Positions 1 to 64,000 of a DNA stretch of 64,000 nt are shown here, piece by piece. The stretch's first letter is position 1; each line of letters opens with the position of its first letter. The notes below the pieces were generated by a model. That model did no database searches. It saw only the letters and a program-made list of their open reading frames with translations, and was not told where the DNA came from. Origin of the DNA: Christensenella massiliensis (lineage in GTDB: Bacteria > Bacillota > Clostridia > Christensenellales > Christensenellaceae); the NCBI GenBank assembly GCA_900155415.1, contig LT700187.1:806001-870000 (forward strand), written 5' to 3'. A program made the position numbers and the translations under genes.

Positions 1-1408
1 ACTGCCAATGTACGGGACTCACGTCCGACGTTGTTCCGAGCAGCGCGCGGTGACGGCACATCAGCGCCTCGCGGCACAGCTCCAGCCGTTCGTCCATCAG
101 CTCCCAGAATTTTTTCTCGTCGCCCTTGGCAAAGATGCCGATCTGCGGCAGATTGAGGCTCACAACGCCTTGATTGAAGCGCCCTTCAAATTTATAGCGG
201 CCGTTTTCGTCCTTCCACGGCGTGAGGAAGCTGCGGCAGCCCATTGGGCTGAATACGTTGCCCTCATAGTGCTCGCGCATCTTTTTCGCGGAGATATAAT
301 CCGGGTAAAGGCGTTTGGCGGAGCATTTTACTGCCAGCTTGGTGATATAGTCGTATTTCCCGCCCTTGAGGCAGTTGTGCTCGTCCAGAACATAAACGAG
401 CTTAGGGAACGCGGGCGTCACATAGACCCCCTTCACGTTCTTGATTCCCTCGAGGCGCTGGCGCAGAATCTCCTCCACGATCATCGCGTTTTCCGCGAGG
501 TATTCGTCGTCCTTGTTAAGATTCAGGAACAGCGTGACGAACGGGGACTGCCCGTTGGTCGTCATCAGTGTATTGATCTGATACTGAATGGTCTGCACGC
601 CGCCCCGCAGCTCCGAGCGCAGACGCTCGTCCGTCAGCTTTTCAATCATTTCCTCCGGCGCGTCCGGCCCCATGATGCTGCGGAAGCGCGCGCGGAATTT
701 ATCCCTGCTGCGGCGCAGGTATTTGCCGAGATGCCGCACGTCCACAGACTGCCCGCCATACTGGCTGCTGGCCACGGAAGCGATGATCTGCGTCATCACC
801 GTACACGCGACCTGAAAGCTCTTCGGGCTTTCAATCAGCTTGCCGTTCATCACCGTGCCGTTATCCAGCATGTTCCCGATGTCGATCAGGCAGCAGTTGA
901 AAATGGGCTGCAAAAAATAGTCCGCGTCGTGGAAATGCAAAACGCCCTCGTCGTGCGCCTTGGAGATCTTTTCGGGCAGCAGTACCCGCCGCGTGAGGTC
1001 CTTTGATACCTCTCCGGCGATGAGGTCGCGCTGCGTCGCCGCGACGACCGCGTTTTTGTTGGAATTTTCCTCCATCACGTCCTTGTTGCTGTTTTTGATA
1101 AGGCTCAGGATAGAATCGTCCGTCGTGTTGGCCTTCCGCACCAGCGCGCGCGTATACCGGTAAATGATATAGGTCTTGGCAAGGACGAATTTTTTTTCGT
1201 CCATCAGCTTCTGCTCGATGATATCCTGAATATCCTCTACCAGCATGCGCGGACGGTTTTTCTTCTCGATGCTCTCGATGATCGCGTCTATTTTGTCTTC
1301 CGATATTTTTTCGCTCTCTTCTACCTCGGCGTTCGCCTTGCGGATCGCGACCGCGATCTTGCTCCTGTCGTAATCCACAGAGCTGCCGTCTCTTTTGATG
1401 ACCTGCAT
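1..1408 (-). CDS. nrdD: Anaerobic ribonucleoside-triphosphate reductase (class III), N-terminal part; runs off the window
   Basis: Reduces ribonucleoside triphosphates to deoxy forms under anaerobiosis using a glycyl radical. About 469 residues are visible. An N-terminal ATP-cone (starts MQVIKRDGSSVDYDRSKI, about residues 1-90) binds the ATP/dATP regulator. The catalytic domain follows, with recognisable segments HFHDADYFLQPIFNC, QYGGQS and GVVSLNLPQIG. The glycyl-radical loop and zinc site would lie beyond position 1. The ATG at 1408 is chosen because GGAGGAG lies 7 bases upstream and the ATP-cone begins at once. Two NrdR boxes sit about 60-110 bases upstream, so NrdR control is expected. 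The activase nrdG is not in view. Confidence 0.95.
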   Translation of the reverse strand, partial: MQVIKRDGSSVDYDRSKIAVAIRKANAEVEESEKISEDKIDAIIESIEKKNRPRMLVEDIQDIIEQKLMDEKKFVLAKTYIIYRYTRALVRKANTTDDSILSLIKNSNKDVMEENSNKNAVVAATQRDLIAGEVSKDLTRRVLLPEKISKAHDEGVLHFHDADYFLQPIFNCCLIDIGNMLDNGTVMNGKLIESPKSFQVACTVMTQIIASVASSQYGGQSVDVRHLGKYLRRSRDKFRARFRSIMGPDAPEEMIEKLTDERLRSELRGGVQTIQYQINTLMTTNGQSPFVTLFLNLNKDDEYLAENAMIVEEILRQRLEGIKNVKGVYVTPAFPKLVYVLDEHNCLKGGKYDYITKLAVKCSAKRLYPDYISAKKMREHYEGNVFSPMGCRSFLTPWKDENGRYKFEGRFNQGVVSLNLPQIGIFAKGDEKKFWELMDERLELCREALMCRHRALLGTTSDVSPVHWQ

Positions 1409-1470
1409 ACCGCTTTCTCCTCCAATTTGTTCGTGCCGGGGCTTATTATACCATAAACAAATCGCTTCGT

Positions 1471-1518
1471 CCACTATATATCGTGTTTGTTTTGATACAT
1501 ATATACTACATTTAGTTT
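1471..1518. promoter_or_regulatory. Tandem NrdR boxes upstream of nrdD
   Basis: Box 1 (1471-1486) contains CTATATATCG and box 2 (1503-1518) contains CTACATTTAG. Both fit the NrdR consensus core CwAtATaTwG. Their centres are 32 bp apart, three helical turns, which is the known NrdR arrangement. Binding is inferred, not shown. Confidence 0.75.
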
Positions 1519-1678
1519 ATTCCATAGGGCCGCGAATGTTTTTACAGAGGCTTTTCCTATGCGTCCTCCCCCTGATTTTCTTCCCCGAAAAATTTTTCTG
1601 CGGCTGTATTTCTTTGCGGCCGCAGCAGACGGATGATGCGGGAACGGAATATTGCGGGGAAGAAGTCCTGTCGGTAAA

Positions 1679-1701
1679 AATACGGCCTAAAAGGCCGTAT
1701 T
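1679..1701 (-). terminator. Hairpin with T-run, second terminator after the aldolase gene
   Basis: Perfect 10-bp stem AATACGGCCT/AGGCCGTATT with a 3-base loop. On the minus strand it is followed by TTTTTACC. Confidence 0.55.
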
Positions 1702-1821
1702 CGTCTCCCGCCTCTCTGCTTTCCGCCGCCGTTCCCGCACCTCGCTTTCCTGCTCTTTCTCATGCCGGTTCCGTTTTTCAAATTCCCATTCCGTCTTTCT
1801 TCCTGCCTGTTTTTTCCCATA

Positions 1822-1846
1822 ACAAAAGGGACCGGCGCTCGGTCCC
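1822..1846 (-). terminator. Rho-independent terminator of the fabV-aldolase unit
   Basis: Stem GGGACC/GGTCCC, followed on the minus strand by TTTTGTTAT. It lies about 110 bases after the aldolase stop codon. Confidence 0.7.
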
Positions 1847-1956
1847 CTTCAGCAGCGCTTTCCTGCTGCTCCCGCATGAACGGCATACCACAAAAAGCGC
1901 CTCTTTTCCATGACGTATGCGGCATCCGCCGTTGCGCTTTTGTACCGGGAGAGCCG

Positions 1957-2634
1957 CTACTTCAAATGCGTTCCCTCCACCTCGTTGAGCAGCGAATAAA
2001 AATCATGCGTGAAATTTTCCTCCGCGGTGAACGTCGCGTCGTGATAGGTCAGCGCGCGCAGAACGTCCGGCGCAGCCGTGACCGAGCCGATGCCGTGCTT
2101 GCACAGGTTCAAGATCTGCTGGGAATTTTTGAAGCTTGCGGCAAGCACGTCCGCCTCCATATTGTGTACGCGGAACATATCGTGGATATCCTTCGCCACC
2201 TGCACGCCGTCCGCGCCCATGTTGTCGAGCCGGTTGACATACGGCGCAGTATACCGCGCACCCGCTTTGGCAGCCATGAACGCCTGCATCGCCGTATAAA
2301 TTGCGGTCGCCGTGACGTTGACGCCCTCCTGCTTTAAAATGTGGATCGCCCGCAGGCCGTCCGTCGTTACGGGCACCTTGATAAAAAGATCGTCCCGTAT
2401 CTCGTGCAGCATAAAATGCGCTTCCTCCACCATTTTTTCCGTCGTTTCAGACACCACCTGCGCATGCAGCATGGAATCGTCCGGCAAAAATGACCGGATA
2501 TCCTTTAACACCTTGAACGGATTCTTGTGCTCTTTCATCAGGATAGACGGATTCGTCGTGACTCCGTCGTACGGATAATCGTTGTAGAGCGCTTCTATTT
2601 CTTTTAAATTTGCATTGTCGATCAGGACCAGCAT
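1957..2634 (-). CDS. fsa: Fructose-6-phosphate aldolase / transaldolase-like protein
   Basis: Class I aldolase of the small transaldolase/FSA family, 225 residues (family about 215-220). Sequence landmarks: GVTTNPSILMKE near residue 24, HAQVVSETTEKMV, FIKVPVTTDGLRAI with the Schiff-base lysine K86, and TATAIYTAMQAFMAAKAGA. The family forms or cleaves fructose 6-phosphate (dihydroxyacetone plus glyceraldehyde 3-phosphate) or acts as transaldolase; which activity applies cannot be read from sequence. GGGAGATCAAA precedes the ATG. It lies 18 bases downstream of fabV and shares its terminator, so the two are probably cotranscribed. Confidence 0.9.
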   Translation of the reverse strand: MLVLIDNANLKEIEALYNDYPYDGVTTNPSILMKEHKNPFKVLKDIRSFLPDDSMLHAQVVSETTEKMVEEAHFMLHEIRDDLFIKVPVTTDGLRAIHILKQEGVNVTATAIYTAMQAFMAAKAGARYTAPYVNRLDNMGADGVQVAKDIHDMFRVHNMEADVLAASFKNSQQILNLCKHGIGSVTAAPDVLRALTYHDATFTAEENFTHDFYSLLNEVEGTHLK

Positions 2635-2652
2635 TTTGATCTCCCTCTTTTC

Positions 2653-3822
2653 TTAAATACTTTCGACCGGTACATTTACTTCCACATCCGCGGCATAGTC
2701 CACGCCGTCCATACGGAAGCCGAACATCTGGTAAAAATCCTCCCAATAGCCGTCCACGTCCGCCAGCTCGCCGAGATTCTCATCTGTGATCTCGTTCCAC
2801 GCGCGAAGAACGGCCTCCTGCACGTCCGGCTCCATCTCCCAGTCGTCAAGGCGCAGCATGCCGCGCTCGTCCGTCTGAAGCGCGGGCAGCTTTTCCGCAA
2901 ACAGGCGGTGCATCTGCTCGATACAGCCCTCGTGCGTTCCCTTTTCCTTCATCACCCTGTAAAGGATCGAGATATACAGCGGAACGATCGGGATCGCCGC
3001 AGACGACTGCGTGACCAGCGCCTTGTTGACGGAGATATAGGCCGCAACGCCCGGAAATTCCTGCGTAATTTCCCGCGAGGTCTGAAACAAATGCTCCTTT
3101 GCCCGGCCGATCGAGCCGTCCATATACATCGGGTGCGTAAGCTCCGGCCCAAGGTAGGAATACGCGAGCGTCACCGCGTCCGGGGCGAGCAGGCCCTTTT
3201 CTGACAGCAGGGAGATCCAGTCCTTCCAGTCCTCTCCGCCCATCACCTTCACCGTGTCCGCGATTTCCTGCTCTGTCGCGGGTGTGACCGTCACTTCCGT
3301 AATTTTGCGCGCCGCGAGGTCTATATTCTTGTTCGTATAATCCTCTCCGGTCGTTTTGAGCACAGAGGACACCTTCGTGCCGTCCGCGAGGGTGCGCCGG
3401 GGCGCCGCGAGGCTGTATACCACCATGTCCACCTGCCCCATATCCTCCGCGATCACCGCCGCGGCCTGTTCCTTTACTTCGCGTGAAAAAGCGTCGCCGT
3501 TGATGGTCTTTGCGTACAGCCCGTCCGCATGTGCGAATTCCTCGAATGCGGCTGTGTTATACCACCCTGCCGAAGCCGTGCGCTTGCCGCTTGCCGGACG
3601 CTCGAACATCACGCCGAGCGTCGCCGCGCCGGACGAAAACGCAAGCTCGATGCGCGACGCAAGGCCATAGCCCGTAGAGCTGCCCACCACGAGCACACGC
3701 TTCGGGCCGCCTGTCCGGGCTTTTTTCCTGACATATTCTATTTGCCGCCGCACGTTTTCCCGGCACCCCACAGGGTGCGCCGTCGTGCAGATAAAACCTC
3801 TTACCTTCGGTTCAACGATCAT
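2653..3822 (-). CDS. fabV: FabV-type enoyl-ACP / trans-2-enoyl-CoA reductase (NADH)
   Basis: Single-domain SDR-superfamily reductase of 389 residues (family about 390-400) that reduces the trans-2-enoyl double bond of acyl-ACP or acyl-CoA. Visible: N-terminal MIVEPKVRGFICTTAHP typical of FabV/TER, the NADH-binding GSSTGYGLASRI near residue 48, MVVYSLAAPRR, and the YX8K catalytic pair in PMYMDGSIGRAKEHL. In fermenting Clostridia the same family also serves as crotonyl-CoA reductase, so the role could be fatty-acid synthesis or butyrate-type redox balance. It is first in a two-gene unit with the aldolase and divergent from the GNAT-macro gene. Confidence 0.93.
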   Translation of the reverse strand: MIVEPKVRGFICTTAHPVGCRENVRRQIEYVRKKARTGGPKRVLVVGSSTGYGLASRIELAFSSGAATLGVMFERPASGKRTASAGWYNTAAFEEFAHADGLYAKTINGDAFSREVKEQAAAVIAEDMGQVDMVVYSLAAPRRTLADGTKVSSVLKTTGEDYTNKNIDLAARKITEVTVTPATEQEIADTVKVMGGEDWKDWISLLSEKGLLAPDAVTLAYSYLGPELTHPMYMDGSIGRAKEHLFQTSREITQEFPGVAAYISVNKALVTQSSAAIPIVPLYISILYRVMKEKGTHEGCIEQMHRLFAEKLPALQTDERGMLRLDDWEMEPDVQEAVLRAWNEITDENLGELADVDGYWEDFYQMFGFRMDGVDYAADVEVNVPVESI

Positions 3823-3954
3823 GGAAACATACTCCTTATCTTATGATTTCCCATCTATTTTACCACAGCGCGCTCTTTTTTTCAGCAAATTATCGTTTGC
3901 GGTTGAATCTCCTCCGCCGTTTGTGTTATCTTTGCCTATAGAAAGGAAAAAAGC

Positions 3955-4917
3955 ATGATCCGAAAAATGAAAGAAGCGGACGGTGCGGAGCTTTGCGCCA
4001 TCTGGCTTTCCGCAAATCTGGAGGCACACAGCTTCATTCCCGCGGAATATTGGCTGGGCAGCCTTGAAGCGGTGCGGCGCGCGCTGCCGCAGGCCGAGGT
4101 TTTCATTTATGAGAACAGCGGCCATATCGAGGGCTTCATCGGCATGAACGGCAGCTGCATCGAGGGGCTTTTCGTCCGCTCCGGCGCGCGGTCCCGCGGG
4201 GTCGGTGCCGCTCTTTTGGAGCATGTCAGGCAGAGAAAGCCGTATCTTACCCTGTATGTATACCAAAAAAACAGGAGGGCGGTGCGGTTCTATGAACGCA
4301 GCGGCTTTGAGAAGCGGTCTTTCGGCAAAGAGGAGGCCACCGGCGAGGAAGAATACCGTATGGAATGGCGCGGGCCGGCCTGTAAGGAGGGAATCATGGG
4401 CTATACAATCATTTCAGGAGATATCACGACACAGCATGCGGACGCGATCGTCAACGCGGCGAACACCTCTCTTCTCGGCGGAGGAGGCGTAGACGGCGCC
4501 ATCCACCGCGCTGCCGGGCCGGAGCTGCTCCGCGAATGCCGCACGCTTCACGGCTGCCGGACCGGAGAAGTAAAAATAACCAAGGGCTACCGCCTGCCCG
4601 CGCGGTATGTCATCCATACGCCCGGCCCGGTCTGGCGGGGCGGGAATGCGGGCGAGGACGAGCTGCTCGCGGGCAGCTATCGGAGCAGCCTGCGGCTTGC
4701 GGCGGAAAACGGTGCGAAAACCGTCGCTTTCCCCTCCATCAGCACGGGCGTCTACCGCTTCCCGCTGGAGCGGGCGGCGCGCATTGCTACGGAAACGGTC
4801 TGCGGCTTCCTGCGGGAGCACCCGGATATGAGCGTCACGATGGTCTGCTTTGACGAACGTACAAAAGCGGCCTACGAAAAGGCGCTTGCAGAATATGGAT
4901 CCCCGCCGAAAAAATAG
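3955..4917 (+). CDS. GNAT acetyltransferase fused to a macrodomain (ADP-ribose / O-acetyl-ADP-ribose type)
   Basis: 320 residues in one frame. Residues 1 to about 140 are a GNAT fold, with [20 protein letters not shown] as the acetyl-CoA loop and [11 protein letters not shown] near its end. Residues 148 to about 315 are a complete macrodomain: [47 protein letters not shown] and [14 protein letters not shown]. Macrodomains of this subtype hydrolyse O-acetyl-ADP-ribose or ADP-ribosyl esters. The linker CKEG is encoded by a strong Shine-Dalgarno, and an in-frame ATG lies at 4396 (residue 148), so a free macrodomain may also be made. The start at 3955 follows AAAGGAAAAAAGC. Confidence 0.9.
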
Positions 4918-5011
4918 AGCAGGTATAAAAAGGATACCGTTGCATCGTAAACTGGCATTCCAAAATGGGCATCGAAAAAAATCCAGCGTATAGAGCAGGC
5001 AAAATGAGAGG

Positions 5012-5047
5012 CGAAACAGACGCAGTTCGGAAAACAGCGTCTGTTTC
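5012..5047. terminator. Hairpin between convergent genes
   Basis: Perfect 11-bp stem GAAACAGACGC/GCGTCTGTTTC. It lies between the macrodomain gene and the convergent isomerase. No clear T-run on either side, so the terminator role is only likely. The rest of 4918-5175 shows nothing else. Confidence 0.45.
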
Positions 5048-5175
5048 AGTAGGTTAAGCTATCCTACGATTTCCCTTTATTTTTTCCTGCTTGGGAGTTC
5101 AGTGCACTAATGGACGGCCTTGATCTTGTCTATTATCCGTACATATACGATTTTGGAATCGCTGTTTTTTGCTTT

Positions 5176-6642
5176 TTAGCGAACTTGTTTAAATGGAATA
5201 TTCAGTGTCTTTGCGAGCTTCTTCAAAACGGAAGCATTGTGTCCTATGCTTAGAGAGAAATGATGGTTGATGCCCGAGCTGGACCAGTCCTCTACGAACG
5301 CGCCAATATCTCCTTCGCCGAAATATCCGCGTGTCATAGTGTTGCCATTTGCCGGTTTCGGTCCTTTCTGGCTTTCGCCTTCGGCAACTGAGAAAGAGTA
5401 ATTCCCGTCAATGTCGCTGGAAAGGCCAAGCATTGTTATGGGGCCTTCTTTCAGGCTGAAATCTACCGAAAGGCCTTCGCCTTTTTTGCCGTGAAAAGTT
5501 GTAAGCGCGCGCATCTGCGGTTTGCCGTCGCTGATGCGGATATCGTGCGGGCCATCATGGCCGACCATCTGTATTTTTTCTTCAAATATGGTGGGGCAAA
5601 ATTCCGCAAACGAACCGCCGCAGCCCAGACAGCTTGTAATATACATAGCGACACATGTTTTCATATCGGATTCGCCCGCAAAAGGAATTCCTGCGGAAAC
5701 AAGGAGCGAATTGCCTATTATCATACTGCACGCAACTTTTTCGTATTCGTTGTTAAGCCCTTCGTAATAGTAAGCAACTCCGGAAAGGTTGTTGTTGGAT
5801 ACTAGCTTATCCATGCCGACAGAAACACGAGCCGTCCAGTCGAGGTCTTCGTCCAGAATCTTTCTTGTCGTGGGATCATAGCTTGGATCCATAAATTCAA
5901 ATGTATCCCTTATCATTTTTATTTTATCTTTTACTTCTTTATCCGTCGCCGAATGTACATAATCCACAAACTCGCACATTTCTACCATTTTGACATGGAT
6001 GCCGAATGTGCGTTCTATCGTTGTGGGGTCAAAATTCATGTCAAGCATTCCTTCGTATGTGTGGCCAAGGTGTCCGAAGATTGATCCTTTCATGCATCTG
6101 AGAGCGGTTGCGACGCGGCACCATTCAGAAATATTTTTGGTAAAGCGGGCATCAAAGTCGGGAATAAGATAATGTCCGTATTCAAGACCGACCGGTTCGA
6201 TCCCACTGCGTGTCAGGGCATTGTAGGCTTCCGGAAGCGGGCAGGCGCCGCCGCCTGCGTGCGTCCAATATGTAGTCGCCTTGGAAACATCAAGAGACAT
6301 TTGATATCCTACGATAACAACCGGGCATCCTGCCGCTTTTATGCCCTGTACATATCTGCCGGAAGCAACGTATGCGCAGTTAAATTGAAAGAGAAGGTCT
6401 ATGTCTTCCGCCTTAAACATAAGTCCCGCTTGATAGCCGTCTTCCGTAGTATCTACAATAAAGTCTCCTGCCGCATTTGTATAGGCAACAACCTCTACGC
6501 CCTGGGATTCAAGCAGCTTTTTAAAATCCGCAGCATTTTTTATGAACTGCTCTTTCATGCCCGGAAACTGCGGCCAATACTCTTTATGCCCACATACCAT
6601 GAGCCCAACTTTGCCTTTTTTCTTTACTTCTTTGATATCCAT
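5176..6642 (-). CDS. L-fucose/L-arabinose isomerase family protein
   Basis: 488 residues, soluble. It matches the sugar ketol-isomerase superfamily (AraA/FucI-like) in overall length and in landmarks such as GLMVCGHKEYWPQFPG at the N-terminus, LFQFNCAYVASGRYVQGI, GHLGHTYEGMLDMNFDPT and NHHFSLSIGHN near the C-terminus. The exact aldose is not known; it is not a canonical AraA. The family binds Mn2+ through acidic and His residues, which I cannot assign safely here. GGAGGAG lies 6 bases before the ATG. It is divergent from an AraC regulator and near an ABC sugar importer, so it probably isomerises the imported sugar. The gene is more AT-rich than its left neighbours. Confidence 0.8.
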   Translation of the reverse strand: MDIKEVKKKGKVGLMVCGHKEYWPQFPGMKEQFIKNAADFKKLLESQGVEVVAYTNAAGDFIVDTTEDGYQAGLMFKAEDIDLLFQFNCAYVASGRYVQGIKAAGCPVVIVGYQMSLDVSKATTYWTHAGGGACPLPEAYNALTRSGIEPVGLEYGHYLIPDFDARFTKNISEWCRVATALRCMKGSIFGHLGHTYEGMLDMNFDPTTIERTFGIHVKMVEMCEFVDYVHSATDKEVKDKIKMIRDTFEFMDPSYDPTTRKILDEDLDWTARVSVGMDKLVSNNNLSGVAYYYEGLNNEYEKVACSMIIGNSLLVSAGIPFAGESDMKTCVAMYITSCLGCGGSFAEFCPTIFEEKIQMVGHDGPHDIRISDGKPQMRALTTFHGKKGEGLSVDFSLKEGPITMLGLSSDIDGNYSFSVAEGESQKGPKPANGNTMTRGYFGEGDIGAFVEDWSSSGINHHFSLSIGHNASVLKKLAKTLNIPFKQVR

Positions 6643-6749
6643 TTTTTCTCCTCCTTCATTTTTGGGTATCAGAAATATTACACTTTATTGCTATTTCTAA
6701 AGCGTTGCTTTTTCGTTGTGTAAAATTGACAGTTTTTTATGAAAACCCC

Positions 6750-6778
6750 TTGAACTAATCAATATTTTACTTTATAAT
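6750..6778 (+). promoter_or_regulatory. Sigma-A promoter of the AraC-type regulator
   Basis: TTGAAC (6750-6755), 17-base spacer, TATAAT (6773-6778). It lies about 75 bases before the ATG in the shared region between the isomerase and the regulator. Confidence 0.65.
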
Positions 6779-6853
6779 GTTATTATATCAAGTATAAATC
6801 TCTTATCAATTATTTAAATTGTGAGCTTATTACAATATTTTGCGGTAATAAAA

Positions 6854-7738
6854 ATGGATCATGATAAAATACACACCTTAACCAAAAATTATACAAAAGA
6901 TTGGTCTGAGGATTCTATCTGGATTATTAATACCCCCAGCGAGTTGGCACGAGAAGCGTTTTTCTATGTGCAGGAGATTGGAATGTTCCAATGTTTCTCT
7001 AATTATTATACAGAGCATGAGGGCATTGCATCTTTTCTTGTGATGCTTACGTTAGCCGGCGAGAGCAGCTATCGGTATCAAAATAATATCTACCGTTTGC
7101 GACCCGGAGATTTATTTTTCGTAGATTGTATGGAGTATCATTCTCTGCGTCCCCATGGTTCGGCGCGTTGGGACATGATATGGATTCAATTCAACGGCAT
7201 TGTCGCACAAAGTTATTACCAACAATTCCTAAGGCAAAAGACACCTGTTATCCATGTCGGTACCATGGAGCGGGTCTATCATTATTTAGCCGAGCTGATT
7301 CAAATCAACCAAGAAAGAAGCATTTATTCGGAATTAATCAGTTCCAAACTTATTACAGAGCTTCTGACTGAAATCCTGATCCAATCCGGGGTTGCTTATC
7401 CCATGAAAAATAGTATTCCCGAATATATTCAAGAAGCGATTAAAGAGATCGACACCCATTTTAAGGACAATTTGAGTCTGGATTATTTTGCCGAAACTTT
7501 AACGATCAGTAAATTTCATTTTCTTAAAGAATTCAAAAAATATACCGGCTTTACACCAAATAATTATCTCCGTATGACGCGCATCAACCATGCGAAAAAG
7601 CTACTTAGATGCACCAATATGAACGTTTATGAAATCGCGGAAAGCGCAGGGTTCCAGACTGTTGGTTATTTCATTAATACATTCAAAAAAATCGTCGGGA
7701 TGACGCCTCTCCAGTTCCGGCAGAAACATTCGTTATGA
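6854..7738 (+). CDS. AraC-family transcriptional regulator
   Basis: About 294 residues from the ATG at 6854. An in-frame GTG at 6821 would add 11 residues; neither has a good ribosome binding site. The N-terminal half is a cupin-like sugar-sensing domain (ESSYRYQNNIYRLRPGDLFF, then DCMEYHSLRPHGS). The C-terminal 100 residues are a double helix-turn-helix: LSLDYFAETLTISKFHFLKE, then VYEIAESAGFQTVGYFINTF and the signature GMTPLQFR. It is transcribed away from the isomerase and lies between it and the end of the importer operon. I infer local activation of sugar genes by the imported sugar. Confidence 0.9.
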   Translation: MDHDKIHTLTKNYTKDWSEDSIWIINTPSELAREAFFYVQEIGMFQCFSNYYTEHEGIASFLVMLTLAGESSYRYQNNIYRLRPGDLFFVDCMEYHSLRPHGSARWDMIWIQFNGIVAQSYYQQFLRQKTPVIHVGTMERVYHYLAELIQINQERSIYSELISSKLITELLTEILIQSGVAYPMKNSIPEYIQEAIKEIDTHFKDNLSLDYFAETLTISKFHFLKEFKKYTGFTPNNYLRMTRINHAKKLLRCTNMNVYEIAESAGFQTVGYFINTFKKIVGMTPLQFRQKHSL

Positions 7739-7823
7739 TTCGGAGTACAGGAAAGCGCCGATAAGGTTGCTTCACGTTTTTCAATTCATTTTTTCGTGTA
7801 TTCCCGATTTTGCTTATGCTTAA

Positions 7824-7864
7824 AAGGCAGCCTGCAGAATATTTGCTCTTCCGCAGACTGCCTT
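7824..7864. terminator. Bidirectional terminator between araC-type gene and importer operon
   Basis: Imperfect stem AAGGCAGcCTGC/GCAGaCTGCCTT. It is followed by T-rich sequence on both strands (CCATTTATTTTT on plus, TTTTAAG on minus). Confidence 0.65.
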
Positions 7865-7899
7865 CCATTTATTTTTGGGCCATCTGTAATATACTGAAT

Positions 7900-9006
7900 T
7901 TAGTATACATCTTTCCATTCAGCAATATTACTTGAATCAAACCGGAAAGGAGGCCCAAGGATAATTTCCGTGCCGCCGTCGCTCGCATCCACAACCGTAT
8001 ATTCGCCAAGTGTTCCTGCTTCAAATTTGTCGCCGGTTGCTCCCGTGATCGTGCCGTCGGTCAGCGCCATCGCCGTATATCCCGCAAGATATCCGAGATC
8101 CAACGGATTCCACAGGAACATATATTCGCAGACTCCATTGTCGATATACTCAGCCATTTCGGACGGAAGTCCAAGACCCGTCAGAGCAACTTTGCCGCCC
8201 AAATTTTTATCCGTCAGAACCTTGCCCGCCGCAGCGATTCCAACTGTCGTAGGCGCCACGATACATTTCAAGTCAGGATAGGACTGAAGCAACGCTTCCG
8301 TCTCAGATACGGATTTGTCACGCAGATCGTCACCGTAAGCAACCTTTACAAGCTCCATATCTTTATATTTCTCATCGCTTTCCATGATTTTCTGAAGCGC
8401 CTCAATCCATGCATTCTGATTTGTTGCCTGGCTCGTCGCTGAAAGGATCGCAAATTCGCCGGAGCCGCTGCACATCTCGTATGCCGTCTTCTGCTTGAAA
8501 AAAAAAAAAAGTTCCGAACCGGCCTGGTTTACGAACAACTCTCTCGACTGCGCGTTTACACCGGAATCGACTGCAATCACTTTAATCCCCGCCTGCATCG
8601 CTTTTGTCAAAGCCGGTTGCAGGGCATCAGGATCATTCGCAACTACGGTAATAGAATCAACCCCCTGCGCGATCAGTTCTTCGATGATCTGAATCTGGCC
8701 TTCCGCCGTCGGCTGATCCGGCGCCCTTAAAATTGCTTCCTGTCCGGCTTCCTTAACCGCATTTTCAAAGCCTTCCATTTCTTTCTCGCCATACGGGTTT
8801 CCCGTATTTTTGAACACTATCGCATGTTTACCGCTGCCCGTCGTTTCCGTGCCTGCGGAAGCCTCCGTACTGCTCTCAGCGCTTGCTTCTCCTGACTCCG
8901 TGCTGCTTTCCGGCACCTGCGAAGCTGTTTCCGCCGCCGGAGCGCAAGCTGCAAAGACAAACGCCGCGACGATTAACAAACATACTACCGTCATCCATTT
9001 TTTCAT
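7900..9006 (-). CDS. Sugar ABC transporter substrate-binding lipoprotein (RhaS/LsrB type); internal segment corrupted
   Basis: Type I periplasmic-binding fold of about 368 residues that captures a sugar at the cell surface for the permeases next to it. The start at 9006 is chosen because GAGGAGG lies 5 bases upstream and it opens the lipoprotein signal KKWMTVVCLLIVAAFVFAACA (lipobox AAC). The mature part has AIVFKNTGNPYGEKEMEGFE, APDQPTAEGQIQII, TVVANDPDALQPAL and EFAILSATSQATNQNAWIEA, resembling rhamnose and AI-2 binding proteins. Residues about 166-178 (FFFFKQKTAYEM) are not biological: they translate an Illumina adapter plus poly-A. The frame survives, but that stretch should be ignored. 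Last gene of the importer operon. Confidence 0.88.
   Translation of the reverse strand: MKKWMTVVCLLIVAAFVFAACAPAAETASQVPESSTESGEASAESSTEASAGTETTGSGKHAIVFKNTGNPYGEKEMEGFENAVKEAGQEAILRAPDQPTAEGQIQIIEELIAQGVDSITVVANDPDALQPALTKAMQAGIKVIAVDSGVNAQSRELFVNQAGSELFFFFKQKTAYEMCSGSGEFAILSATSQATNQNAWIEALQKIMESDEKYKDMELVKVAYGDDLRDKSVSETEALLQSYPDLKCIVAPTTVGIAAAGKVLTDKNLGGKVALTGLGLPSEMAEYIDNGVCEYMFLWNPLDLGYLAGYTAMALTDGTITGATGDKFEAGTLGEYTVVDASDGGTEIILGPPFRFDSSNIAEWKDVY
8474..8510 (+). other. Assembly artefact: Illumina P7 adapter read-through tail plus poly-A
   Basis: Positions 8474-8497 match, base for base, the 24-base reverse complement of the Illumina P7 flow-cell oligonucleotide (begins ATCTCGTATG, ends CTGCTTG). 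They are followed by 13 A residues, the usual signal past the end of a fragment. It sits inside a coding gene and gives the peptide FFFFKQKTAYEM. Confidence 0.97.
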
Positions 9007-9064
9007 TTTTTCCTCCTCGTTAATCATATTATTCTCATTTTTCCATTTGTATGGAAAAATTATT

Positions 9065-10090
9065 TTATTTTTTCGGCAGGGCTTTCGGTTTGTTAAGTAA
9101 AAAATTGGAGGCCAATACTGATCCAATCAGCAGAAGGCCGATGATAATCATCATAACCTGTGCCGAAATATTGATAAGCCCAAGACCATATCTCAGATAT
9201 CCTACGATAAATACCGCAAGAATCGCTCCAAGCATATTTCCTTTTCCCCCTGCTGTCGATACGCCGCCTAGCACAACCATGGCAATAACGTCCAGTTCAT
9301 AGCCCTGCGCTACATTTGGCCTCGTAGATGCCATGCGGGATGTAAGAAACAGTGCACATGCGCCCGCCATAAGACCCATAAGCGTAAAAATAATAATTTT
9401 ATTACGATTTACCTTGATTCCGGAATATCTGCTTGTTGTCTCATTGTTTCCCATTGCATAAACCTGCCGCCCAAATACGCTTTTATGCAGCAGCAACCCA
9501 AAAACTACGGCAAGGATAATAAACATTAGCAGTGAAAATGGAATCGGCCCAACATATCCCCAGCTTAAATACTGGAACCATTCCGGAAAGCCTCCTGAGG
9601 CTTGATCTTCCAGTATGATATAAGCGATTCCGCGATAAATCGTCATCGTTGCCAATGTGATAATCATGGAGGGAAGTTCCTTGCATTTTGCAATCAGAAT
9701 CCCGTTTATATAACCGCACCCAAGGCCTACTGCAAGACAGAGTACCATTGAAAGCTCCATCGGCATTCCTGCATTATAAGCTATTGCCATAATGACGGAG
9801 CACAAAGCTGCGGTTGATCCAACCGAGATATCTATCTCTCCCAGCAGGATAACAAAGACCATTGCCAGAACCATGAAGCCTTTGTCCATAAAATTCATCG
9901 TCGCGTCCAATACTTGTGTTCCGCGGAAATAATCCGATATCGAGCCATTGATGATTAGTATGACGACCAATATGATAACGAGCAGCCATTCCCACTGTAG
10001 AAAGAATTTTTTTGGATCCAACTTATGTTCCAAAACCGAACGATCCAATTCTACGTTTGTGCGTTTGTTTAAAGTAGCCATCTTGCTCAT
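9065..10090 (-). CDS. Sugar ABC transporter permease (RbsC/LsrD family)
   Basis: 341 residues, with a cytoplasmic N-terminus of about 30 residues and then about 9-10 membrane segments. Family landmark: GEIDISVGSTAALCSVIMA, the conserved permease loop near the first third, with VVLGGVSTAGGKGNMLGAIL near the C-terminus. It forms the channel with the second permease. Its start overlaps the end of that upstream permease gene by 4 bases (ATGA), and the binding-protein gene begins 58 bases after it, so all are one transcript. The exact sugar is unknown. Confidence 0.92.
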   Translation of the reverse strand: MSKMATLNKRTNVELDRSVLEHKLDPKKFFLQWEWLLVIILVVILIINGSISDYFRGTQVLDATMNFMDKGFMVLAMVFVILLGEIDISVGSTAALCSVIMAIAYNAGMPMELSMVLCLAVGLGCGYINGILIAKCKELPSMIITLATMTIYRGIAYIILEDQASGGFPEWFQYLSWGYVGPIPFSLLMFIILAVVFGLLLHKSVFGRQVYAMGNNETTSRYSGIKVNRNKIIIFTLMGLMAGACALFLTSRMASTRPNVAQGYELDVIAMVVLGGVSTAGGKGNMLGAILAVFIVGYLRYGLGLINISAQVMMIIIGLLLIGSVLASNFLLNKPKALPKK

Positions 10091-11091
10091 ATCTCCCTTC
10101 TCTTTAAAGCATTCTTATCCGCCCTGCGTTTTACCGAGATATTCAGCAGGATTGCCACCAATATGATAATTCCCTGTATAAAGTCCTCCCAGAAAGTAGA
10201 TACATTAATCAATGGCAGTGCATTTTGCAACACCCCAAGCAGTAACACTCCGAGAAGCAAACCGCCTACCTTTCCGGTTCCGCCGGATACGCTGACACCG
10301 CCAAGCACGCAGGCAGCAATCACATTCATCTCGTAGCCAGTCGCCGTATCGCCCTGTGCAGAGGCGAATTTGGCAACCCACAGTACTCCTGCCAGTCCGG
10401 TAAGCAGCCCCAGCAGCGTATAGGACATGATTAAAATCCGGTCTTTTTTAATACCGGTGATAACTGCGCTTTCCGGATTGGAGCCCACGGCATAAATATA
10501 CCGGCCCGTCCGGTTATAATTCAGAAAATAGTAGAAAATCAATACCACGACAACCGCAATGATGATAAGAGTATTGAGTGGGCCGATGCCACTTGTTGCG
10601 ATAGACTTGAACCCATCCGACATCTGATGCGCCGAGACCCATTTACTACCGCTGATTAAATAGGTTAGGCCGCGGAATACATTCATCATGCCCAATGTAG
10701 CTATAATCGGTATGATCCTTCCTTTTGCCACCAATACACCGTTTACTGCCCCGCATCCGATTCCTACTCCCATGCCGATCAGTATTGCAACGACCGCAGG
10801 TAACTGTGGGACATACTGCACCGTGAGTGCGGATACCATTCCTGCCAGTGCTACGATCGCACCAACCGATAGATCAATTCCGCCTGTAATCATTACCATC
10901 ATCATCCCAACAGCAAGAATTGCCAGGATTGACGTGTTTCTAAGCATATCGGCGAGATTTTCCCATGTAAAAAATGTCGGATTAATCGCTTGAAAAACTA
11001 CGCACAATACGATCAGGAAAATCAACAGTCCTAATTCGCGGAATATCTTTTTTGTTTTATTTTTTTCTAAAATATTTACAGATGATTTCAC
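10087..11091 (-). CDS. Sugar ABC transporter permease (RbsC/LsrC family)
   Basis: 334 residues of mostly membrane segments. Landmarks: MMVMITGGIDLSVGAIVALA (the conserved GGIDLSVG loop), NPESAVITGIKKDRI, and VIAACVLGGVSVSGGTGKVG. Partner of the neighbouring permease in a heterodimeric channel. It lies 20 bases downstream of the ATPase gene and overlaps the next permease by 4 bases, so coupled translation is likely. Confidence 0.92.
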   Translation of the reverse strand: MKSSVNILEKNKTKKIFRELGLLIFLIVLCVVFQAINPTFFTWENLADMLRNTSILAILAVGMMMVMITGGIDLSVGAIVALAGMVSALTVQYVPQLPAVVAILIGMGVGIGCGAVNGVLVAKGRIIPIIATLGMMNVFRGLTYLISGSKWVSAHQMSDGFKSIATSGIGPLNTLIIIAVVVVLIFYYFLNYNRTGRYIYAVGSNPESAVITGIKKDRILIMSYTLLGLLTGLAGVLWVAKFASAQGDTATGYEMNVIAACVLGGVSVSGGTGKVGGLLLGVLLLGVLQNALPLINVSTFWEDFIQGIIILVAILLNISVKRRADKNALKRREI

Positions 11092-11111
11092 TTCCCCATT
11101 CCCCTTGCTTT

Positions 11112-12605
11112 TTATTCTCCCAGCATAGCCGCTTCCAATATTTTTTCCTGATTTGCCTCTTCGCTTTTGAATTCGGCTGTAATTCTTCCTGATTTCATTA
11201 CGATGATGCGGTCAGCCATACCCAAAACCTCCGGCATTTCCGAAGAGATCAGAAGGATTCCATATCCCTGTTCAGCAAGTTCTCCCATAATCTCATAAAT
11301 AGCCGCCTTTGCGCCGACGTCAACGCCTTTTGTCGGTTCGTCCATAATAATCAGTTTCAAATTCGAGGTAAGCGCTTTTGCTACCACAACCTTTTGTTGA
11401 TTCCCGCCAGACAACGAGGATGCCTTATCATAAATGGAAGACGCCTTGACCGCCATTTTCTCCGCAAGTTCCTGCGCCGTCTTGCTCTCTTTTGTTTTGT
11501 TATACCATGGTCCGTCCCGAAACCGATCCATATTTCCAAGCCCAATATTTTTAGAAATTTCCCAATCGAGTATCAACGCCTGTTTTTGCCGATCCTCCGG
11601 CAATAATCCCAACCCTGCGCACGTCGCGTCAGTCGGGCTTTTGACCTTCACTTCTTTTCCATCTACATAAATCGTTCCTTCACTCGGTTGCGCTATGCCG
11701 AAAATCGTTTCGGCAACCTCGCTTCGTCCTGCGCCGACAAGGCCGGTTAATGCAACGATTTCCCCTTTCTTCACATCAAAAGAAATATCTTTGAAATATC
11801 CGGTACGGCCAAGTTTTTCCACTTTTAGGATTTCCTCGCCAATTTCAATTTTGCGTTTGGGAAACAATTGTTTGATTTCCCTTCCCACCATTGCAATAAT
11901 CATATCTTCATTCGATATCGCATCGACATCCCATGTGCCTATATATTGTGCGTCGCGCAATACAGTTACGCGGTCCGCAAGTCTATACATGTCCTCGAAC
12001 CGATGTGAAATGAAAATAATTGATGCGCCGCCCTCGCGTAATTTTTCCGTATATTCGTATAATTCTTCGCTCTCCCGTTTCGTTAGGGCCGCAGTAGGTT
12101 CATCCATAATAATAATCCGCGCCTGGCTTGAAAGCGCTTTGGCAATTTCCACAAGCTGCTGCTGTGCAACCGAAAGCGTGCCCATGCTGGCCCGCGAATC
12201 AATGTCGGCCCCGAGCCTATCCAAGAGCTCCTGCGCCTTTGCGTGCATCTCTTTCCACTGCAGCGCTTTCATTTTTCCTTTGGTAATTTCATGCCCCAAA
12301 AAAATATTCTCCGTTACACTCAAGTCCGGATAAGCTGTGGAATGCTGGTAAATACAAACGATTCCCGCTTCCTGCGAATCGCGTGTGGATTTAAACTGCA
12401 CCGGCTGTCCATCCAGTTTCATAGTGCCTTCTTCAGGTTGGTGCACTCCGGTAATCACTTTGATAAATGTCGATTTCCCGGCGCCATTTTCCCCCATAAG
12501 GGCATGTATTTCTCCGCGTTTCAGTTGGAAATTTACATCCTGCAGGGCTTTTACACCGGGAAATATTTTTGTGATGTGATTTAATTCCAAAATGTATTCA
12601 TCCAT
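11112..12605 (-). CDS. Sugar ABC transporter ATP-binding protein, two ABC domains (RbsA/LsrA family)
   Basis: 497 residues with two nucleotide-binding domains that power the importer. Domain 1: Walker A GENGAGKSTF, signature LSVAQQQLVEIAKAL, Walker B IIIMDEPTAALT. Domain 2: degenerate P-loop GLVGAGRSE, signature LSGGNQQKVVVAKAL, Walker B LIIMDEPTKGVD. The variant second Walker A is normal for this family. First gene of the operon; GGAGGAG lies 8 bases before the ATG. Gene order ATPase-permease-permease-binding protein resembles lsrACDB, but no Lsr processing enzymes are nearby, so a pentose or deoxyhexose is the likelier cargo, in keeping with the isomerase. Confidence 0.93.
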   Translation of the reverse strand: MDEYILELNHITKIFPGVKALQDVNFQLKRGEIHALMGENGAGKSTFIKVITGVHQPEEGTMKLDGQPVQFKSTRDSQEAGIVCIYQHSTAYPDLSVTENIFLGHEITKGKMKALQWKEMHAKAQELLDRLGADIDSRASMGTLSVAQQQLVEIAKALSSQARIIIMDEPTAALTKRESEELYEYTEKLREGGASIIFISHRFEDMYRLADRVTVLRDAQYIGTWDVDAISNEDMIIAMVGREIKQLFPKRKIEIGEEILKVEKLGRTGYFKDISFDVKKGEIVALTGLVGAGRSEVAETIFGIAQPSEGTIYVDGKEVKVKSPTDATCAGLGLLPEDRQKQALILDWEISKNIGLGNMDRFRDGPWYNKTKESKTAQELAEKMAVKASSIYDKASSLSGGNQQKVVVAKALTSNLKLIIMDEPTKGVDVGAKAAIYEIMGELAEQGYGILLISSEMPEVLGMADRIIVMKSGRITAEFKSEEANQEKILEAAMLGE

Positions 12606-12651
12606 TTTATCTTCTCCTCCAGCCAGTCCGTTACATTTCCATGCCGCAAAT

Positions 12652-12679
12652 ATTTTATATTACATCAAAAGTTTTACAA
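12652..12679 (-). promoter_or_regulatory. Probable promoter of the sugar importer operon
   Basis: Minus strand TTGTAA (12674-12679), 16-base spacer, TAAAAT (12652-12657). It lies about 50 bases before the ATPase start codon. Confidence 0.5.
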
Positions 12680-12739
12680 AATCTCAGCCTATTATTTTCT
12701 AAGTTTATTTTTGAATGGCGATTATTATACTGTAGAAAT

Positions 12740-12799
12740 TTAGCCATAAAAAAATGCGCTCTGTTGAGCGCATAATAGTAGCAATATGGTATTGGTCAT
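12740..12799 (-). CDS. Possible 19-codon ORF overlapping the small-RNA terminator
   Basis: ATG at 12799, preceded by AAAGGTG at 7 bases, reads MTNTILLLLCAQQSAFFYG and stops at TAA. The peptide is hydrophobic in its middle. The terminator stem encodes CAQQSA. It may be a leader peptide that links translation to termination, a small toxin-like peptide, or chance. No homology is claimed. Confidence 0.3.
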   Translation of the reverse strand: MTNTILLLLCAQQSAFFYG

Positions 12800-12874
12800 A
12801 AACGTACACCTTTAAAACCGACGCTCGTTTAAATCGGAGAACCTCGGAGGCAAACTGCTCTTCAAGTACTGTCT
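12747..12874 (-). ncRNA. Unassigned small RNA or leader, about 128 nt, with own promoter and terminator
   Basis: The minus strand has TTGATT (12904-12909), a 17-base spacer and TAAAAT (12881-12886), predicting a start near 12874. The transcript would end at a hairpin ATGCGCTC/GAGCGCAT (12754-12773) followed by seven T residues. Internal pairings such as GUCUguAGAC and CCGA/UCGG are visible. I do not recognise a known RNA family. It could be a free small RNA or an attenuator in front of the importer operon, which begins about 140 bases further on. Confidence 0.5.
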
Positions 12875-12995
12875 ACAGACATTTTACCTGTTTGTAAAAT
12901 TTAAATCAATGTTCAATATTATGATAAAATTACACTATATTGCGTTAATAAAATCGTTTAACTCCCGATATCATTTTCAAATGCTTTCATTCCAT

Positions 12996-13020
12996 CAAAA
13001 AAGCCGTCCGGCGGGCAGCC
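12996..13020 (-). terminator. Terminator of the kdp operon
   Basis: Imperfect hairpin GCTGCCCGCCGGACGGC on the minus strand, followed by TTTTTTGATGG. It lies about 25-45 bases after the kdpE stop. The span 12910-12995 between it and the small-RNA promoter shows nothing else. Confidence 0.55.
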
Positions 13021-13043
13021 GTGGTAGCTTGCAGGCTCCTGCC

Positions 13044-13739
13044 TCATTCGTCCGCGAAACGGTAGCCCACGCCGACCTCCGTCATGATATAGCGCGGCTT
13101 TGCGGTGTTCTTCTCGATCTTGCGGCGGATATTCGCCATGAACACACGCAGCGACTGGGAATCCTCCGTATATTCATAGCCCCACACCTGCTTATTGATA
13201 AAGCTGTGCGTCAGCACCTTGCCCCTGTTTTCCACCAACAGGGTGAGCAGCTTGTATTCGATAGGCGTAAGGTGCACGTCCTTTCCGTCCACCACGACCC
13301 TGCGCTTTTCAAAGTCGATCGCAAGCCCGTCCAGTTCAAAGCTCTCCTTAGCCGCCGGATGCGGCGCACGTTTCCGGAGCGCCACCCGTACCCGGGCAAG
13401 GAGCTCGCCGATGCTGAACGGCTTCGTGATATAATCGTCCGCACCCGCGTCGAGCGCCTCCACCTTTTCACGCTCCTGTCCGCGCGCCGACACCACGATA
13501 ATAGGTACGTCTGACGCCTGGCGTACCTGCCTCAAAACCTCCAGTCCATCAATATCCGGCAAACCGAGATCGAGCAGAATAACATCCGGATTGTTGGCAA
13601 GCGAAAGCGAGATACCGTCAAGGCCGGTCTGAGCCGTCTCGAAGCGGTAGCCGTTCGTTTTCAGAGAGATGCTCAAAAAATTGAGTATCGTCTGGTCGTC
13701 TTCAATGATCAAAATACGCGTATCTTCCATTTTTATCAC
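13044..13739 (-). CDS. kdpE: Response regulator KdpE
   Basis: OmpR-family regulator, 231 residues. The receiver domain has the acidic pair EDD near residue 13-15, phospho-acceptor D57 in VILLDLGLPD, and K109 in DYITKPFSIGEL. The C-terminal winged helix includes LTPIEYKLLTLLVENRGKV and SQSLRVFMANIRRKIE. It activates kdpFABC when phosphorylated by KdpD. The start ATG overlaps the stop of the kinase gene by 4 bases, so the pair is translationally coupled. It is the last gene of the operon. Confidence 0.95.
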   Translation of the reverse strand: MIKMEDTRILIIEDDQTILNFLSISLKTNGYRFETAQTGLDGISLSLANNPDVILLDLGLPDIDGLEVLRQVRQASDVPIIVVSARGQEREKVEALDAGADDYITKPFSIGELLARVRVALRKRAPHPAAKESFELDGLAIDFEKRRVVVDGKDVHLTPIEYKLLTLLVENRGKVLTHSFINKQVWGYEYTEDSQSLRVFMANIRRKIEKNTAKPRYIMTEVGVGYRFADE

Positions 13740-15217
13740 TCCAAGGGCAGGGCGAACTTGAACGTCGCTCCGCCGCGGTCATTATTCATGGCGACGATCA
13801 CGCCCCCATGCGCTTCCACAATAGACCTGCAGATGCTCAGGCCGATGCCCATCCCGCGTTTTGCGTCCCCGCTAACCGCCGGGGCCGTCACAAAGTTGTC
13901 GAATACCTTATCCAGAATGGAAGGGTCTATCCCTTTTCCATCATCTGAAACTTCAAACACCATATAGCCGCTCTCCGGATAGGCGCGCAGATCGATATGC
14001 GCATGCTCAGGCGTATATTTCACCGCATTGTCGAGCAGGTTTACGAGCACCTGTATGATGAGCCGCCCGTCCATCGGCACCTCCATCACCGCATCCGGCA
14101 TATTGATGGCAATATCCCGCCCGCCTTTCAGCCGTTCGATGCGGCGGTATGCCTCGCTGACAACGTCGTCCACCACCTCCGGCTGTTTTTTGAGAACAAG
14201 CTCACCCTCCGAGATGCGCGTCATATTGAGCAGGTTCTCCACCATGTTGTTGAGCCACTGCGCGTCGTTGCGGATGTTGCCCACAAGACTCAATATCTGT
14301 TCCTCCGAAAGGCTCCTGAGGCTATCCGCAATGAAGTTGGCAGAACCCGCTATGCCGGTGAGCGGCGTCCGCAGGTCGTGCGAGATGGCGCGCAGAAGAT
14401 CGTTGCGCAAACGTTCCTTTTCGATCCGCAGCTTGCTTTCCTCCTGCTGACGGTACAGCGTCTCCCGCTGCATCGCGCCGGAAATTTGCGAAACTACCGT
14501 CTGGATCATCAGCATCTCCCCCGGGGCGGGAGCCGCGTCTCCGCAGTGTATCCCCGCGACGCCATAGACCTCGTGCCCGCTCCGGATCGGGAGATACAGC
14601 CATTTTGAACCGGAAAAATAATCCGTTCCGCAGCCGCACGGCTTCACATTTTCAAAGCACCACCGCGCTGCCTCGTTCTCCTCCAGCTCCGCGGCCGCAT
14701 GTCTGCCTGCCGAAAGGTCCCGCGCCGTATAGATGATGCACTGGCGGTCCTCCAGCTTGGAAAGCCCGTTCATGCCGTAATGCACGATGTCGTCCATTCC
14801 GGACACATTAAGGAAGCTCGTACTGACGTCATAGAGGGAGCGCATCTGCTTCTCCCGGTACTGCGCTTCGGCCACATGCTTATGCAGCTTGCTCGTGAGC
14901 AGGCTCACGATGAACGAGCCCACCAGCAAAATCACCAGCGTCACGATATAATTCGGGTCGTTCACCAAAAAAGTGAACGTCGGCGCGGTGAAAAAGAAGT
15001 TGTAGGCCAGAATGCTGACGACCGAAGCGATGATCCCGTAGAGGAACCGTTCCGTCGCCATCGTGATGAGGAGCACCCCCACGAGGTAGATCATGGAGAT
15101 ATTCTCTGTCCTCAGCCCGGCGAGGCTGAACAGATATGCCACGGCCGTACACAGCGCGAGGATGGCAGCTGTTTTCAGGATATTCATTGCTATCGTCTGT
15201 TTTTTCGATCGTTTCAT
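13736..15217 (-). CDS. kdpD: KdpD C-terminal protein: DUF4118 membrane domain, GAF, histidine kinase
   Basis: 493 residues, corresponding to the second half of KdpD. Four membrane segments lie at about 12-110 (DUF4118, with AYNFFFTAPTFTF). A GAF-like domain follows at about 125-250, then HisKA with H280 in LLRAISHDLRTPLTG, and HATPase with VLVNLLDNAVKYTPE and GMGIGLSICRSIVEAHGG. It should autophosphorylate and control KdpE. It lacks the KdpD-N and Usp domains, which are on the separate upstream gene 65 bases away. ATG follows GGATAGGAAC. The split appears functional, since both parts are intact. Confidence 0.92.
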   Translation of the reverse strand: MKRSKKQTIAMNILKTAAILALCTAVAYLFSLAGLRTENISMIYLVGVLLITMATERFLYGIIASVVSILAYNFFFTAPTFTFLVNDPNYIVTLVILLVGSFIVSLLTSKLHKHVAEAQYREKQMRSLYDVSTSFLNVSGMDDIVHYGMNGLSKLEDRQCIIYTARDLSAGRHAAAELEENEAARWCFENVKPCGCGTDYFSGSKWLYLPIRSGHEVYGVAGIHCGDAAPAPGEMLMIQTVVSQISGAMQRETLYRQQEESKLRIEKERLRNDLLRAISHDLRTPLTGIAGSANFIADSLRSLSEEQILSLVGNIRNDAQWLNNMVENLLNMTRISEGELVLKKQPEVVDDVVSEAYRRIERLKGGRDIAINMPDAVMEVPMDGRLIIQVLVNLLDNAVKYTPEHAHIDLRAYPESGYMVFEVSDDGKGIDPSILDKVFDNFVTAPAVSGDAKRGMGIGLSICRSIVEAHGGVIVAMNNDRGGATFKFALPLE

Positions 15218-15282
15218 GTTCCGTTCCTATCCGTTTTCCGTTCTTTCCCTTTATCATAAACGATTTTCCGGAAACCGCAACC

Positions 15283-16974
15283 CTATTCCTGATTTTTCAT
15301 CCAATCCTCCTTGAGCTTTTCCCTCTGGAGCTCAAGATTATATTTCAGCTGCTCGTCCGACAGCCGCTGGCGCTCAAGCGCCATTGCGACCTGCGAGGCG
15401 ATCATGCGCAGCAGCATCCGCTGGTCCTGTGAGAGCAGGGCTTTTTTGCAGGATACGCCCATCACGCCAAGCACCGCGCCCTGCGACATGATCGGCATAT
15501 AAAACGCGCCCGCGCCCATCAGGGTGTCTGTTCCCGCCCCCGCGCGCTTTTTGTTGAGCAGCACCCATTTGGCCACCGCCTTTTCATCGTCTCCCAGAAG
15601 GAAAGACGCATCCTCGTCGAATTCCGCCTGCCAGAACACGCCCGGCTTGTTCATATCCGGCAGATAAAAGATGACGGAGCGCTCGAGTATCCGCGAGATA
15701 TATTCGTTCATACCGGAGATGATGTTCATAAGGCCGCGCGTCGCCAGCAGCTTCTTGCTGATCTCATAGAGGATCTGCGTCCGCTGCTCGAGCAGGCCGA
15801 AATCCTTGCGGCTGCTCTGCTTCGCCGGTTTTTTGTATTTTGTTCCGGCGTTGTCCGAATCCGGTATGATATGCAGCTCCGCATGCTTCAGCAGGCTGAT
15901 GAGCTGATCTTCAAAGTCTTCCTTAAAGAAATCCTTCAGATGCTTTTTATTGCGTGTCTTTCCGATGATAACGTTTGTCACGCCCGTCAGGTTCGCGTGC
16001 GCGGCGACCACCTCGGCAAGGTTTTCGCCATACATGGTCACGACCTCCGCGCCGAGCTGTTCAGCAAGATTCATGTTGTCGCGCAGCAGCTTGCCCTGTT
16101 CGGGTGTAAGCTTCGTGCGCGTTTCCACATACAGCGCCTCCCATTTGGCGTGGTAGGCTTCCGCCATGCGCGCGCCTACGCGCAGGTTTTTTGCGGAAGA
16201 AGGCGAGGGAGAGAGCAGCACCAGCAACTTTTCGCTGACGCTCTTCTCCATCGCCTTTCCGTCCCGCCCATAGATGCGGTCCGCCGTGCGGCGCATGGAT
16301 ATCTCACGCAGGGTAGAGAGGTTCTGCCGCGTGAAAAAGTTGTTCATCGCCGTCACGACCCGCTCGGGCCGGTAAATTTTTCCCTCCTCGAACCGTTTTA
16401 AGAGCTCTTCCGGCTCGATATCCACGAGGGCCACGCTGTCCGCTTTATCGAAAATATAATCCGGGATCGTCTCGCGCACCTCGATGTGCGTGATATCCTT
16501 GATGATGTCGTTGAGGCTTGCAAGATGCTGAACATTCACTGTTGTATAGACGTCGATCCCCGCGTTCAGAAGCTCCTCCACGTCCTGATAGCGTTTCTTG
16601 TTGCGTACGCCCGGCGCGTTCGTATGGGCAAGCTCGTCCACAAGAATGAGCTGCGGATGGCGCGCGAGCGCGCCGTCAAGGTCAAATTCATTGAGGACGA
16701 TATTTTTATAGCCCACCTTTTTGGTGGGAAGGACAGGCAGTCCTTCCACCAGCTTCATCGTCTCCGCACGCGTGTGCGGCTCGATATATCCAACGACTAC
16801 GTCGAGCCCGCTGTCAAGGCAGTCGTGCGCCGCCCGCAGCATCGCGTAGGTCTTGCCTACGCCCGCGGAGTATCCGAAAAATATTTTTAATTTTCCTGTC
16901 CGGTCCGGCGCTTCCTCCGTTCCGATCTGCCGCAGCAGCTCGTCCGGATTCGGCCTTTCACTCTCGTCATACAT
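15283..16974 (-). CDS. kdpD: KdpD N-terminal protein: KdpD sensor ATPase-like domain, Usp, extra GAF
   Basis: 563 residues. The KdpD N-terminal domain (about 25-235) has the P-loop GYSAGVGKTYAM and LILVDELAHTNAPG. A universal-stress-protein domain follows at about 245-370 (LLVLLSPSPSSAKNLRVG, TNVIIGKTRNK). In Firmicutes this region is known to sense K+ and c-di-AMP. The last ~160 residues form a GAF domain (ILYEISKKLLATRGLMNIIS, then GAFYMPIMSQGAVLGVMG), ending in a charged helix. The ORF ends cleanly, without membrane or kinase parts; these are on the next gene. It lies 34 bases after kdpC. The extra GAF means this is not merely a frameshifted KdpD. Confidence 0.92.
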   Translation of the reverse strand: MYDESERPNPDELLRQIGTEEAPDRTGKLKIFFGYSAGVGKTYAMLRAAHDCLDSGLDVVVGYIEPHTRAETMKLVEGLPVLPTKKVGYKNIVLNEFDLDGALARHPQLILVDELAHTNAPGVRNKKRYQDVEELLNAGIDVYTTVNVQHLASLNDIIKDITHIEVRETIPDYIFDKADSVALVDIEPEELLKRFEEGKIYRPERVVTAMNNFFTRQNLSTLREISMRRTADRIYGRDGKAMEKSVSEKLLVLLSPSPSSAKNLRVGARMAEAYHAKWEALYVETRTKLTPEQGKLLRDNMNLAEQLGAEVVTMYGENLAEVVAAHANLTGVTNVIIGKTRNKKHLKDFFKEDFEDQLISLLKHAELHIIPDSDNAGTKYKKPAKQSSRKDFGLLEQRTQILYEISKKLLATRGLMNIISGMNEYISRILERSVIFYLPDMNKPGVFWQAEFDEDASFLLGDDEKAVAKWVLLNKKRAGAGTDTLMGAGAFYMPIMSQGAVLGVMGVSCKKALLSQDQRMLLRMIASQVAMALERQRLSDEQLKYNLELQREKLKEDWMKNQE

Positions 16975-17008
16975 AGTCTTTCCCTCTCATCTGGTTTTTA
17001 TGGCCAGT

Positions 17009-17608
17009 TTAACTGATAATTTTCTTCCCGTCCAGTTCAAGGTTCACCATCAGCACATTCACACGGTCCTCGCCCATGAAGCCAAGATCCTTTCCGTCCG
17101 TGTGCTTTGCGATGATCGCACGCACCTCATCCTCGCTCATGCCGCGCTCACGCGCGATGCGGGGCACCTGATATTCCGCCGCTGCCGGCGAGATATGCGG
17201 GTCAAGGCCGCTGCCCGACGCCGTCACGAGGTCCATCGGGATATCCGCTGTATTCTCCGGATCGAGCTCATGCCACCAATCGATGCGTTCCTGCACGAGC
17301 TCCGCCTGTTCCTCGGAAACTGCCGAAAGGTTGGACGCTGCCGCGCTTCCCGTGTTCGGGCGGCCGATGAGATACTGCGGCTCGGTGAATTCCTGTCCTA
17401 TGAGTTCAGAGCCGTAGCATACCACGCTCCCGTCCTCCTCTTCTACATAGATGAGGCTCCCGTTTGCCTGATAGGGCATTGTGAGCTGTGCGATTCCCGT
17501 CATGACAAGCGGATAAATCAGACCGCAGAATACCGTCATGAATACCGCGCATATAAGGCCCGCGATCCATATCCTCGGTTTTGTATTCGTACTTTTTTTC
17601 TCTTCCAT
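17009..17608 (-). CDS. kdpC: K+-transporting ATPase subunit KdpC
   Basis: 199 residues, typical size. One N-terminal membrane helix (IWIAGLICAVFMTVFCGLIY), then an extracytoplasmic domain. Family motifs: QANGSLI, GQEFTEPQYLIGRP, and SGSGLDPHISPAAAEYQVPR. KdpC stabilises the complex and raises ATP affinity of KdpB. Located between kdpB and the kdpD N-terminal gene on one strand. Confidence 0.95.
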   Translation of the reverse strand: MEEKKSTNTKPRIWIAGLICAVFMTVFCGLIYPLVMTGIAQLTMPYQANGSLIYVEEEDGSVVCYGSELIGQEFTEPQYLIGRPNTGSAAASNLSAVSEEQAELVQERIDWWHELDPENTADIPMDLVTASGSGLDPHISPAAAEYQVPRIARERGMSEDEVRAIIAKHTDGKDLGFMGEDRVNVLMVNLELDGKKIIS

Positions 17609-17699
17609 TTCAGACTCCTTCTTCCTTTTCCGTCTGTCTGCATCGTTCCGGATCCTGCGGGAACGGGGCTATCCCCTCCCGCAGGCCGGTCCGTTATTC

Positions 17700-19757
17700 T
17701 TACATAATGCCGCAGGCCGTAAACAGCATATCCAGCAGCTTGATCACGATGAACGGCGCGACTACGCCGCCGAGCCCGTAGACCAGTACGTTATGCGCAA
17801 GGATCGTTTTTGCCGGCTTCTCCCGGTATTTCACACCCTTGAGCGCCAGCGGTATCAGCGCCACGATGATCGCCGCATTATAGACGATCGCAGAGAGGAT
17901 CGCCGTCGTCGCGCTCGTTAGGCCCATGAAGTTCATGCCCTCGAGCTGCGGGAAGATGCTGGCGAACAGCACCGGTATGATCGCAAAATACTTTGCGATG
18001 TCGTTCGCGATAGAGAACGTCGTGAGCGAGCCGCGCGTCATCAGCAGCTGTTTGCCGATGCGTACGACGTCGATCAGCTTTGTGGGGCTGGAATCGAGGT
18101 CTACCATGTTGCCCGCTTCTTTCGCAGCCTGCGTGCCCGAGTTCATCGCCACCGCAACGTCTGCCTGCGCCAGCGCAGGCGCGTCGTTCGTGCCGTCGCC
18201 CGTCATGGCGACAAGGTGTCCTTCCGCCTGATATTTGCGGATCAGCTCCAGCTTTGCTTCCGGGGTCGCTTCCGCCATGAAGTCGTCCACGCCCGCTTCC
18301 GCAGCGATGGCCGCAGCCGTCGTCGGGTTATCGCCTGTGATCATGATGGTCTTGATGCCCATCTTACGCAGGTCCTCGAATTTCTCCTTGACCCCGTTCT
18401 TTACGATATCCTTCAGATAAATGACGCCCATTACTTGGCTGTTTTTGGCAACTACGAGCGGCGTACCGCCCTTTTCCGCAACCTGCCGCACCAGATCGGC
18501 GCAGTCCTGCGGATAGGAGCCGCCCTTGCTTTCTACGTATGCCTTGACCGCCTCGGCCGCGCCCTTGCGGATCTCGTCGCCGCCGAGATTGATGCCGCTC
18601 ATACGCGTCTTTGCCGAGAATTCGATGAATTCTGCGTTCGCCTTGGAAAGGTCGCGTCCGCGGATGTTGAAGCGTTCCTTCGCCAGCACCACGATGCTGC
18701 GTCCCTCCGCTGTTTCGTCCGCAATGGAGGAAAGCTGCGCTGCGTCGGCAAGCTCTTCCTCGGTTACGCCCTTTACCGGCAGGAATTCGCTTGCCTGACG
18801 GTTGCCGAGCGTGATGGTTCCCGTTTTGTCGAGGAGGAGGACGTCAACGTCGCCCGCCGCCTCGATCGCGCGGCCGCTCATTGCAAGCACGTTCGCCTGA
18901 TTCAGCCTGCTCATGCCCGCGATACCGATCGCAGAGAGCAGCGCGCCGATGGTGGTCGGCGCAAGGCAGACGATCAGGGCCACTACGTTCGTGAGGCTGA
19001 TCGCGTGTCCCGCTCCCTCGAGTTCGCTTACGAAGCTCGAGAACGGGAGCAGCGTCGCGCAGACGACCAGAAAGATGATCGTCAGCGTTACGAGGAGTAT
19101 CTGGAGGGCGATCTCGTTCGGCGTCTTTTTGCGCGCCGCACCCTCGACCATAGCAATCATCTTATCGAGGAAGCTCTCGCCCGCTTTCGCCGTCACCTTG
19201 ACGACCAGCCAGTCGGATACGACCGTGGTGCCGCCCGTAACAGCGCTCCTGTCGCCGCCCGATTCGCGGATGACCGGGGCCGATTCGCCCGTGATCGCGC
19301 TTTCGTCCACAGAGGCCACGCCCTCTATGACCTCGCCGTCCATGGGGATCTGCTCGTTTGCCTTAACGAGCACGATATCTCCCGGCTTTAAGTCTTTGGA
19401 CAGCACCTCCGTATATTCGGAATTCGGGTCCGCTGTTTTCAGCTTCTTTGCCACAACGTCGCGCCGCGCCTTTTTGAGGCTGTCTGCCTGCGCGCGTCCG
19501 CGTCCCTCGGCGACCGCCTCCGCGACGTTCGCGAAGAGCACCGTCGCCCACAGGATGATGGCGATCGTCAGCACATACCACGGCGCTTCCTCCTGCATCC
19601 CCGCAAACCCGAGGAAATACAGGACTGTTACGAAGATCGCGCCGATGTATACCACGAACATGACCGGATTTTTGATCTGCGTCCGCGGCGCCAGTTTTTT
19701 GAACGACTGGGCAAATGCGTCGCGCCCAATCGAATGATTTGTCTTTTTCTCTTTCAT
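17700..19757 (-). CDS. kdpB: K+-transporting P-type ATPase subunit KdpB
   Basis: 685 residues, standard for KdpB. P-type ATPase motifs: actuator TGES ([13 protein letters not shown]), phosphorylation motif [11 protein letters not shown] near residue 310, nucleotide-domain [13 protein letters not shown], and hinge [20 protein letters not shown]. It hydrolyses ATP to drive K+ transfer through KdpA. Starts 13 bases after kdpA ends. Confidence 0.97.
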
Positions 19758-19770
19758 CGTCTCAACTCTC

Positions 19771-21462
19771 CTATCCTAACGTCGGCAGCGTCTTGAAGAA
19801 CTCTGCGATCGGTCCGAGTGCCAGCGCCGGCAGGAACGTGAGCGCGCCTACCACGATCACAATGAGGAGCAAAAGCACAATGAACATTGCATTCGTAGTG
19901 GAGAGCGTACCGCTCGATGCCGGGACAAGCTTCTTCTTCGCAAGGTTTCCGCCAAGGAAGATCACCGCTACCATCGGGATGAACCGAACAAGCAGCATGA
20001 CCGTGCCGATCCCCATATTGCTGTATACTGTGTTCGCATTGAAGCCTGCGAACGCACTGCCGTTGTTGCCCGCGCCGGATGTATAGGCGTAAAGCAATTC
20101 AGAATATGCATGCGCGCCTGTGTTCGTAAAGTCGTCCGTGATCGTCGGCACGAAAGTCGAAAGCGCCGTGCCGAAGAGCAGGCAGAGCGGAGGCGTCAGA
20201 ATGACGAGGCACACCATTTTCATGTCGTACGCCTGTATCTTCTTGCCGAGATATTCCGGCGTACGCCCTACCATCAGGCCCGCGATGAACACGGTGAGGA
20301 TGGCGAACGCCAGCATTCCGTAAAGGCCGCAGCCTACGCCGCCGAATACGACCTCGCCGAGCATCATCAGGAACATCTGGATGCCGCCGGCAAGCGGTGT
20401 GTAGCTGTCGTGCATCGAGTTGACTGACCCGTTCGAGGCTGATGTCGTTGCCGTCGCCCACAGGGCCGATGTATCGACGCCGAGGCGCGCTTCCTTGCCC
20501 TCCATACTGCCGGACTGCGCAACGCCGTCAAACTGCGGCGCAGCCACATTTTCGCTCATCGTCATTCCAATGAGGGCCAGCAGGAAGATGACCAGCATAA
20601 CGATGAAGATCGCGCGTCCCTGCTTGGAATCCTTGACCGCCCGTCCGAACGAGAAGCACAGCGCCGCAGGAATGAGCAGCAGCGACAGGCATTCCACAAA
20701 GTTCGCAAAAGGCGTCGGGTTCTCGAGCGGCATCGCCGAGTTGACTCCGAAGAAGCCGCCGCCGTTCGTACCGAGCTGCTTGATGGCGACCTGACTTGCC
20801 GCCGGGCCCATCGGGATGATCTGCTCCGCACCCGATTCGAGCGTCGTCGCATGTACATAGGCGCTCAGGTTCTGGATCACGCCCTGCGAAACGAGCAGCA
20901 GCGTCACGATGATGGAAAGCGGGATCATCACATAGTAGGTCGCCTTTACGAGGTCGACCCAGAAATTTCCGATCGTCCTGCTCTCCTTGCGCTGGAAGCC
21001 GCGGATGAGCGCAAACAGCACTGCGCATCCGACCGCCGGGGACACGATGTTCTGCACCGTGAGGCCCGCCATCTGCGTGAGGTACGAAAGCGCCGATTCC
21101 CCGGAATATGCCTGCCAGTTCGTATTGGATACGAAGCTTGCCGTCGTATTATACGCAAGGTGCGCGCTCGTGCCCGGGATACCCTCCGGATTGAAGGGCA
21201 GATAGCCCTGCAGCATGTTCAGCGCGAACAGGATCGCAAATCCAAAAACGGAGAATGTGATCGCCGAGAGCGCGTACCGTCCGGCGGTCTGCTCTTCCTC
21301 CGGATTGATACGCATGACCTTATAGGTGAAGCGTTCGAGGGCCGCGATGGGCTTCCACGTAAGCTTCCCTGTCATTACCTTGTATATGTAGAGCCCGAGC
21401 GGTATTCCAATACCGATCAGGGCGATTACATATACGATGTCCTGAATCACTCCACTGCTCAT
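19771..21462 (-). CDS. kdpA: K+-transporting ATPase K+-channel subunit KdpA
   Basis: 563 residues, about ten membrane helices, superfamily of K+ transporters. The four pore loops include [28 protein letters not shown] and [14 protein letters not shown]. It selects and translocates K+. The start ATG overlaps the kdpF stop (ATGA). Together with kdpF, kdpB and kdpC it makes the full high-affinity pump. Confidence 0.97.
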
Positions 21463-21548
21463 AGCTTCTCACCTTTGAATAAAACATAGAAAAGATAGCC
21501 GAGCATGGCGAGCATCATGATGCCCGCAACAACCATAACTGTTCCCAT
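21459..21548 (-). CDS. kdpF: KdpF, small membrane subunit
   Basis: 29 codons reading MGTVMVVAGIMMLAMLGYLF then YVLFKGEKL: one hydrophobic helix with a short basic tail, as expected for KdpF, the lipid-like stabiliser of KdpFABC. AAAGGAG lies 7 bases before the ATG at 21548, and the TGA overlaps the kdpA start. Position and length make the assignment firm despite the short sequence. Confidence 0.88.
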   Translation of the reverse strand: MGTVMVVAGIMMLAMLGYLFYVLFKGEKL

Positions 21549-21613
21549 AGTTTTATCTCCTTTTCCCTAAATTTTGTCACAGCATGATTATAAGTTGTTT
21601 GCCGTAAATGCGG

Positions 21614-21651
21614 TGTTAAGATGGGGAAACGGATGTTAAGATTGTGTTAAG
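21614..21651. promoter_or_regulatory. Direct repeats upstream of kdpF, candidate KdpE operator
   Basis: Three copies of TGTTAAG at 21614, 21634 and 21645, 20 and 11 bases apart, in the same orientation. Near-helical spacing is typical of OmpR-family regulators. A TATAAT for the kdp operon lies between them and kdpF on the minus strand, without a good -35, as expected for an activated promoter. Confidence 0.5.
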
Positions 21652-21694
21652 GCCGCATGCCCGTGCGCCCCGCGCCTGTCCATTCCAAAAGCGG

Positions 21695-21723
21695 TTGACA
21701 GCCTGTGAGCGTTCATGTATACT
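21695..21723 (+). promoter_or_regulatory. Promoter of the MarR-MATE operon
   Basis: TTGACA (21695-21700), 17-base spacer, TATACT (21718-21723). Near-consensus sigma-A promoter. Confidence 0.85.
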
Positions 21724-21728
21724 CAAAT

Positions 21729-21759
21729 AGTCCGATTTCATACATTATGATTTCGGACT
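21729..21759. promoter_or_regulatory. 31-bp palindrome, probable MarR operator
   Basis: AGTCCGA...TCATA / TATGA...TCGGACT, mismatched only around one A/T-rich step per arm. It covers the predicted transcription start, just upstream of the marR-type gene, so autorepression is likely. Confidence 0.7.
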
Positions 21760-21775
21760 GTTTGGAGGAAGCACT

Positions 21776-22225
21776 ATGTCGATCGAACTGCCGAAGGACG
21801 GCACCATAGAAGCATACCGGGCCGGTTTCAACGATCTCGACCGCATCTGGGCAAAGCTGCCCCGGGCCTGCGGCCTTTCCGCCGCAGAATATTGGTCCCT
21901 GCTCATGCTCCGCGAGGGGGCGCATACTCAGCATGAGATCAGCGAACGCCTCTTCATGAGCAAGCAGACGGTCAATTCCGCGTTCCGCCTGCTCGTAAAA
22001 AAGGGGCTTGTACGTCTTAAGCCGCAGGAGGGCAACCTGCGCGTAAAGCAGATCGTTTTTACCGATGCGGGCGAGCGGTTCGCAATGCGGTATATCGACG
22101 ATATGCTCGCGCTCGAGGAACGCGTCTGGATGGAGCTTCCCGAGGAGGAGCGCGCCGCACTCACGCGGCTCACCTATAAATTCAACGGCATGCTGGATGC
22201 GGAACTGAAAAAACGCTTTGAATAA
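21776..22225 (+). CDS. MarR-family transcriptional regulator
   Basis: 149 residues, typical MarR winged-helix dimer. HTH and wing: GAHTQHEISERLFMSKQTVN, RLLVKKGLVRLKPQE. MarR proteins usually repress efflux genes and release DNA on binding a phenolic or drug ligand. TTTGGAGG lies 9 bases before the ATG. Next gene on the same strand is a MATE exporter 72 bases on, so control of that pump is inferred. Confidence 0.9.
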   Translation: MSIELPKDGTIEAYRAGFNDLDRIWAKLPRACGLSAAEYWSLLMLREGAHTQHEISERLFMSKQTVNSAFRLLVKKGLVRLKPQEGNLRVKQIVFTDAGERFAMRYIDDMLALEERVWMELPEEERAALTRLTYKFNGMLDAELKKRFE

Positions 22226-22297
22226 AAAACATGTTCCCCGCACGCCCGGGCAGACTGTCCGGACGCTCTTTTTGCGGGACCGGAAAGGAATGCCCCA

Positions 22298-23629
22298 ATG
22301 AGGATCAAGCTATCCGACCATTTCACCTATAAACGGCTGCTCCGCTTTGTGCTCGCGCCTGTCCTGATGATGATCTTCACTTCTCTATACAGCGTTGTGG
22401 ACGGCTTTTTTGTCTCCAATTTCGCAGGCAAAACGCCCTTTGCCGCTGTGAACCTCATCATGCCCGTCATGATGGGGATCGGGACCATCGGCTTTATGAT
22501 CGGCACGGGCGGCAGCGCGCTCGTCTCCAAAACGCTGGGCGAGGGAAAGCACGGGCAGGCGAACCGCTATTTCTCCATGCTCGTCTATACGGCCCTCATT
22601 GTCGGCGCGCTCTTTTCTGCGGCAGGTTTTATTTTTATCCGCCCCATTTCGGAGGCGCTCGGCGCAACGGGAGAGCTTCTGGAAAACTGCGTGGCGTACG
22701 GAAGCATCCTGTTCCTCTCCATGCCCGCCTTTATCCTTCAATACGTGTTCCACAGCTTTTTTATCACCGCGGAAAAGCCGGGGCTCAGCCTTCGGGTGTC
22801 CCTTGCCGCCGGACTGACGAACATGGCGCTCGATTACCTGTTCGTCGCGGTGCTTGGCTGGGGCATCGAGGGCGCGGCCATCGCCACCGCCATCGGCGAG
22901 GTGATCGGCGGTGTGGTCCCCATCCTCTATTTCTCCCGGAAAAACAACAGCCTGCTGCGCCTCACCCGCGCCCGCTTCGAGGCTCGTCCTTTGCTGCGCG
23001 CCTGTGCCAACGGCGCTTCCGAGATGGTCACGAACCTTTCCATGTCTGTCGTGAACATTCTCTATAACTTCCAGCTGATGCGGCTCGCGGGGGAAAACGG
23101 CGTCGCCGCCTACGGAGTCGTGATGTACGTCAACTTCATATTCATGGCGATCTTTCTCGGCTATTCCATCGGCAGCGCGCCCATCGTCGGCTATCATTAC
23201 GGCGCGCAGAATCATGCCGAGCTGAAAAACCTGTTCAAAAAGAGCCTGACGCTCGTCGTGGGAGCGGGGCTCGTCCTTACGGCCGTAGCAGAGCTTTTTG
23301 CCGGGGTTCTCGTGGGTATCTTCGTCCGGTATGACCCTGAGCTGTACGCGATGACCACCCACGGGTTCCGGCTGTATGCCCTCGCCTTTCTCATGATGGG
23401 CATCAATGTTTGGGGCTCGGCGTTCTTTACGGCGCTCAATAACGGCGCGGTCTCCGCCGCGATCTCCTTTCTGCGCACGCTCGTATTTCAGATCGCCGCC
23501 GTGCTGCTCCTGCCGCTCTTGCTTGGGATAAACGGGATATGGCTTGCGGTCGTTGTTGCGGAGGGGCTCGCCCTGCTCGTTACCATCGCGTTCTTTGCAG
23601 CGCAAAGGAAGCGGTATCATTACGCATAA
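22298..23629 (+). CDS. MATE-family multidrug efflux transporter
   Basis: 443 residues, about twelve membrane helices in two bundles. Landmarks: MMIFTSLYSVVDGFFVSNF near the N-terminus, GIGTIGFMIGTGGSALVSKT, and the second-half equivalent IFLGYSIGSAPIVGYHYGAQ. It exports drugs or metabolites in exchange for Na+ or H+. Start follows GGAAAGGAATGCCCCA. Cotranscribed with the MarR gene. Confidence 0.92.
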   Translation: MRIKLSDHFTYKRLLRFVLAPVLMMIFTSLYSVVDGFFVSNFAGKTPFAAVNLIMPVMMGIGTIGFMIGTGGSALVSKTLGEGKHGQANRYFSMLVYTALIVGALFSAAGFIFIRPISEALGATGELLENCVAYGSILFLSMPAFILQYVFHSFFITAEKPGLSLRVSLAAGLTNMALDYLFVAVLGWGIEGAAIATAIGEVIGGVVPILYFSRKNNSLLRLTRARFEARPLLRACANGASEMVTNLSMSVVNILYNFQLMRLAGENGVAAYGVVMYVNFIFMAIFLGYSIGSAPIVGYHYGAQNHAELKNLFKKSLTLVVGAGLVLTAVAELFAGVLVGIFVRYDPELYAMTTHGFRLYALAFLMMGINVWGSAFFTALNNGAVSAAISFLRTLVFQIAAVLLLPLLLGINGIWLAVVVAEGLALLVTIAFFAAQRKRYHYA

Positions 23630-23661
23630 AGTTCCCGGCTGTGCCGGAGCGTGATAGAAAA

Positions 23662-23687
23662 GGGATAGCGTACCAGTACGCTATCCC
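23662..23687. terminator. Bidirectional terminator, MATE / flavodoxin genes
   Basis: Perfect 12-bp stem GGGATAGCGTAC/GTACGCTATCCC. Minus strand continues TTTTCT; plus strand TCTATTTTC. It overlaps the stop codon of the convergent gene. Confidence 0.8.
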
Positions 23688-24286
23688 TCTATTTTCATCG
23701 TCTGCATTTCTTCTTTGGTGACATGGTTTTTTGCGCCGTATGCCTCCCAGAATTTTGAGGAAGCTCTGACGAACATTCTCTTGGTGAGCGGCATACGCGC
23801 TTTAAACAATCCGTTCCCGCCCCTCTCCACCGCTTTTGCGAATTTTTTGAGCCCGCGCTTTACCACCGGTACGAACGGCGTATCGAGGATCGCTTCCCCT
23901 GATCCGATACACAGCGCCGCGCCGAACGGAAATCCGTTTTTCCTGCAAAAAAAGCGTATCATCTCCACCGCGGTATCATTTTGCTCCGGTTCAAGGAACC
24001 CGCAGTTTATCAGCACATGAACCGCCGGCTTTTTCTCCGCCTCATACGTCTCGAGTTCCTTTAAAAAATACATCAGCGTTACCGGCAGACCGTCTGCATA
24101 CAGCGGAAAAACGAACAAAATACCGTCATACTGCCCCAGCCTTTTGCAAATCTCCCGGTGCCGTTTCTCCGTCACGTTATATTCGTCCGTTCCGCTGCTC
24201 AGATATTCCTTGAGCAATGCGGCATACCGCTTTGAATTTGACCGCGGCGCGCGCGGGCTACCGTTTACGATCAGCAGCTTTCCCAT
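23681..24286 (-). CDS. Flavodoxin-like NADPH-dependent FMN reductase family protein
   Basis: 201 residues from the ATG at 24286 (GGGGAGG 7 bases upstream). The FMN phosphate loop is IVNGSPRAPRSNSKR at the N-terminus, with the flavodoxin-fold segment GILFVFPLYADGLPVTLM at about 60. Probably an FMN-dependent oxidoreductase; the substrate is unknown. It overlaps the upstream flavodoxin-like gene by 16 bases, so both are translated together and may form a pair. Confidence 0.8.
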   Translation of the reverse strand: MGKLLIVNGSPRAPRSNSKRYAALLKEYLSSGTDEYNVTEKRHREICKRLGQYDGILFVFPLYADGLPVTLMYFLKELETYEAEKKPAVHVLINCGFLEPEQNDTAVEMIRFFCRKNGFPFGAALCIGSGEAILDTPFVPVVKRGLKKFAKAVERGGNGLFKARMPLTKRMFVRASSKFWEAYGAKNHVTKEEMQTMKIEG

Positions 24287-24786
24287 TTTTGTACCTCCCC
24301 GCAGACCGCACCGTCCACCTCTTCCTCCGTCACAAAGCGCACGTTCCATTTTCGGAAAGACATATTATGCGCATTCCTGCCGACCAGCCTGCGGAACAGC
24401 TCCTTTTCATCCTCACAGATATCCCCATAGGCAATGATGACCGCCTCCTTTTCCACCACGTCTCTCTGGACGTGATGCGTCTCTCCGCCGTGTATACGGA
24501 TAAACGCCTGCTGAACGGGTATCGCGCGTTCGAGCATCGTTTTCATGGGAATATCATACGAACCGCAGTAAAGCCGGCTGACATAAAGCACCCGTCTGCT
24601 CTGTGCAATCAGCGGATATACCCTGACCGCATCGTCGCGTATCACGCACCTGCCCGGCGTCTTTACCCAGCAGCCGAAGCAGCCCGTACAATTTGCGGGC
24701 TTCAGCTCCGAAAGGTCGATATACCGGTCCTCTCCATTTTCGGGGAGACGCACGGAAAGCGCCCTGTCGCTCAGTAAAAGATTCAT
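24271..24786 (-). CDS. Flavodoxin-family protein with Cys-rich motif
   Basis: 171 residues. It resembles NADPH-dependent FMN reductase/flavodoxin-fold proteins with a CxxCxxC segment (NCTGCFGCWVKTPGRCVIRDD) near residue 33, typical of iron-sulfur-flavoprotein relatives, followed by VLYVSRLYCGSYDIPMKTML. The N-terminal FMN loop is short and not canonical (MNLLLSDRALSVRLPENGED). Function unknown; coupled with the following flavodoxin-like gene. Confidence 0.7.
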   Translation of the reverse strand: MNLLLSDRALSVRLPENGEDRYIDLSELKPANCTGCFGCWVKTPGRCVIRDDAVRVYPLIAQSRRVLYVSRLYCGSYDIPMKTMLERAIPVQQAFIRIHGGETHHVQRDVVEKEAVIIAYGDICEDEKELFRRLVGRNAHNMSFRKWNVRFVTEEEVDGAVCGEVQKWESC

Positions 24787-24867
24787 ACCGTTCTCCTTTT
24801 CCTTTTTCTATTAATATAGAATATCCGGTTTTATGCATATTCTATCATAATTTTAAAAGGCTGCCAA

Positions 24868-24899
24868 AAAAGGCGTCCGCCGCTTGGCAAACGCCTTTT
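24868..24899 (-). terminator. Terminator of purL
   Basis: Stem AAAAGGCGT/ACGCCTTTT. Minus strand continues TTTTTTGG directly after the hairpin. Confidence 0.8.
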
Positions 24900-24911
24900 C
24901 TCCCGCTCTCT

Positions 24912-27900
24912 TTACCGGAAATATTTTACGCCGCTCTCGAAAATTTTCTGGTCGTAATCGCCGGGAACGTTTTTGGCGATATGCAGCCCGGCGCGTTCCG
25001 AGTGGCCCATTTTCCCGAGCACCCTGCCGTCCGGGCTCATAATGCCCTCCACCGCCGCCATCGACCCGTTGGGGTTGAAGGGCATATCCATCGTGGGATT
25101 TCCGTCCATATCCACATACTGCGTGGCGACCTGACCGTTCCTGAAAAGCTCCCCAAGCTCCTTTTCCGACGCCACGAACCGCCCCTCGCCGTGCGATACC
25201 GCAACCGAATGCAGCTCGCCCGGCTCGGAAAGCATGAGCCACGGGGAATTGGCGCTGGTGACGCGCGTGCGCACGATGCACGAAACGTGCCGTCCGATGT
25301 TGTTATAGGTCAGCGTGGGCGAATCCTCCCGCATTTCGCGTATCTCGCCGTATGGTACGAGGCCGAGCTTGACGAGCGCCTGAAATCCGTTGCAGATGCC
25401 GAGCATCAGTCCGTCGCGGTTCTTAAGAAGATCGTGCGTCGCGTCCTTGATACGGCCGGAACGGAATGTCGTCGCAATGAATTTTCCGCTTCCATCCGGC
25501 TCGTCGCCGCCCGAAAAACCGCCGGGCAGCATGATCATCTGCGCATTCGCGATCTCGCTGGCGAGCAGCTTCGCGCTTTCTTCGATCATCAGCGGCGAAA
25601 GGTTGCGCATAACGACCACGCTTGCGATCGCGCCTGCCTTTTCAAAGGCCTTTGCCGTATCATATTCACAGTTCGTGCCCGGGAACACCGGGATCACGAC
25701 GCGCGGGACCGCCGTTTTATATTTGCTGATAAAGATATTCTTTTTCTGACAGACGGGCGTATCCACCCGGCCGCTGTCCGCCGTTTTGGTGGGGAATACC
25801 GGCTCGAGCGTGCCGGTATAGGCCTCGAGCGCACGGGAGAGCGGAATGCTTTCGCCCAGCGCTTCGATGAACGGCTCCTCACGTATCTCGCCCACAAGGG
25901 TGAAATCCGCGTCGGCGATATCCGCCGCCTCTACGAGCACTGCGCCGTACGCCTTGCATGTGAGCCCCGAAAGCTCCTGCGGGAACAGCTTCACGCCAAG
26001 CCCGTTCCCGAACGCGCATTTTGCCGCGCCCGCGAGCATGCCCCCCCGTTCTACCGCATACGCGGAAAGCACCGCCCTATCCTCTATCATCTTATGCAGC
26101 TTACCGTATTTCCGCTTCGCGTCCTCGAAATCCGGCAGGCCGTCCTGATCGCGCACGATATCCAGCAAATACAGCTTGCTGCCCGCTTTCTTGAATTCGG
26201 GCGTAATGACGTTCGCCGCGAGGACGGGCGCCACGCAGAACGAGCACAGCGTGGGCGGAACGTCGATATCCCTGAATGTGCCGCTCATGGAATCCTTGCC
26301 GCCGATGGCCGCGACGCCAAGCTCCTTTTGCGCATGATAAGCGCCGAGCAGCGCCGCGAGCGGCTTGCCCCAGCGTTCGGGCTCGCCCGTCATGCGCTCG
26401 AAATATTCCTGCAGGGTCAGCCACGAATCGCCGACCGCGCCGCCCGCCGCCACGAGCTTCGCCTCCGACAGCAGAATGGCGTATACCGCGCCGAGGAACG
26501 GGCTTTTTTCCATCAAATAGGGGTCCATGCCATAGCTCATCAGCGTAGCCGTTTTACTGTCCGTATCCTGTACGGGGATCTTCGCGCACATCGCCTGCAC
26601 GGGCGTCATCTGGTTTTTCCCGCCGAGCGGCATCGTCACGCTGCCCGCGCCGATGCTGCCGTCGAACATTTCCACAAGTCCCTTTTGAGAGCAAATATTG
26701 AGGTCGGCAAGCAGGGACAGCAGCGTTTTTTCCGCCGTATCCTCCGTTTTTTCCGCAAACAGGTTTTCCGCGCCTGCCTGTTCGACCCGCGCCGCCGCAT
26801 GCTGCGTCGCGCCGTTGGAATTCAAAAAGTCGCGGGTGATATCCACGATGGTCTTGCCGTTCCACATAAGGCGCATACGGCCCTCGTCCGTCACCCGCGC
26901 GACGATCGTCGCCTCGAGGTTCTCATCCTCCGCCATTTTGAGCACCGCGTCCGCATCCTGCGGGCGTATCACCACCGCCATGCGCTCCTGCGACTCGGAG
27001 ATCGCGAGCTCCGTCCCGTCCAGCCCCTCATATTTCTTCGGGACCGCGTCGAGGTCGATATCCAGCCCGTCCGCAAGCTCGCCGATGGCAACGCACACGC
27101 CGCCCGCGCCGAAATCGTTGCAGCGCTTGACGAGCTTTGAAAAGGCTCCGTTGCGGAACAATCTTTGCAGCTTGCGCTCGGTGAGCGGGTTGCCCTTCTG
27201 TACCTCCGCACCGCACTGCTCGATGGAGGTCTCGTCGTGCGCCTTGGAGGAGCCCGTCGCCCCGCCGCAGCCGTCGCGCCCCGTGCGTCCGCCGATGAGC
27301 ACCACAAGGTCTCCCTCCGACGGCTCGTAGCGCTTCACCTGCTCTGCCGGAGCCGCCGCGATGACCGCCCCGATCTCGAGGCGCTTCGCCTTATAGCCCT
27401 CATGATAGACCTCCTCCACAAGGCCTGTCGCAAGGCCGATCTGGTTGCCGTAGGAGGAATAGCCGTGCGCCGCTTCGCGCGTGATCTTGCGCTGCGGCAG
27501 CTTATATTCCATCGTGTCCGCAAGGCTCTCGCGCGGGTCCGCGCTGCCCGTCACGCGCATCGCCTGATAGACGTACGACCGCCCCGAAAGCGGGTCGCGG
27601 ATCGCCCCGCCGAGGCAGGTCGCCGCGCCGCCGAACGGCTCGATCTCCGTCGGGTGGTTATGCGTTTCATTCTTGAACATGATGAGGTAATCGCGTTCCC
27701 CATCGTAGGTCTGTATCTTATGTCGGATCGAGCAGGCGTTGATCTCCTCGGATTCGTCCATATTCGCAAGCTTTCCCGCGCGCTTCGCTTCCTTTACATA
27801 GATTGTCGCAAGGTCCATCAGGCACACGTCCTTTTTGCTGCCTAATTTCCTGCGCGTATCGATGTAATCCTCATAGACCCGCTGCGCCGCCTTGGAAAGC

Positions 27901-28622
27901 GGATCGCCCGCAAACTCCACCTCGTCGAGCTTCGTTAAGAACGTGGTGTGGCGGCAATGATCCGACCAATAGGTGTCGAGCACCTTGAGCTCCGTTACCG
28001 TGGGGTCGCGCTTTTCGCTTTTGAAATACTCCTGCGCGCACAGCATGTCCTCCGCCGTCATGGCGTAGCCGTTTTGCGCGGCGTAATCCGCAATCTGCTT
28101 TTCCGTCATCTTGAGGAACCCGTCCACGACCGCGACCTCCGTCGGAATATCGAGTTCCATTTTGAGCGTATCGTACGGCTTCAGAGAGGCCTCGCGCGAA
28201 TCGACCGGATTGATGACATATTTTTTGATGGCTTCCGTCTGCGCCTTGGTCGCGCCCTTCAGCAAATAGACCTTTGCCGTGCGCACGTCCGGGCGTTCCC
28301 CCTGCGACTGCAGCTGCACGCACTGTGCCGCGCTGTCTGCACGCTGGTCGTACTGGCCGGGCAAATATTCCACTGCGAACACCGCATAGCCTTTTGTGTC
28401 CGGCAGCTCGTCCAAATAGACCTTATCAACAGCCGGCTCCGAAAAAACGGTAGGGACCGCCGCCGCGAACGTTTCATCGTCAAGCCCCTCCACATCATAG
28501 CGGTTCAATATCCGCACCTCTTTTACCGGTACGCCGAGGTTCTGCGTGAAGTCCGCCAGCTTTTCCTGCGCCTCCACGTCAAAGCCCTTTTTCTTTTCCA
28601 CAAACAGTCTTTTTACGCTCAT
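24912..28622 (-). CDS. purL: Phosphoribosylformylglycinamidine synthase, single-chain PurL
   Basis: 1236 residues; converts FGAR plus glutamine and ATP to FGAM in purine synthesis. The long form fuses an N-terminal PurS-like part, two AIRS-type synthase halves (NETHNHPTEIEPFGGAATCL, then IGGKDSMSGTFRDIDVPP) and a C-terminal glutamine amidotransferase (FPGTNCEYDTAKAF, nucleophile in MLGICNGFQAL, and HGEGRFVAS). All domains appear intact. It stands alone, not beside other pur genes. A TATAAT lies near 28712 on the minus strand, but I see no riboswitch or PurR box. Confidence 0.96.
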   Translation of the reverse strand: MSVKRLFVEKKKGFDVEAQEKLADFTQNLGVPVKEVRILNRYDVEGLDDETFAAAVPTVFSEPAVDKVYLDELPDTKGYAVFAVEYLPGQYDQRADSAAQCVQLQSQGERPDVRTAKVYLLKGATKAQTEAIKKYVINPVDSREASLKPYDTLKMELDIPTEVAVVDGFLKMTEKQIADYAAQNGYAMTAEDMLCAQEYFKSEKRDPTVTELKVLDTYWSDHCRHTTFLTKLDEVEFAGDPLSKAAQRVYEDYIDTRRKLGSKKDVCLMDLATIYVKEAKRAGKLANMDESEEINACSIRHKIQTYDGERDYLIMFKNETHNHPTEIEPFGGAATCLGGAIRDPLSGRSYVYQAMRVTGSADPRESLADTMEYKLPQRKITREAAHGYSSYGNQIGLATGLVEEVYHEGYKAKRLEIGAVIAAAPAEQVKRYEPSEGDLVVLIGGRTGRDGCGGATGSSKAHDETSIEQCGAEVQKGNPLTERKLQRLFRNGAFSKLVKRCNDFGAGGVCVAIGELADGLDIDLDAVPKKYEGLDGTELAISESQERMAVVIRPQDADAVLKMAEDENLEATIVARVTDEGRMRLMWNGKTIVDITRDFLNSNGATQHAAARVEQAGAENLFAEKTEDTAEKTLLSLLADLNICSQKGLVEMFDGSIGAGSVTMPLGGKNQMTPVQAMCAKIPVQDTDSKTATLMSYGMDPYLMEKSPFLGAVYAILLSEAKLVAAGGAVGDSWLTLQEYFERMTGEPERWGKPLAALLGAYHAQKELGVAAIGGKDSMSGTFRDIDVPPTLCSFCVAPVLAANVITPEFKKAGSKLYLLDIVRDQDGLPDFEDAKRKYGKLHKMIEDRAVLSAYAVERGGMLAGAAKCAFGNGLGVKLFPQELSGLTCKAYGAVLVEAADIADADFTLVGEIREEPFIEALGESIPLSRALEAYTGTLEPVFPTKTADSGRVDTPVCQKKNIFISKYKTAVPRVVIPVFPGTNCEYDTAKAFEKAGAIASVVVMRNLSPLMIEESAKLLASEIANAQMIMLPGGFSGGDEPDGSGKFIATTFRSGRIKDATHDLLKNRDGLMLGICNGFQALVKLGLVPYGEIREMREDSPTLTYNNIGRHVSCIVRTRVTSANSPWLMLSEPGELHSVAVSHGEGRFVASEKELGELFRNGQVATQYVDMDGNPTMDMPFNPNGSMAAVEGIMSPDGRVLGKMGHSERAGLHIAKNVPGDYDQKIFESGVKYFR

Positions 28623-28743
28623 AGCTTATAACGCTCCTCCGTCGTCGCATTCGTCTTGCCCGCGCAGAGCCCCCCTTAGGCGGGGCCGCCGGCCATTCGC
28701 TTTTTTATTATATCATAACTTGTTCCCGCAGCGGAACGCAAAA

Positions 28744-29703
28744 TCATAAATACGTAAACAGCAGGATATAAATAGGGATCGTAAGGAAGGACAGCAGCGT
28801 CGTGACGGCGACGCCGCGCGCTGCAAATTCCGTATCCGCACCCGATATTTCGGCAAAGATAGTCGTCGTGACCATGGCGGGCAGGCTCATTTGGATGGTG
28901 AGCACCTCGGACGGAAAAGCCGCGAGCCCCATACACGCCGTGACGCCAAGCATCACGAGCGGCGATACGGCATACCGCCCCACAAGCGCCCACGAGATGC
29001 CCCGGTCGAATTTTTTGATACAGGAGAGCCCCGTCCGCTGCAGGATCATGCCCACGAACATCAGCGCAAGGGGAGAGGTAACATTCCCCACATAGGTGAG
29101 CGCGGAAGAAAGAAACGCGGGCAGCCGCACGTTCAGCATCACGAGAACAAAGCCCGCGATGACTGCGAGCATGGGCGGCTTGAATATCTTTTTTAAAATC
29201 TCCTTCGCGCTGAAGCGCACGCCTTTTCCTCCGCACGAGAGCTCCATGCCGTCCCGCGCGATCTCTATGAAGCCAAGGCTGTTCATAAAGGTGGTATTCG
29301 CAACATAGTAAAAAAGCGCGAACACGAGGGCTTCCTCCCCGAAGATCGCCGTCGCCACGGGGAGCCCTATGAATACCGAATTGGAAAATGAAAACAGCGC
29401 CGTAAACACGCCGCGCCGTTCTTTTTCGATCTTTGCGATTTGAATGACGAGCTTTGCGGCCAGCCATGTGATGCCGATCGCCGCAAAGGACGCGAGAATA
29501 TAGACCCACGAATCCGCAAGCGTCTCCGCTGTGAAGCTCGTGAGGAACGCCATGACCGCCGTACACGGCAGGGTCACGTTTACGATCAGATTGCTGATAA
29601 AATCCGTGACGGTCTTGCCCGCCCAGCCCTTTCGCGCAACGAAATAGCCGATGGCAATGATGACCACCACCATAAGTACCGCCTGCACCGCTTCAAAAAT
29701 CAA
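28744..29703 (-). CDS. Auxin-efflux-carrier (AEC) family transporter
   Basis: 319 residues, about ten membrane helices, typical AEC length. Landmarks: IGYFVARKGWAGKTVTDFIS, NLIVNVTLPCTAVMAFLTS, and the C-terminal half repeating the fold (GLAAFPSEVLTIQMSLPAMV). Bacterial members export or import organic acids such as malate or malonate; substrate unknown. Stands alone between purL and a non-coding block. Confidence 0.85.
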   Translation of the reverse strand: MIFEAVQAVLMVVVIIAIGYFVARKGWAGKTVTDFISNLIVNVTLPCTAVMAFLTSFTAETLADSWVYILASFAAIGITWLAAKLVIQIAKIEKERRGVFTALFSFSNSVFIGLPVATAIFGEEALVFALFYYVANTTFMNSLGFIEIARDGMELSCGGKGVRFSAKEILKKIFKPPMLAVIAGFVLVMLNVRLPAFLSSALTYVGNVTSPLALMFVGMILQRTGLSCIKKFDRGISWALVGRYAVSPLVMLGVTACMGLAAFPSEVLTIQMSLPAMVTTTIFAEISGADTEFAARGVAVTTLLSFLTIPIYILLFTYL

Positions 29704-30294
29704 TGAAATCCTACCTTATCCGCCCTGTCGTCGGAACGCGGCCTCGTCACTCCGTTTCCCGCTTCGTCCTATTTTGCCCCCTGCGTAAATTCCGCATAGC
29801 AGCAGTAGGCCGTTTCCGTTCAAACTTCGCTATGCTCGTTTTCACGGACGTCCCTTGCCCGGGTGCTGTTCGCCGAACCATAGGTTCGGACAGCACTCCG
29901 TCTGCCCCAAACGACTCGCATACGCTCAAGTCGTTCGGGGACCCCGGTTTATCATGAGCAAAGTCGGCTCTGTTCCGTTTCCTGCGTCGTCCTATTCTGC
30001 CTCTTGCGTATTTTCCGCACGGCAGTAGGCCGCGTCGTCGCACGCCCTTTTGCTTCGCGCTTACGCCTCGCGTCAGGGCATGTCCTTTTACTCGTTTTCG
30101 TCCTGCGTCCGAAAGCCTCGCTCACGGACCGCCCTTTCTCTACCCCACGCAACCCGCGCTGCTGGGCTTGCGCGGGGACCCCTTTTGTCTCACGCTTCGC
30201 TTGCGCTCTTGGGCATCCCTTGCCCGGGCGCTCCCGTCACTCCCCGCCCTTTTGTTCGTTTCCTGATTCCTTATTCTCTATTCTTTATCCCCTG
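29704..30294. repeat. Repeat-rich non-coding block
   Basis: 591 bases without a supported gene. A unit of about 58 bases occurs twice in the same orientation (29755-29815 and about 29979-30033), containing CGTCCTATT and GCAGTAGGCCG. GGGGACCCC palindromes recur near 29937 and 30172, the first within a hairpin arm CGTTCGGGGACCCCGG. Open frames here are arginine-rich and lack ribosome binding sites. I cannot assign a function. Confidence 0.5.
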
Positions 30295-30750
30295 TCATTT
30301 CAAAGCGCCGCAGCCGGAGCATCGGCAGCCTGTTACCACGGTTTCGTCCCATGCGTCCTTGACCAGTACCTTTTCATCGTATGCCTCTTGAACAGTAATA
30401 TCTTTAACTGTATATCCAGCATTTCTGCAAGTTTCATTATTATTCAGCATAGCTTCTTTTTTATGAGCACTAAAGTCTGCAACTGCCTGATGACATCCGG
30501 TGCAAATAGTTTGCTCCTTTGTCACCGCGTCATGATGCACCGTCTCATATTCCGCCTCATGGTGCACGGTCTTGGTCTGCTCCACCCAGTTGTGGGTATG
30601 AACCTCCGGCTCTCCGCTGCTTCCGCTATTGCCTGTTCCGCCGTTCTCAGGCGTTTTCGGATTCGAAGCCGTCTTTTCGGTTCCGCTGGCCGGGCTTCTG
30701 GAGCCGGAACCGCCCGCTCCCGTTCTGCCCGCTTTCTCCCCTGCTTCTGC
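30295..30750 (-). pseudogene. N-terminally truncated His/Cys-rich secreted-type protein fragment
   Basis: An open frame of about 150 codons starts right after the aspartokinase stop and has no usable ATG or ribosome binding site. It begins with a Gly/Ser/Thr/Asn-rich linker (GTGNSGSSGEPEVHTHNW), then a repeat-like HHEAEYETVHHDAVTKEQ, CTGC, and ends TGCRCSGCGALK. Such His/Cys modules usually follow a lipoprotein signal, which is missing here. A GTG at 30585 could start a 96-residue product, but with no good ribosome binding site. Probably a remnant with its 5' end lost. Confidence 0.45.
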
Positions 30751-30765
30751 CGCCGCTCCGCTCCG

Positions 30766-32085
30766 TTACACCAGCGCGTTATAGATGGCTTTTACCGCCT
30801 TTTCAAAATCGTCGTTTTCCACACCCACGATGATGTTGATCTCGCTCGAGCCTTGATCGATCATGCGCACGTTGACATGGCTGTCCGCAAGCGCGGCGAA
30901 CAGCTTCGCCGAAACGCCCACCTGACGGATCATGCCGCGGCCCACCGTCGCGATGATCGCCATGTTGGAGGAGACCTCCACGCTGTCCGGCTGGCACACC
31001 GCGTGTATTTCGTCGATGAGTTCCTCGATGCAGTGGCGGATACGCACGTCGGCCACCACAATGGAGATCGTATCGATCGATGTGGGCATGTGCTCAAACG
31101 AAAGCCCGAATTTTTCAAGGCAGGTGAGCACCTTGCGTCCAAAGCCGATCTCCGTATTCATACCATCCTTTTCGATCGTGATGACGGTAAAATTCTTTTT
31201 CCCTGCGATGCCCGTGATGCCGTCCGCCTCGCCCCGGCCCTCCACCGCCGGAATGATCATGGTGCCGCTGTTCTCCGGGTCGTTGGTGTTTTTCACATTG
31301 ATGGGTATCGCCGCCTCGAGCACGGGGAAAATGCTGTCCTCGTGCAGAACGGTCGCGCCCATATACGCAAGCTCGCGCAGCTCGCGGTAGGTGACGACGT
31401 CTATCTTCTTCGGGTCTTCCACGATGCGCGGGTCCGCCATCATGAAGCCGGAAACGTCCGTCCAGTTCTCATACAGGTCCGCATTCGCCGCGCGTGCCAC
31501 AATAGAGCCCGTGATGTCGCTGCCCCCGCGCGAAAACGTCCTGATCTTCCCGTTCGGCAAGCTTCCGTAAAAGCCGGGCACCACGGCCCGCTCGTGCAGC
31601 TTTAAAGCCCCCGGCAGAATGGAAAGCGTTTTCTTCGCGTCGTAGCCCCCGTTTTCGTCAAAAAAGATCACGTCCGCCGCGTCGATGAAATCATAGCCCA
31701 AAAGGTCCGCGATGAGCAGGCCGTTCAGATATTCGCCCCGTGACGCCGCATAGTCCTCGTTCGCGCCCGTTTTGATATCCTCATATACCTTTTCCAGATA
31801 GTCCTCAATTTTGATGGAGAGCCCCAGCTCGTCGCGGATATCCGTATAGCGGCGCACGATCTGGCGGTAGATCTCCTCCGTCTCCTCAAAATGGGAGGCC
31901 GCGTCATGCAGGGAATACAGCAGGTCCGTGACCTTGACATCGTCCTTGAAGCGCTTGCCGGGCGCGGAGGGCACTACAAATTTCCTTGCCTCGTCCGCCT
32001 CCACGATCTTCTTCATTTTTAAGATCTGCTCCGCGGACGCAAGCGAGCTTCCGCCGAATTTCGTAACTTTGACTGCCATGTTCAT
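30766..32085 (-). CDS. lysC: Aspartate kinase
   Basis: 439 residues; phosphorylates aspartate, first step to lysine, threonine and methionine. N-terminal kinase KVTKFGGSSLASAEQI; substrate segment TFSRGGSDITGSIVARA; two C-terminal ACT domains (FTVITIEKDGMNTEIGFGRK, SSNMAIIATVGRGMI). The ACT domains suggest feedback inhibition by lysine or threonine. Monofunctional, no dehydrogenase part. It follows the DUF1015 gene by 12 bases on the same strand. I see no lysine riboswitch upstream. Confidence 0.95.
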   Translation of the reverse strand: MNMAVKVTKFGGSSLASAEQILKMKKIVEADEARKFVVPSAPGKRFKDDVKVTDLLYSLHDAASHFEETEEIYRQIVRRYTDIRDELGLSIKIEDYLEKVYEDIKTGANEDYAASRGEYLNGLLIADLLGYDFIDAADVIFFDENGGYDAKKTLSILPGALKLHERAVVPGFYGSLPNGKIRTFSRGGSDITGSIVARAANADLYENWTDVSGFMMADPRIVEDPKKIDVVTYRELRELAYMGATVLHEDSIFPVLEAAIPINVKNTNDPENSGTMIIPAVEGRGEADGITGIAGKKNFTVITIEKDGMNTEIGFGRKVLTCLEKFGLSFEHMPTSIDTISIVVADVRIRHCIEELIDEIHAVCQPDSVEVSSNMAIIATVGRGMIRQVGVSAKLFAALADSHVNVRMIDQGSSEINIIVGVENDDFEKAVKAIYNALV

Positions 32086-32097
32086 TCCCCCACCGTT

Positions 32098-33423
32098 TTA
32101 TTCTTCCGGCTCCGCCGGTCCTTCTTCCTTTGCGTAGGGCGCGAGCAGGCGCCCCTCGAGATAATAGCGCTTTTCCTCCGCTTCCCCAAGCGAGAACGTC
32201 TTTTTGGGGAGCACGCCGCATTTTACGATCAGATCGAAAAACTCCGCCTTATCGAGCGCTTCAAAATAGAAGCCGATGTTGTCGTATTCCCGGGAAAGCT
32301 CCAAAAACGCTTCGTCCCCGTGGATATAGTCGAGACGCGCGGACGGATTCTCGCCGATATATTCCTCGAATGCCTCCTGCACCTCGCCGACCGCGAGCGG
32401 ATGCTTCGGGTCCTCGATGATGATACGCCCCGCGCCGTCGTGGTATAGGAACGGGATCTGATACGTTCCGTCGTGCTCGATCTCGCTACGCCAGCGCCCG
32501 AACACCAGCTTTGCGTTCTTGCCCTTTTCGCGCAGGCGTTCGACCAGAAACTGTACGCATCCTGCCGGGTTTACGCCGAACAGTACCCGGTGGATGGGCA
32601 TGAATTCCACTGCGCGGTCGCGCAGGTTGATGACCTCGCACAGCGCGTAGCGGAGCGGATGCCCCTCCCGTTCCTCCGCGGAAAGCTTTTCCTTGGCTTC
32701 GTCCCAGATCGCCTTCGCCGTTGCGAGCGAGTGGTTCCCGTCGCCCACGCAGAACATCATATTATCCCGGCGCGGCAGAGCCGTGAGCGCCTCTGTAAGG
32801 CCGCCGAGCAGCTTCGGATTATCCACGAGCCAGCCCTCGATGCGCCCGCCGTCCATCATCAGGTCAAAATCATAGAGCTTCGGGAGCGCGCTGCGCTGCG
32901 CGTGCAGCGGGCCGATGACGCTGTCCTTTTCATCGTCCATGAGCAGCATAACGTGCGGCAGCTCCACCGCCGCGCCCCGGCGTATCTGCACACGGGGTGG
33001 GATACGCGAAAGGACCGTTTGCTCCGTTGCCCGCAGCATCGGCTTGTTTTCTATTCTATAGTCGTATTGCTCAAGGTCCATCGCAAGCAGGATGCCCTTG
33101 CGCACCTTTCCGCCGATGTGCCGCTCCGTCAGGACCACCCCCTCGGGCAGCTCGCGCAGCACGCCGGTCTCCAGATATTCGCGCATGGTCTCCTTCATAT
33201 CCGCGATATGTTCCTCTACCCGTTCATCCTCCAGATAGATCTCCGGGAGCGTGATGTGCAGGGTAGACGGGACGTTCCCTACGAACCGTTCCACAGCCCT
33301 CCAGTAATCCGGCTGAGACGTGAACTGGTCGCAGGCGATGCACGCCCATTTTGCAAGGTTCACGTTTTCCGCGGGCAAAAGCACGCGGGGAATGCGGAAC
33401 CCCTGCTCGTTGTTTTCTTTCAT
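32098..33423 (-). CDS. DUF1015 family protein
   Basis: 441 residues from the ATG at 33423 (GGAGGTAACC directly upstream; a weaker in-frame start lies 27 bases earlier). Full-length DUF1015 with the signature FCVGDGNHSLATAKAIWDE near residue 240 and IPFLYHDGAGRI later. Biochemical role unknown; homologs are often near serine-synthesis genes. Here it leads an operon with aspartokinase, suggesting an amino-acid link by context only. Confidence 0.88.
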   Translation of the reverse strand: MKENNEQGFRIPRVLLPAENVNLAKWACIACDQFTSQPDYWRAVERFVGNVPSTLHITLPEIYLEDERVEEHIADMKETMREYLETGVLRELPEGVVLTERHIGGKVRKGILLAMDLEQYDYRIENKPMLRATEQTVLSRIPPRVQIRRGAAVELPHVMLLMDDEKDSVIGPLHAQRSALPKLYDFDLMMDGGRIEGWLVDNPKLLGGLTEALTALPRRDNMMFCVGDGNHSLATAKAIWDEAKEKLSAEEREGHPLRYALCEVINLRDRAVEFMPIHRVLFGVNPAGCVQFLVERLREKGKNAKLVFGRWRSEIEHDGTYQIPFLYHDGAGRIIIEDPKHPLAVGEVQEAFEEYIGENPSARLDYIHGDEAFLELSREYDNIGFYFEALDKAEFFDLIVKCGVLPKKTFSLGEAEEKRYYLEGRLLAPYAKEEGPAEPEE

Positions 33424-33520
33424 GGTTACCTCCGTTTTTCTTTTCCCCACCGGAAACGAATAAAAGATACCGATATAATAGTATAATATTTCAGGACCGT
33501 TTTTTCAAGCGCAACGCACG

Positions 33521-33557
33521 AAAAAAGCGTTCGGGAAGGCTTCCCGAACGCTTTTTT
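33521..33557. terminator. Bidirectional terminator
   Basis: Perfect 17-bp stem beginning AAAAAAGCGTTCGGGAA with T-run on both strands. It ends the TM2 gene on the minus strand; the promoter of the DUF1015 unit lies just downstream (TATAAT-like motifs near 33475-33490). Confidence 0.9.
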
Positions 33558-33574
33558 GCGTACTGCTTTTTCCG

Positions 33575-34027
33575 TCAGTCGGCAAGCGGCTTTCCCTCCG
33601 CGTCCGCAGGGATGCCGCCCGTGAGAGCCAATATGCCCTCCACAAAGCCCCAGATGCCGGATATCCACGTCGTGACGCCGAACGTCACGATGCCGAGAAT
33701 GCCGAGTATAAGCTGCGTGACGGCCTTGCTGGTAAAGCCGAGATAAAAATTATGGATGCCCAGCCACCCGAGAAAGATACCAAGCAGCCCCGCCGCCACT
33801 TTGGACTTTGCGCCCGGCTGCGCCGCCGCCCTTTCCGGCGGCCGTCCGCTCTTCGGCACGAGCCCCACGCCGCACGCGACGCACACGACGGCCTCCTCGT
33901 CCGTTCCGCTGCCGCAGTTCCAGCAATAACGGTGCCCCGTTCCTACCGGAACGCCGCAGCCCATGCACACCCTTGCGCCCGGCTCGAGCTGCTTCCCGCA
34001 ATTCCTGCAATATTTGAATTCCGCCAT
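33575..34027 (-). CDS. Double zinc-ribbon TM2-domain membrane protein
   Basis: 150 residues. Two CxxC zinc ribbons at the N-terminus (YCRNCGKQLEPGARVCMGCG, YCWNCGSGTDEEAVVCVACG) are followed by a Pro/Ala linker and a TM2 domain of two helices (GIFLGWLGIHNFYLGFTSKA, then VTTWISGIWGFVEGILAL). Function of TM2 proteins is poorly known. Promoter TTGACT-17-TATACT lies upstream, and AAAGCGCGG..TTTGGAGG precedes the ATG. Confidence 0.88.
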   Translation of the reverse strand: MAEFKYCRNCGKQLEPGARVCMGCGVPVGTGHRYCWNCGSGTDEEAVVCVACGVGLVPKSGRPPERAAAQPGAKSKVAAGLLGIFLGWLGIHNFYLGFTSKAVTQLILGILGIVTFGVTTWISGIWGFVEGILALTGGIPADAEGKPLAD

Positions 34028-34071
34028 TTTAAAACCTCCAAAGCGCGGCCTGTCCGCGTTTTCTTGGCTTT

Positions 34072-34100
34072 AGTATAGGAGCATGCGGCGGGCAAGTCAA
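34072..34100 (-). promoter_or_regulatory. Promoter of the TM2 gene
   Basis: Minus strand TTGACT (34095-34100), 17-base spacer, TATACT (34072-34077). Confidence 0.75.
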
Positions 34101-34170
34101 CGAACTTCATGGTATCTTCATAAACTGTTAAGGGGTTTTGCTGTTTTCGTCCTGCAATATCCGAAAAAAA

Positions 34171-34194
34171 ACTATAATCTTTGGAATTGCGGCG
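34171..34194 (+). promoter_or_regulatory. Shared motif, copy 1 (upstream of the esterase)
   Basis: CTATAATCTTTGGAATTGCG, 66-89 bases before the start codon. Near-identical copies precede three other genes on this stretch. Confidence 0.55.
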
Positions 34195-34215
34195 TTTTCC
34201 TGTGCGCCCTATAAT
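34187..34215 (+). promoter_or_regulatory. Promoter of the SGNH esterase gene
   Basis: TTGCGG (34187-34192), 17-base spacer, TATAAT (34210-34215). The shared motif overlaps its -35. Confidence 0.6.
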
Positions 34216-34259
34216 CGGTTTTAGGATAGAGTCCTATTTTTCATTCCCGGAGGAATATC

Positions 34260-34943
34260 ATGATCAAGCCCGGATATTTTGGAAAGACGGTCTGTGCGGA
34301 CAACCGCCGCATGGATTTTGACTTCGGCAACGAACAGCTTTTATACCTCGGCACAAAGATCGACCTGCTGTTCATCGGAGACAGCATCACCCAGCTCTGG
34401 GATATCCCCGCCTATATCGGCCGTGAAAAATGCATCGTCAACCGCGCCATCGGCGGAGACGATTCCACCTATCTGCTGCGGCGCTTCGACGCGGACTGCA
34501 TTCAGCTTGCGCCCGCCCGCTGCGTGCTGATGATCGGCACGAACGACATCTCCCGCACCCATTACGACCATTGGTGGCGTACGGAGGGCGAACCGCAGCA
34601 GCTCGTGCTGGAGGAATATAAGGCCAACCTGCGGGAGCTCGTACGGAAATGCAAAACCGCGGGCGTTGCCCTTTCGCTTTGCTCGGTGATCCCGTCGGAT
34701 ATCGCCCCGCCTTTCAATAAAGAGCTCCGCTTTTCCATGACCGCGGAGATGAACGGATTTTTGCGCGGCCTGTGTGCGGAAAACTGCCTCCAATACATCG
34801 ATTACTTTCCCGCCCTGTGCCTCCCTGACGGAAAAACCATTCGCCCGGACTATACGCCGGACGGTATCCATCCGAATGCAAAGGGCTATGCAGCCATGGC
34901 CCGCATCCTGACAAATCGCCTGCGAAACGCAGGCTGCCTTTGA
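34260..34943 (+). CDS. SGNH/GDSL-family esterase or lipase
   Basis: 227 residues, no signal peptide. SGNH blocks: I FIGDSITQLWDIP (Ser near 41), III MIGTNDISRTHYD, V DGIHPNAKGYAAM (catalytic Asp/His). It hydrolyses an ester, often acetyl groups on sugars. CCCGGAGGAATATC precedes the ATG. It lies next to a glycosidase-like gene, and both have the same upstream motif, so carbohydrate deacetylation is a reasonable guess. Confidence 0.88.
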   Translation: MIKPGYFGKTVCADNRRMDFDFGNEQLLYLGTKIDLLFIGDSITQLWDIPAYIGREKCIVNRAIGGDDSTYLLRRFDADCIQLAPARCVLMIGTNDISRTHYDHWWRTEGEPQQLVLEEYKANLRELVRKCKTAGVALSLCSVIPSDIAPPFNKELRFSMTAEMNGFLRGLCAENCLQYIDYFPALCLPDGKTIRPDYTPDGIHPNAKGYAAMARILTNRLRNAGCL

Positions 34944-34990
34944 GCCGAATGTCTGTATATAAAGAACAAATATCCCGTCTTTTTTCTTTT

Positions 34991-36979
34991 TTAATCCGCC
35001 TCTGTAAGCAGCACACATGTTCCAAACGCAGGAACCGATGGCAGTGAAAACCGTCCGTAGCCCCCTGAATCCACTGCACACAGGGACAGTTGCGCGCCGC
35101 CCGGCAAGAGAAGCATGCCTTTCCGCGCGCCGCGCACGCCGAGTTCAAGAACATCTACCTCATCGAGAGACAAATTGATGAACGCCACCAGCGTCCGGCG
35201 GCCATCCATACTCGACCGAACAAACTGTGCTCCTTTCCCGTCATTGAAAATGACCGCAGGCATCGTCTCTCTTGTCAGATAGTCGCACACCCGTAGCATC
35301 TGTGTACGGCGTGCACGCGATACGATCCTGTCGAACGGCGAATAGCCAAGCGCGCAGACGCGGCCGCCAAGCTCGTTTTCAAACAGCGTTCCTGCCGCGC
35401 CGAGGTGCTCTCCCCTGTAGTCCTCCAAAAAGCTGATTTCTCGCACACCTGTTACCTCCGGGAAAAGCGGAGCTGCCGCACCGTGGAAAAAGGCTGTACG
35501 CACGTCTCTGTATACATCCCGCAGCCCGTCGTTCACCGCATCGTCCAAATTGTAGCGTTCCCGTACCGAATCAGTCGTATCTTCACCCGCACGTACGCCT
35601 GTAAGGTTTCCCATGCCCCGCCGTTCCAGCGTCCGCACTGCTTCCGCGTCGAGAATCACTGCGCCCGCAAGAAATTTTTTCAGTTCGCTGTCAGTAAAGC
35701 CCTCTGCTAGCCTGCCCGTGAGTATCGTACCGTCCGCATGCTCCGGCTGCATGGAAAGCGGTATACCGATCTGCGCAAGCGAATAGGTTTTCATCACATT
35801 GTGGCGCGGATTGTTCTCATACGTTGTAAAAAAACTCTCGTCCCCGTGTACCGGCCGCCGTTGATCGTATTTCCGGGATATGGCCGGATAAAATCCCCGG
35901 CACTCAAAGCCTTCTGCAAACGCCTGCATCGCGTTCCACACCGGACGCATTGTTCGAATATCCTCATACAGCAGGTCGCACCCGTCATACCGTGTGCCCG
36001 GATCTATCTTCATCGTGTTAAGCAACACCCCGTTCATGCCCGCTGCCAGCGCGAGCGTGCATTCGTCAAGCGTGATGCGCCGGGATTTCTGGAAATCATG
36101 ATAGGGAAAATTCTCTACCTCATACTGCACATCTGTGACCATGGCCGGATATTCCGCCGCCTGCCGCGCGGTGGAAAGCACCTTGACATATACGCCCTGC
36201 GGCTCCGTATCGTCGTAAAAACCCTCGCCCGGCCGCCCTTTTTCCGCATCGAGCGCTGTAAACCAGTCATCAAACGACATCCCGTTGAAGGTGCTCCAAC
36301 CCTGATGCTGTGTCATAAAGCCGAGTGGAAGGCCCGGGCACACCGTACGCACCGCGTTCTTGATATGTGCGAGCAACTCCGTTATTTTATTACTGTTGTC
36401 CTGCACAAACGCCGCCCGCAGCGCATTCCCGTCTGGCTGCTCCATTGCCTGCACGAGCGTCTCGCGGGTATAGCTGCTCCTCATTTTTTTGTTGAACCGT
36501 TCTATACATGCCGGGCAGAAGCAGCCAAATTTTACGCCGTTCCAGAACAATTTGATGTCGTCGTCCACCCAGATATAATCCGGCCTCGTCTCAGCGACCA
36601 GCCTGTATTTTTCTTCAATATATTGCAGAAAGCCCATGTTGACCGGACAAAAGCAGCCTGCCGATTCCTCTCCATCATAGCCCATTACGGGTACATACGG
36701 GCTTTTCTCGCTGGCGCTTCCCTCATCGATATGCCCGATGGTACATAAAACATTCACGCCCACGCTGAAACCAAGGCTGCGCAGCGTTTCGATGCGCTCC
36801 CGCAGGACCGCCATATCTTTCTTGATCTCAGGGAGCGGACGATAGCCGTAATGCGAATATTCTGTAAAAAGGGTAAGCTCATCGAGTAAATCTCCGTACC
36901 GCTTCAGAAAAGCAAGCAAAGATGCAAATTCCGTTTCGTCCTTCCATGCATTATAGTGGACCCGTTGCGCAAGCTTCAT
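34991..36979 (-). CDS. Glycoside-hydrolase-like TIM-barrel protein, family not identified
   Basis: 662 residues, no signal peptide, so cytoplasmic. The N-terminal half looks like a TIM barrel: LTLFTEYSHYGYRPLPEIKK, SVGVNVLCTIGHIDEG, YIWVDDDIKLFWNGVKFGC with a CxxC pair, and FNGMSFDDWFTALDAEKGRP. The middle has IGIPLSMQPEHADGTILTGR, as in beta-galactosidase-trimerisation-like domains, and a beta-rich C-terminus. WVDDD and YDDTEP are candidate acidic catalytic sites, not proven. AAAGGAGATACCATT precedes the ATG. Divergent from a MATE gene. Confidence 0.6.
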   Translation of the reverse strand: MKLAQRVHYNAWKDETEFASLLAFLKRYGDLLDELTLFTEYSHYGYRPLPEIKKDMAVLRERIETLRSLGFSVGVNVLCTIGHIDEGSASEKSPYVPVMGYDGEESAGCFCPVNMGFLQYIEEKYRLVAETRPDYIWVDDDIKLFWNGVKFGCFCPACIERFNKKMRSSYTRETLVQAMEQPDGNALRAAFVQDNSNKITELLAHIKNAVRTVCPGLPLGFMTQHQGWSTFNGMSFDDWFTALDAEKGRPGEGFYDDTEPQGVYVKVLSTARQAAEYPAMVTDVQYEVENFPYHDFQKSRRITLDECTLALAAGMNGVLLNTMKIDPGTRYDGCDLLYEDIRTMRPVWNAMQAFAEGFECRGFYPAISRKYDQRRPVHGDESFFTTYENNPRHNVMKTYSLAQIGIPLSMQPEHADGTILTGRLAEGFTDSELKKFLAGAVILDAEAVRTLERRGMGNLTGVRAGEDTTDSVRERYNLDDAVNDGLRDVYRDVRTAFFHGAAAPLFPEVTGVREISFLEDYRGEHLGAAGTLFENELGGRVCALGYSPFDRIVSRARRTQMLRVCDYLTRETMPAVIFNDGKGAQFVRSSMDGRRTLVAFINLSLDEVDVLELGVRGARKGMLLLPGGAQLSLCAVDSGGYGRFSLPSVPAFGTCVLLTEAD

Positions 36980-37059
36980 AATGGTATCTCCTTTAAAAAT
37001 ATGATTTGAATACGGGGATGTCTCCCCCTTTTCCTTTATATTGGATTATCTGCGTGCGT

Positions 37060-37083
37060 CCGCACAATTCAAAAGATTATAGG
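37060..37083 (-). promoter_or_regulatory. Shared motif, copy 2 (upstream of the glycosidase-like gene)
   Basis: Minus strand reads CTATAATCTTTTGAATTGTG, about 85-100 bases before the glycosidase-like start codon and in the same orientation as that gene. Confidence 0.55.
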
Positions 37084-37137
37084 TTTTGTTTGAATATTAC
37101 AGGCTTTTTCCTCCCATCCACATCAAAAATTTTGTTT

Positions 37138-37157
37138 TGTATAATTATTGAAATTGC
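37138..37157 (+). promoter_or_regulatory. Shared motif, copy 3 (upstream of the MATE gene)
   Basis: GTATAATTATTGAAATTGCA, about 75-90 bases before the chosen MATE start codon. The rest of 36980-37230 shows no other clear signal. Confidence 0.5.
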
Positions 37158-37230
37158 AATCCTCCTTCCAGACTGCTATGATAAATCAATCATGATGGAA
37201 GCGCCGAACGGCACGGCGCAGGTGACGAAT

Positions 37231-38601
37231 ATGGATAAAGGTCTTTCCATACATCCGGATTTTTTTCCGGTTTTCCGCTTTACGCTCCCCACCATTATTA
37301 TGATGGTCTTTATGGCACTCTATACGGTCGTAGACGGTATTTTCCTTTCTCAGTGGGTGAATACCGATGCGCTGGCCGCGGTAAATATCGTCGGCCCGTT
37401 TCTTTATACGGTCATCGCATTCGGAAATATGTTCGGTGCGGGCGGCAGCGCTGTCGTCGCGCACAAGCTTGGCGCCGGAGCGCCGGAGACCGCCCGGCGC
37501 TATTTTACGGCCCTGCTGATCCTCTCAGGAAGCACCGGGGCCATTCTGTCTGTCCTTGCCTTCGTTTTTCAGGGCGGCCTGCTACAGCTTCTCGGCGCTT
37601 CTCCTCTGCTACTGCCCTACTGCAGGGCCTACTTTACCGCCCTGCTGCCTTTTATTCCCTTCGGCCTCATTCAGACCTTTTTCCACTATTTTTTCGTCAC
37701 GGCGGGAAAACCGCAGATCGGTATGGCTGTGGCTCTTGCCGCCGGCTTTACAAAGATCGCGCTGGAATACCTTTTTATCGCCATACTCGGCTGGGGCGTT
37801 TTCGGCGCGGCTCTTGCAACGGGGATAGGCTATACCGTTCCGTCTGTCTTTGCCATTTCCTATTTTACGCTGCAGAAAAAAACGGATCTGCGTATCGCCC
37901 CGCCTCTTTTTCGGGCTCGGATCATCGGCAGGAGCATGGCGAACGGAGCTTCAGAAATGATCAGCGTGATGGCGGGAAGCCTTGCCGTATTCGTCTTTAA
38001 TCTAACGATGATAGAGCGAGTTGGCGAGGACGGTGTGGCTGCCATTTCCATTCTGCTCTATTCGCAAAATTTGTGGACAGCGCTTTATATCGGTTTTTCG
38101 AACGGCGTGGCCCCGCTTTTGAGCTATACTCTCGGCACGCAGGATGGAAAACGCCTACGACGCCTTTTCGTGCAGTGTATCCGCTCTATCACCCTGTTCT
38201 CAGTAGCGACCTATGTGATCTCTCTGCTTTCGGCAAACAACTTTTTCACGATTTTCGCTCCGCCTGGCTCACCTGTGTTCAGGCTCGCGTCGGAGGGCTT
38301 TCCCTTTTTTGCAATATCTTATATCTTTATTGGATTCAATATATTTTCCTCCGCCTTTTTCACCTCCCTTGGAAATGCGCGGGTATCCGCAACGATTTCT
38401 TTTCTGCGTACCTTTGTATTCCTACTTGGCGCGCTTCTTCTGCTCCCATCCTTTCTCGGTATGAACGGGATATGGTTCGCCGTTTCCGCAGCAGAGCTCC
38501 TCACCTTTCCCTTTTCACTTTTCTTTTTTTTCAAATATAGAAGTATTTATCACTATTCTTTGTACAGCAAAGCAACACAGCGGCAACATACGAAAGTATA
38601 A
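37231..38601 (+). CDS. MATE-family transporter
   Basis: 456 residues from the ATG at 37231, chosen because AGGTGA lies 5 bases upstream; in-frame ATGs at 37192 and 37195 are possible. Twelve predicted helices: TIIMMVFMALYTVVDGIFLS, AFGNMFGAGGSAVVAHKLGA, and a second half with YIGFSNGVAPLLSYTLGTQ. About the same architecture as the MATE at 22.3 kb but clearly divergent. Its placement among sugar-related genes with a shared upstream motif hints at export of a sugar-related compound, or a carrier with a non-drug role. Confidence 0.88.
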   Translation: MDKGLSIHPDFFPVFRFTLPTIIMMVFMALYTVVDGIFLSQWVNTDALAAVNIVGPFLYTVIAFGNMFGAGGSAVVAHKLGAGAPETARRYFTALLILSGSTGAILSVLAFVFQGGLLQLLGASPLLLPYCRAYFTALLPFIPFGLIQTFFHYFFVTAGKPQIGMAVALAAGFTKIALEYLFIAILGWGVFGAALATGIGYTVPSVFAISYFTLQKKTDLRIAPPLFRARIIGRSMANGASEMISVMAGSLAVFVFNLTMIERVGEDGVAAISILLYSQNLWTALYIGFSNGVAPLLSYTLGTQDGKRLRRLFVQCIRSITLFSVATYVISLLSANNFFTIFAPPGSPVFRLASEGFPFFAISYIFIGFNIFSSAFFTSLGNARVSATISFLRTFVFLLGALLLLPSFLGMNGIWFAVSAAELLTFPFSLFFFFKYRSIYHYSLYSKATQRQHTKV

Positions 38602-38656
38602 TTTTTGAAACCGTTTATAATATTTGGAAAGACTCCTGCAATCTTTGAAATTGCAT
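38597..38656 (+). promoter_or_regulatory. Shared motif, copy 4 with two extra half-copies (upstream of the binding protein)
   Basis: TATAATTTTTGAAA (38597), TATAATATTTGGAAA (38616) and GCAATCTTTGAAATTGCA (38638), spaced about 19-22 bases. All lie 90-150 bases before the lipoprotein start codon. Confidence 0.5.
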
Positions 38657-38748
38657 CGATAGTAGCGGCATCTTATCATTGAATCAAACGAATGGTCCAC
38701 TCTTTTCACGCAGCTAAACAACATCAAAATAAAAACGAGGAAAGAAAA

Positions 38749-40059
38749 ATGAAAAAAATTATTTCGTTAGTCCTGACTATACTGTTTACGACCGCGCTGT
38801 TTGTCGGCTGCGCAGCCGCTCCCGCCGCAGACAGTATTTCTGAAAGTGCCGGCGCAAAGACCACGTCCGGGGAACCGGTGACCATAACATGGGCAGTCTA
38901 TGAGACAGCCAATTTTTCGGCTGATTTTTATCAGCACATTATCGACTCTTTTGAAGCCGATAACCCGGATATCAGAATTGAAAAAATATTGATGACAGGC
39001 GACGACCGCGGCCAATTCCTGAAAACGCAGCTCGCCGCTGGAACATTTCCGGATGTCGTAATGGAAGCGAATTCTGTTGCCGACATCGAGGGCCTTTTTG
39101 CGGAGGTCCCGGATGAGCTTCTGTCCCGTTATGAGGATGCGACCATCATCGAAACGTTCGGCAAAAAAACGCTGATCCCCGCAAGCATGCAGTATCGGAT
39201 GCAGATGTATTATCACAAAGACCAATTCGAGGAGGCAGGCATCACAGAGCTTCCCGAAACGTGGGATGAATTCGTGCAGGTATGCGAAAAACTGAAAGTG
39301 GCAGGCAAGATTCCGCTTATGGGCAGCGGCGCAAAAGATATCTGGGCCTGCGGCTCTGGCTACCTCATCACCGGCTTCAACAGCGATTTGCTAGCAGCTT
39401 ATCCGAATCTGAACCGCGATCTGCTGGACGGAAAAGTCAAATGGTCAAATGAAACAGCCTCCGAAAGCATGAAAGCATGGAAAGCACTGATCGATGCCGG
39501 CTATTACCACGAAGGCTCTATGTCATTCAGCTATACCCAGTCCGCGGAGGAATTCAAAAAGGGCGCAACCGCTATGATGTGGGACGGTTCTTGGACAGCC
39601 GCTACACTGGACGCGGAGGGCGATACCAGTATTGGCACGTTTCTGACGCCTAACATCTCTGGCTCCAAAACCTATTGCGCGACCCCCGTTTACTGGGGTG
39701 TGAGCAACGAATCCCAAAATAAAGAAGCGGCATTCCGCTTTGTAGACTATGTGCTCGGCGGAAATGAAGATATTTACCGCTACTATCTCGAGGCGGACGG
39801 CCTCGTCTCTGTGACCAAGGTGCCTGTGACCTATGAACAGGGTCCGGTCATGGAAGAGTTTATCAGCAACTATGAGGGCTGCACTCTCATCCCTGAATTC
39901 TTCAAGGTAGTAGGCGACGATGGTCTGCCGGTCGGCATGGAAAACTTCGCGCTGAAATCGATGCAGAGCATCTTCACCGGCGCTGATGTAGATACCGAAC
40001 TCGCCAAGTGGGACGAGGAACTCGCACGCCTGCTGGCAAACGCAGAAACCAACGGCTGA
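38749..40059 (+). CDS. Extracellular sugar-binding lipoprotein (ABC family 1), orphan
   Basis: 436 residues. The start at 38749 (GAGGAAAG upstream) opens a lipoprotein signal KKIISLVLTILFTTALFVGC with lipobox VGCA. The mature part fits family 1 sugar-binding proteins: AVYETANFSADFYQHIIDSF, AAGTFPDVVMEANSVADIEG, ELPETWDEFVQVCEKLKVAG and FKKGATAMMWDGSWTAATLD. It should bind an oligosaccharide outside the cell. No permease or ATPase genes follow, so it must use a transporter encoded elsewhere. It ends before a palindrome and terminator. Confidence 0.88.
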   Translation: MKKIISLVLTILFTTALFVGCAAAPAADSISESAGAKTTSGEPVTITWAVYETANFSADFYQHIIDSFEADNPDIRIEKILMTGDDRGQFLKTQLAAGTFPDVVMEANSVADIEGLFAEVPDELLSRYEDATIIETFGKKTLIPASMQYRMQMYYHKDQFEEAGITELPETWDEFVQVCEKLKVAGKIPLMGSGAKDIWACGSGYLITGFNSDLLAAYPNLNRDLLDGKVKWSNETASESMKAWKALIDAGYYHEGSMSFSYTQSAEEFKKGATAMMWDGSWTAATLDAEGDTSIGTFLTPNISGSKTYCATPVYWGVSNESQNKEAAFRFVDYVLGGNEDIYRYYLEADGLVSVTKVPVTYEQGPVMEEFISNYEGCTLIPEFFKVVGDDGLPVGMENFALKSMQSIFTGADVDTELAKWDEELARLLANAETNG

Positions 40060-40099
40060 TATAAAACAGAGATTGCGTGAACAGAATGGTTTCCTCCCA

Positions 40100-40129
40100 C
40101 AGCTCCGCAGACTGCAGTCTGCGGAGCTG
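40100..40129. repeat. Perfect 30-bp palindrome
   Basis: Arms CAGCTCCGCAGACTG/CAGTCTGCGGAGCTG with no loop. It follows the lipoprotein gene by 40 bases, is not followed by a T-run, and precedes the real terminator. Possibly an mRNA-stabilising stem. Confidence 0.6.
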
Positions 40130-40149
40130 CCCGATTGGATCATCCATAC

Positions 40150-40178
40150 AAAAAAAGCAGGTAATGCCTGCTTTTTTT
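40150..40178. terminator. Bidirectional terminator
   Basis: Stem AAAAAAAGCAG/CTGCTTTTTTT with a 7-base loop, T-run on both strands. It separates the lipoprotein gene from the convergent DsrE gene. Confidence 0.9.
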
Positions 40179-40187
40179 GATTGCTCT

Positions 40188-40538
40188 TTACGGCTTTATA
40201 TAGGCATAGCCCTCTTTTTGCCGGCGGATCAGCTCCACCGCTCCCGACGGAACGACTTCAATAAAGGGGATCAGGCTTCCCTCCCGTATCCCTGCGGCGG
40301 CAAGGGCGTTTCTGCACGCCGCAAATTTGACGGTATCGAGCGCAAGGTCGCGAATCGCGTCATACCGTCCGTCGGCGCGGGCGCGGTCCTCTCTGAGGTT
40401 CTCGACCGCCGCTCCGTTCGCAACGATCTCGATGCGAAAATCCGTTCCCGTCTGTTCGCCATACTTTATGATGTTTCCGGCGTTTGTGAGCGCCAGCTCC
40501 CATTTTTCCGGTTCGTCTACATGGATCACTGTCTTCAT
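40188..40538 (-). CDS. DsrE/DsrF-like family protein
   Basis: 116 residues from the ATG at 40538 (GGAGGG 6 bases upstream). DsrE-like fold: KTVIHVDEPEKWELALTNAG, IEIVANGAAVENL, VKFAACRNALAAAGI with a Cys at the position often used for sulfur transfer, and FIEVVPSGAVELIRRQKEGY. The family handles sulfur relay or small thiol chemistry; the partner here is unknown. The sequence just upstream looks like a decayed gene. Confidence 0.82.
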   Translation of the reverse strand: MKTVIHVDEPEKWELALTNAGNIIKYGEQTGTDFRIEIVANGAAVENLREDRARADGRYDAIRDLALDTVKFAACRNALAAAGIREGSLIPFIEVVPSGAVELIRRQKEGYAYIKP

Positions 40539-40960
40539 ATTTTTCCCTCCTTCAGTCGTTCTGCCTATTGCTTCAGTACCACGGTGTGAACGTGTGCAGG
40601 GTCTCCCGCCGCATAAACAAAGGTAACATTGCCATGGAAAAAAACACATCCTCACCAACGCTGTGAACGGGCCTCCCGCCGGATTCCCCCGTAGTTCCGC
40701 AAGGTACCGTTCTCTAAATTCATCAAAGCGCCGGCGCCCAAGCCATTCCCGCGGGGGCGCAGCCTCTTTTCCCACGAATCCACGCCTCTTTTCCGTACGG
40801 CCACGACTCGCCCGCTGATGAAATATGGCAGCCGTCTTTTTCTGCACACCGTCGTAAATACGTTTTGATCTGACTATTCCGTTACCTCCTTGGTATTGAT
40901 AATCCATTTTGACGATTTCTAACAGATTCTTCTGAAATTTAATCGGGCAGGGCATATTTT
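40539..40960 (-). pseudogene. Degenerate open frames upstream of DsrE, possible gene remnant
   Basis: One minus-strand frame reads ISGRVVAVRKRGVDSWEK and later, after an in-frame TGA, HGNVTFVYAAGDPAHVHTVV and LKQ before a stop. The last part looks like a true protein C-terminus. A sharp ribosome-binding-like AAGGAGGTAACGG occurs near 40890. I cannot identify the family; it may be chance. The region is part of a 576-base gap with no intact gene. Confidence 0.3.
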
Positions 40961-41024
40961 AAGCTGCCGGGCCATCCTCCTGACAGCTTTGAACTGTGCG
41001 GCAGGACGCCGCAGACACAAAAAG

Positions 41025-41045
41025 CCCTGCCGCACAGCGGCAGGG
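41025..41045 (-). terminator. Terminator of the DUF1848 gene
   Basis: Stem CCCTGCCGC/GCGGCAGGG; minus strand continues CTTTTTGTG. The rest of 40961-41114 shows nothing further. Confidence 0.75.
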
Positions 41046-41114
41046 TATTGAAGCGGGCGGCGCCCGCACAGGAATGCGGAATATTTGTTTTGAGCGGTAT
41101 GGACGCTCTTTCCG

Positions 41115-42044
41115 TCAAAACAAGCTCAGTTGTCCGGCGCGGTCCGATTTCGCTTCCCTTTCAGTCACCTTGTCTTCCGGAAGCAGGCGGCTGCACAGCA
41201 GAGGCGCGCGCGGGTCGTAGGCCGCACGGTTCCTCCGCACGGCTTCATCCGACACATTCGCATAGCAATACCGGCATCCGTTGCCGCATGTATCGTAAGC
41301 GCCGATATCCACACTTTTCACGCACGCGCACGACGCGCGCTGTCCGGCGTCCTTTTTCAGATTGTAGCGCAGGCCGGTGATGCGCGTGATGAGCGCGCCG
41401 TCTACGCATTTTGCCTGTGGAAGCCCTGCCGCGGCAAGAGACGGACTCCCACAGGCCGAGACCTCGATACCGTTCCGCCGCCCCTCCTCCGCGAGCCGGA
41501 GGGCGAGCGCCTCTCCCCCGCTTTGCCCTGCCGCGGTCACGCCGCACGCCGCCATGCGCTTCCTGATTTTAGGATAGAGATCGAGCAGGCTCATTTTACA
41601 TTGCTTCGTATATCCCCGCAGAGCCCGCGCGGTCTCGCCGAAAAATTCGAGATGCCGCTCCGCCATATAGTCTGCGCTGATCAGAATGGGGCTGTACCGC
41701 CATACCATACGTTCCGGCCCGATACGCTCCGCAAGCCTCCGAAACGTATCGAGAAGCGTCTTTTTCGGCGGCAGCGCACGTTCTGTTTCCCCGCCGTAGG
41801 GGTTGACCGTAAATTGTATATAATAGGGATACGGCTCCAGTCTGTATAGCTGTGCGAGCATGGGGGCGGGGTCTTTCGTCCAGAATACGATGCAGTCTAC
41901 CGTCTCCGGCGAGAGGGGCACGCGGCTCACCTGATGAAAATTCATCGGATTGCGCACCAAAACGAAGCCGTCTGCAAGACGGTTTAAAAACCATTCAAAA
42001 TAAAAGCGCGGAATATCCGTCCGCCTGCTCGCGCTGACGATCAT
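41115..42044 (-). CDS. DUF1848 domain protein
   Basis: 309 residues. N-terminal family signature MIVSASRRTDIPRFYFEWFL, then VDCIVFWTKDPAPMLAQL and WRYSPILISADYMAERHLEF. A C-terminal CxxxCxxC cluster (DTCGNGCRYCYAN) plus another Cys pair suggests an iron-sulfur or metal site similar to radical-SAM-related proteins. Biochemical role unknown. The start has no strong ribosome binding site, but MIVSASRRTD is the usual family N-terminus. Confidence 0.88.
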   Translation of the reverse strand: MIVSASRRTDIPRFYFEWFLNRLADGFVLVRNPMNFHQVSRVPLSPETVDCIVFWTKDPAPMLAQLYRLEPYPYYIQFTVNPYGGETERALPPKKTLLDTFRRLAERIGPERMVWRYSPILISADYMAERHLEFFGETARALRGYTKQCKMSLLDLYPKIRKRMAACGVTAAGQSGGEALALRLAEEGRRNGIEVSACGSPSLAAAGLPQAKCVDGALITRITGLRYNLKKDAGQRASCACVKSVDIGAYDTCGNGCRYCYANVSDEAVRRNRAAYDPRAPLLCSRLLPEDKVTEREAKSDRAGQLSLF

Positions 42045-42209
42045 ATCGTGCCTCCTTTGTTCTATTATACACTATGCATCTTTAATCTTTACACAATTTA
42101 TAATTCGGTTTCATTTGTTTTTTTATCAACAAACAAACAAATTTTGTTTGTTTACTTTTTATACTTTCTATGTTATACTTGTTTCAAAATCGTTTATATG
42201 AGGTGTCCA

Positions 42210-42623
42210 ATGAACCTATCAAGCATCGAAATTAAAAATCAGATTCGAAAAATCACTTCTGATTTTCGTAATCATTCCGTTTCAGAAATCAAAAACTCTA
42301 TTGTTGGATCTTTTACCTCTGGTCAATTGTCGGGTGCTCTTGCATATTTAGTAAAATCCGGGGATTTGCTCAATACAGGTCGCGGAATCTATAAAGCAGC
42401 GAAATCAGAAAATGTGCATCCTGCTTCAAACAATAATAAAAGTTCCGTCATTGAAGAGACCAAACAGAAAACACAATCTGAGATCGATCGATTCTGCCGC
42501 ACTATAACAAAACTTGCCTATGACCTTCCATTTTTTGAGATGGAAAAAGAAGATGTCTTATCATTTATGGAATTAAAAGAACTATGTAGGAATTTAAAAA
42601 TAATAAGAAACAAATTAAAATAA
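42210..42623 (+). CDS. Small winged-helix-like protein in AT-rich DNA
   Basis: 137 residues from the ATG at 42210 (GAGGTG 4 bases upstream). The N-terminal 65 residues resemble a winged helix (EIKNSIVGSFTSGQLSGALA, then LVKSGDLLNTGRGIYKAAK). The C-terminal part is polar and helical (FFEMEKEDVLSFMELKELC). No known family assigned. Its base composition is far more AT-rich than uppP and DUF1848 on either side, so it was probably acquired. Confidence 0.65.
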   Translation: MNLSSIEIKNQIRKITSDFRNHSVSEIKNSIVGSFTSGQLSGALAYLVKSGDLLNTGRGIYKAAKSENVHPASNNNKSSVIEETKQKTQSEIDRFCRTITKLAYDLPFFEMEKEDVLSFMELKELCRNLKIIRNKLK

Positions 42624-42637
42624 ATTTTATAACAAAA

Positions 42638-42763
42638 GCAGACCACCCATGAGAGTGATCTGCCCCTTGTAACCAACGCGGCAACGTTGGCCAATAGATA
42701 ATCCGTATTGCCGGGATATCCTTTATTACTATATCATACGGATCGTCTATCTTCAAGGGGAAA
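42638..42763 (+). ncRNA. Structured leader upstream of a 40-codon ORF
   Basis: A 5' hairpin GCAGACCAC/GTGATCTGC (42638-42663) precedes a junction closed by CCCCTTG/CAAGGGG (42663-42669 with 42754-42760). Inside are CCAACG/CGTTGG (42673-42690) and ATCCGTAT/ATACGGAT (42701-42743). The closing stem ends about 8 bases before the Shine-Dalgarno. It looks like a cis-regulatory RNA of unknown class; I do not recognise a known riboswitch. Confidence 0.5.
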
Positions 42764-42780
42764 GGAAGGGAGGATCGCTT

Positions 42781-42903
42781 ATGGTAAAACAATACAAAAC
42801 CATTTTCAGTCCGTATATTACTAAAAACGGTAAGAAGATATGGGCAAAAAATTATGGTCTCAAAGCATTTTGTTTTAAAGTTCCTAAAAACAGGGAGCTT
42901 TAG
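42781..42903 (+). CDS. Small basic protein, 40 residues
   Basis: Reads MVKQYKTIFSPYITKNGKKI then WAKNYGLKAFCFKVPKNREL. Strong ribosome binding site GGGAGG 7 bases before the ATG; a terminator follows 10 bases after the stop. Very basic, with aromatic residues. I recall similar short basic proteins in Clostridia mobile DNA but can give no function. Likely real, given leader, ribosome binding site and terminator. Confidence 0.6.
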   Translation: MVKQYKTIFSPYITKNGKKIWAKNYGLKAFCFKVPKNREL

Positions 42904-42913
42904 AAATTTGTAG

Positions 42914-42951
42914 AAAAAAGGAAGCCCTTTCCGGCACGGGCTTCCTTTTTT
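42914..42951. terminator. Bidirectional terminator
   Basis: Stem AAAAAAGGAAGCCC/GGGCTTCCTTTTTT. Confidence 0.9.
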
Positions 42952-42986
42952 ATGGCCACAGCATGACGGAAGCGCCCTTGTTTTTT

Positions 42987-43799
42987 TCACGCCGGGTCCG
43001 CAAGGCCCAGCCGGAGCAGGGCGTGCCATATCCCGTCGTGGTCGTTGTCCAGTGTGACGCGGGCCGCCTGCCGCTTCACTTCCTCCGGTGCGTTTTCCAT
43101 CGCAACGCCGCATCCTGCATGCCGCAGCATTTCCACATCGTTGTAGTTATCCCCGAACGCAACGGCATGCGCCGCATCTGTTCCGAGCATCCCGCACAGC
43201 ACGTCCATCGCCGCCGCCTTGTTGACGCCCGGTGCCATGATCTCAAGCAGGGTGTCCGCCGACCGCACGACGGACAGGGCGGAAAACCGTTCTTTGATCC
43301 GCTCTTCTGCCTCTTTTATTTTTTCTTCGGCGCACATGCAGAGTATTTTGCTGACCTCCGCTCCATTCGGCAGGTCCGCAAGGCTCCCCTCCCGCGACTG
43401 CGCGCCCACAAAGCGTTCTTCGCGGCGCGCACGGGGATCCCGTTTATCCTTTACAAGCCATTCCTCCGGTGTGAACAGGTTCCAGCAAAGGCCGCACCGC
43501 AGCCCCTCCAGATATTGCAGCACTTCTTCCGCACACTGCCTGCTCATACCGCGGGAATACAGCGTTTTTCCGCATTCGTCTAAAATAAGCCCGCCGCTGT
43601 ACGCGACAAGGGGGCATTTCAGGCCGTACTCCGTGAGCACCGTGCGTATTCCCGCCGGGCTGCGCGCGGAAATGACCACAAAGGAGACCCCGCGCGCAGG
43701 AAGCGCGCGCACCGCAGCCAGCGTCCGCCGTGTGATGTGGTTGTCCGTATCCAGCAGCGTTCCGTCTATATCGCTGAATACCATCTGATAATTCCGCAT
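42987..43799 (-). CDS. Cof-type HAD phosphatase
   Basis: 270 residues from the ATG at 43799 (GGGGAGG just upstream). HAD motifs: I MVFSDIDGTLLDTD (nucleophile Asp), II FVVISARSPAGI, III/IV KAAAMDVLCGMLG and HAVAFGDNYNDVEML. The large cap between motifs II and III is Cof type. Acts on sugar phosphates, FMN or PLP in relatives; substrate unknown. Lies after uppP on the same strand, but a terminator separates them. Confidence 0.9.
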   Translation of the reverse strand: MRNYQMVFSDIDGTLLDTDNHITRRTLAAVRALPARGVSFVVISARSPAGIRTVLTEYGLKCPLVAYSGGLILDECGKTLYSRGMSRQCAEEVLQYLEGLRCGLCWNLFTPEEWLVKDKRDPRARREERFVGAQSREGSLADLPNGAEVSKILCMCAEEKIKEAEERIKERFSALSVVRSADTLLEIMAPGVNKAAAMDVLCGMLGTDAAHAVAFGDNYNDVEMLRHAGCGVAMENAPEEVKRQAARVTLDNDHDGIWHALLRLGLADPA

Positions 43800-43830
43800 G
43801 ACGCCTCCCCGCGGCATTGCCGCGGACAAA

Positions 43831-43859
43831 AAGCGGCCCCCCGCATGAAGAGGCCGCTT
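43831..43859 (-). terminator. Terminator of uppP
   Basis: Stem AAGCGGCC/GGCCGCTT; minus strand continues TTTGTCC. Confidence 0.75.
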
Positions 43860-43879
43860 CCCTGTATCCCGTTCCGTTC

Positions 43880-44689
43880 TTATACGAACGGATTCACAAA
43901 ATAATGCCCTGCGGTCATGGATTCGACCAGCACGACCGTGCCGATGACCGCCGTATAGATCGCAAAGCCGTAAAGCTTATATTTGCTGATGAGCCTGAGC
44001 ATGAATTTGATGGCGATAAAGCCGCACACCGCCGCAACGATCGCGCCCACGATGACCGCCGGAACGGAAACATCGCCCATGCCGTTCTCCGCGACGTCCT
44101 TTGCGCCGAACACCACCCCGCCGAGGATGGCCGGGATAGACATCAAAAACGCGAACTTCGCGGCTTTTTCGCGTCCCACGCCCGAAAACAGGCCGCCCGC
44201 AATGGTAGAGCCGGAGCGGGAAAGCCCGGGCAGGATGGCCGCCGCCTGCATGAGGCCCATTGCCATCGCCTGCGGAAGCTCGATGCCGCGCTTGCGCTCG
44301 ATGCGCTGTGCGACCAGCTCGCACGCCACGAGCACACCCGTCGTGGCGTAAAACCCGAACGCAAGATATTTTCCGTCGAGCACGCTGGCAAACGTTTCCG
44401 GCGCGGCCTTTTCCGCGACCAGCGTGACCACGACCGCCGGTATGGTCGCAAGAATGAGCATTCCCAGCTTATTTTTGATCGGGTGCGACAGGATCGCCAC
44501 GATCTCCGGCCAAAGCACGATAAACACCGCCACGAGCGTGCCTACGTGCAGCATCACGTCGTAAAAGATCGGCACCTCGCCCACCCCGAGCAGCGCCTGC
44601 AGCAGGTTCAGGTGTCCCGAGCTTGAAACGGGCAGGAATTCCGTAAATCCCTGAACCGCCCCTAAAATGATCGTATCCAGAAAGTCCAT
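43880..44689 (-). CDS. uppP: Undecaprenyl-diphosphatase UppP (BacA)
   Basis: 269 residues, about eight membrane helices. Recycles undecaprenyl diphosphate for peptidoglycan synthesis; confers bacitracin tolerance when abundant. Catalytic motifs QGFTEFLPVSSSGHLNLL near residue 13 and PGLSRSGSTIAGG near 165. ATG at 44689 follows AAGGAGTATTTTTATT and opens directly into the first conserved helix. Confidence 0.95.
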   Translation of the reverse strand: MDFLDTIILGAVQGFTEFLPVSSSGHLNLLQALLGVGEVPIFYDVMLHVGTLVAVFIVLWPEIVAILSHPIKNKLGMLILATIPAVVVTLVAEKAAPETFASVLDGKYLAFGFYATTGVLVACELVAQRIERKRGIELPQAMAMGLMQAAAILPGLSRSGSTIAGGLFSGVGREKAAKFAFLMSIPAILGGVVFGAKDVAENGMGDVSVPAVIVGAIVAAVCGFIAIKFMLRLISKYKLYGFAIYTAVIGTVVLVESMTAGHYFVNPFV

Positions 44690-44785
44690 AATAAAAATAC
44701 TCCTTACGCTCAGCCCGTCCGGGCAGGAATGAGCTCCTCCAGTCATTCTATTATAACAGGACGGCGCGTTTTCCACAACCACAGC

Positions 44786-44814
44786 TTGCGAAAGATCGGC
44801 CTACCGCTTATAAT
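44786..44814 (+). promoter_or_regulatory. Original ychF promoter, now cut off by the insertion
   Basis: TTGCGA (44786-44791), 17-base spacer, TATAAT (44809-44814), followed by the original-looking ribosome binding site CGAGGTG 4 bases before the truncated ATG. It points into the element and no longer reads ychF. Confidence 0.65.
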
Positions 44815-44871
44815 AAAGGAGTTATCAAAACGGCCGCGGCGCGCGGCTGCAAAGCTTACTTCGAGGTGTTT

Positions 44872-44888
44872 TATGAAATTAGGAGTCG
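44872..44888 (+). repeat. attL core, 17-bp direct repeat
   Basis: TATGAAATTAGGAGTCG, identical to 53870-53886. It is the first codons of ychF. Confidence 0.85.
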
Positions 44889-44941
44889 AGGGAACTTGGC
44901 CTGTTTTCATAACTCCATATAAATCCATAAATTGCCCATAA
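44873..44941 (+). pseudogene. Residual ychF 5' end read into the element
   Basis: The start MKLGV is that of YchF, then the frame runs into element DNA (EGTWPVFITPYKSINCP) and stops. 22 codons, with the native promoter and ribosome binding site still in place. No function expected. Confidence 0.7.
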
Positions 44942-45007
44942 AGCTTGATACCAAGCCACTTTTAGGAAAACCTAAAACTATATAACTTCATATTCTTCTA
45001 TGTATCT

Positions 45008-45036
45008 CAATGCGGAAATGGCGTAAAAATAGCGTA
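45008..45036 (+). repeat. Integrase arm-type repeat, left copy
   Basis: CAATGCG-AAATGGCGTAAAAAT-GCGTA type, 27 of 29 bases identical to 53777-53805 in the same orientation. A related inverted pair (TTTTACGCCAAAATTTACGCC) lies at 45155-45177. Confidence 0.6.
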
Positions 45037-45086
45037 GAGGAAAATTTGCAAACACAAACTTAAGGGCATACTACTACATAAAAATT

Positions 45087-45130
45087 AACCACCATCAACT
45101 GGCCAAAATTCAGCTATGTTGATGGTGGTT
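45087..45130. terminator. Terminator at the end of the restriction operon
   Basis: Perfect 13-bp stem AACCACCATCAAC/GTTGATGGTGGTT with an 18-base loop, T-rich on both sides. It would also stop transcription from the stranded ychF promoter. Between it and 45393 I see the inverted arm repeats and only weak small frames (for example a 60-codon minus-strand frame ending at 45169), not called. Confidence 0.65.
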
Positions 45131-45393
45131 GTTTCGTTTTTGGATGCTATAAATTTTTACGCCAAAATTTACGCCATATGCTCACCAAGCCAGTTTTCTA
45201 CTGCTGTGTTTCGGGGTGATTTTAGGTATAAAATGTCATTGGGAACGCTTTTGAGGGACGAACGACAAGAGGAGTCTATATTACAAGTTGCAAAGCCCGT
45301 GTGCACTTCAGGTTTCTCATTGAATAGGCAAGGGTATGTCTTAAATGACATCCATATAGCATTACAACCATATCTATCACATGTCAGTCTACC

Positions 45394-45867
45394 TCAAACC
45401 CAATTTCCATTTACAGTCTCATTAGTTCTGTCTACCGTAAAATGCAGAATCCTATGATCTGTCAGTTCACTATGTAGTGCATCAAATGTATCCCCGCCAA
45501 CAATGATTGCCTGAAAATTCGGGATGCTGGAACAATCTATGCCTAATCGAGAAATATTTGATAATATCATCTCTCGCAATTGTTTCTGTGCACTTTCATT
45601 ATTAAGAAAATACTGCAAAGATTGATAGTCTGATTTCCGCTCATTATTCCCTTTAAAAAGCTCTCGGCTTTTCACTTTCGCTTCACCTACAAGAATGGTG
45701 TCGTGGCGAAAGGCAATAATATCTGGAGCTTTGCGGTAATCTCCTATTTGAAACCAATAGCGGCCTTGTTGATTTCCGCTTAAAGCAAGAATCAGAAAGT
45801 CGTGCTTTGATAAATACTTACCGAAAGATGACAGCAAATCGTCTTCTCTGTAAGGTTCCGTTGTCAT
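45394..45867 (-). CDS. Small PD-(D/E)XK nuclease-like protein of the restriction operon
   Basis: 157 residues. The motif APDIIAF (D49) ... ILVGEAKVKSREL (E62-A-K64) fits the PD-(D/E)XK catalytic core with 12 residues between D and E. Start ATG overlaps the stop of the 405-residue gene by 4 bases, so it is made together with it and with the methyltransferase. I infer the catalytic subunit of a type II-like restriction enzyme; homing or repair nuclease are alternatives. Last gene before the operon terminator. Confidence 0.72.
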   Translation of the reverse strand: MTTEPYREDDLLSSFGKYLSKHDFLILALSGNQQGRYWFQIGDYRKAPDIIAFRHDTILVGEAKVKSRELFKGNNERKSDYQSLQYFLNNESAQKQLREMILSNISRLGIDCSSIPNFQAIIVGGDTFDALHSELTDHRILHFTVDRTNETVNGNWV

Positions 45868-47081
45868 GAAAAATAAACCAATCCTTCCTTAAAGACAATT
45901 AGGTCTGCTGTAAAGGCATAAACTCTGAGAAAGTTTTTCATTACTTGCGCACACCCTTCTGTTAAGAACATAGTGTACTCGGGGATATTTCTGATTTCAG
46001 ATAAATCATTATGCTGTAGTGGGCATCCATTCCACACCTTACTATGGTAACAAGAAAAATCTTCAAAGCTTAACATAGATAAATCAATAATTAGATTTGA
46101 ATCTCGTTCATAAGGTGTTTTTCCCAATCTACAAAAGATGTAGTCAAATGCAAGCGGTTGTCCGAGGTAAGGATCCGCACCTTTGTCTTTAATGCGTTTA
46201 TTGAGACTATCTCGAAGTTGATCTGGTGTTTTCCCCCGCTCTTCAGCAATTGGTGTAAAAATAAGATTTCTAGTTCGTTTGACAATTCTGTCGGGAATGT
46301 TTCCGGGTAATGTGATTCCTTTCCCGCCCAACCATGTTTGAATTTCTGTCCAAGACAAAAAATCTCCCGATGTCATATTTTTGGTTAACCTGGCAAAATC
46401 ATTAATTTGCGGAATGGGAGAATATGCTCTTCTGCGCATGTCATCTCGTAATTCAACAATCATTCGTTCTTGGAATAGTAGACTGATGGGTGTTCCATTA
46501 ATTGCCGAAATTAACACTTTATTTAAAAAGAACATCGTTTTCTTCATGGGTTCGGAATCATGAACAGGCAGGTCTGCATATGTTGTGTCAATATTCAATG
46601 TGCTTTGGTCTGAAGATTCCCATTCAGCAATATAGAACGGTGTTCTGTGGATTTCCATTACCCTATCATATGCGTAGAAAAATGCAGAATCTAATTTACT
46701 TGGAAAACTGGGATGTTGTGACAAATCAAACGGCAAGACATAAGCGCCGGGGACACCAATCTGTGCGCATCCCACAAGATTGTTGAAGCGTTGCAACCAA
46801 TGATCCCTTGCAGGAACATGGTTAGTTAACTCGAAAGCAAAAACAGGGTGGATAGGCAGGATGCCATTATCATAACAGATAACTACATCTGGTTTAGCAA
46901 AGAACAGCAGCCTCCGGAGCTCATCTGGCAATTCTGCAAAACTAACGGTGTGATTGTCAGGAAGGTTCCGTATTTCGCTGGTTGCTCTTCCATCATTAAC
47001 CATATCTTCGATGTTAGAATAATGGTTAATATATTCGGCAAAGCGCTTTGTCTTGTGGTGGTAAATAATAAAATGGTTCAT
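45864..47081 (-). CDS. Nuclease-fold-like subunit of the restriction operon, family not identified
   Basis: 405 residues, soluble, no membrane helix. The segment AKPDVVICYDNG (D65) ... HPVFAFELTNH (E84-L-T86) resembles a PD-(D/E)XK core whose lysine is replaced by threonine, followed by HWLQRFNNLVGCAQIGVPG. The C-terminal half (RTRNLIFTPIAEERGKTP, GQPLAFDYIFCRLG) is unassigned and could recognise DNA. Joined by 4-base ATGA overlaps to the methyltransferase before it and the small nuclease after it. I infer a restriction subunit: either the cutting enzyme with a variant site or a specificity partner of the small protein. Confidence 0.6.
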   Translation of the reverse strand: MNHFIIYHHKTKRFAEYINHYSNIEDMVNDGRATSEIRNLPDNHTVSFAELPDELRRLLFFAKPDVVICYDNGILPIHPVFAFELTNHVPARDHWLQRFNNLVGCAQIGVPGAYVLPFDLSQHPSFPSKLDSAFFYAYDRVMEIHRTPFYIAEWESSDQSTLNIDTTYADLPVHDSEPMKKTMFFLNKVLISAINGTPISLLFQERMIVELRDDMRRRAYSPIPQINDFARLTKNMTSGDFLSWTEIQTWLGGKGITLPGNIPDRIVKRTRNLIFTPIAEERGKTPDQLRDSLNKRIKDKGADPYLGQPLAFDYIFCRLGKTPYERDSNLIIDLSMLSFEDFSCYHSKVWNGCPLQHNDLSEIRNIPEYTMFLTEGCAQVMKNFLRVYAFTADLIVFKEGLVYFS

Positions 47082-49552
47082 TTGGCAGCCTCCTTTCTAA
47101 GTACAGCAACGCCATCGTATTTAATGATATCAGATGTTTTGTGGCGAGTAATCTTTAGAACATTTTTTACAATTTCGTAGTGGAATGTCCTTTCGTAAAT
47201 AAGGCCGATATCTTCGAGAAGTTCTACAAGAATACCAAAGGTATCAATCGGTACACCTGTAATGGTATTTGTTCCTGCAACTAAAACAAACTTGCCGCCA
47301 TCTTTTAAGGTATTTGCTGCCTGAGAAAAAACATCCCTCATCTCGGAAAAATATTTAAACACAATATAACTCCGCTTTGGCTCGTTGTTGAAGATTTCCT
47401 TCAGTGCAGAATTTAGTGCTTTTCCTAGTACAGATTCACCATCAAATTGATGCAGCGAAGAATAATCTTTTGCATATACACGCTCTGTTCCAATAAATTT
47501 CGTTTGGAACTCGATGCTCTCTTTCGGATCAACAAGCGATAGTAGGAATGTTTCATAGCGGTTATTCATTGCATAATTCATTGCGTTGATATACGGGGGT
47601 GAGGTAACAATTAAATCTACTTCTTCTTGCAGAAGGTGAGTAGTTAAGTTCAACGCGCTATCATTAATAATGATCGCTTCGGGAGTTGATGTGCCAATAG
47701 TTTTCCCTGAGGACATGATCTCCTTGTATTTCACCAATGCTTTTTTCATTTCTGTATAAGGCAAAGAAACTCCTTTTAAAACCTTTCTCTGATCGCGTTT
47801 AACCTTAATCTGGCTTTCATCTAAAAAGCTACAGGGCTTAATGATTGTAGATAATACAGCCATGTAATAGTCTCGGAGTGCGTCATTGAAGTTTTGCAAT
47901 ATATAGTCTCGTATGGTTTCAATTTCTAACAGAGCTTCTTCGCTAAACCAAAACTGATCATTTTCAAAGAACAAGTCTCTCTTGGCTTTTATTGAATCGT
48001 CACTGGATAAAAAACGCAAAAATTCTTTTGTTGTATCAGAAATCTGCACTACATCCAGGTATGAGGACTTTGCTCTGGCAAGGAGGCATGCGTAGGGAGA
48101 GATATCAAAACCGATACTACGCCTACCATTTAATCGAGCTTCAGTCGTTGTTGTTCCGCAACCATTAAAAGGGTCTAAAATGATGTCATTGGGAGCACTG
48201 TATTGTTGAATAGCCCATGCAGGCAAGTCTGGAATATACTTAGCTGGATATTTTCCCAAACCATGAAGCTTACTATATTCGTTTCCGCTTTTCAGAGAAA
48301 CAATGGATTTGTCTTTGGGTGTTGAACAAGATAAATCGACCTCATGGCAAGTAGAGGTTGGCTTCGCAATTACTGCAGCCTCACAGGAAATCATGGTTTT
48401 GGGTTTTACAGGCTCAAAAACAAGAATATGTTGCATCTTCTTTTCGTCTGCACTGTACTTTTTCTCACGGAAACTTCTAGAAATGCTTTCCATTGTGTAC
48501 TTTGAACTATCGACAAAAGCAAAACCAGATTTTTCAGCCATTTCTCTAAAACATGTTTCCATATCGAAAAACTCACCGGAAATAATAGAATCACCAACAA
48601 AAAAGTACGCGAGTTTATTAGGCTTTAGCATGCGGGAAACGTTCTGCATTACAGGGATCATTCTTTGTTCAAAAATAGAAATCGGAGCCTTCTTGCTAGA
48701 ATGTTCATGCCGAGAGCCAATTTCATCATCCTGAACCTTTTTTATATCATATCCTAGCCATGCCATGCGCCACTTATGATAAAGATAATAATCATAAGAG
48801 TTTGCGTAAGGGGGGGAGGTAATCACAATATCCACACTGCTATCCGGAACAAGAGCGCTTGAAATCTTGTCTGTACTGCCATGATATACGATGGGGGTAT
48901 TTTTAATAACAGTTCGCATTTCTGATAGTTGCACAATTCGCTTGGCTTCTTGGCGAAGCTTCCTGAGAAAAGTGGTAATTACCGATCCAGCTTCAAAGTT
49001 TTTTTCAATTGCTGCATACCTGGTATTACTTTCTTGGTTGCTTACATTAACAATGATGCTGCTAAAGATACAAAGCAAGAAATTCTGCAAATTCCCTTGA
49101 GAATTATCAAGCAGAAATTGTTTGAGCCACGATAGTTCATTGATTACACTTGCTTGGAACCAATGATTGAGATTTTGAATTTTAGGAATCCATGTTGCTT
49201 GGAAACGGAATGTAGCACAATCTATTATTTCTAATTGATCAATAACAATTATCAGCTGCTGTATTTCCTCTGTTGTTAAGGCAGTAGTTTTTGCTCTAGA
49301 TATCAATGTTGCAATTGGATTAGAATCGATGCCAATACTTTTCCTGCCAGCAACACATGCTTCGAGCAAAGTGGTGCCACTTCCGCAGAATGGATCTAGA
49401 ACAATGTTGCGTTCTTTTGTGCACTCACGAATAATTTCTCTAGGAAGTTTAGGAATAAATTTTGCAGGGTATGGATGGATTCCATGAGTATAAGCCGTAG
49501 AATCTGTACTGTCTATACTAGTAAACTGAGTGAGTTTTTCAATTAATTTCAT
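47078..49552 (-). CDS. Tandem N4/N6 DNA methyltransferase (two catalytic domains)
   Basis: 824 residues from the ATG at 49552 (AGGTGA 4 bases upstream). Two complete amino-methyltransferase domains. First: HGIHPYPAKFIPKLPREI, SAM loop VLDPFCGSGTTLLEA (about 53) and catalytic VITSPPYANSYDYYL. Second: GLGKYPAKYIPDLPAW, ILDPFNGCGTTTTEA (about 490) and LIVTSPPYINAMNYA. Each domain keeps the order SAM loop then catalytic motif. Two domains in one chain usually methylate the two strands of an asymmetric site, as in type IIS systems. First gene of a three-gene operon with two nuclease-like genes. A weak promoter TTCATG-17-TATAAA lies just upstream. Confidence 0.9.
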   Translation of the reverse strand: MKLIEKLTQFTSIDSTDSTAYTHGIHPYPAKFIPKLPREIIRECTKERNIVLDPFCGSGTTLLEACVAGRKSIGIDSNPIATLISRAKTTALTTEEIQQLIIVIDQLEIIDCATFRFQATWIPKIQNLNHWFQASVINELSWLKQFLLDNSQGNLQNFLLCIFSSIIVNVSNQESNTRYAAIEKNFEAGSVITTFLRKLRQEAKRIVQLSEMRTVIKNTPIVYHGSTDKISSALVPDSSVDIVITSPPYANSYDYYLYHKWRMAWLGYDIKKVQDDEIGSRHEHSSKKAPISIFEQRMIPVMQNVSRMLKPNKLAYFFVGDSIISGEFFDMETCFREMAEKSGFAFVDSSKYTMESISRSFREKKYSADEKKMQHILVFEPVKPKTMISCEAAVIAKPTSTCHEVDLSCSTPKDKSIVSLKSGNEYSKLHGLGKYPAKYIPDLPAWAIQQYSAPNDIILDPFNGCGTTTTEARLNGRRSIGFDISPYACLLARAKSSYLDVVQISDTTKEFLRFLSSDDSIKAKRDLFFENDQFWFSEEALLEIETIRDYILQNFNDALRDYYMAVLSTIIKPCSFLDESQIKVKRDQRKVLKGVSLPYTEMKKALVKYKEIMSSGKTIGTSTPEAIIINDSALNLTTHLLQEEVDLIVTSPPYINAMNYAMNNRYETFLLSLVDPKESIEFQTKFIGTERVYAKDYSSLHQFDGESVLGKALNSALKEIFNNEPKRSYIVFKYFSEMRDVFSQAANTLKDGGKFVLVAGTNTITGVPIDTFGILVELLEDIGLIYERTFHYEIVKNVLKITRHKTSDIIKYDGVAVLRKEAAK

Positions 49553-49661
49553 TTTATCACCTATGTGTTTTATATATGTTAATGATTGTTGCATGAATCA
49601 GCTGTAATTCTCAGCGGTTTTCGGCTATTATCCACTCATAAAGCCTATGCCTCTGAAATAA

Positions 49662-50483
49662 CTATCCAACCAAAGTCCTCACTGCATTCATAATTTGCTC
49701 GTAGGTAATATCCTGCGCGTAAGCAAATTGCTTGCGGTACTTATCCCACATAGTGCGCAGCTCCGGGCTTACCTCTATGTTGTGCAATATCCCCGGTACA
49801 TCGGCGATCTGCTCGACAGTGCCACGGTGCTCGGCAGTTGCTTTCAGCGCATCGGCAAATACCGCTTTGTCAAATTTCTGCGTAGTCGCCAGTATGTAGG
49901 CATCGTAGAAATCTCTAGGGCGGGTATTGAACACGCCGCGGCGCAGGATGGTTTCCACCTTTTCGGCCATGACGGTTTCGATATTATAAGCCCAAAGTTC
50001 GTAGGATTCATCGTCGAAAATCTCGGTGAAGTTGTACTGCACTGCATGAGGGGTAATTGCATCACCGGTAGATACATCAATGCTCAAGGGCGTAACCATT
50101 GTATCGAATTTAGCAGTCAGTGCAACACGGTAGCCGCCGTAAATGTCATCCTCCCGAATGGGAGAAATATTGCCGATTGCAAAGGTCACATCATCCTCAA
50201 AAGGAATGGCACACACCTGCTCCAAGGCACCGCGAATTGCTTTCGGTGTGAGGGGAAGATTTTTTAGTGTGGTGTCCAAATCCATGGTAGCGCGGTTGTC
50301 GAGGCCTACAATAGCGGCTACTAGCATACCGCCTTTCAGCACGAATTTGTCCTTGTATTCCGATGCGGCAAGCCGCACCAGCAATCTTTCAAACATATAG
50401 TTCTGCAAAATCACCTGGGCAGGGATGTTTTTCTGCTTGGCGATATTTCGGATTTTTGCCTTCAGGCTCATTGCCTTGCTCAT
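49662..50483 (-). CDS. abiEii: AbiEii-type nucleotidyltransferase toxin
   Basis: 273 residues from the ATG at 50483 (GGAGGTG upstream, overlapping the antitoxin stop by 4 bases). Type IV toxin-antitoxin family: KAKIRNIAKQKNIPAQVIL, the nucleotidyltransferase core FVLKGGMLVAAIVG and RATMDLDTTLKN with the DxD, EKVETILRRGVFNTRPRDFY near the end. It is expected to inactivate RNAs, known for relatives to add nucleotides to tRNA, and cause abortive infection. Own promoter with its antitoxin. Confidence 0.92.
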   Translation of the reverse strand: MSKAMSLKAKIRNIAKQKNIPAQVILQNYMFERLLVRLAASEYKDKFVLKGGMLVAAIVGLDNRATMDLDTTLKNLPLTPKAIRGALEQVCAIPFEDDVTFAIGNISPIREDDIYGGYRVALTAKFDTMVTPLSIDVSTGDAITPHAVQYNFTEIFDDESYELWAYNIETVMAEKVETILRRGVFNTRPRDFYDAYILATTQKFDKAVFADALKATAEHRGTVEQIADVPGILHNIEVSPELRTMWDKYRKQFAYAQDITYEQIMNAVRTLVG

Positions 50484-51073
50484 AAAAGCACCTCCAAATA
50501 CTGCCGCAATACATTGGCCACACGCAGTTGTTTTGCGTAAGAGTTTAGCTTGTTTAAGTCCTTTTTGGGACTTGCGGCATACAATTTTAGAGCCATCAGG
50601 AAGGTCTCTGTGCCCAGCTTGTTGCGGCTGCGGATACAATCGCATACAGTGCGCTCCAGGTCGTAACAGGGCACAAGATTGCCTGCAGGGGTTTTCAACT
50701 TGGTTTTACCAAGCTCGAATAGTTCGGGTTTAATGTAATAAATTTTACATTCCTCTTGTATGGCTTTTGACGGTACTTTTCCAGATGGTGCAGTAATGGT
50801 ATGCTCAAACGGCGTGCGGTCTGAAATTCCATGCAAAAAAAGTGCTGTTTCATGGGAAAAAACAAACAATTTTGAGCGCATACTTATGGATAACAATTCG
50901 TCTTGCATATCATCGCTCAAAATGTATTGACCTCGAGTAATCCGCTGAAGCTTATCGTCTATGCATAGTTTTGATAATATTGCTCTGGAAATACCATATT
51001 TTTCTGCTTCTTTATTATTTATAATTCCGCCATTTTTTTTGGCAATCAATTTAAGTGTATCTAAGCAATTCAT
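50480..51073 (-). CDS. abiEi: AbiEi-type antitoxin / autorepressor
   Basis: 197 residues. N-terminal winged helix (GIINNKEAEKYGISRAILSK, RITRGQYILSDD), then the AbiEi C-terminal domain (VFSHETALFLHGISDRTPFE, DLERTVCDCIRSRNKLGTE). Neutralises AbiEii and represses the operon. Starts 31 bases after a perfect consensus promoter. The ribosome binding site is weak, which is unusual for an antitoxin (start preceded by GGTGGTGTTTGA). Confidence 0.92.
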   Translation of the reverse strand: MNCLDTLKLIAKKNGGIINNKEAEKYGISRAILSKLCIDDKLQRITRGQYILSDDMQDELLSISMRSKLFVFSHETALFLHGISDRTPFEHTITAPSGKVPSKAIQEECKIYYIKPELFELGKTKLKTPAGNLVPCYDLERTVCDCIRSRNKLGTETFLMALKLYAASPKKDLNKLNSYAKQLRVANVLRQYLEVLL

Positions 51074-51103
51074 TCAAACACCACCCAAGACTTTTGTGAA
51101 AAC

Positions 51104-51132
51104 ATTATATCCCAAATTACGATTTTTGTCAA
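51104..51132 (-). promoter_or_regulatory. Consensus promoter of abiEi-abiEii
   Basis: Minus strand TTGACA (51127-51132), 17-base spacer, TATAAT (51104-51109). A short inverted repeat GTACagaGTAC lies at about 51134-51144, a possible AbiEi operator. Confidence 0.85.
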
Positions 51133-51144
51133 CGTACAGAGTAC

Positions 51145-52255
51145 AAATCTTCTAACTACAAATTTGATATTATGACCTTTGTATTGAATGCACTTTGTTG
51201 TTTATTTGGGTCTTCGTTGGCCATATTGGCGGAGCACATTTGAAACGCAATAAGTTTTACTTAAGTTGCGGCACATTTTAAAAGGTACATTTTAGTAGTT
51301 GGGAGGCAATTTTGGTGTTAATGTTGGAGTACAAATTGGGGTCGATAACGGTGTCAATATTGGTGTCACTCGTCTATGTGGAATAAAGACAAAAGAAAAA
51401 CAATTTGTACTTCTTAAAGACTGAAAACCGTGTCTTTTTAAGGTAACCCCAATTTTGCAACTTCATTTCTAAAAACACGCTTCCCCTTTAGGATTTATGA
51501 TAGGAAAATTATAATAAAATACCTGTTCGCAAGGGGTTAAAGAGGGGTTCGCTCCATATAAAACCAAAATAAACGCCGAAAAAACGTAGTTCACCTATGA
51601 TTTACCCTTTTTTATGGCTTTCTATCATCAAATCATAAAAGATGAACCTCTAATCGAAATGATAAGATTTCGGGAGGTTTTTTGATATGTTCTTCGCTTT
51701 CGGAAATGCCCTTCTTTCAAAAAATCAAGCTATGATTTTCCATTATCAATGACCCCAATTTTTAGTCTGAAATCTTCGCTTTAAAATGACAAAGAAAATG
51801 ATATTCTTTTTCGTTATGATAAGAGGCAAATCCCCCCTGCTTTCGAAATGAGAAAGCAGGGCTTGTCATACCGAAAATGTTTTTTCGCATCATTCCGAAA
51901 AGAGGGTTCGGCAGTATTTGAGAATGAACACCATAAATCTTTGATAAATCTAAAATAAATCTATATGACTTTTTCAAATGACAGTCATAATCATCATTTC
52001 AAAATGATGGGCATATTGTTCCCATTAGCAAATGATACCCGTCACAAGCCGTAGGCGTGCCCACGGCCGAATATCTCCGCACGCAAGCGTAACAATTGTC
52101 CTTCAAAGTAAATCGTCACACAATGCAATCTGCACCGCAAATCTAACCTGAACCGAAACGGTGAGGGACTGGACAGCGGTGCGGATTTGCTTTTTTCTTG
52201 CCAAAATATTCTCCCGTACACATATTCCCTTCATCATAAGCAAAGGAGGGCGAAT
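51145..52255. other. Long mostly non-coding part of the element
   Basis: About 1.1 kb, AT-rich. Near 51306-51424 a short plus-strand frame without a start site reads GGNFGVNVGVQIGVDNGVNI and ends KEKQFVLLKD, a Gly-Val-Asn repeat that looks like the tail of a lost protein. CCCCAATTTT occurs at about 51445 and 51753. A terminator lies at 51645-51679. Just before xis is a possible second terminator (GCAAATC about 52136 pairing GATTTGC about 52183, then TTTTTTC). Small frames elsewhere are not supported. Confidence 0.5.
51645..51679 (+). terminator. Terminator inside the element
   Basis: Nested stem AACCTC...CGAAAT/ATTTCG...GAGGTT, then TTTTTTGAT on the plus strand. Confidence 0.6.
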
Positions 52256-52462
52256 ATGTCTGAAAAATATGAATCTGTACCAATCCACGAAAAAGTTACT
52301 TTGACAATCAAAGAGGCGGCAGAGTACAGCAATATTGGCATTAACAAAATTGATTCTATGCTGCGATCGCCGAATTGTTCGTTTGTACTTTTCGTCGGCA
52401 CAAAGAAATTGGTTAAGCGAAAAGAGTTTGAGCAGTTCATCAGTCAAGCTCTGATTATCTAA
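52256..52462 (+). CDS. xis: Excisionase (Tn916 Xis-like)
   Basis: 68 residues from the ATG at 52256 (AAAGGAGGG upstream). MerR/Xis-type winged helix: YESVPIHEKVTLTIKEAAEY, SNIGINKIDSMLR, FVGTKKLVKRKEFEQFI. Recombination directionality factor that helps the neighbouring integrase excise the element. Lies 116 bases before int, as in Tn916-like elements. Confidence 0.88.
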   Translation: MSEKYESVPIHEKVTLTIKEAAEYSNIGINKIDSMLRSPNCSFVLFVGTKKLVKRKEFEQFISQALII

Positions 52463-52501
52463 CCGAAACTTCAAGAAATTTATAAAATTAACAATTATCA
52501 C

Positions 52502-52530
52502 TTGAGAAAGAGCGTACTATGTGATATAAT
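52502..52530 (+). promoter_or_regulatory. Promoter of the integrase gene
   Basis: TTGAGA (52502-52507), 17-base spacer, TATAAT (52525-52530). Confidence 0.75.
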
Positions 52531-52578
52531 TATAGTGTAGTAGTATACTCTTTTCTTAAGCAGGAAAAGAGCATATCA

Positions 52579-53769
52579 TTGGGAAAAAATCTCAAAGGCA
52601 AAGAAATAGGTAAAGGCATTTACCAAAGAAAGGACGGTTTATACCACGCCCGGTTTGTTGACAAAGCGGGCAAACGACATGAAAAGTATTTCAATACGAT
52701 TCCCGAAGCACGCAACTGGATTGAAGAATCCAAATACGCTGATAAGCACGATGGCGTTTTTGTTCCAACCGAAACGACGGTTGATGAATGGTTTGAATTT
52801 TGGATTGAAAATATTGTTGGGGACTTAGCTCCCAACACGCTTCGCAACTACCGTGAGCGATATAAGTTCAATATCCAGCCAATCATCGGTAAAATGGCGA
52901 TTGCGAATGTGAAACCTATGCACTGCAAAAAGGTGTTACTGAAAATGGATGAAGAATACGCAGGCTCTACCATCCGTCAGACCTACATCACAATGGGTAC
53001 AATGCTCAAAGCGGCTTTAATGAATGATTTGATACCCAAGCACCCAATGAACGGTGTGCGGTACACCAAGCCCGTTAGAGCAAAGGATGACATTCACTTC
53101 CTTACCCGTGAGGAACAACGGATTTTTCTTCAGGTAGCCGAACGCTCTCATAATTACAATCAATACGCCCTCATCCTTGAAGCAGGCTTACGAACAGGCG
53201 AATTGATAGGACTTACTTGGGGTGCGATTGATTTTGAAAAGCGAACGCTGACGGTAAACAAAACATTAGAATACAGACACAGGCAAGTATATTGGCGAGC
53301 AGGGCCGCCGAAAACAGAACACAGCTATCGCACCATACCTCTTATAGACCGTGCATACGAAATCTTGAAAGAGCTTTGGGATAACCGTGGTAATAGGAAA
53401 GAGTCCCCTCTTCTGTCGCAAACTCTGGAATACATCGACAGGTGAACAGGTGCAACCTCACAGCTTGTTATGAAAGACCTTGTGTTCATAAATTGGCGTA
53501 CAGGGCTACCTGCGAAAAACAGTTCCTATGACACACACCTTTACAAGCTGTGTGATGAGGCAGGCATTAAGCATTTTTGTATGCATGCTTTACGCCATAC
53601 CTACGCCACAAGAGCAATCGAGGCAGATATGCAACCAAAGGTATTGCAAAAGCTGTTAGGCCATGCCAGTATCAAAACCACAATGGATCGGTATGTCCAT
53701 GTAACAACCGATTCGATGGATCAAGCAATAAAGCAATTTGAAAACAATCGGGTTTTGGATGTATCTTAA
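52579..53769 (+). pseudogene. int: Tn916-type tyrosine integrase interrupted by an in-frame TGA
   Basis: 396 sense codons in one frame with a TGA at 53443-53445, codon 289. Upstream part: AP2-like arm-binding domain GIYQRKDGLYHARFVDKAGK, core-binding SAM-like domain, catalytic Arg in LEAGLRTGELIGLTW. Downstream part: MHALRHTYATRAIEADM, LLGHASIKTTMDRY with the nucleophilic Tyr. The break falls in the catalytic domain (YIDR-stop-TGATSQL), so the two halves alone cannot work unless the stop is read through or is a sequencing error. Starts at a TTG with weak AGGAAAAGAG upstream. Confidence 0.85.
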
Positions 53770-53776
53770 TAAAAAT

Positions 53777-53805
53777 CAATGCGAAAATGGCGTAAAAATG
53801 GCGTA
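53777..53805 (+). repeat. Integrase arm-type repeat, right copy
   Basis: 27 of 29 bases identical to 45008-45036 and in the same orientation; just after the int stop codon, 64 bases inside attR. Confidence 0.6.
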
Positions 53806-53869
53806 AAGCCAAAAGCGCCAAGTCTGAAAAAGCCTGTAAAATAAGGATTTTTAAAGGAGATTTGAAATA

Positions 53870-53886
53870 TATGAAATTAGGAGTCG
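53870..53886 (+). repeat. attR core, 17-bp direct repeat
   Basis: TATGAAATTAGGAGTCG; restores the ychF start codon and first residues. Confidence 0.85.
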
Positions 53887-54968
53887 TCGGATTGCCGAAT
53901 GTCGGCAAAAGCACATTGTTCAATGCTCTCACGCAGGCGGGCGCGCAGAGCGCAAATTATCCGTTTTGTACCATAGAGCCGAATTTCGGCATCGTATCCG
54001 TGCCGGACGCACGTATGGATTATCTCGCGGAAATCTACCACCCGCAGAAATTCACGCCCGCGACCATCGAGTTCGTGGATATCGCCGGGCTCGTGAAGGG
54101 TGCGAGCAAGGGCGAGGGCCTCGGCAATAAATTTTTATCCCACATCCGTGAGGTGGACGCCATCATCGAGGTGGTGCGCTGCTTCGAGGACGACAACATC
54201 ACCCATGTGGACGGCAGCATTGACCCTCTGCGCGACGTGACGACCATCAACTATGAGCTGATCTTTGCGGATATGGACGCCGTGCAGAAGCGTCTCGACA
54301 AGGCGGTCAAAATGCAGAAAACGGGCGATAAAAAATGGAAGCTCGAGGCCGGCGTCTGCGAAACGGTCCTTGCGGAGCTCGAAAAAGGCAATTTTGCGCG
54401 CAACATCGAATTTGACGAGGAACAGGCGGAGATCATGCGCTCCATGTTCCTGCTGACGGACAAGCCTATTATTTATGTAGGCAACATCGCGGAAGATCAG
54501 GTGGGCAGGAACGATCTGCCTCTTTTGCAGCCGCTGCTCCGGTATGCGGACGAGCACAAAAGCGAGGTCGTGACCATTTCCGCAAAGATAGAAGAAGACC
54601 TCTCCGAAATGGACGAGGAGGAAAAGGCCCTGTTCATCGAGGAGCTTGGCATCGGGGAATCCGGTCTTTCCAAGCTGATCAAAAAATCCTATTCGCTTCT
54701 CGGCCTCATCAGCTACCTGACAGCCGGGGAAAAGGAAGTACGCGCGTGGACGATCACCAAGGGAACCAAGGCGCCGCAGGCCGCTGGCAAGATCCACAGC
54801 GATTTTGAGCGCGGCTTCATCAAAGCGGAGGTCATCGCCTTCGATACGCTGAAAGACGAATGCGGCGGAGATATGCAGGCCGCCAAGGAAAAGGGCCTCA
54901 TCCGGCAGGAGGGCAAGGAATACGTCATACAGGACGGCGACGTGGTGCTGTTCCGGTTCAATGTCTGA
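53871..54968 (+). CDS. ychF: Redox-regulated ATPase / GTPase YchF (Obg-like)
   Basis: 365 residues, full family length. P-loop [20 protein letters not shown] at the very N-terminus, [19 protein letters not shown], and the C-terminal TGS domain [20 protein letters not shown]. Universal ribosome-associated ATPase. Its coding sequence is intact, but the element ends at its ATG; the AAAGGAG ribosome binding site 11 bases upstream is element DNA, a long spacing. Transcription must come from the element or read-through from int. No good promoter is evident in the last 100 bases of the element. Confidence 0.96.
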
Positions 54969-55237
54969 GGAATGAGCGAAACGCCGGAACACGTCTTTTG
55001 GCTTCGTTTCCTTTCCAAAATCCCAAGCGTTTCGGGAATCTTTTTTCGTGTCCGCAGGACTTCGGCGGGGACTGTTTTAAATTGCCCTCGCCCGCCCATT
55101 TCCCGCTTCGCGGAAAACTCCTCCCTGCGGCCGGTTCCTCTTTTTCCGTACGCCTTGTTGTTCCCCGCCCTTTTATCGATATGCTAAAATAGAACTGCCA
55201 ATCAGTCCTTAGGACAGGATAGAATGGGAGAGCGTTT
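54969..55237. other. Intergenic region
   Basis: No supported gene. GC-rich with broken inverted repeats (TTTCCCGCTTCGCGGAAA near 55102 is one) and GGCGGGGACTG, faintly like the block at 29.7-30.3 kb. No T-run terminator is obvious after ychF. Confidence 0.4.
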
Positions 55238-56242
55238 ATGACAGACTCTGTTTTCCGGCCCGAACGGGAGATCATTTTAAATAAGCCGCTGCGCATACGC
55301 GGACAGGAGGCTGTGCTTGCGGCGCTGGCCTCATACGGCGGAAAAAGCTGCCTTTGGCTCTTTTATCACCGCCCGCTCCCCGAATGGCTCCTGCGGGGCG
55401 AGCCCGAGGCGTCCACACACCGCGAGGAACGGGAACACGCCATGCTGGATGCACGGCTCAACCGCTTCTGGCCGCAGTCTCTTTGCATTCAGGGCCATCT
55501 TCTTTCGTTTACATCCGCTGGCGCTCTTCCCCTGTCCGGCAACCCGGAGGCCCGCGCACCGTTCGAATATTTTACGGGCAAGGGTGTTTCACCCGGGGCG
55601 CTCGCGCATATCCCGAAGCGGGATATCTCCGTCATGCACTGTTCGTTTGAGGACGAAAGCATCTTTTCCGTGTTCGAGCCGTCCCTGCCGCCCGGCCTCG
55701 CCCTTACCGTCGGCTCGGAGCATGAAGAGCTTCCCGTCCATGCCCGCCATAGCCTGACGCCCGGTGCGCCGCCTGAGGAAAAACGCTTCACATTTACCCG
55801 TCCGGACGGAACGGAATGCGGCTATTACCTGAACGGCCTTTCCCTGCACGATTTTCCCGCGCCCACGCCGGAGCAGCGGCGCGAAGCTGCAAAACAGATG
55901 CGCGCGCAGGGCCTTTCGGACGCGCAGATCGCCAGAATACAAAAAAGCGAGCGGAACGCCTGCCCCGAGGGGCATAAGCTTCTTGCGCTCGCGTATGAAT
56001 CGGAAGGGGATATCCAGCTCTCCTTTTATACAGAAGCGTATCTCGACGCCGCGCCCGAATATACGGGCGGCGCGGCGTCCATCGGATTTTTGGTTTCAGA
56101 AAACGAAAAAGGCCCGCATGGGCACAGGGAACAATGCTGCTGCCTCGGACCTGTACCCGAAACGCTCACGGGGCAGGTGGAGCTGGAGCTGTTCTCTTTT
56201 TACCGCCGTCTGCCCGAAGAAACGATACGCATAGACGGCTGA
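55238..56242 (+). CDS. Hypothetical protein, family not recognised
   Basis: 334 residues, soluble. GGGAGAG lies 5 bases before the ATG. Features: LWLFYHRPLPEWLLRGEPEA, a central Pro-rich stretch (FEPSLPPGLALTVGSEHEEL), a basic helix EQRREAAKQMRAQGLSDAQI, and a C-terminal segment QLSFYTEAYLDAAPEY. No catalytic motif, signal peptide or membrane helix can be pointed to. Codon use matches the core genome. It converges with the patatin-like gene, 6 bases apart. Confidence 0.6.
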   Translation: MTDSVFRPEREIILNKPLRIRGQEAVLAALASYGGKSCLWLFYHRPLPEWLLRGEPEASTHREEREHAMLDARLNRFWPQSLCIQGHLLSFTSAGALPLSGNPEARAPFEYFTGKGVSPGALAHIPKRDISVMHCSFEDESIFSVFEPSLPPGLALTVGSEHEELPVHARHSLTPGAPPEEKRFTFTRPDGTECGYYLNGLSLHDFPAPTPEQRREAAKQMRAQGLSDAQIARIQKSERNACPEGHKLLALAYESEGDIQLSFYTEAYLDAAPEYTGGAASIGFLVSENEKGPHGHREQCCCLGPVPETLTGQVELELFSFYRRLPEETIRIDG

Positions 56243-56248
56243 CGCGCG

Positions 56249-57091
56249 CTATTCTCCGCGCAGGAATGCCGCAAGCCGTTCGCCGTCGGCATAACCCTTT
56301 TCGTACAGCCGCAGAAACGCGCCGCGGTCTTTGGTGAGCGTGTTCACACCGCAGTCGTCCTCCGGCGCGACGAGCAGCGCTTTTCCCTGCTTCTCAAGCT
56401 CCTTTACCTCGGCGATCGCCGCATTATAGGCCTCGTGCCGCTTTTCGAGAAGCCGGACGATATTGGGATATTTGCGCAGCATCCAGCCTAAAAAGCGCAT
56501 ATTTTTCTGTTTCTCTTTCACATAGTCCGCCGACCGCGTGATAAGCACGGCTACCTTTTCGCAGCCGTCTTCAAACGCTTTGCGGTAGGGAACGGGCGCT
56601 GATACGCCGCCGTCAAAATAATAGCGCCCCTCCACGGTCTGCGGCCTGCACGCCGCCGGAAGCGCACACGACGCTTTTAAGATATCATAGCTGTCCTGTG
56701 CCACGCTCTCCCGCCCGAAATACCGCGGCTCGCCCGTCTGCGCGTCCGTCGCCACCGCGAAATACGGGCATTTCGTTTTGGAAAACGCTTCGTAATCCAA
56801 GGGATTTTCGCCGCCCCGGTTGGTGAGCGTCGAATAAATATATTCAAGGTTCAGGTAATTCCGGTCGCGGAGCCAGTTCGAAAGCCCCATATATTCCTTC
56901 CGGAACGTATATTCGGCAAAAAAGGTGAGCGTCCGTCCGCGCTGGCCCGCCAGATAGGAGATCATGTTCGCCGCTCCTGCGGATACGCCGATGCCATAAT
57001 CTATCACGAGACCCTTATCGATGAGATGGTCGTATACCCCCGCGGTATATACGCCGCGCATTCCTCCGCCGCAGTCTATTACGCCGATCAT
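56249..57091 (-). CDS. Patatin-like phospholipase
   Basis: 280 residues. Ser-Asp dyad family: oxyanion loop GVIDCGGGMRGVYTAGV at the N-terminus, nucleophile elbow GIGVSAGAANMIS (G-x-S-x-G) near residue 36, and DGG in YYFDGGVSAPVPY for the Asp. Acyl hydrolase of membrane lipids or related esters; cytoplasmic. ATG follows GCAGGAGGCGAAAAA. Typical of the bacterial short patatins. Confidence 0.9.
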   Translation of the reverse strand: MIGVIDCGGGMRGVYTAGVYDHLIDKGLVIDYGIGVSAGAANMISYLAGQRGRTLTFFAEYTFRKEYMGLSNWLRDRNYLNLEYIYSTLTNRGGENPLDYEAFSKTKCPYFAVATDAQTGEPRYFGRESVAQDSYDILKASCALPAACRPQTVEGRYYFDGGVSAPVPYRKAFEDGCEKVAVLITRSADYVKEKQKNMRFLGWMLRKYPNIVRLLEKRHEAYNAAIAEVKELEKQGKALLVAPEDDCGVNTLTKDRGAFLRLYEKGYADGERLAAFLRGE

Positions 57092-57273
57092 TTTTTCGCC
57101 TCCTGCTGAATACCGGGCCGTTTTTCATTTTTGCCCGCAAATCGTATTATACCACAAAATATGTGTTTCCGGTTCGCTTTTTATAGGTCCTTATGTGCGG
57201 CGGCCAAAAAATATCACAATCTTCTTGTTCCTTTTTTCTTCCTGTGTTATATTGTAAAAAAGGGGTGGTTTAT

Positions 57274-57744
57274 ATGCCGTTTTGTCCGAATTGCCGGGAC
57301 GAATACGATGCGGGTTACGCCGTCTGTGCGGATTGCGGCGCTTCTCTTGTGCCGGCATTGCCGGAGGAGCCGGAAGATGAGGCTCCCCCGTGGGATTCTG
57401 TGATGCAGCCCGTCTTTCTCACTTCTGCGTCCACTTCGGCGGAAAGCGCCATGCTTTCCGATCTGCTGAAGCAAAACGGCATCTCTGTGCTCGTCCGTGA
57501 AAAAGAGGCGGGCAATTACCTCAAGCTTTATGCCGGATATTCGGTATACGGCGAAGACATCTATGTAGACCGCGCGGACTATGCGGCTGCTTCCGAAATC
57601 GCGGACAGCTTTTTGGCGTGTCCTTTCGTTCCGCAAAAAGGCGGAACGTATTCCGGCAAGCGAATGCGCACGCTGTTGGCTGCGGGAATGGCCGCGTTTC
57701 TTATCTTTCTTTTTATTGTAATGGGTATGCAGCTTTCCCATTGA
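57274..57744 (+). CDS. Zinc-ribbon DUF2007 membrane protein
   Basis: 156 residues from the ATG at 57274 (AAGGGGTGG upstream). N-terminal CxxC...CxxC ribbon (FCPNCRDEYDAGYAVCADCG), then a DUF2007 signal-transducing-like domain (SAESAMLSDLLKQNGISVLV, GYSVYGEDIYVDRADYAAAS), and a C-terminal membrane helix (TLLAAGMAAFLIFLFIVMGM). Function unknown. The next gene encodes the DUF2007 domain alone. Confidence 0.8.
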   Translation: MPFCPNCRDEYDAGYAVCADCGASLVPALPEEPEDEAPPWDSVMQPVFLTSASTSAESAMLSDLLKQNGISVLVREKEAGNYLKLYAGYSVYGEDIYVDRADYAAASEIADSFLACPFVPQKGGTYSGKRMRTLLAAGMAAFLIFLFIVMGMQLSH

Positions 57745-57837
57745 CCACACTTAGAAAATACGGCGGACCGGCAATTGTTCCGTGCGCGGAACGTGCCTGT
57801 GCCTTTGTTTTCAATTCAGTTGAAAGGATGACAGCTC

Positions 57838-58077
57838 ATGGAAAAAAATGTTTTGCTCGTTTCGACGGCAAGCGCCGTTGAGACTTCGATGATCGTGGAC
57901 GTGCTCTCTCAAAACAAGATCCGTTCCTTCACCCGGCCCCGCCGTCCGGAAGAGGTGATCAGCACCTACACCGGAACGTCCGTTTACGGCGACGATATTT
58001 TTGTCGCTGAGGAAGAGCTTTCCGCCGCGCGGGACGCAGTGGAGGGCATGATCCCGGACAGGGACAACAGGGACTGA
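57838..58077 (+). CDS. DUF2007 domain protein
   Basis: 79 residues; a free DUF2007 domain. VLLVSTASAVETSMIVDVLS and GTSVYGDDIFVAEEELSAAR align with the middle of the preceding protein, so the pair arose by duplication. GAAAGGATGACAGCTC lies before the ATG. Binds a small ligand or partner in the DUF2007 model; unproven. Confidence 0.78.
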   Translation: MEKNVLLVSTASAVETSMIVDVLSQNKIRSFTRPRRPEEVISTYTGTSVYGDDIFVAEEELSAARDAVEGMIPDRDNRD

Positions 58078-58188
58078 CCGCCTCTCTTTTTCCTTGAATA
58101 AGCAGAGCCTTTTCCGGAACGCACAGGGCCTGTTTCAGCCCTTGACGCCGCCTCGGCAGGCGCGCGGCGGTTTTGTATGCAAAAAAAG

Positions 58189-58206
58189 ACGGCGCATGCG
58201 CGCCGT
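58189..58206 (-). terminator. Terminator of the small membrane gene
   Basis: Stem ACGGCGC/GCGCCGT, loop ATGC; minus strand continues CTTTTTTTGC. On the plus strand a hairpin GCCGC/GCGGC (58146-58169) with TTTTG may end the DUF2007 unit. Confidence 0.75.
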
Positions 58207-58213
58207 TTTCCGG

Positions 58214-58603
58214 TCATTCCTTCGGCGGCAGCTCCCGCTTTCCGCGGTAGGCCCGCCATTCCTTTTGAAATGCGAACGTTCCGAGCATCCCGCATACGAG
58301 CGCATAGCCGAACACCACGATCATGATCCATTCCACGACGCCGAGCGGAACAAAATATGCGCTTACGCCGTTTGAAACGACGAACAGGCCAAGCAGGACA
58401 AGCGCGCATACGCGGCTCTGCTTGAAATACATACCCAGTGTAAGGCCGCCCACGAGCGCTACGTCGATCAGCGCCAGCGCGCCGTAGACCGTCATGGAAA
58501 TCAGTGCGTTCAAGCATAAAAACGCCCCGCCGATCACGCCCCACATCACATATGATCTTGTTTTCTGCGGGGTCTGCACCCGCCAAAAGGTTTTCTGGTC
58601 CAT
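58214..58603 (-). CDS. Small integral membrane protein, hypothetical
   Basis: 129 residues, four predicted helices (YVMWGVIGGAFLCLNALIS, YGALALIDVALVGGLTLGMY, VCALVLLGLFVVSNGVSAYF, VVEWIMIVVFGYALVCGML), cytoplasmic ends rich in Arg/Lys. No family recognised. Promoter and ribosome binding site are weak. Confidence 0.65.
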   Translation of the reverse strand: MDQKTFWRVQTPQKTRSYVMWGVIGGAFLCLNALISMTVYGALALIDVALVGGLTLGMYFKQSRVCALVLLGLFVVSNGVSAYFVPLGVVEWIMIVVFGYALVCGMLGTFAFQKEWRAYRGKRELPPKE

Positions 58604-58771
58604 ATTTTTATTCTATCACATATCCTGCCTTATCTCAAAGATTTTTGCCTGAAAAGTCAGGCGCAGAGCCTATCCGTCCGGCGCACCATGCCATAGTCCC
58701 GCCGTTCCGCCCCTCGGCTGAGAGCCGGACAACCGCGTCCTGCTTCCCGGTATCCGTTTTATCGTATGTCC

Positions 58772-59332
58772 TTATTCTCCCCTATAGAGACCGCATTCCC
58801 GCGTATGTGCGTTCAGTATCCCCACCGCCTGCAAATAAGCGTATATGACGGTGGAGCCCACAAACTTCATGCCCCGTTTTTTCAGGTCCTTTGAGATTTG
58901 GTCGGACAGTGGCGACGTCGTCCGCATATCACAGCTTTCAAAAATGACGTTTCCCTCCGTAAATCCCCAAAGATAGGCGTCAAAGGAGCCGTATTCCTTC
59001 TGTATCTGCAGGAATACCCTGCTGTTGGTCACGCAGGCCTGTATTTTCAGCTTATTGCGGACGATATTCGGGTCAGACAGCAGCCGCGTACACCTTTCTT
59101 CGTCATACCGGCTTATTTTTTCCGCATCAAAGCCATCGAAGGCCTGCCGGAAGCCATCCCGCTTATTTAAAATACACTCCCACGATAAGCCTGCCTGAAA
59201 GCACTCCAAGATCAGCATTTCAAACAGTTTTTTGTCCGTATGCTCGGGCACCCCCCATTCGGTATCATGATACCGGATAGAAAGCGGATTTTTCATGTTT
59301 ACCCAAGCGCAGCGTTCAACCCGTTCCTGCAT
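58772..59332 (-). CDS. tag: DNA-3-methyladenine glycosylase I
   Basis: 186 residues from the ATG at 59332 (AGGAGAAAAGGGAT upstream). Removes 3-methyladenine from DNA. Tag signatures: RCAWVNMKNPLSIRYHDTEW, ECFQAGLSWECILNKRDGFR, and the C-terminal zinc-site residues in KFVGSTVIYAYLQAVG and HTRECG. Monocistronic. Confidence 0.94.
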   Translation of the reverse strand: MQERVERCAWVNMKNPLSIRYHDTEWGVPEHTDKKLFEMLILECFQAGLSWECILNKRDGFRQAFDGFDAEKISRYDEERCTRLLSDPNIVRNKLKIQACVTNSRVFLQIQKEYGSFDAYLWGFTEGNVIFESCDMRTTSPLSDQISKDLKKRGMKFVGSTVIYAYLQAVGILNAHTRECGLYRGE

Positions 59333-59435
59333 ATCCCTTTTCTCCTGCCTTCCCGCCTGTTTTCTTATTTTATCATAACATACTTCGCCCCGGTGTGCCC
59401 GTCCGCAACGGCCCGCCGCCGCTATATCCGAACAC

Positions 59436-59468
59436 AAAAGCAAGGCGCCCGCTAAGCGCCTTGCTTTT
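59436..59468. terminator. Terminator of the perR-rbr operon
   Basis: Stem AAAAGCAAGGCGC/GCGCCTTGCTTTT; T-run on both strands. Confidence 0.85.
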
Positions 59469-59477
59469 CCCGCACTG

Positions 59478-60884
59478 TTATACGTGCTTGATATTCGTAT
59501 AGCCCGCTATCTCCGCGCTTACCGTCTCAAGATCGTCCACAGAAAGCGCGTGGATATCCCCGTGCCCTGTGCACCGCGCAAACACCCGCAGCTCCTCTGC
59601 CGATGCCTCGAGGAAATTCGCCACCCGCCGCGCGCCCTTATCGACAGCAAGCCGCGCCCGCAGCTCCGGGTCCTGCGTGGCGATGCCCATCGGGCAGTTG
59701 CCCTTGTGGCACACGCGGTAGCGCTGGCACCCGAGCGCGATCAGCGCCGCGGAAGCAATGGCGACCGCATCCGCGCCCATTGCGAGCGCTTTCACGAAAT
59801 CCCGGCTGGTGCGCAGGCCCCCGGTGATCACAAGGCTCACGCCGTCCATACCATTTTCCCGCAGGAACTTTTTCGCGCGGTATAACGCATAAACGGTGGG
59901 CACGCTGCTCGCATCCTTTAAAAACCGGGGCGAGGAGCCCGTCGCCCCGCCGCGTCCGTCCACCGTGACAAAATCCGGCATAGCGGGCGCAAGAAACGCA
60001 AGGTCCTGCTCAATATGCCCCGCCGCGAGCTTCACGCCGATAGGGCGGCCGCCGCTGCGCTCCCGCAGTTCGTCCACCAGCTTTTTCAAGTCGTCCGGAC
60101 ACGCGATACAGTCGAACCGGGAGGGGCTTATGACATCCTGCCCCTCCGGCTTGCCGCGCAGCGCCGCGATCTCCGGCGTCACCTTGTCGCCGGGCAAATG
60201 GCCCCCCATTCCCGGCTTGGTCCCCTGACCGATCTTGATCTCGATCGCGTCTGCGGCGCGCAGGTTTTCGTCCGTCACGCAATAGCGGTTCGGCACATAC
60301 TCAAAAATATACTTGTAGGCTTCCGCCTTTTCCTCCGGCAGGATGCCGCCCTCTCCGCTGCACACGGCAGTCTTTGCCATCGCGCTCCCCTTTGCAAGGG
60401 CGATCTTCGTCTCCCGAGAGAGAGCGCCGAAGCTCATGTGCGACACATAGACCGGACTTTCCAGCACCATCGGCTGCTTCGCGTTTTTCCCGATCACGGT
60501 GCGCAGGCTGACCGGTGCGCCGTCCTCGAGGGGCAGGCGGGCGAGCTGGGCGCCCAACACCACGATGTCGTCAAAGCCCGGAACGGGCATTTGCGTTTCC
60601 ATCGGCTCCGTGACCGACTTTCCCGTCTCTGCCAGCGCATGTATCTCGTCCATCAGGCCGCCGTCGTGATGCACGAATTCCTCCGGCCACGCGAGCGTAT
60701 CCTCTGCCTGCTCTGCCGCTGGGGCAGGCGCAGGCGCAGCCGCTTCACCGTCCGCTCCCTTATACATCGCTTTCGGCCCCATACACACGGGGCATATCCA
60801 GTCCGCGGGCAGCGCGGAGAACGCTGTGCTCTCGGCGTCCTCGTCGTAGGTGTTGCCGCAAAGCGCGCATACAAATTTTGCCAT
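59478..60884 (-). CDS. Rubredoxin fused to FMN-binding glutamate-synthase domain
   Basis: 468 residues from the ATG at 60884. N-terminal rubredoxin (about 1-50): KFVCALCGNTYDEDAES and WICPVCMGPK. After an Ala/Pro linker, a glutamate-synthase catalytic barrel (about 90-440): SPVYVSHMSFGALSRETKIA, GQGTKPGMGGHLPGDKV, SRFDCIACPDDLKKLV, VTVDGRGGATGSSPRF, and the Cys cluster QRYRVCHKGNCPMGIAT for a 3Fe-4S centre. No amidotransferase domain. It follows rubrerythrin by 28 bases in a PerR-led operon, so it probably passes electrons with rubredoxin in oxygen or peroxide defence rather than making glutamate. Confidence 0.85.
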   Translation of the reverse strand: MAKFVCALCGNTYDEDAESTAFSALPADWICPVCMGPKAMYKGADGEAAAPAPAPAAEQAEDTLAWPEEFVHHDGGLMDEIHALAETGKSVTEPMETQMPVPGFDDIVVLGAQLARLPLEDGAPVSLRTVIGKNAKQPMVLESPVYVSHMSFGALSRETKIALAKGSAMAKTAVCSGEGGILPEEKAEAYKYIFEYVPNRYCVTDENLRAADAIEIKIGQGTKPGMGGHLPGDKVTPEIAALRGKPEGQDVISPSRFDCIACPDDLKKLVDELRERSGGRPIGVKLAAGHIEQDLAFLAPAMPDFVTVDGRGGATGSSPRFLKDASSVPTVYALYRAKKFLRENGMDGVSLVITGGLRTSRDFVKALAMGADAVAIASAALIALGCQRYRVCHKGNCPMGIATQDPELRARLAVDKGARRVANFLEASAEELRVFARCTGHGDIHALSVDDLETVSAEIAGYTNIKHV

Positions 60885-60912
60885 TTCAGTTCCCCTTCCC
60901 TTTTGCACCCGA

Positions 60913-61455
60913 TCAGTAATTTTCCGCTTTGATCTGGAAATAGGCCTGCGGGTGCGCGCACACCGGGCATACCTGCGGCGCTTTCGGGCCGATCACGATG
61001 TGGCCGCAGTTCGCGCACTGCCAGATCATGTCTCCGTCGCGCGAGAACACAAGCCCGTTCTCCACATTTTCGAGCAGCCTGCGGTAGCGCTCCTCGTGCT
61101 CTTTTTCGATCTTGCCTACCATTTCAAACAGATAGGCGATGCGGTCGAACCCCTCTTCCTTTGCTTCCTTGGCAAATGTTGCATACATATCCGTCCATTC
61201 GTAATTCTCGCCGTCCGCCGCGTCTTTCAGGTTGGCGGCCGTTTCCGGGATATCGCCCTCGTGCAGGAGCTTGAACCAGATCTTCGCGTGTTCCTTTTCA
61301 TTGCCCGCCGTTTCCTCGAAAATGGCGGCTATCTGATTATAGCCCTCCTTGCGCGCCTTGGACGCGTAATAGGTATATTTGTTCCGCGCCTGAGATTCCC
61401 CCGCGAACGCAGCCTGCAGATTCGCTTCCGTCTTTGTTCCCTTTAAATTTTCCAT
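60913..61455 (-). CDS. rbr: Rubrerythrin
   Basis: 180 residues. N-terminal ferritin-like diiron domain ([56 protein letters not shown]) and C-terminal rubredoxin domain ([30 protein letters not shown]). Reduces hydrogen peroxide in anaerobes. It lies directly after perR (3 bases) and before the rubredoxin-glutamate-synthase fusion, its likely electron partner. Confidence 0.96.
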
Positions 61456-61458
61456 TCT

Positions 61459-61854
61459 TTATTGCCCTCTTTTCTTTTTTATTTTACAGTCGGGGCACAG
61501 CCCGACGAATGTGATATCGTGCCCGTTCACGTCGAAGCCGTGCTTATCCGCGATCTTGTCCTCAAGCCCGGAAAAATACGGCATATCCACATCGAACACC
61601 CTGCCGCACTCCGTGCAGCGGATGTGATAGTGCTTTTGCGTCATGGAATCGAAGCGGTCCGCGCCGTCCGGCAGGCGTACGTGGGAAATGGCCCCCTCCT
61701 CCGACAATCTTTTCAGATTCCGGTAGACCGTCGCCCGGCTGATGGACGGGTGGACCTGAAAGACCGCCTCATATACCTCCTCCGCCGTAGGGTGATGCAG
61801 CCTCCTCGCCTGCTCCAATATGATATTTTTCTGCAGCGTGTTGCGTGTTTTCAT
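61459..61854 (-). CDS. perR: PerR-type Fur-family repressor
   Basis: 131 residues. Winged helix QARRLHHPTAEEVYEAVFQV and SISRATVYRNLKRLSEEG; metal sites HYHIRCTECGRVFDVD and GLCPDCK supply the structural Cys4 zinc. Represses peroxide-stress genes until its Fe-bound His are oxidised. First gene of the operon with rbr; its own operator is just upstream. Confidence 0.92.
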   Translation of the reverse strand: MKTRNTLQKNIILEQARRLHHPTAEEVYEAVFQVHPSISRATVYRNLKRLSEEGAISHVRLPDGADRFDSMTQKHYHIRCTECGRVFDVDMPYFSGLEDKIADKHGFDVNGHDITFVGLCPDCKIKKKRGQ

Positions 61855-61876
61855 CCCGCCATCCTTATTGATATTA

Positions 61877-61892
61877 ATTCTTATTTAAGAAT
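61877..61892. promoter_or_regulatory. Palindromic Fur/PerR-type box
   Basis: ATTCTTATTTAAGAAT, a perfect 7-2-7 palindrome in AT-rich DNA, 23 bases before the perR ATG. Autoregulation of perR-rbr is inferred. It is also about 120 bases before the divergent Cys-rich gene. Confidence 0.7.
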
Positions 61893-62009
61893 ATATATCA
61901 TTATTTGGGCTTTGTCAACAGAAAGTGCGTATTTTATGTGTAAAAAACAGATTTTTCCATCATATATGTTATAATATAGGTGATTTTCACCAAAAGGAGG
62001 TCGTATTTT

Positions 62010-62312
62010 ATGGTGATCGACGGAAACGAAAAAGAGACGCAGGCAATGCTCGCGTTTAATGCGGGCGACAAGAAGCTGGCCCGTGAGCTCGAACAGGAAT
62101 TTTTGGACGAACTGAAAGAGATGAAAGCCGCAGGCGGGGACCATTGCTCCTGCAAAGAGCCGTGCAGGCACCACGGCGACTGTGTATCCTGCGTTGCGAT
62201 GCACCGGGCGCACCGGGACCATCTGCCGAACTGTTTTCATGATATGGTCAACGAAAGGCTGCTTTCCCTCTCTTCCCTGACCGAGCATTCGATCGCCGGC
62301 AAGCTGAAATAA
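62010..62312 (+). CDS. Small Cys/His-rich protein, hypothetical
   Basis: 100 residues from the ATG at 62010 (AAAGGAGGT upstream). A cluster CSCKEPCRHHGDCVSCVAMH then RAHRDHLPNCF suggests a zinc- or iron-sulfur-binding site. No known family assigned. Divergent from perR across the palindrome, so it may share PerR control. Confidence 0.72.
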   Translation: MVIDGNEKETQAMLAFNAGDKKLARELEQEFLDELKEMKAAGGDHCSCKEPCRHHGDCVSCVAMHRAHRDHLPNCFHDMVNERLLSLSSLTEHSIAGKLK

Positions 62313-62338
62313 GCGGCTTTATCCGGTTTTCCTGAAGG

Positions 62339-62363
62339 AGAGGCTTGCGCGCCTCTTCTTTTT
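62339..62363 (+). terminator. Terminator of the Cys-rich gene
   Basis: Stem AGAGGC/GCCTCT then TCTTTTTTT. A further hairpin CCGTTCCGTGC/GCACGGAACGG lies at 62373-62412, between the convergent genes. Confidence 0.75.
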
Positions 62364-62419
62364 TTGCGGCGGCCGTTCCGTGCGGATGCTTTTCTGTTTT
62401 CTGCACGGAACGGCGCGTT

Positions 62420-63064
62420 TTATTCCCCGTCCTCCATGTGCATGGCATCGCAGAACGGCTTATTGGAGGAATGCCCGCACCGGCACAGGGTCACGCGGTT
62501 TCTGACCTCATATACGCTCCCGTCCTCTCCCTCGATCTCGATGCCGCCGCGCACCCAAAGCGGGCCGCGCTTCCCTTCCGGCTCGTCCTCCACCACCGCG
62601 ATCTCTTTTGGCAGCTCTTGTTCGAGCTTTTTTCCGTCCTTTACCACCGTGAGCCGTCCGGAAGGGCAGTTGCACGCCTGCCGAACGGCAAGCTCTTCGT
62701 TGTCCGCGCTGCCGATGAGCCTCCATGTGCTTCCCGCCGCGTCGCAGAAGCGCGCCACTGCACAAAGGCTCTCGCTGTCCATCAGTTCCATGCCGTCCCC
62801 ATGATAAATGATCGCCGCATCGTCGTAGCTCAAGCCGTCCGCCGTTTCCGTTCCGTCAAAGCCGCATGTGTGGCTTCCGTCGCAAAAAGGCTTATTTTTC
62901 GATTTTCCGCAGCGGCACAAATGATAGGTCTCCCCCGTTTCAAACGTCCTGCCCTCTTCCCAGCAGACGGATTCACCCGCCCGGTTCGCGCCGATCTTCA
63001 TTTCTTTCAGCGGCACATTTCCCGTGACCTCATACGGTCCGTTTTTTCTGATCTTGATACGCAT
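62420..63064 (-). CDS. Double CDGSH-type iron-sulfur protein
   Basis: 214 residues from the ATG at 63064 (GGGGAGG upstream). Two CDGSH sites of 2Fe-2S type: CRCGKSKNKPFCDGSH near residue 52 and CRCGHSSNKPFCDAMH at the C-terminus. Between them is a region (RQACNCPSGRLTVV) found in the same family. Redox or iron-sulfur transfer is likely. The second site has AM instead of GS but keeps the three Cys and the His. Confidence 0.9.
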   Translation of the reverse strand: MRIKIRKNGPYEVTGNVPLKEMKIGANRAGESVCWEEGRTFETGETYHLCRCGKSKNKPFCDGSHTCGFDGTETADGLSYDDAAIIYHGDGMELMDSESLCAVARFCDAAGSTWRLIGSADNEELAVRQACNCPSGRLTVVKDGKKLEQELPKEIAVVEDEPEGKRGPLWVRGGIEIEGEDGSVYEVRNRVTLCRCGHSSNKPFCDAMHMEDGE

Positions 63065-63202
63065 CGTTTTCCTCCCCATTGCTTTCCTTTACAATACCCG
63101 CCGAACGCATACCGGAAACAAACGGCAGTATTTTTTCCAGCGCCTTTCCCTCCTTTGCCGAACGCCATGCCCTGCGTGTTCTGCTCCGCGTTTTTCCACA
63201 CA

Positions 63203-63234
63203 AAAAAGGGAGCATAGCGCTATGCTCCCTTTTT
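63203..63234. terminator. Bidirectional terminator
   Basis: Perfect 16-bp stem AAAAAGGGAGCATAGC/GCTATGCTCCCTTTTT, directly after the immunity gene on the minus strand. Confidence 0.9.
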
Positions 63235-63245
63235 ATGGTTTTTAC

Positions 63246-63563
63246 CTATCCTATCTTTTCCCCATTAGAATTTATTATTTCTACCGGATAATTCTGAAAA
63301 GTGATTTCTATCATTTCACCTTTCTTATATTTAGCAAATATACTATTATGTATTATATCTGTAATTTGCATTAAACAAGCAAACATTTCCTCATAGTCTT
63401 CCTCACCTTCTTCTCTTTCATTGTCTGTCTCATAGCATGTATTTACTCTCGCTTTTACTATCGCCCCATCTTTTAGCTTTAAACGATATATTTCATAAGG
63501 GTTTTTTTCAATTTCAGTAAACAACGGAGCCATCATTTTTGCTTCATTTTCTGAAAAAAACAT
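63246..63563 (-). CDS. Probable immunity protein of the Ntox50-type toxin
   Basis: 105 residues from the ATG at 63563 (GAGGTG 6 bases upstream). Small, acidic (DNEREEGEEDYEEMFACLMQ), AT-rich, directly after the toxin gene by 15 bases, no signal peptide. Family not identified. By gene order, it most likely neutralises the toxin in the producer; this is inference. Confidence 0.6.
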   Translation of the reverse strand: MFFSENEAKMMAPLFTEIEKNPYEIYRLKLKDGAIVKARVNTCYETDNEREEGEEDYEEMFACLMQITDIIHNSIFAKYKKGEMIEITFQNYPVEIINSNGEKIG

Positions 63564-63578
63564 ACATAACACCTCTCT

Positions 63579-64000
63579 TTATTTTGTATCAGGTTTTGCC
63601 GGTACAATATGTGCCCCTGTTTTTGAATAGTGAATTATTCCAATTGTAGTTTCTATAATTTCACCTGTTATAGGGTTAACATATTGTCCGATAGGATATC
63701 CAAAATCTACCCTTTCTTTATTACTCCCTATCTTTTCTCCAGTTCCTTTAAATCGAATAATTAATTTCTCTGCATCTCTATTATTTCCATAAAAAATACT
63801 GCGACCTTTCTGATAATTATTATGCTCCGCAATATGTTTTCCTTGTTTTCCTTCATGGACCTTTATTGGATAATCATCAAATGTCTCCAGTTCGTTTTTA
63901 TCTTCGCTTATTATATCATTATCAAAATCATTGTCAAAAGTTATTCCTCCCCCCCTTTCCATCTCTCCTCTCACCTGCCCGGCCTGTACGTCTTCTATCA
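63579..64000 (-). CDS. C-terminal part of a polymorphic toxin (Ntox50-like domain); continues beyond the window
   Basis: 140 residues are visible, open to the right edge, where the frame reads IEDVQAGQVRGEMERGGG. The last ~90 residues match the polymorphic toxin type 50 domain: GKQGKHIAEHNNYQKGRSIF, GNNRDAEKLIIRFKGTGE, VDFGYPIGQYVNPITG, IGIIHYSKTGAHIVPAKP. That family is a predicted RNase of the BECR fold. The delivery part (LXG, phage-head or other) lies outside. AT-rich, so acquired. An internal GTG at 63974 is not a credible start. Confidence 0.78.
   Translation of the reverse strand, partial: IEDVQAGQVRGEMERGGGITFDNDFDNDIISEDKNELETFDDYPIKVHEGKQGKHIAEHNNYQKGRSIFYGNNRDAEKLIIRFKGTGEKIGSNKERVDFGYPIGQYVNPITGEIIETTIGIIHYSKTGAHIVPAKPDTK

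Follow-up and report, generated by a model that had tools for sequence, protein, structure and literature searches.

Three adjacent genes on the minus strand of the window, which here denotes the whole stretch of 64,000 nucleotides that was analyzed, encode a tandem methyltransferase (M) and two proteins with nuclease motifs, a larger (L) and a smaller one (S), and raise the question whether they represent a new kind of defense or a variant of a known one. A preliminary description of this locus knew of no described restriction system with exactly this set and proposed the locus as a candidate for an undescribed defense system. In Type IIT restriction-modification systems, the larger endonuclease subunit recognizes the site in full and cuts one of its strands, and cleavage of the other strand is left to the smaller subunit; there are generally two methyltransferases, in some systems joined in one chain (PMC4081073). 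This layout of a large nicking subunit, a small subunit and two methyltransferases equals the set found in the window. M, L and S are read as a Type II restriction-modification system of the BtsI/BsrDI-like Type IIT layout with a probability of about 85%, whereby membership rests on the layout, the motifs and the fold of L, and BtsI and BsrDI are compared by description. The first claim of the preliminary description is not supported, as BtsI, BsrDI and BspD6I already have the layout in question. Most likely, the locus is a new, rather diverged example of a known layout and not a new kind of defense.

Gene organization

The view that the three genes form one unit is borne out by the two ATGA stop/start overlaps which join them (Table 1). 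Such overlaps would allow translational coupling, by which L and S might be produced in step and M first. For M, an alternative start exists at an upstream in-frame ATG (position 49594), which would extend the protein to 838 aa. The 824-aa start is preferred because the related proteins of two further loci, L003 (MKLIDKL) and L002 (MELIERL), start at the same residue and because the motif AGGTGA lies just upstream. In these relatives, M and L are spaced by 15 bases (L002) and 1 base (L003), so the overlap between these two genes is not universal, and the 4-base overlap between L and S is kept in both.

Table 1. Positions of the restriction genes and of the surrounding element in the window.
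Feature	Position	Strand	Description
M	47078..49552	minus	824-aa tandem aminomethyltransferase
L	45864..47081	minus	405 aa, 46.9 kDa, predicted large endonuclease subunit, variant PD-(D/E)XK core, BsmI-like predicted fold
S	45394..45867	minus	157 aa, 18.1 kDa, predicted small endonuclease subunit, PD-(D/E)XK core, weakly Hjc-like
M/L stop/start overlap	47078..47081	minus	ATGA
L/S stop/start overlap	45864..45867	minus	ATGA
C-terminal block of L (residues 303-330)	46092..46175	minus	DPYxG(x5)DY(x3)RxGxT(x3)R(x2)NL, conserved
Left end repeat	44872..44893	+	22 nt, 91% identical to right repeat, repeats first codons of ychF
Right end repeat	53870..53891	+	22 nt, start of ychF
AbiEii-type nucleotidyltransferase toxin	49662..50645	minus	PF08843, E 2.9e-45; second cargo, outside the restriction system
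AbiEi-type antitoxin	50480..51073	minus	PDLC02225, E 2.2e-68; Pfam AbiEi_4 below cut-off; second cargo
Tyrosine integrase	52579..53445	+	PF14659, PF00589; interrupted by an in-frame stop

The tandem methyltransferase

M had been described as carrying two full catalytic domains, as expected for an asymmetric site, and both points are upheld by its motifs, which occur twice, and by its halves, which can be aligned to each other (29% identity over 266 aa, E 2.6e-31). Motif I precedes motif IV in each half, with DPFCGSGT at residue 53 and TSPPYAN at residue 245 in the first, and DPFNGCGT at residue 460 and TSPPYIN at residue 650 in the second. Pfam family PF01555 is matched with an E-value of 5.6e-46, and two PADLOC MTase_II profiles are matched over nearly their full length, each on one of the halves, the best stretch of PDLC03364 being residues 15-347 and that of PDLC03322 residues 415-795. 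TSPPY is commoner in N4-cytosine methyltransferases, and the best PDB sequence match of M is the PvuII N4-cytosine methyltransferase (E 1.3e-7, one motif region only). The TSPPY motifs point to N4-methylcytosine as the probable product, N6-methyladenine being possible. Relatives of M occur in 64 plasmid records, all with less than 60% identity. In the four plasmid contexts that were viewed, the neighbors are annotated as hypothetical or as HNH endonuclease, and in three of them the match overlaps or neighbors a pair of adjoining methyltransferase genes. Given these neighbors, M alone does not identify the system.

The two putative endonuclease subunits

The large subunit features the residues P64, D65, E84 and T86, which are invariant in five aligned sequences; in a sixth L protein (L009), the aspartate, the glutamate and the threonine are kept and the proline is not. 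The core is a variant one, as had been noted in the preliminary description, because a threonine, two residues after E84, takes the usual position of the lysine. The replaced lysine is a point against the mechanism proposed below. A structure model based on a 4-sequence alignment reached a mean pLDDT of 65.5, with values below 50 at residues 222-233, 297-314 and 342-390. In this model, residues 53-116 are predicted to form helix, strand, strand, helix and strand with the acidic residues at strands, and the predicted order of elements is that of the PD-(D/E)XK core. A Foldseek search of the model against the PDB returned four entries at E<=0.001, all of them BsmI (3.7e-7 to 3.4e-6, probability 1.00), followed by a fifth match at E 0.14. 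The model superposes on BsmI loosely, with 10-12% identity, an rmsd of about 9 A and a TM-score by query of 0.43-0.47, as is expected at this mean pLDDT. By sequence, L, used singly and as a profile, as well as two L segments (from L009 and L004) gave no significant match among PDB chains, so the link to BsmI depends on the predicted structure, whose confidence is moderate. In a viral fold library nothing was found at E<=0.001, the best match being an ERCC4-type nuclease domain at 0.019.

In addition, L of the window matches the PADLOC profile PDLC03392, known by its label 'Type II nicking endonuclease', with an E-value of 2.7e-6. All six L proteins of the intact loci considered below match this profile over the catalytic region (E 1e-8 to 3e-6), and in scans of 101 and of 398 genomes the gene of the window was the sole match, with none in 14 control genomes. 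The fold and this profile, together with the known Type IIT layout, argue against the proposal of an undescribed defense system.

L contains no CxxC pair in its sequence, and the five-sequence alignment has one invariant cysteine column (C317). This bears on a possible relationship to BslI, a system of three genes with two endonuclease subunits and the same gene number and order as in the window. A BslI-like system would combine an alpha2-beta2 heterotetramer with a palindromic, interrupted site and a large aminomethyltransferase. For the locus studied here this is highly improbable, since BslI, an unusual Type IIP enzyme of alpha2:beta2 form, needs zinc for its Cys4 motifs (PMC4081073), whereas such motifs are not seen in L, whose fold match is BsmI.

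The small subunit has the intact core that had been ascribed to it, P48, D49 and E62-x-K64, which is invariant in five aligned sequences and also present in L009. Its resemblance to Holliday junction resolvases of the Hjc type is faint: S of the window matches Pfam Hjc at E 0.0089, below the family cut-off, and a Pfam scan of five S proteins listed the family for each of them (E 0.007-0.089, below cut-off), with an unrelated family ahead of it for S of L003. The low-confidence model (pLDDT 63.8) has the helix-strand order of the PD-(D/E)XK fold. A fold search with this model gave no match at E<=0.001, and S had no significant PDB match by sequence, singly or as a profile, the Hjc chains in the profile search (E 0.077-0.18) standing behind unrelated chains at 0.025.

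Relatives and their partner methyltransferases

A contig scan with L revealed two distinct loci, one in a Lachnospiraceae MAG (L002) and one in an Oscillospiraceae MAG (L003), both with the complete set of M, L and S in the same order as in the window. Identities to the proteins of the window are 60% (M), 72% (L) and 43% (S) for L002, and 73%, 89% and 59% for L003. Besides the window's own copy, searches of 391 genomes drawn from the class yielded G050 and G129, and a search of 398 genomes drawn from the phylum G553 and G816. Three scans of viral contigs with L all returned one and the same contig (L009); viral-contig scans with S returned none. Two further candidates were dropped, namely G384 (L006, E 5.8e-4), which is absent from the profile-search matches in the 391 class genomes, and G846 (L012, E 9.6e-4), where the match lies inside a frame that reads as aminotransferase-like. 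Profile searches at the level of the order (151 genomes) and of the family (18 genomes) found the window's copy only, and the window's own genome has one copy of L. Likewise, tblastn returned nothing at E<=0.01 from a plasmid collection for L of the window, L004 and L009, nor from a phage collection for L of the window and L009. The genes of the system are thus rare in what was searched. A literature search, which did not go by the name of the locus, found no printed description of the locus or of its L family.

In three of these loci, L and S are linked to C5-methyltransferases, i.e., in G050 (L004, L014), G129 (L005, L015) and L009. The order in G050 is C5-methyltransferase, L, S and a second C5-methyltransferase. 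In G129, L forms an in-frame fusion with a C5-methyltransferase and is followed by S on a contig of 7.3 kb, and L009 shows C5-methyltransferase (Pfam DNA_methylase, E 5.8e-64), L and S. Six loci are counted as intact (the window, L002, L003, L004, L005 and L009), with G553 and G816 left out. In all six, an S-type reading frame directly follows L, and the partner is a tandem aminomethyltransferase in three and a C5-methyltransferase in the other three. Co-occurrence outside the window, on which the preliminary description had made its proposal depend, is thereby found in two further complete loci and, for L and S, in three more.

The C5-linked loci suggest, tentatively, that L and S might be a portable two-strand cutting module which exchanges its partner methyltransferase wholesale, with the G129 protein as a C5-methyltransferase-nickase chain working with a separate small subunit. 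This possibility is doubtful for now, and it would have consequences for the site: one C5 enzyme guarding L and S would imply either a symmetric methylated core in the site or protection by methylation of one strand. Among the reading frames listed, there is only one methyltransferase at L015 and L009 and two at L014, and a single methyltransferase sits awkwardly with an asymmetric site. A swap of methyltransferase chemistry by the nuclease pair would be the newest point of the locus family.

Of the two loci left out, G553 is decayed: two frames share the match to L, beside which no S-type reading frame of at least 80 aa is listed. G816 (L011/L016) is remotely but truly related to L (hhalign E 5.5e-28), has threonine at both acidic positions and does not match PDLC03392, and no methyltransferase was recognized among the reading frames of at least 150 aa listed around it. 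This remote relative, together with the replaced lysine in L, could be taken to mean that L and S do not cleave site-specifically and instead act in another way, for example as a nuclease that is modification-dependent or abortive and has M as its guard. Such an undescribed type of defense is very unlikely, as a methyltransferase adjoins in all six intact loci, the aspartate and the glutamate are conserved in all six L proteins, and L combines the BsmI-like fold with the match to the nicking-endonuclease profile.

Selection and integrity of the genes

When the window is compared with L003, M and L show saturation at synonymous sites, and S has a dS of 1.58; dN is lowest in L (0.079) and reaches 0.205 in M and 0.283 in S. 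Because such saturation affects 11 of 15 pairwise comparisons, the ratios are rough. Saturated synonymous sites next to conserved proteins indicate that M, L and S are selected for function. On this comparison, a chance origin of the reading frames is excluded, the proteins being conserved while synonymous sites are saturated or at a dS of 1.58.

The restriction genes belong to a 9.0-kb element which lies between two end repeats and carries, besides M, L and S, an AbiEi/AbiEii pair and an integrase (Table 1). The genes flanking the element are neighbors in all five congeners, where they are roughly 140-200 bases apart as matched, vs. about 9.1 kb here, and the DNA of the congeners can be aligned with the sequence on either side of the element and not with its interior. 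The G+C content of the element is 39.8%, compared to 53.9% in the rest of the window. The element is inserted at the start of ychF, and this site is empty in five of five congeners. A separate observation concerns L003, where an integrase frame occurs within about 5 kb of the system, likewise mobilization and replication genes, as read from the translations.

The integrase of the element is broken by its in-frame stop, and the related G553 locus is visibly decayed, both of which would be in line with a locus that has decayed or retains modification only, i.e., with an active M and an inactive L-S pair. This is nevertheless extremely improbable, because L and S are open in the window and L has the lowest dN against L003.

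Proposed mechanism and significance

In the preferred Type IIT reading, L would bind an asymmetric site and presumably nick one of the strands with its D65/E84 center. S, probably held by contact with L, would cut the other strand with its D49/E62/K64 center, and the cuts of L and S together would break both strands within or beside the site. M, with two methyltransferases in one chain, presumably one per strand, may protect the host through the base it is predicted to methylate.

With regard to the preliminary description as a whole, its observation stands and its interpretation stands in part: the unit, the tandem methyltransferase, the two cores and the co-occurrence are retained, and the undescribed system is not. 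No new class of defense is opened by the locus. Instead, a diverged and rare branch is added to the heterodimeric restriction enzymes, a small group of practical use in which the large subunit can serve as a natural strand-specific nicking enzyme. Moreover, the six loci offer a test of how methyltransferase chemistry can change with the specificity still matched. Besides, the locus documents a 9-kb integrative element, located at a precise site of ychF, whose two defense cargoes are AbiE and the restriction genes.

Comparison with known systems

The closest structural counterpart is BsmI (PDB 9f38, 9ezd, 9ez7, 9ez5), which the L model resembles in its fold. BsmI is a single chain of about 670 residues, as opposed to the two proteins of the window, and mutants that nick the top or the bottom strand are named in the titles of its PDB entries. 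We take BsmI to be a two-center single-chain enzyme of the Type IIT group, which fits these titles. The preliminary description had named, as an outcome that would speak against it, that the pair matches a characterized restriction enzyme; L does so by fold (BsmI), and S by architecture and motif only.

Among the heterodimeric enzymes, BspD6I/BstNBI pairs a nicking subunit of 604 aa with a subunit of 186 aa (PMC4081073), in comparison to the 405 aa of L, and no PDB chain matches L by sequence. In BsrDI, a Type IIT heterodimer compared by description, the large subunit is responsible for site recognition and for the cut in one strand, the small subunit for the cut in the other (PMC4081073). BtsI is a Type IIS/IIT enzyme cutting at GCAGTG(2/0), with the subunits BtsIA and BtsIB and the methyltransferases M1.BtsI and M2.BtsI; the small subunit BtsIA is inactive alone, and the catalytic residues of BtsIB are P57, D58 and E72 (PMC2909958). 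Division of the concentrations given there yields about 18.6 kDa for BtsIA, close to the 18.1 kDa of S, and about 37.8 kDa for BtsIB, about 9 kDa below the 46.9 kDa of L. Further likeness lies in the PD...E center that the larger subunit has for itself, near residues 57-72 in BtsIB, and in two methyltransferase activities, while the separate M1 and M2 differ from the one double chain of the window. The spacing of 14 between aspartate and glutamate in BtsIB equals that of the C5-linked L proteins L004 (D60-E74), L005 (D59-E73) and L009 (D63-E77), where the two residues also stand at almost identical positions in the chain, whereas L of the window has five more residues in between.

Compared with the Type IIT group as a whole, the locus has two different catalytic sites on two subunits at the level of motifs, conserved in the relatives, and unequal subunits (46.9 and 18.1 kDa) encoded together, with S after L in six of six loci. 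Two methyltransferase activities are represented, likewise at the motif level, by the two complete halves of M, and the large subunit is related to a known enzyme, only by its fold (BsmI) and by profile PDLC03392. The Cys4 zinc motifs of a BslI-like endonuclease subunit are not seen in L, and the arrangement of M, L and S compares best with that of BtsI and BsrDI.

The integrative element at ychF

The restriction system, consisting of the tandem aminomethyltransferase (M) and the large (L) and small (S) endonuclease subunits, is carried as cargo, together with an AbiEi/AbiEii pair, by a 9-kb integrative element, which is inserted at the start of ychF and bounded by 22-nt repeats. In all five congeneric genomes compared, the ychF-start site was found without the element. 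The frame of its tyrosine integrase is broken by an in-frame stop, beyond which the same frame still reads integrase-like. Close to each element end, on its inner side, one copy of a 38-nt direct repeat (87% identical) is located, and these copies possibly represent integrase arm sites.

Coordinates of the features
Feature	Source	Positions
Integrative element	Window	44872-53891
38-nt direct repeats	Window	45007-45044; 53776-53813
Tyrosine integrase frame	Window	52579-53445
Block in L (residues 303-330)	Window	46092-46175
C5-methyltransferase, L, S operon	L009	4766-7664
C5-methyltransferase-L fusion	L015	1695-4148
Remote L relative	L016	6995-9221

Relatives of the large subunit

L also occurs in combination with a C5-methyltransferase. 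On an IMG/VR viral contig (L009), the operon order is C5-methyltransferase, L and S. In L015, the C5-methyltransferase and L are fused in frame to a chain of 817 aa, which is followed by the small subunit ORF; among the ORFs of at least 120 aa on this 7.3-kb contig, a second methyltransferase was not found.

The C-terminal half of L features the block DPYxG(x5)DY(x3)RxGxT(x3)R(x2)NL, which ranks among the best-conserved parts of the family. A remote relative of 560 aa (hhalign E 5.5e-28) is encoded in L016, where no methyltransferase was recognised in the surrounding listed ORFs. Upstream lie a transposase-like gene and a protein of 185 aa that carries an EAK motif. In the remote relative, both acidic catalytic positions are threonine, and the block is mostly retained. 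Together with the 185-aa protein, this relative perhaps constitutes a repurposed pair.
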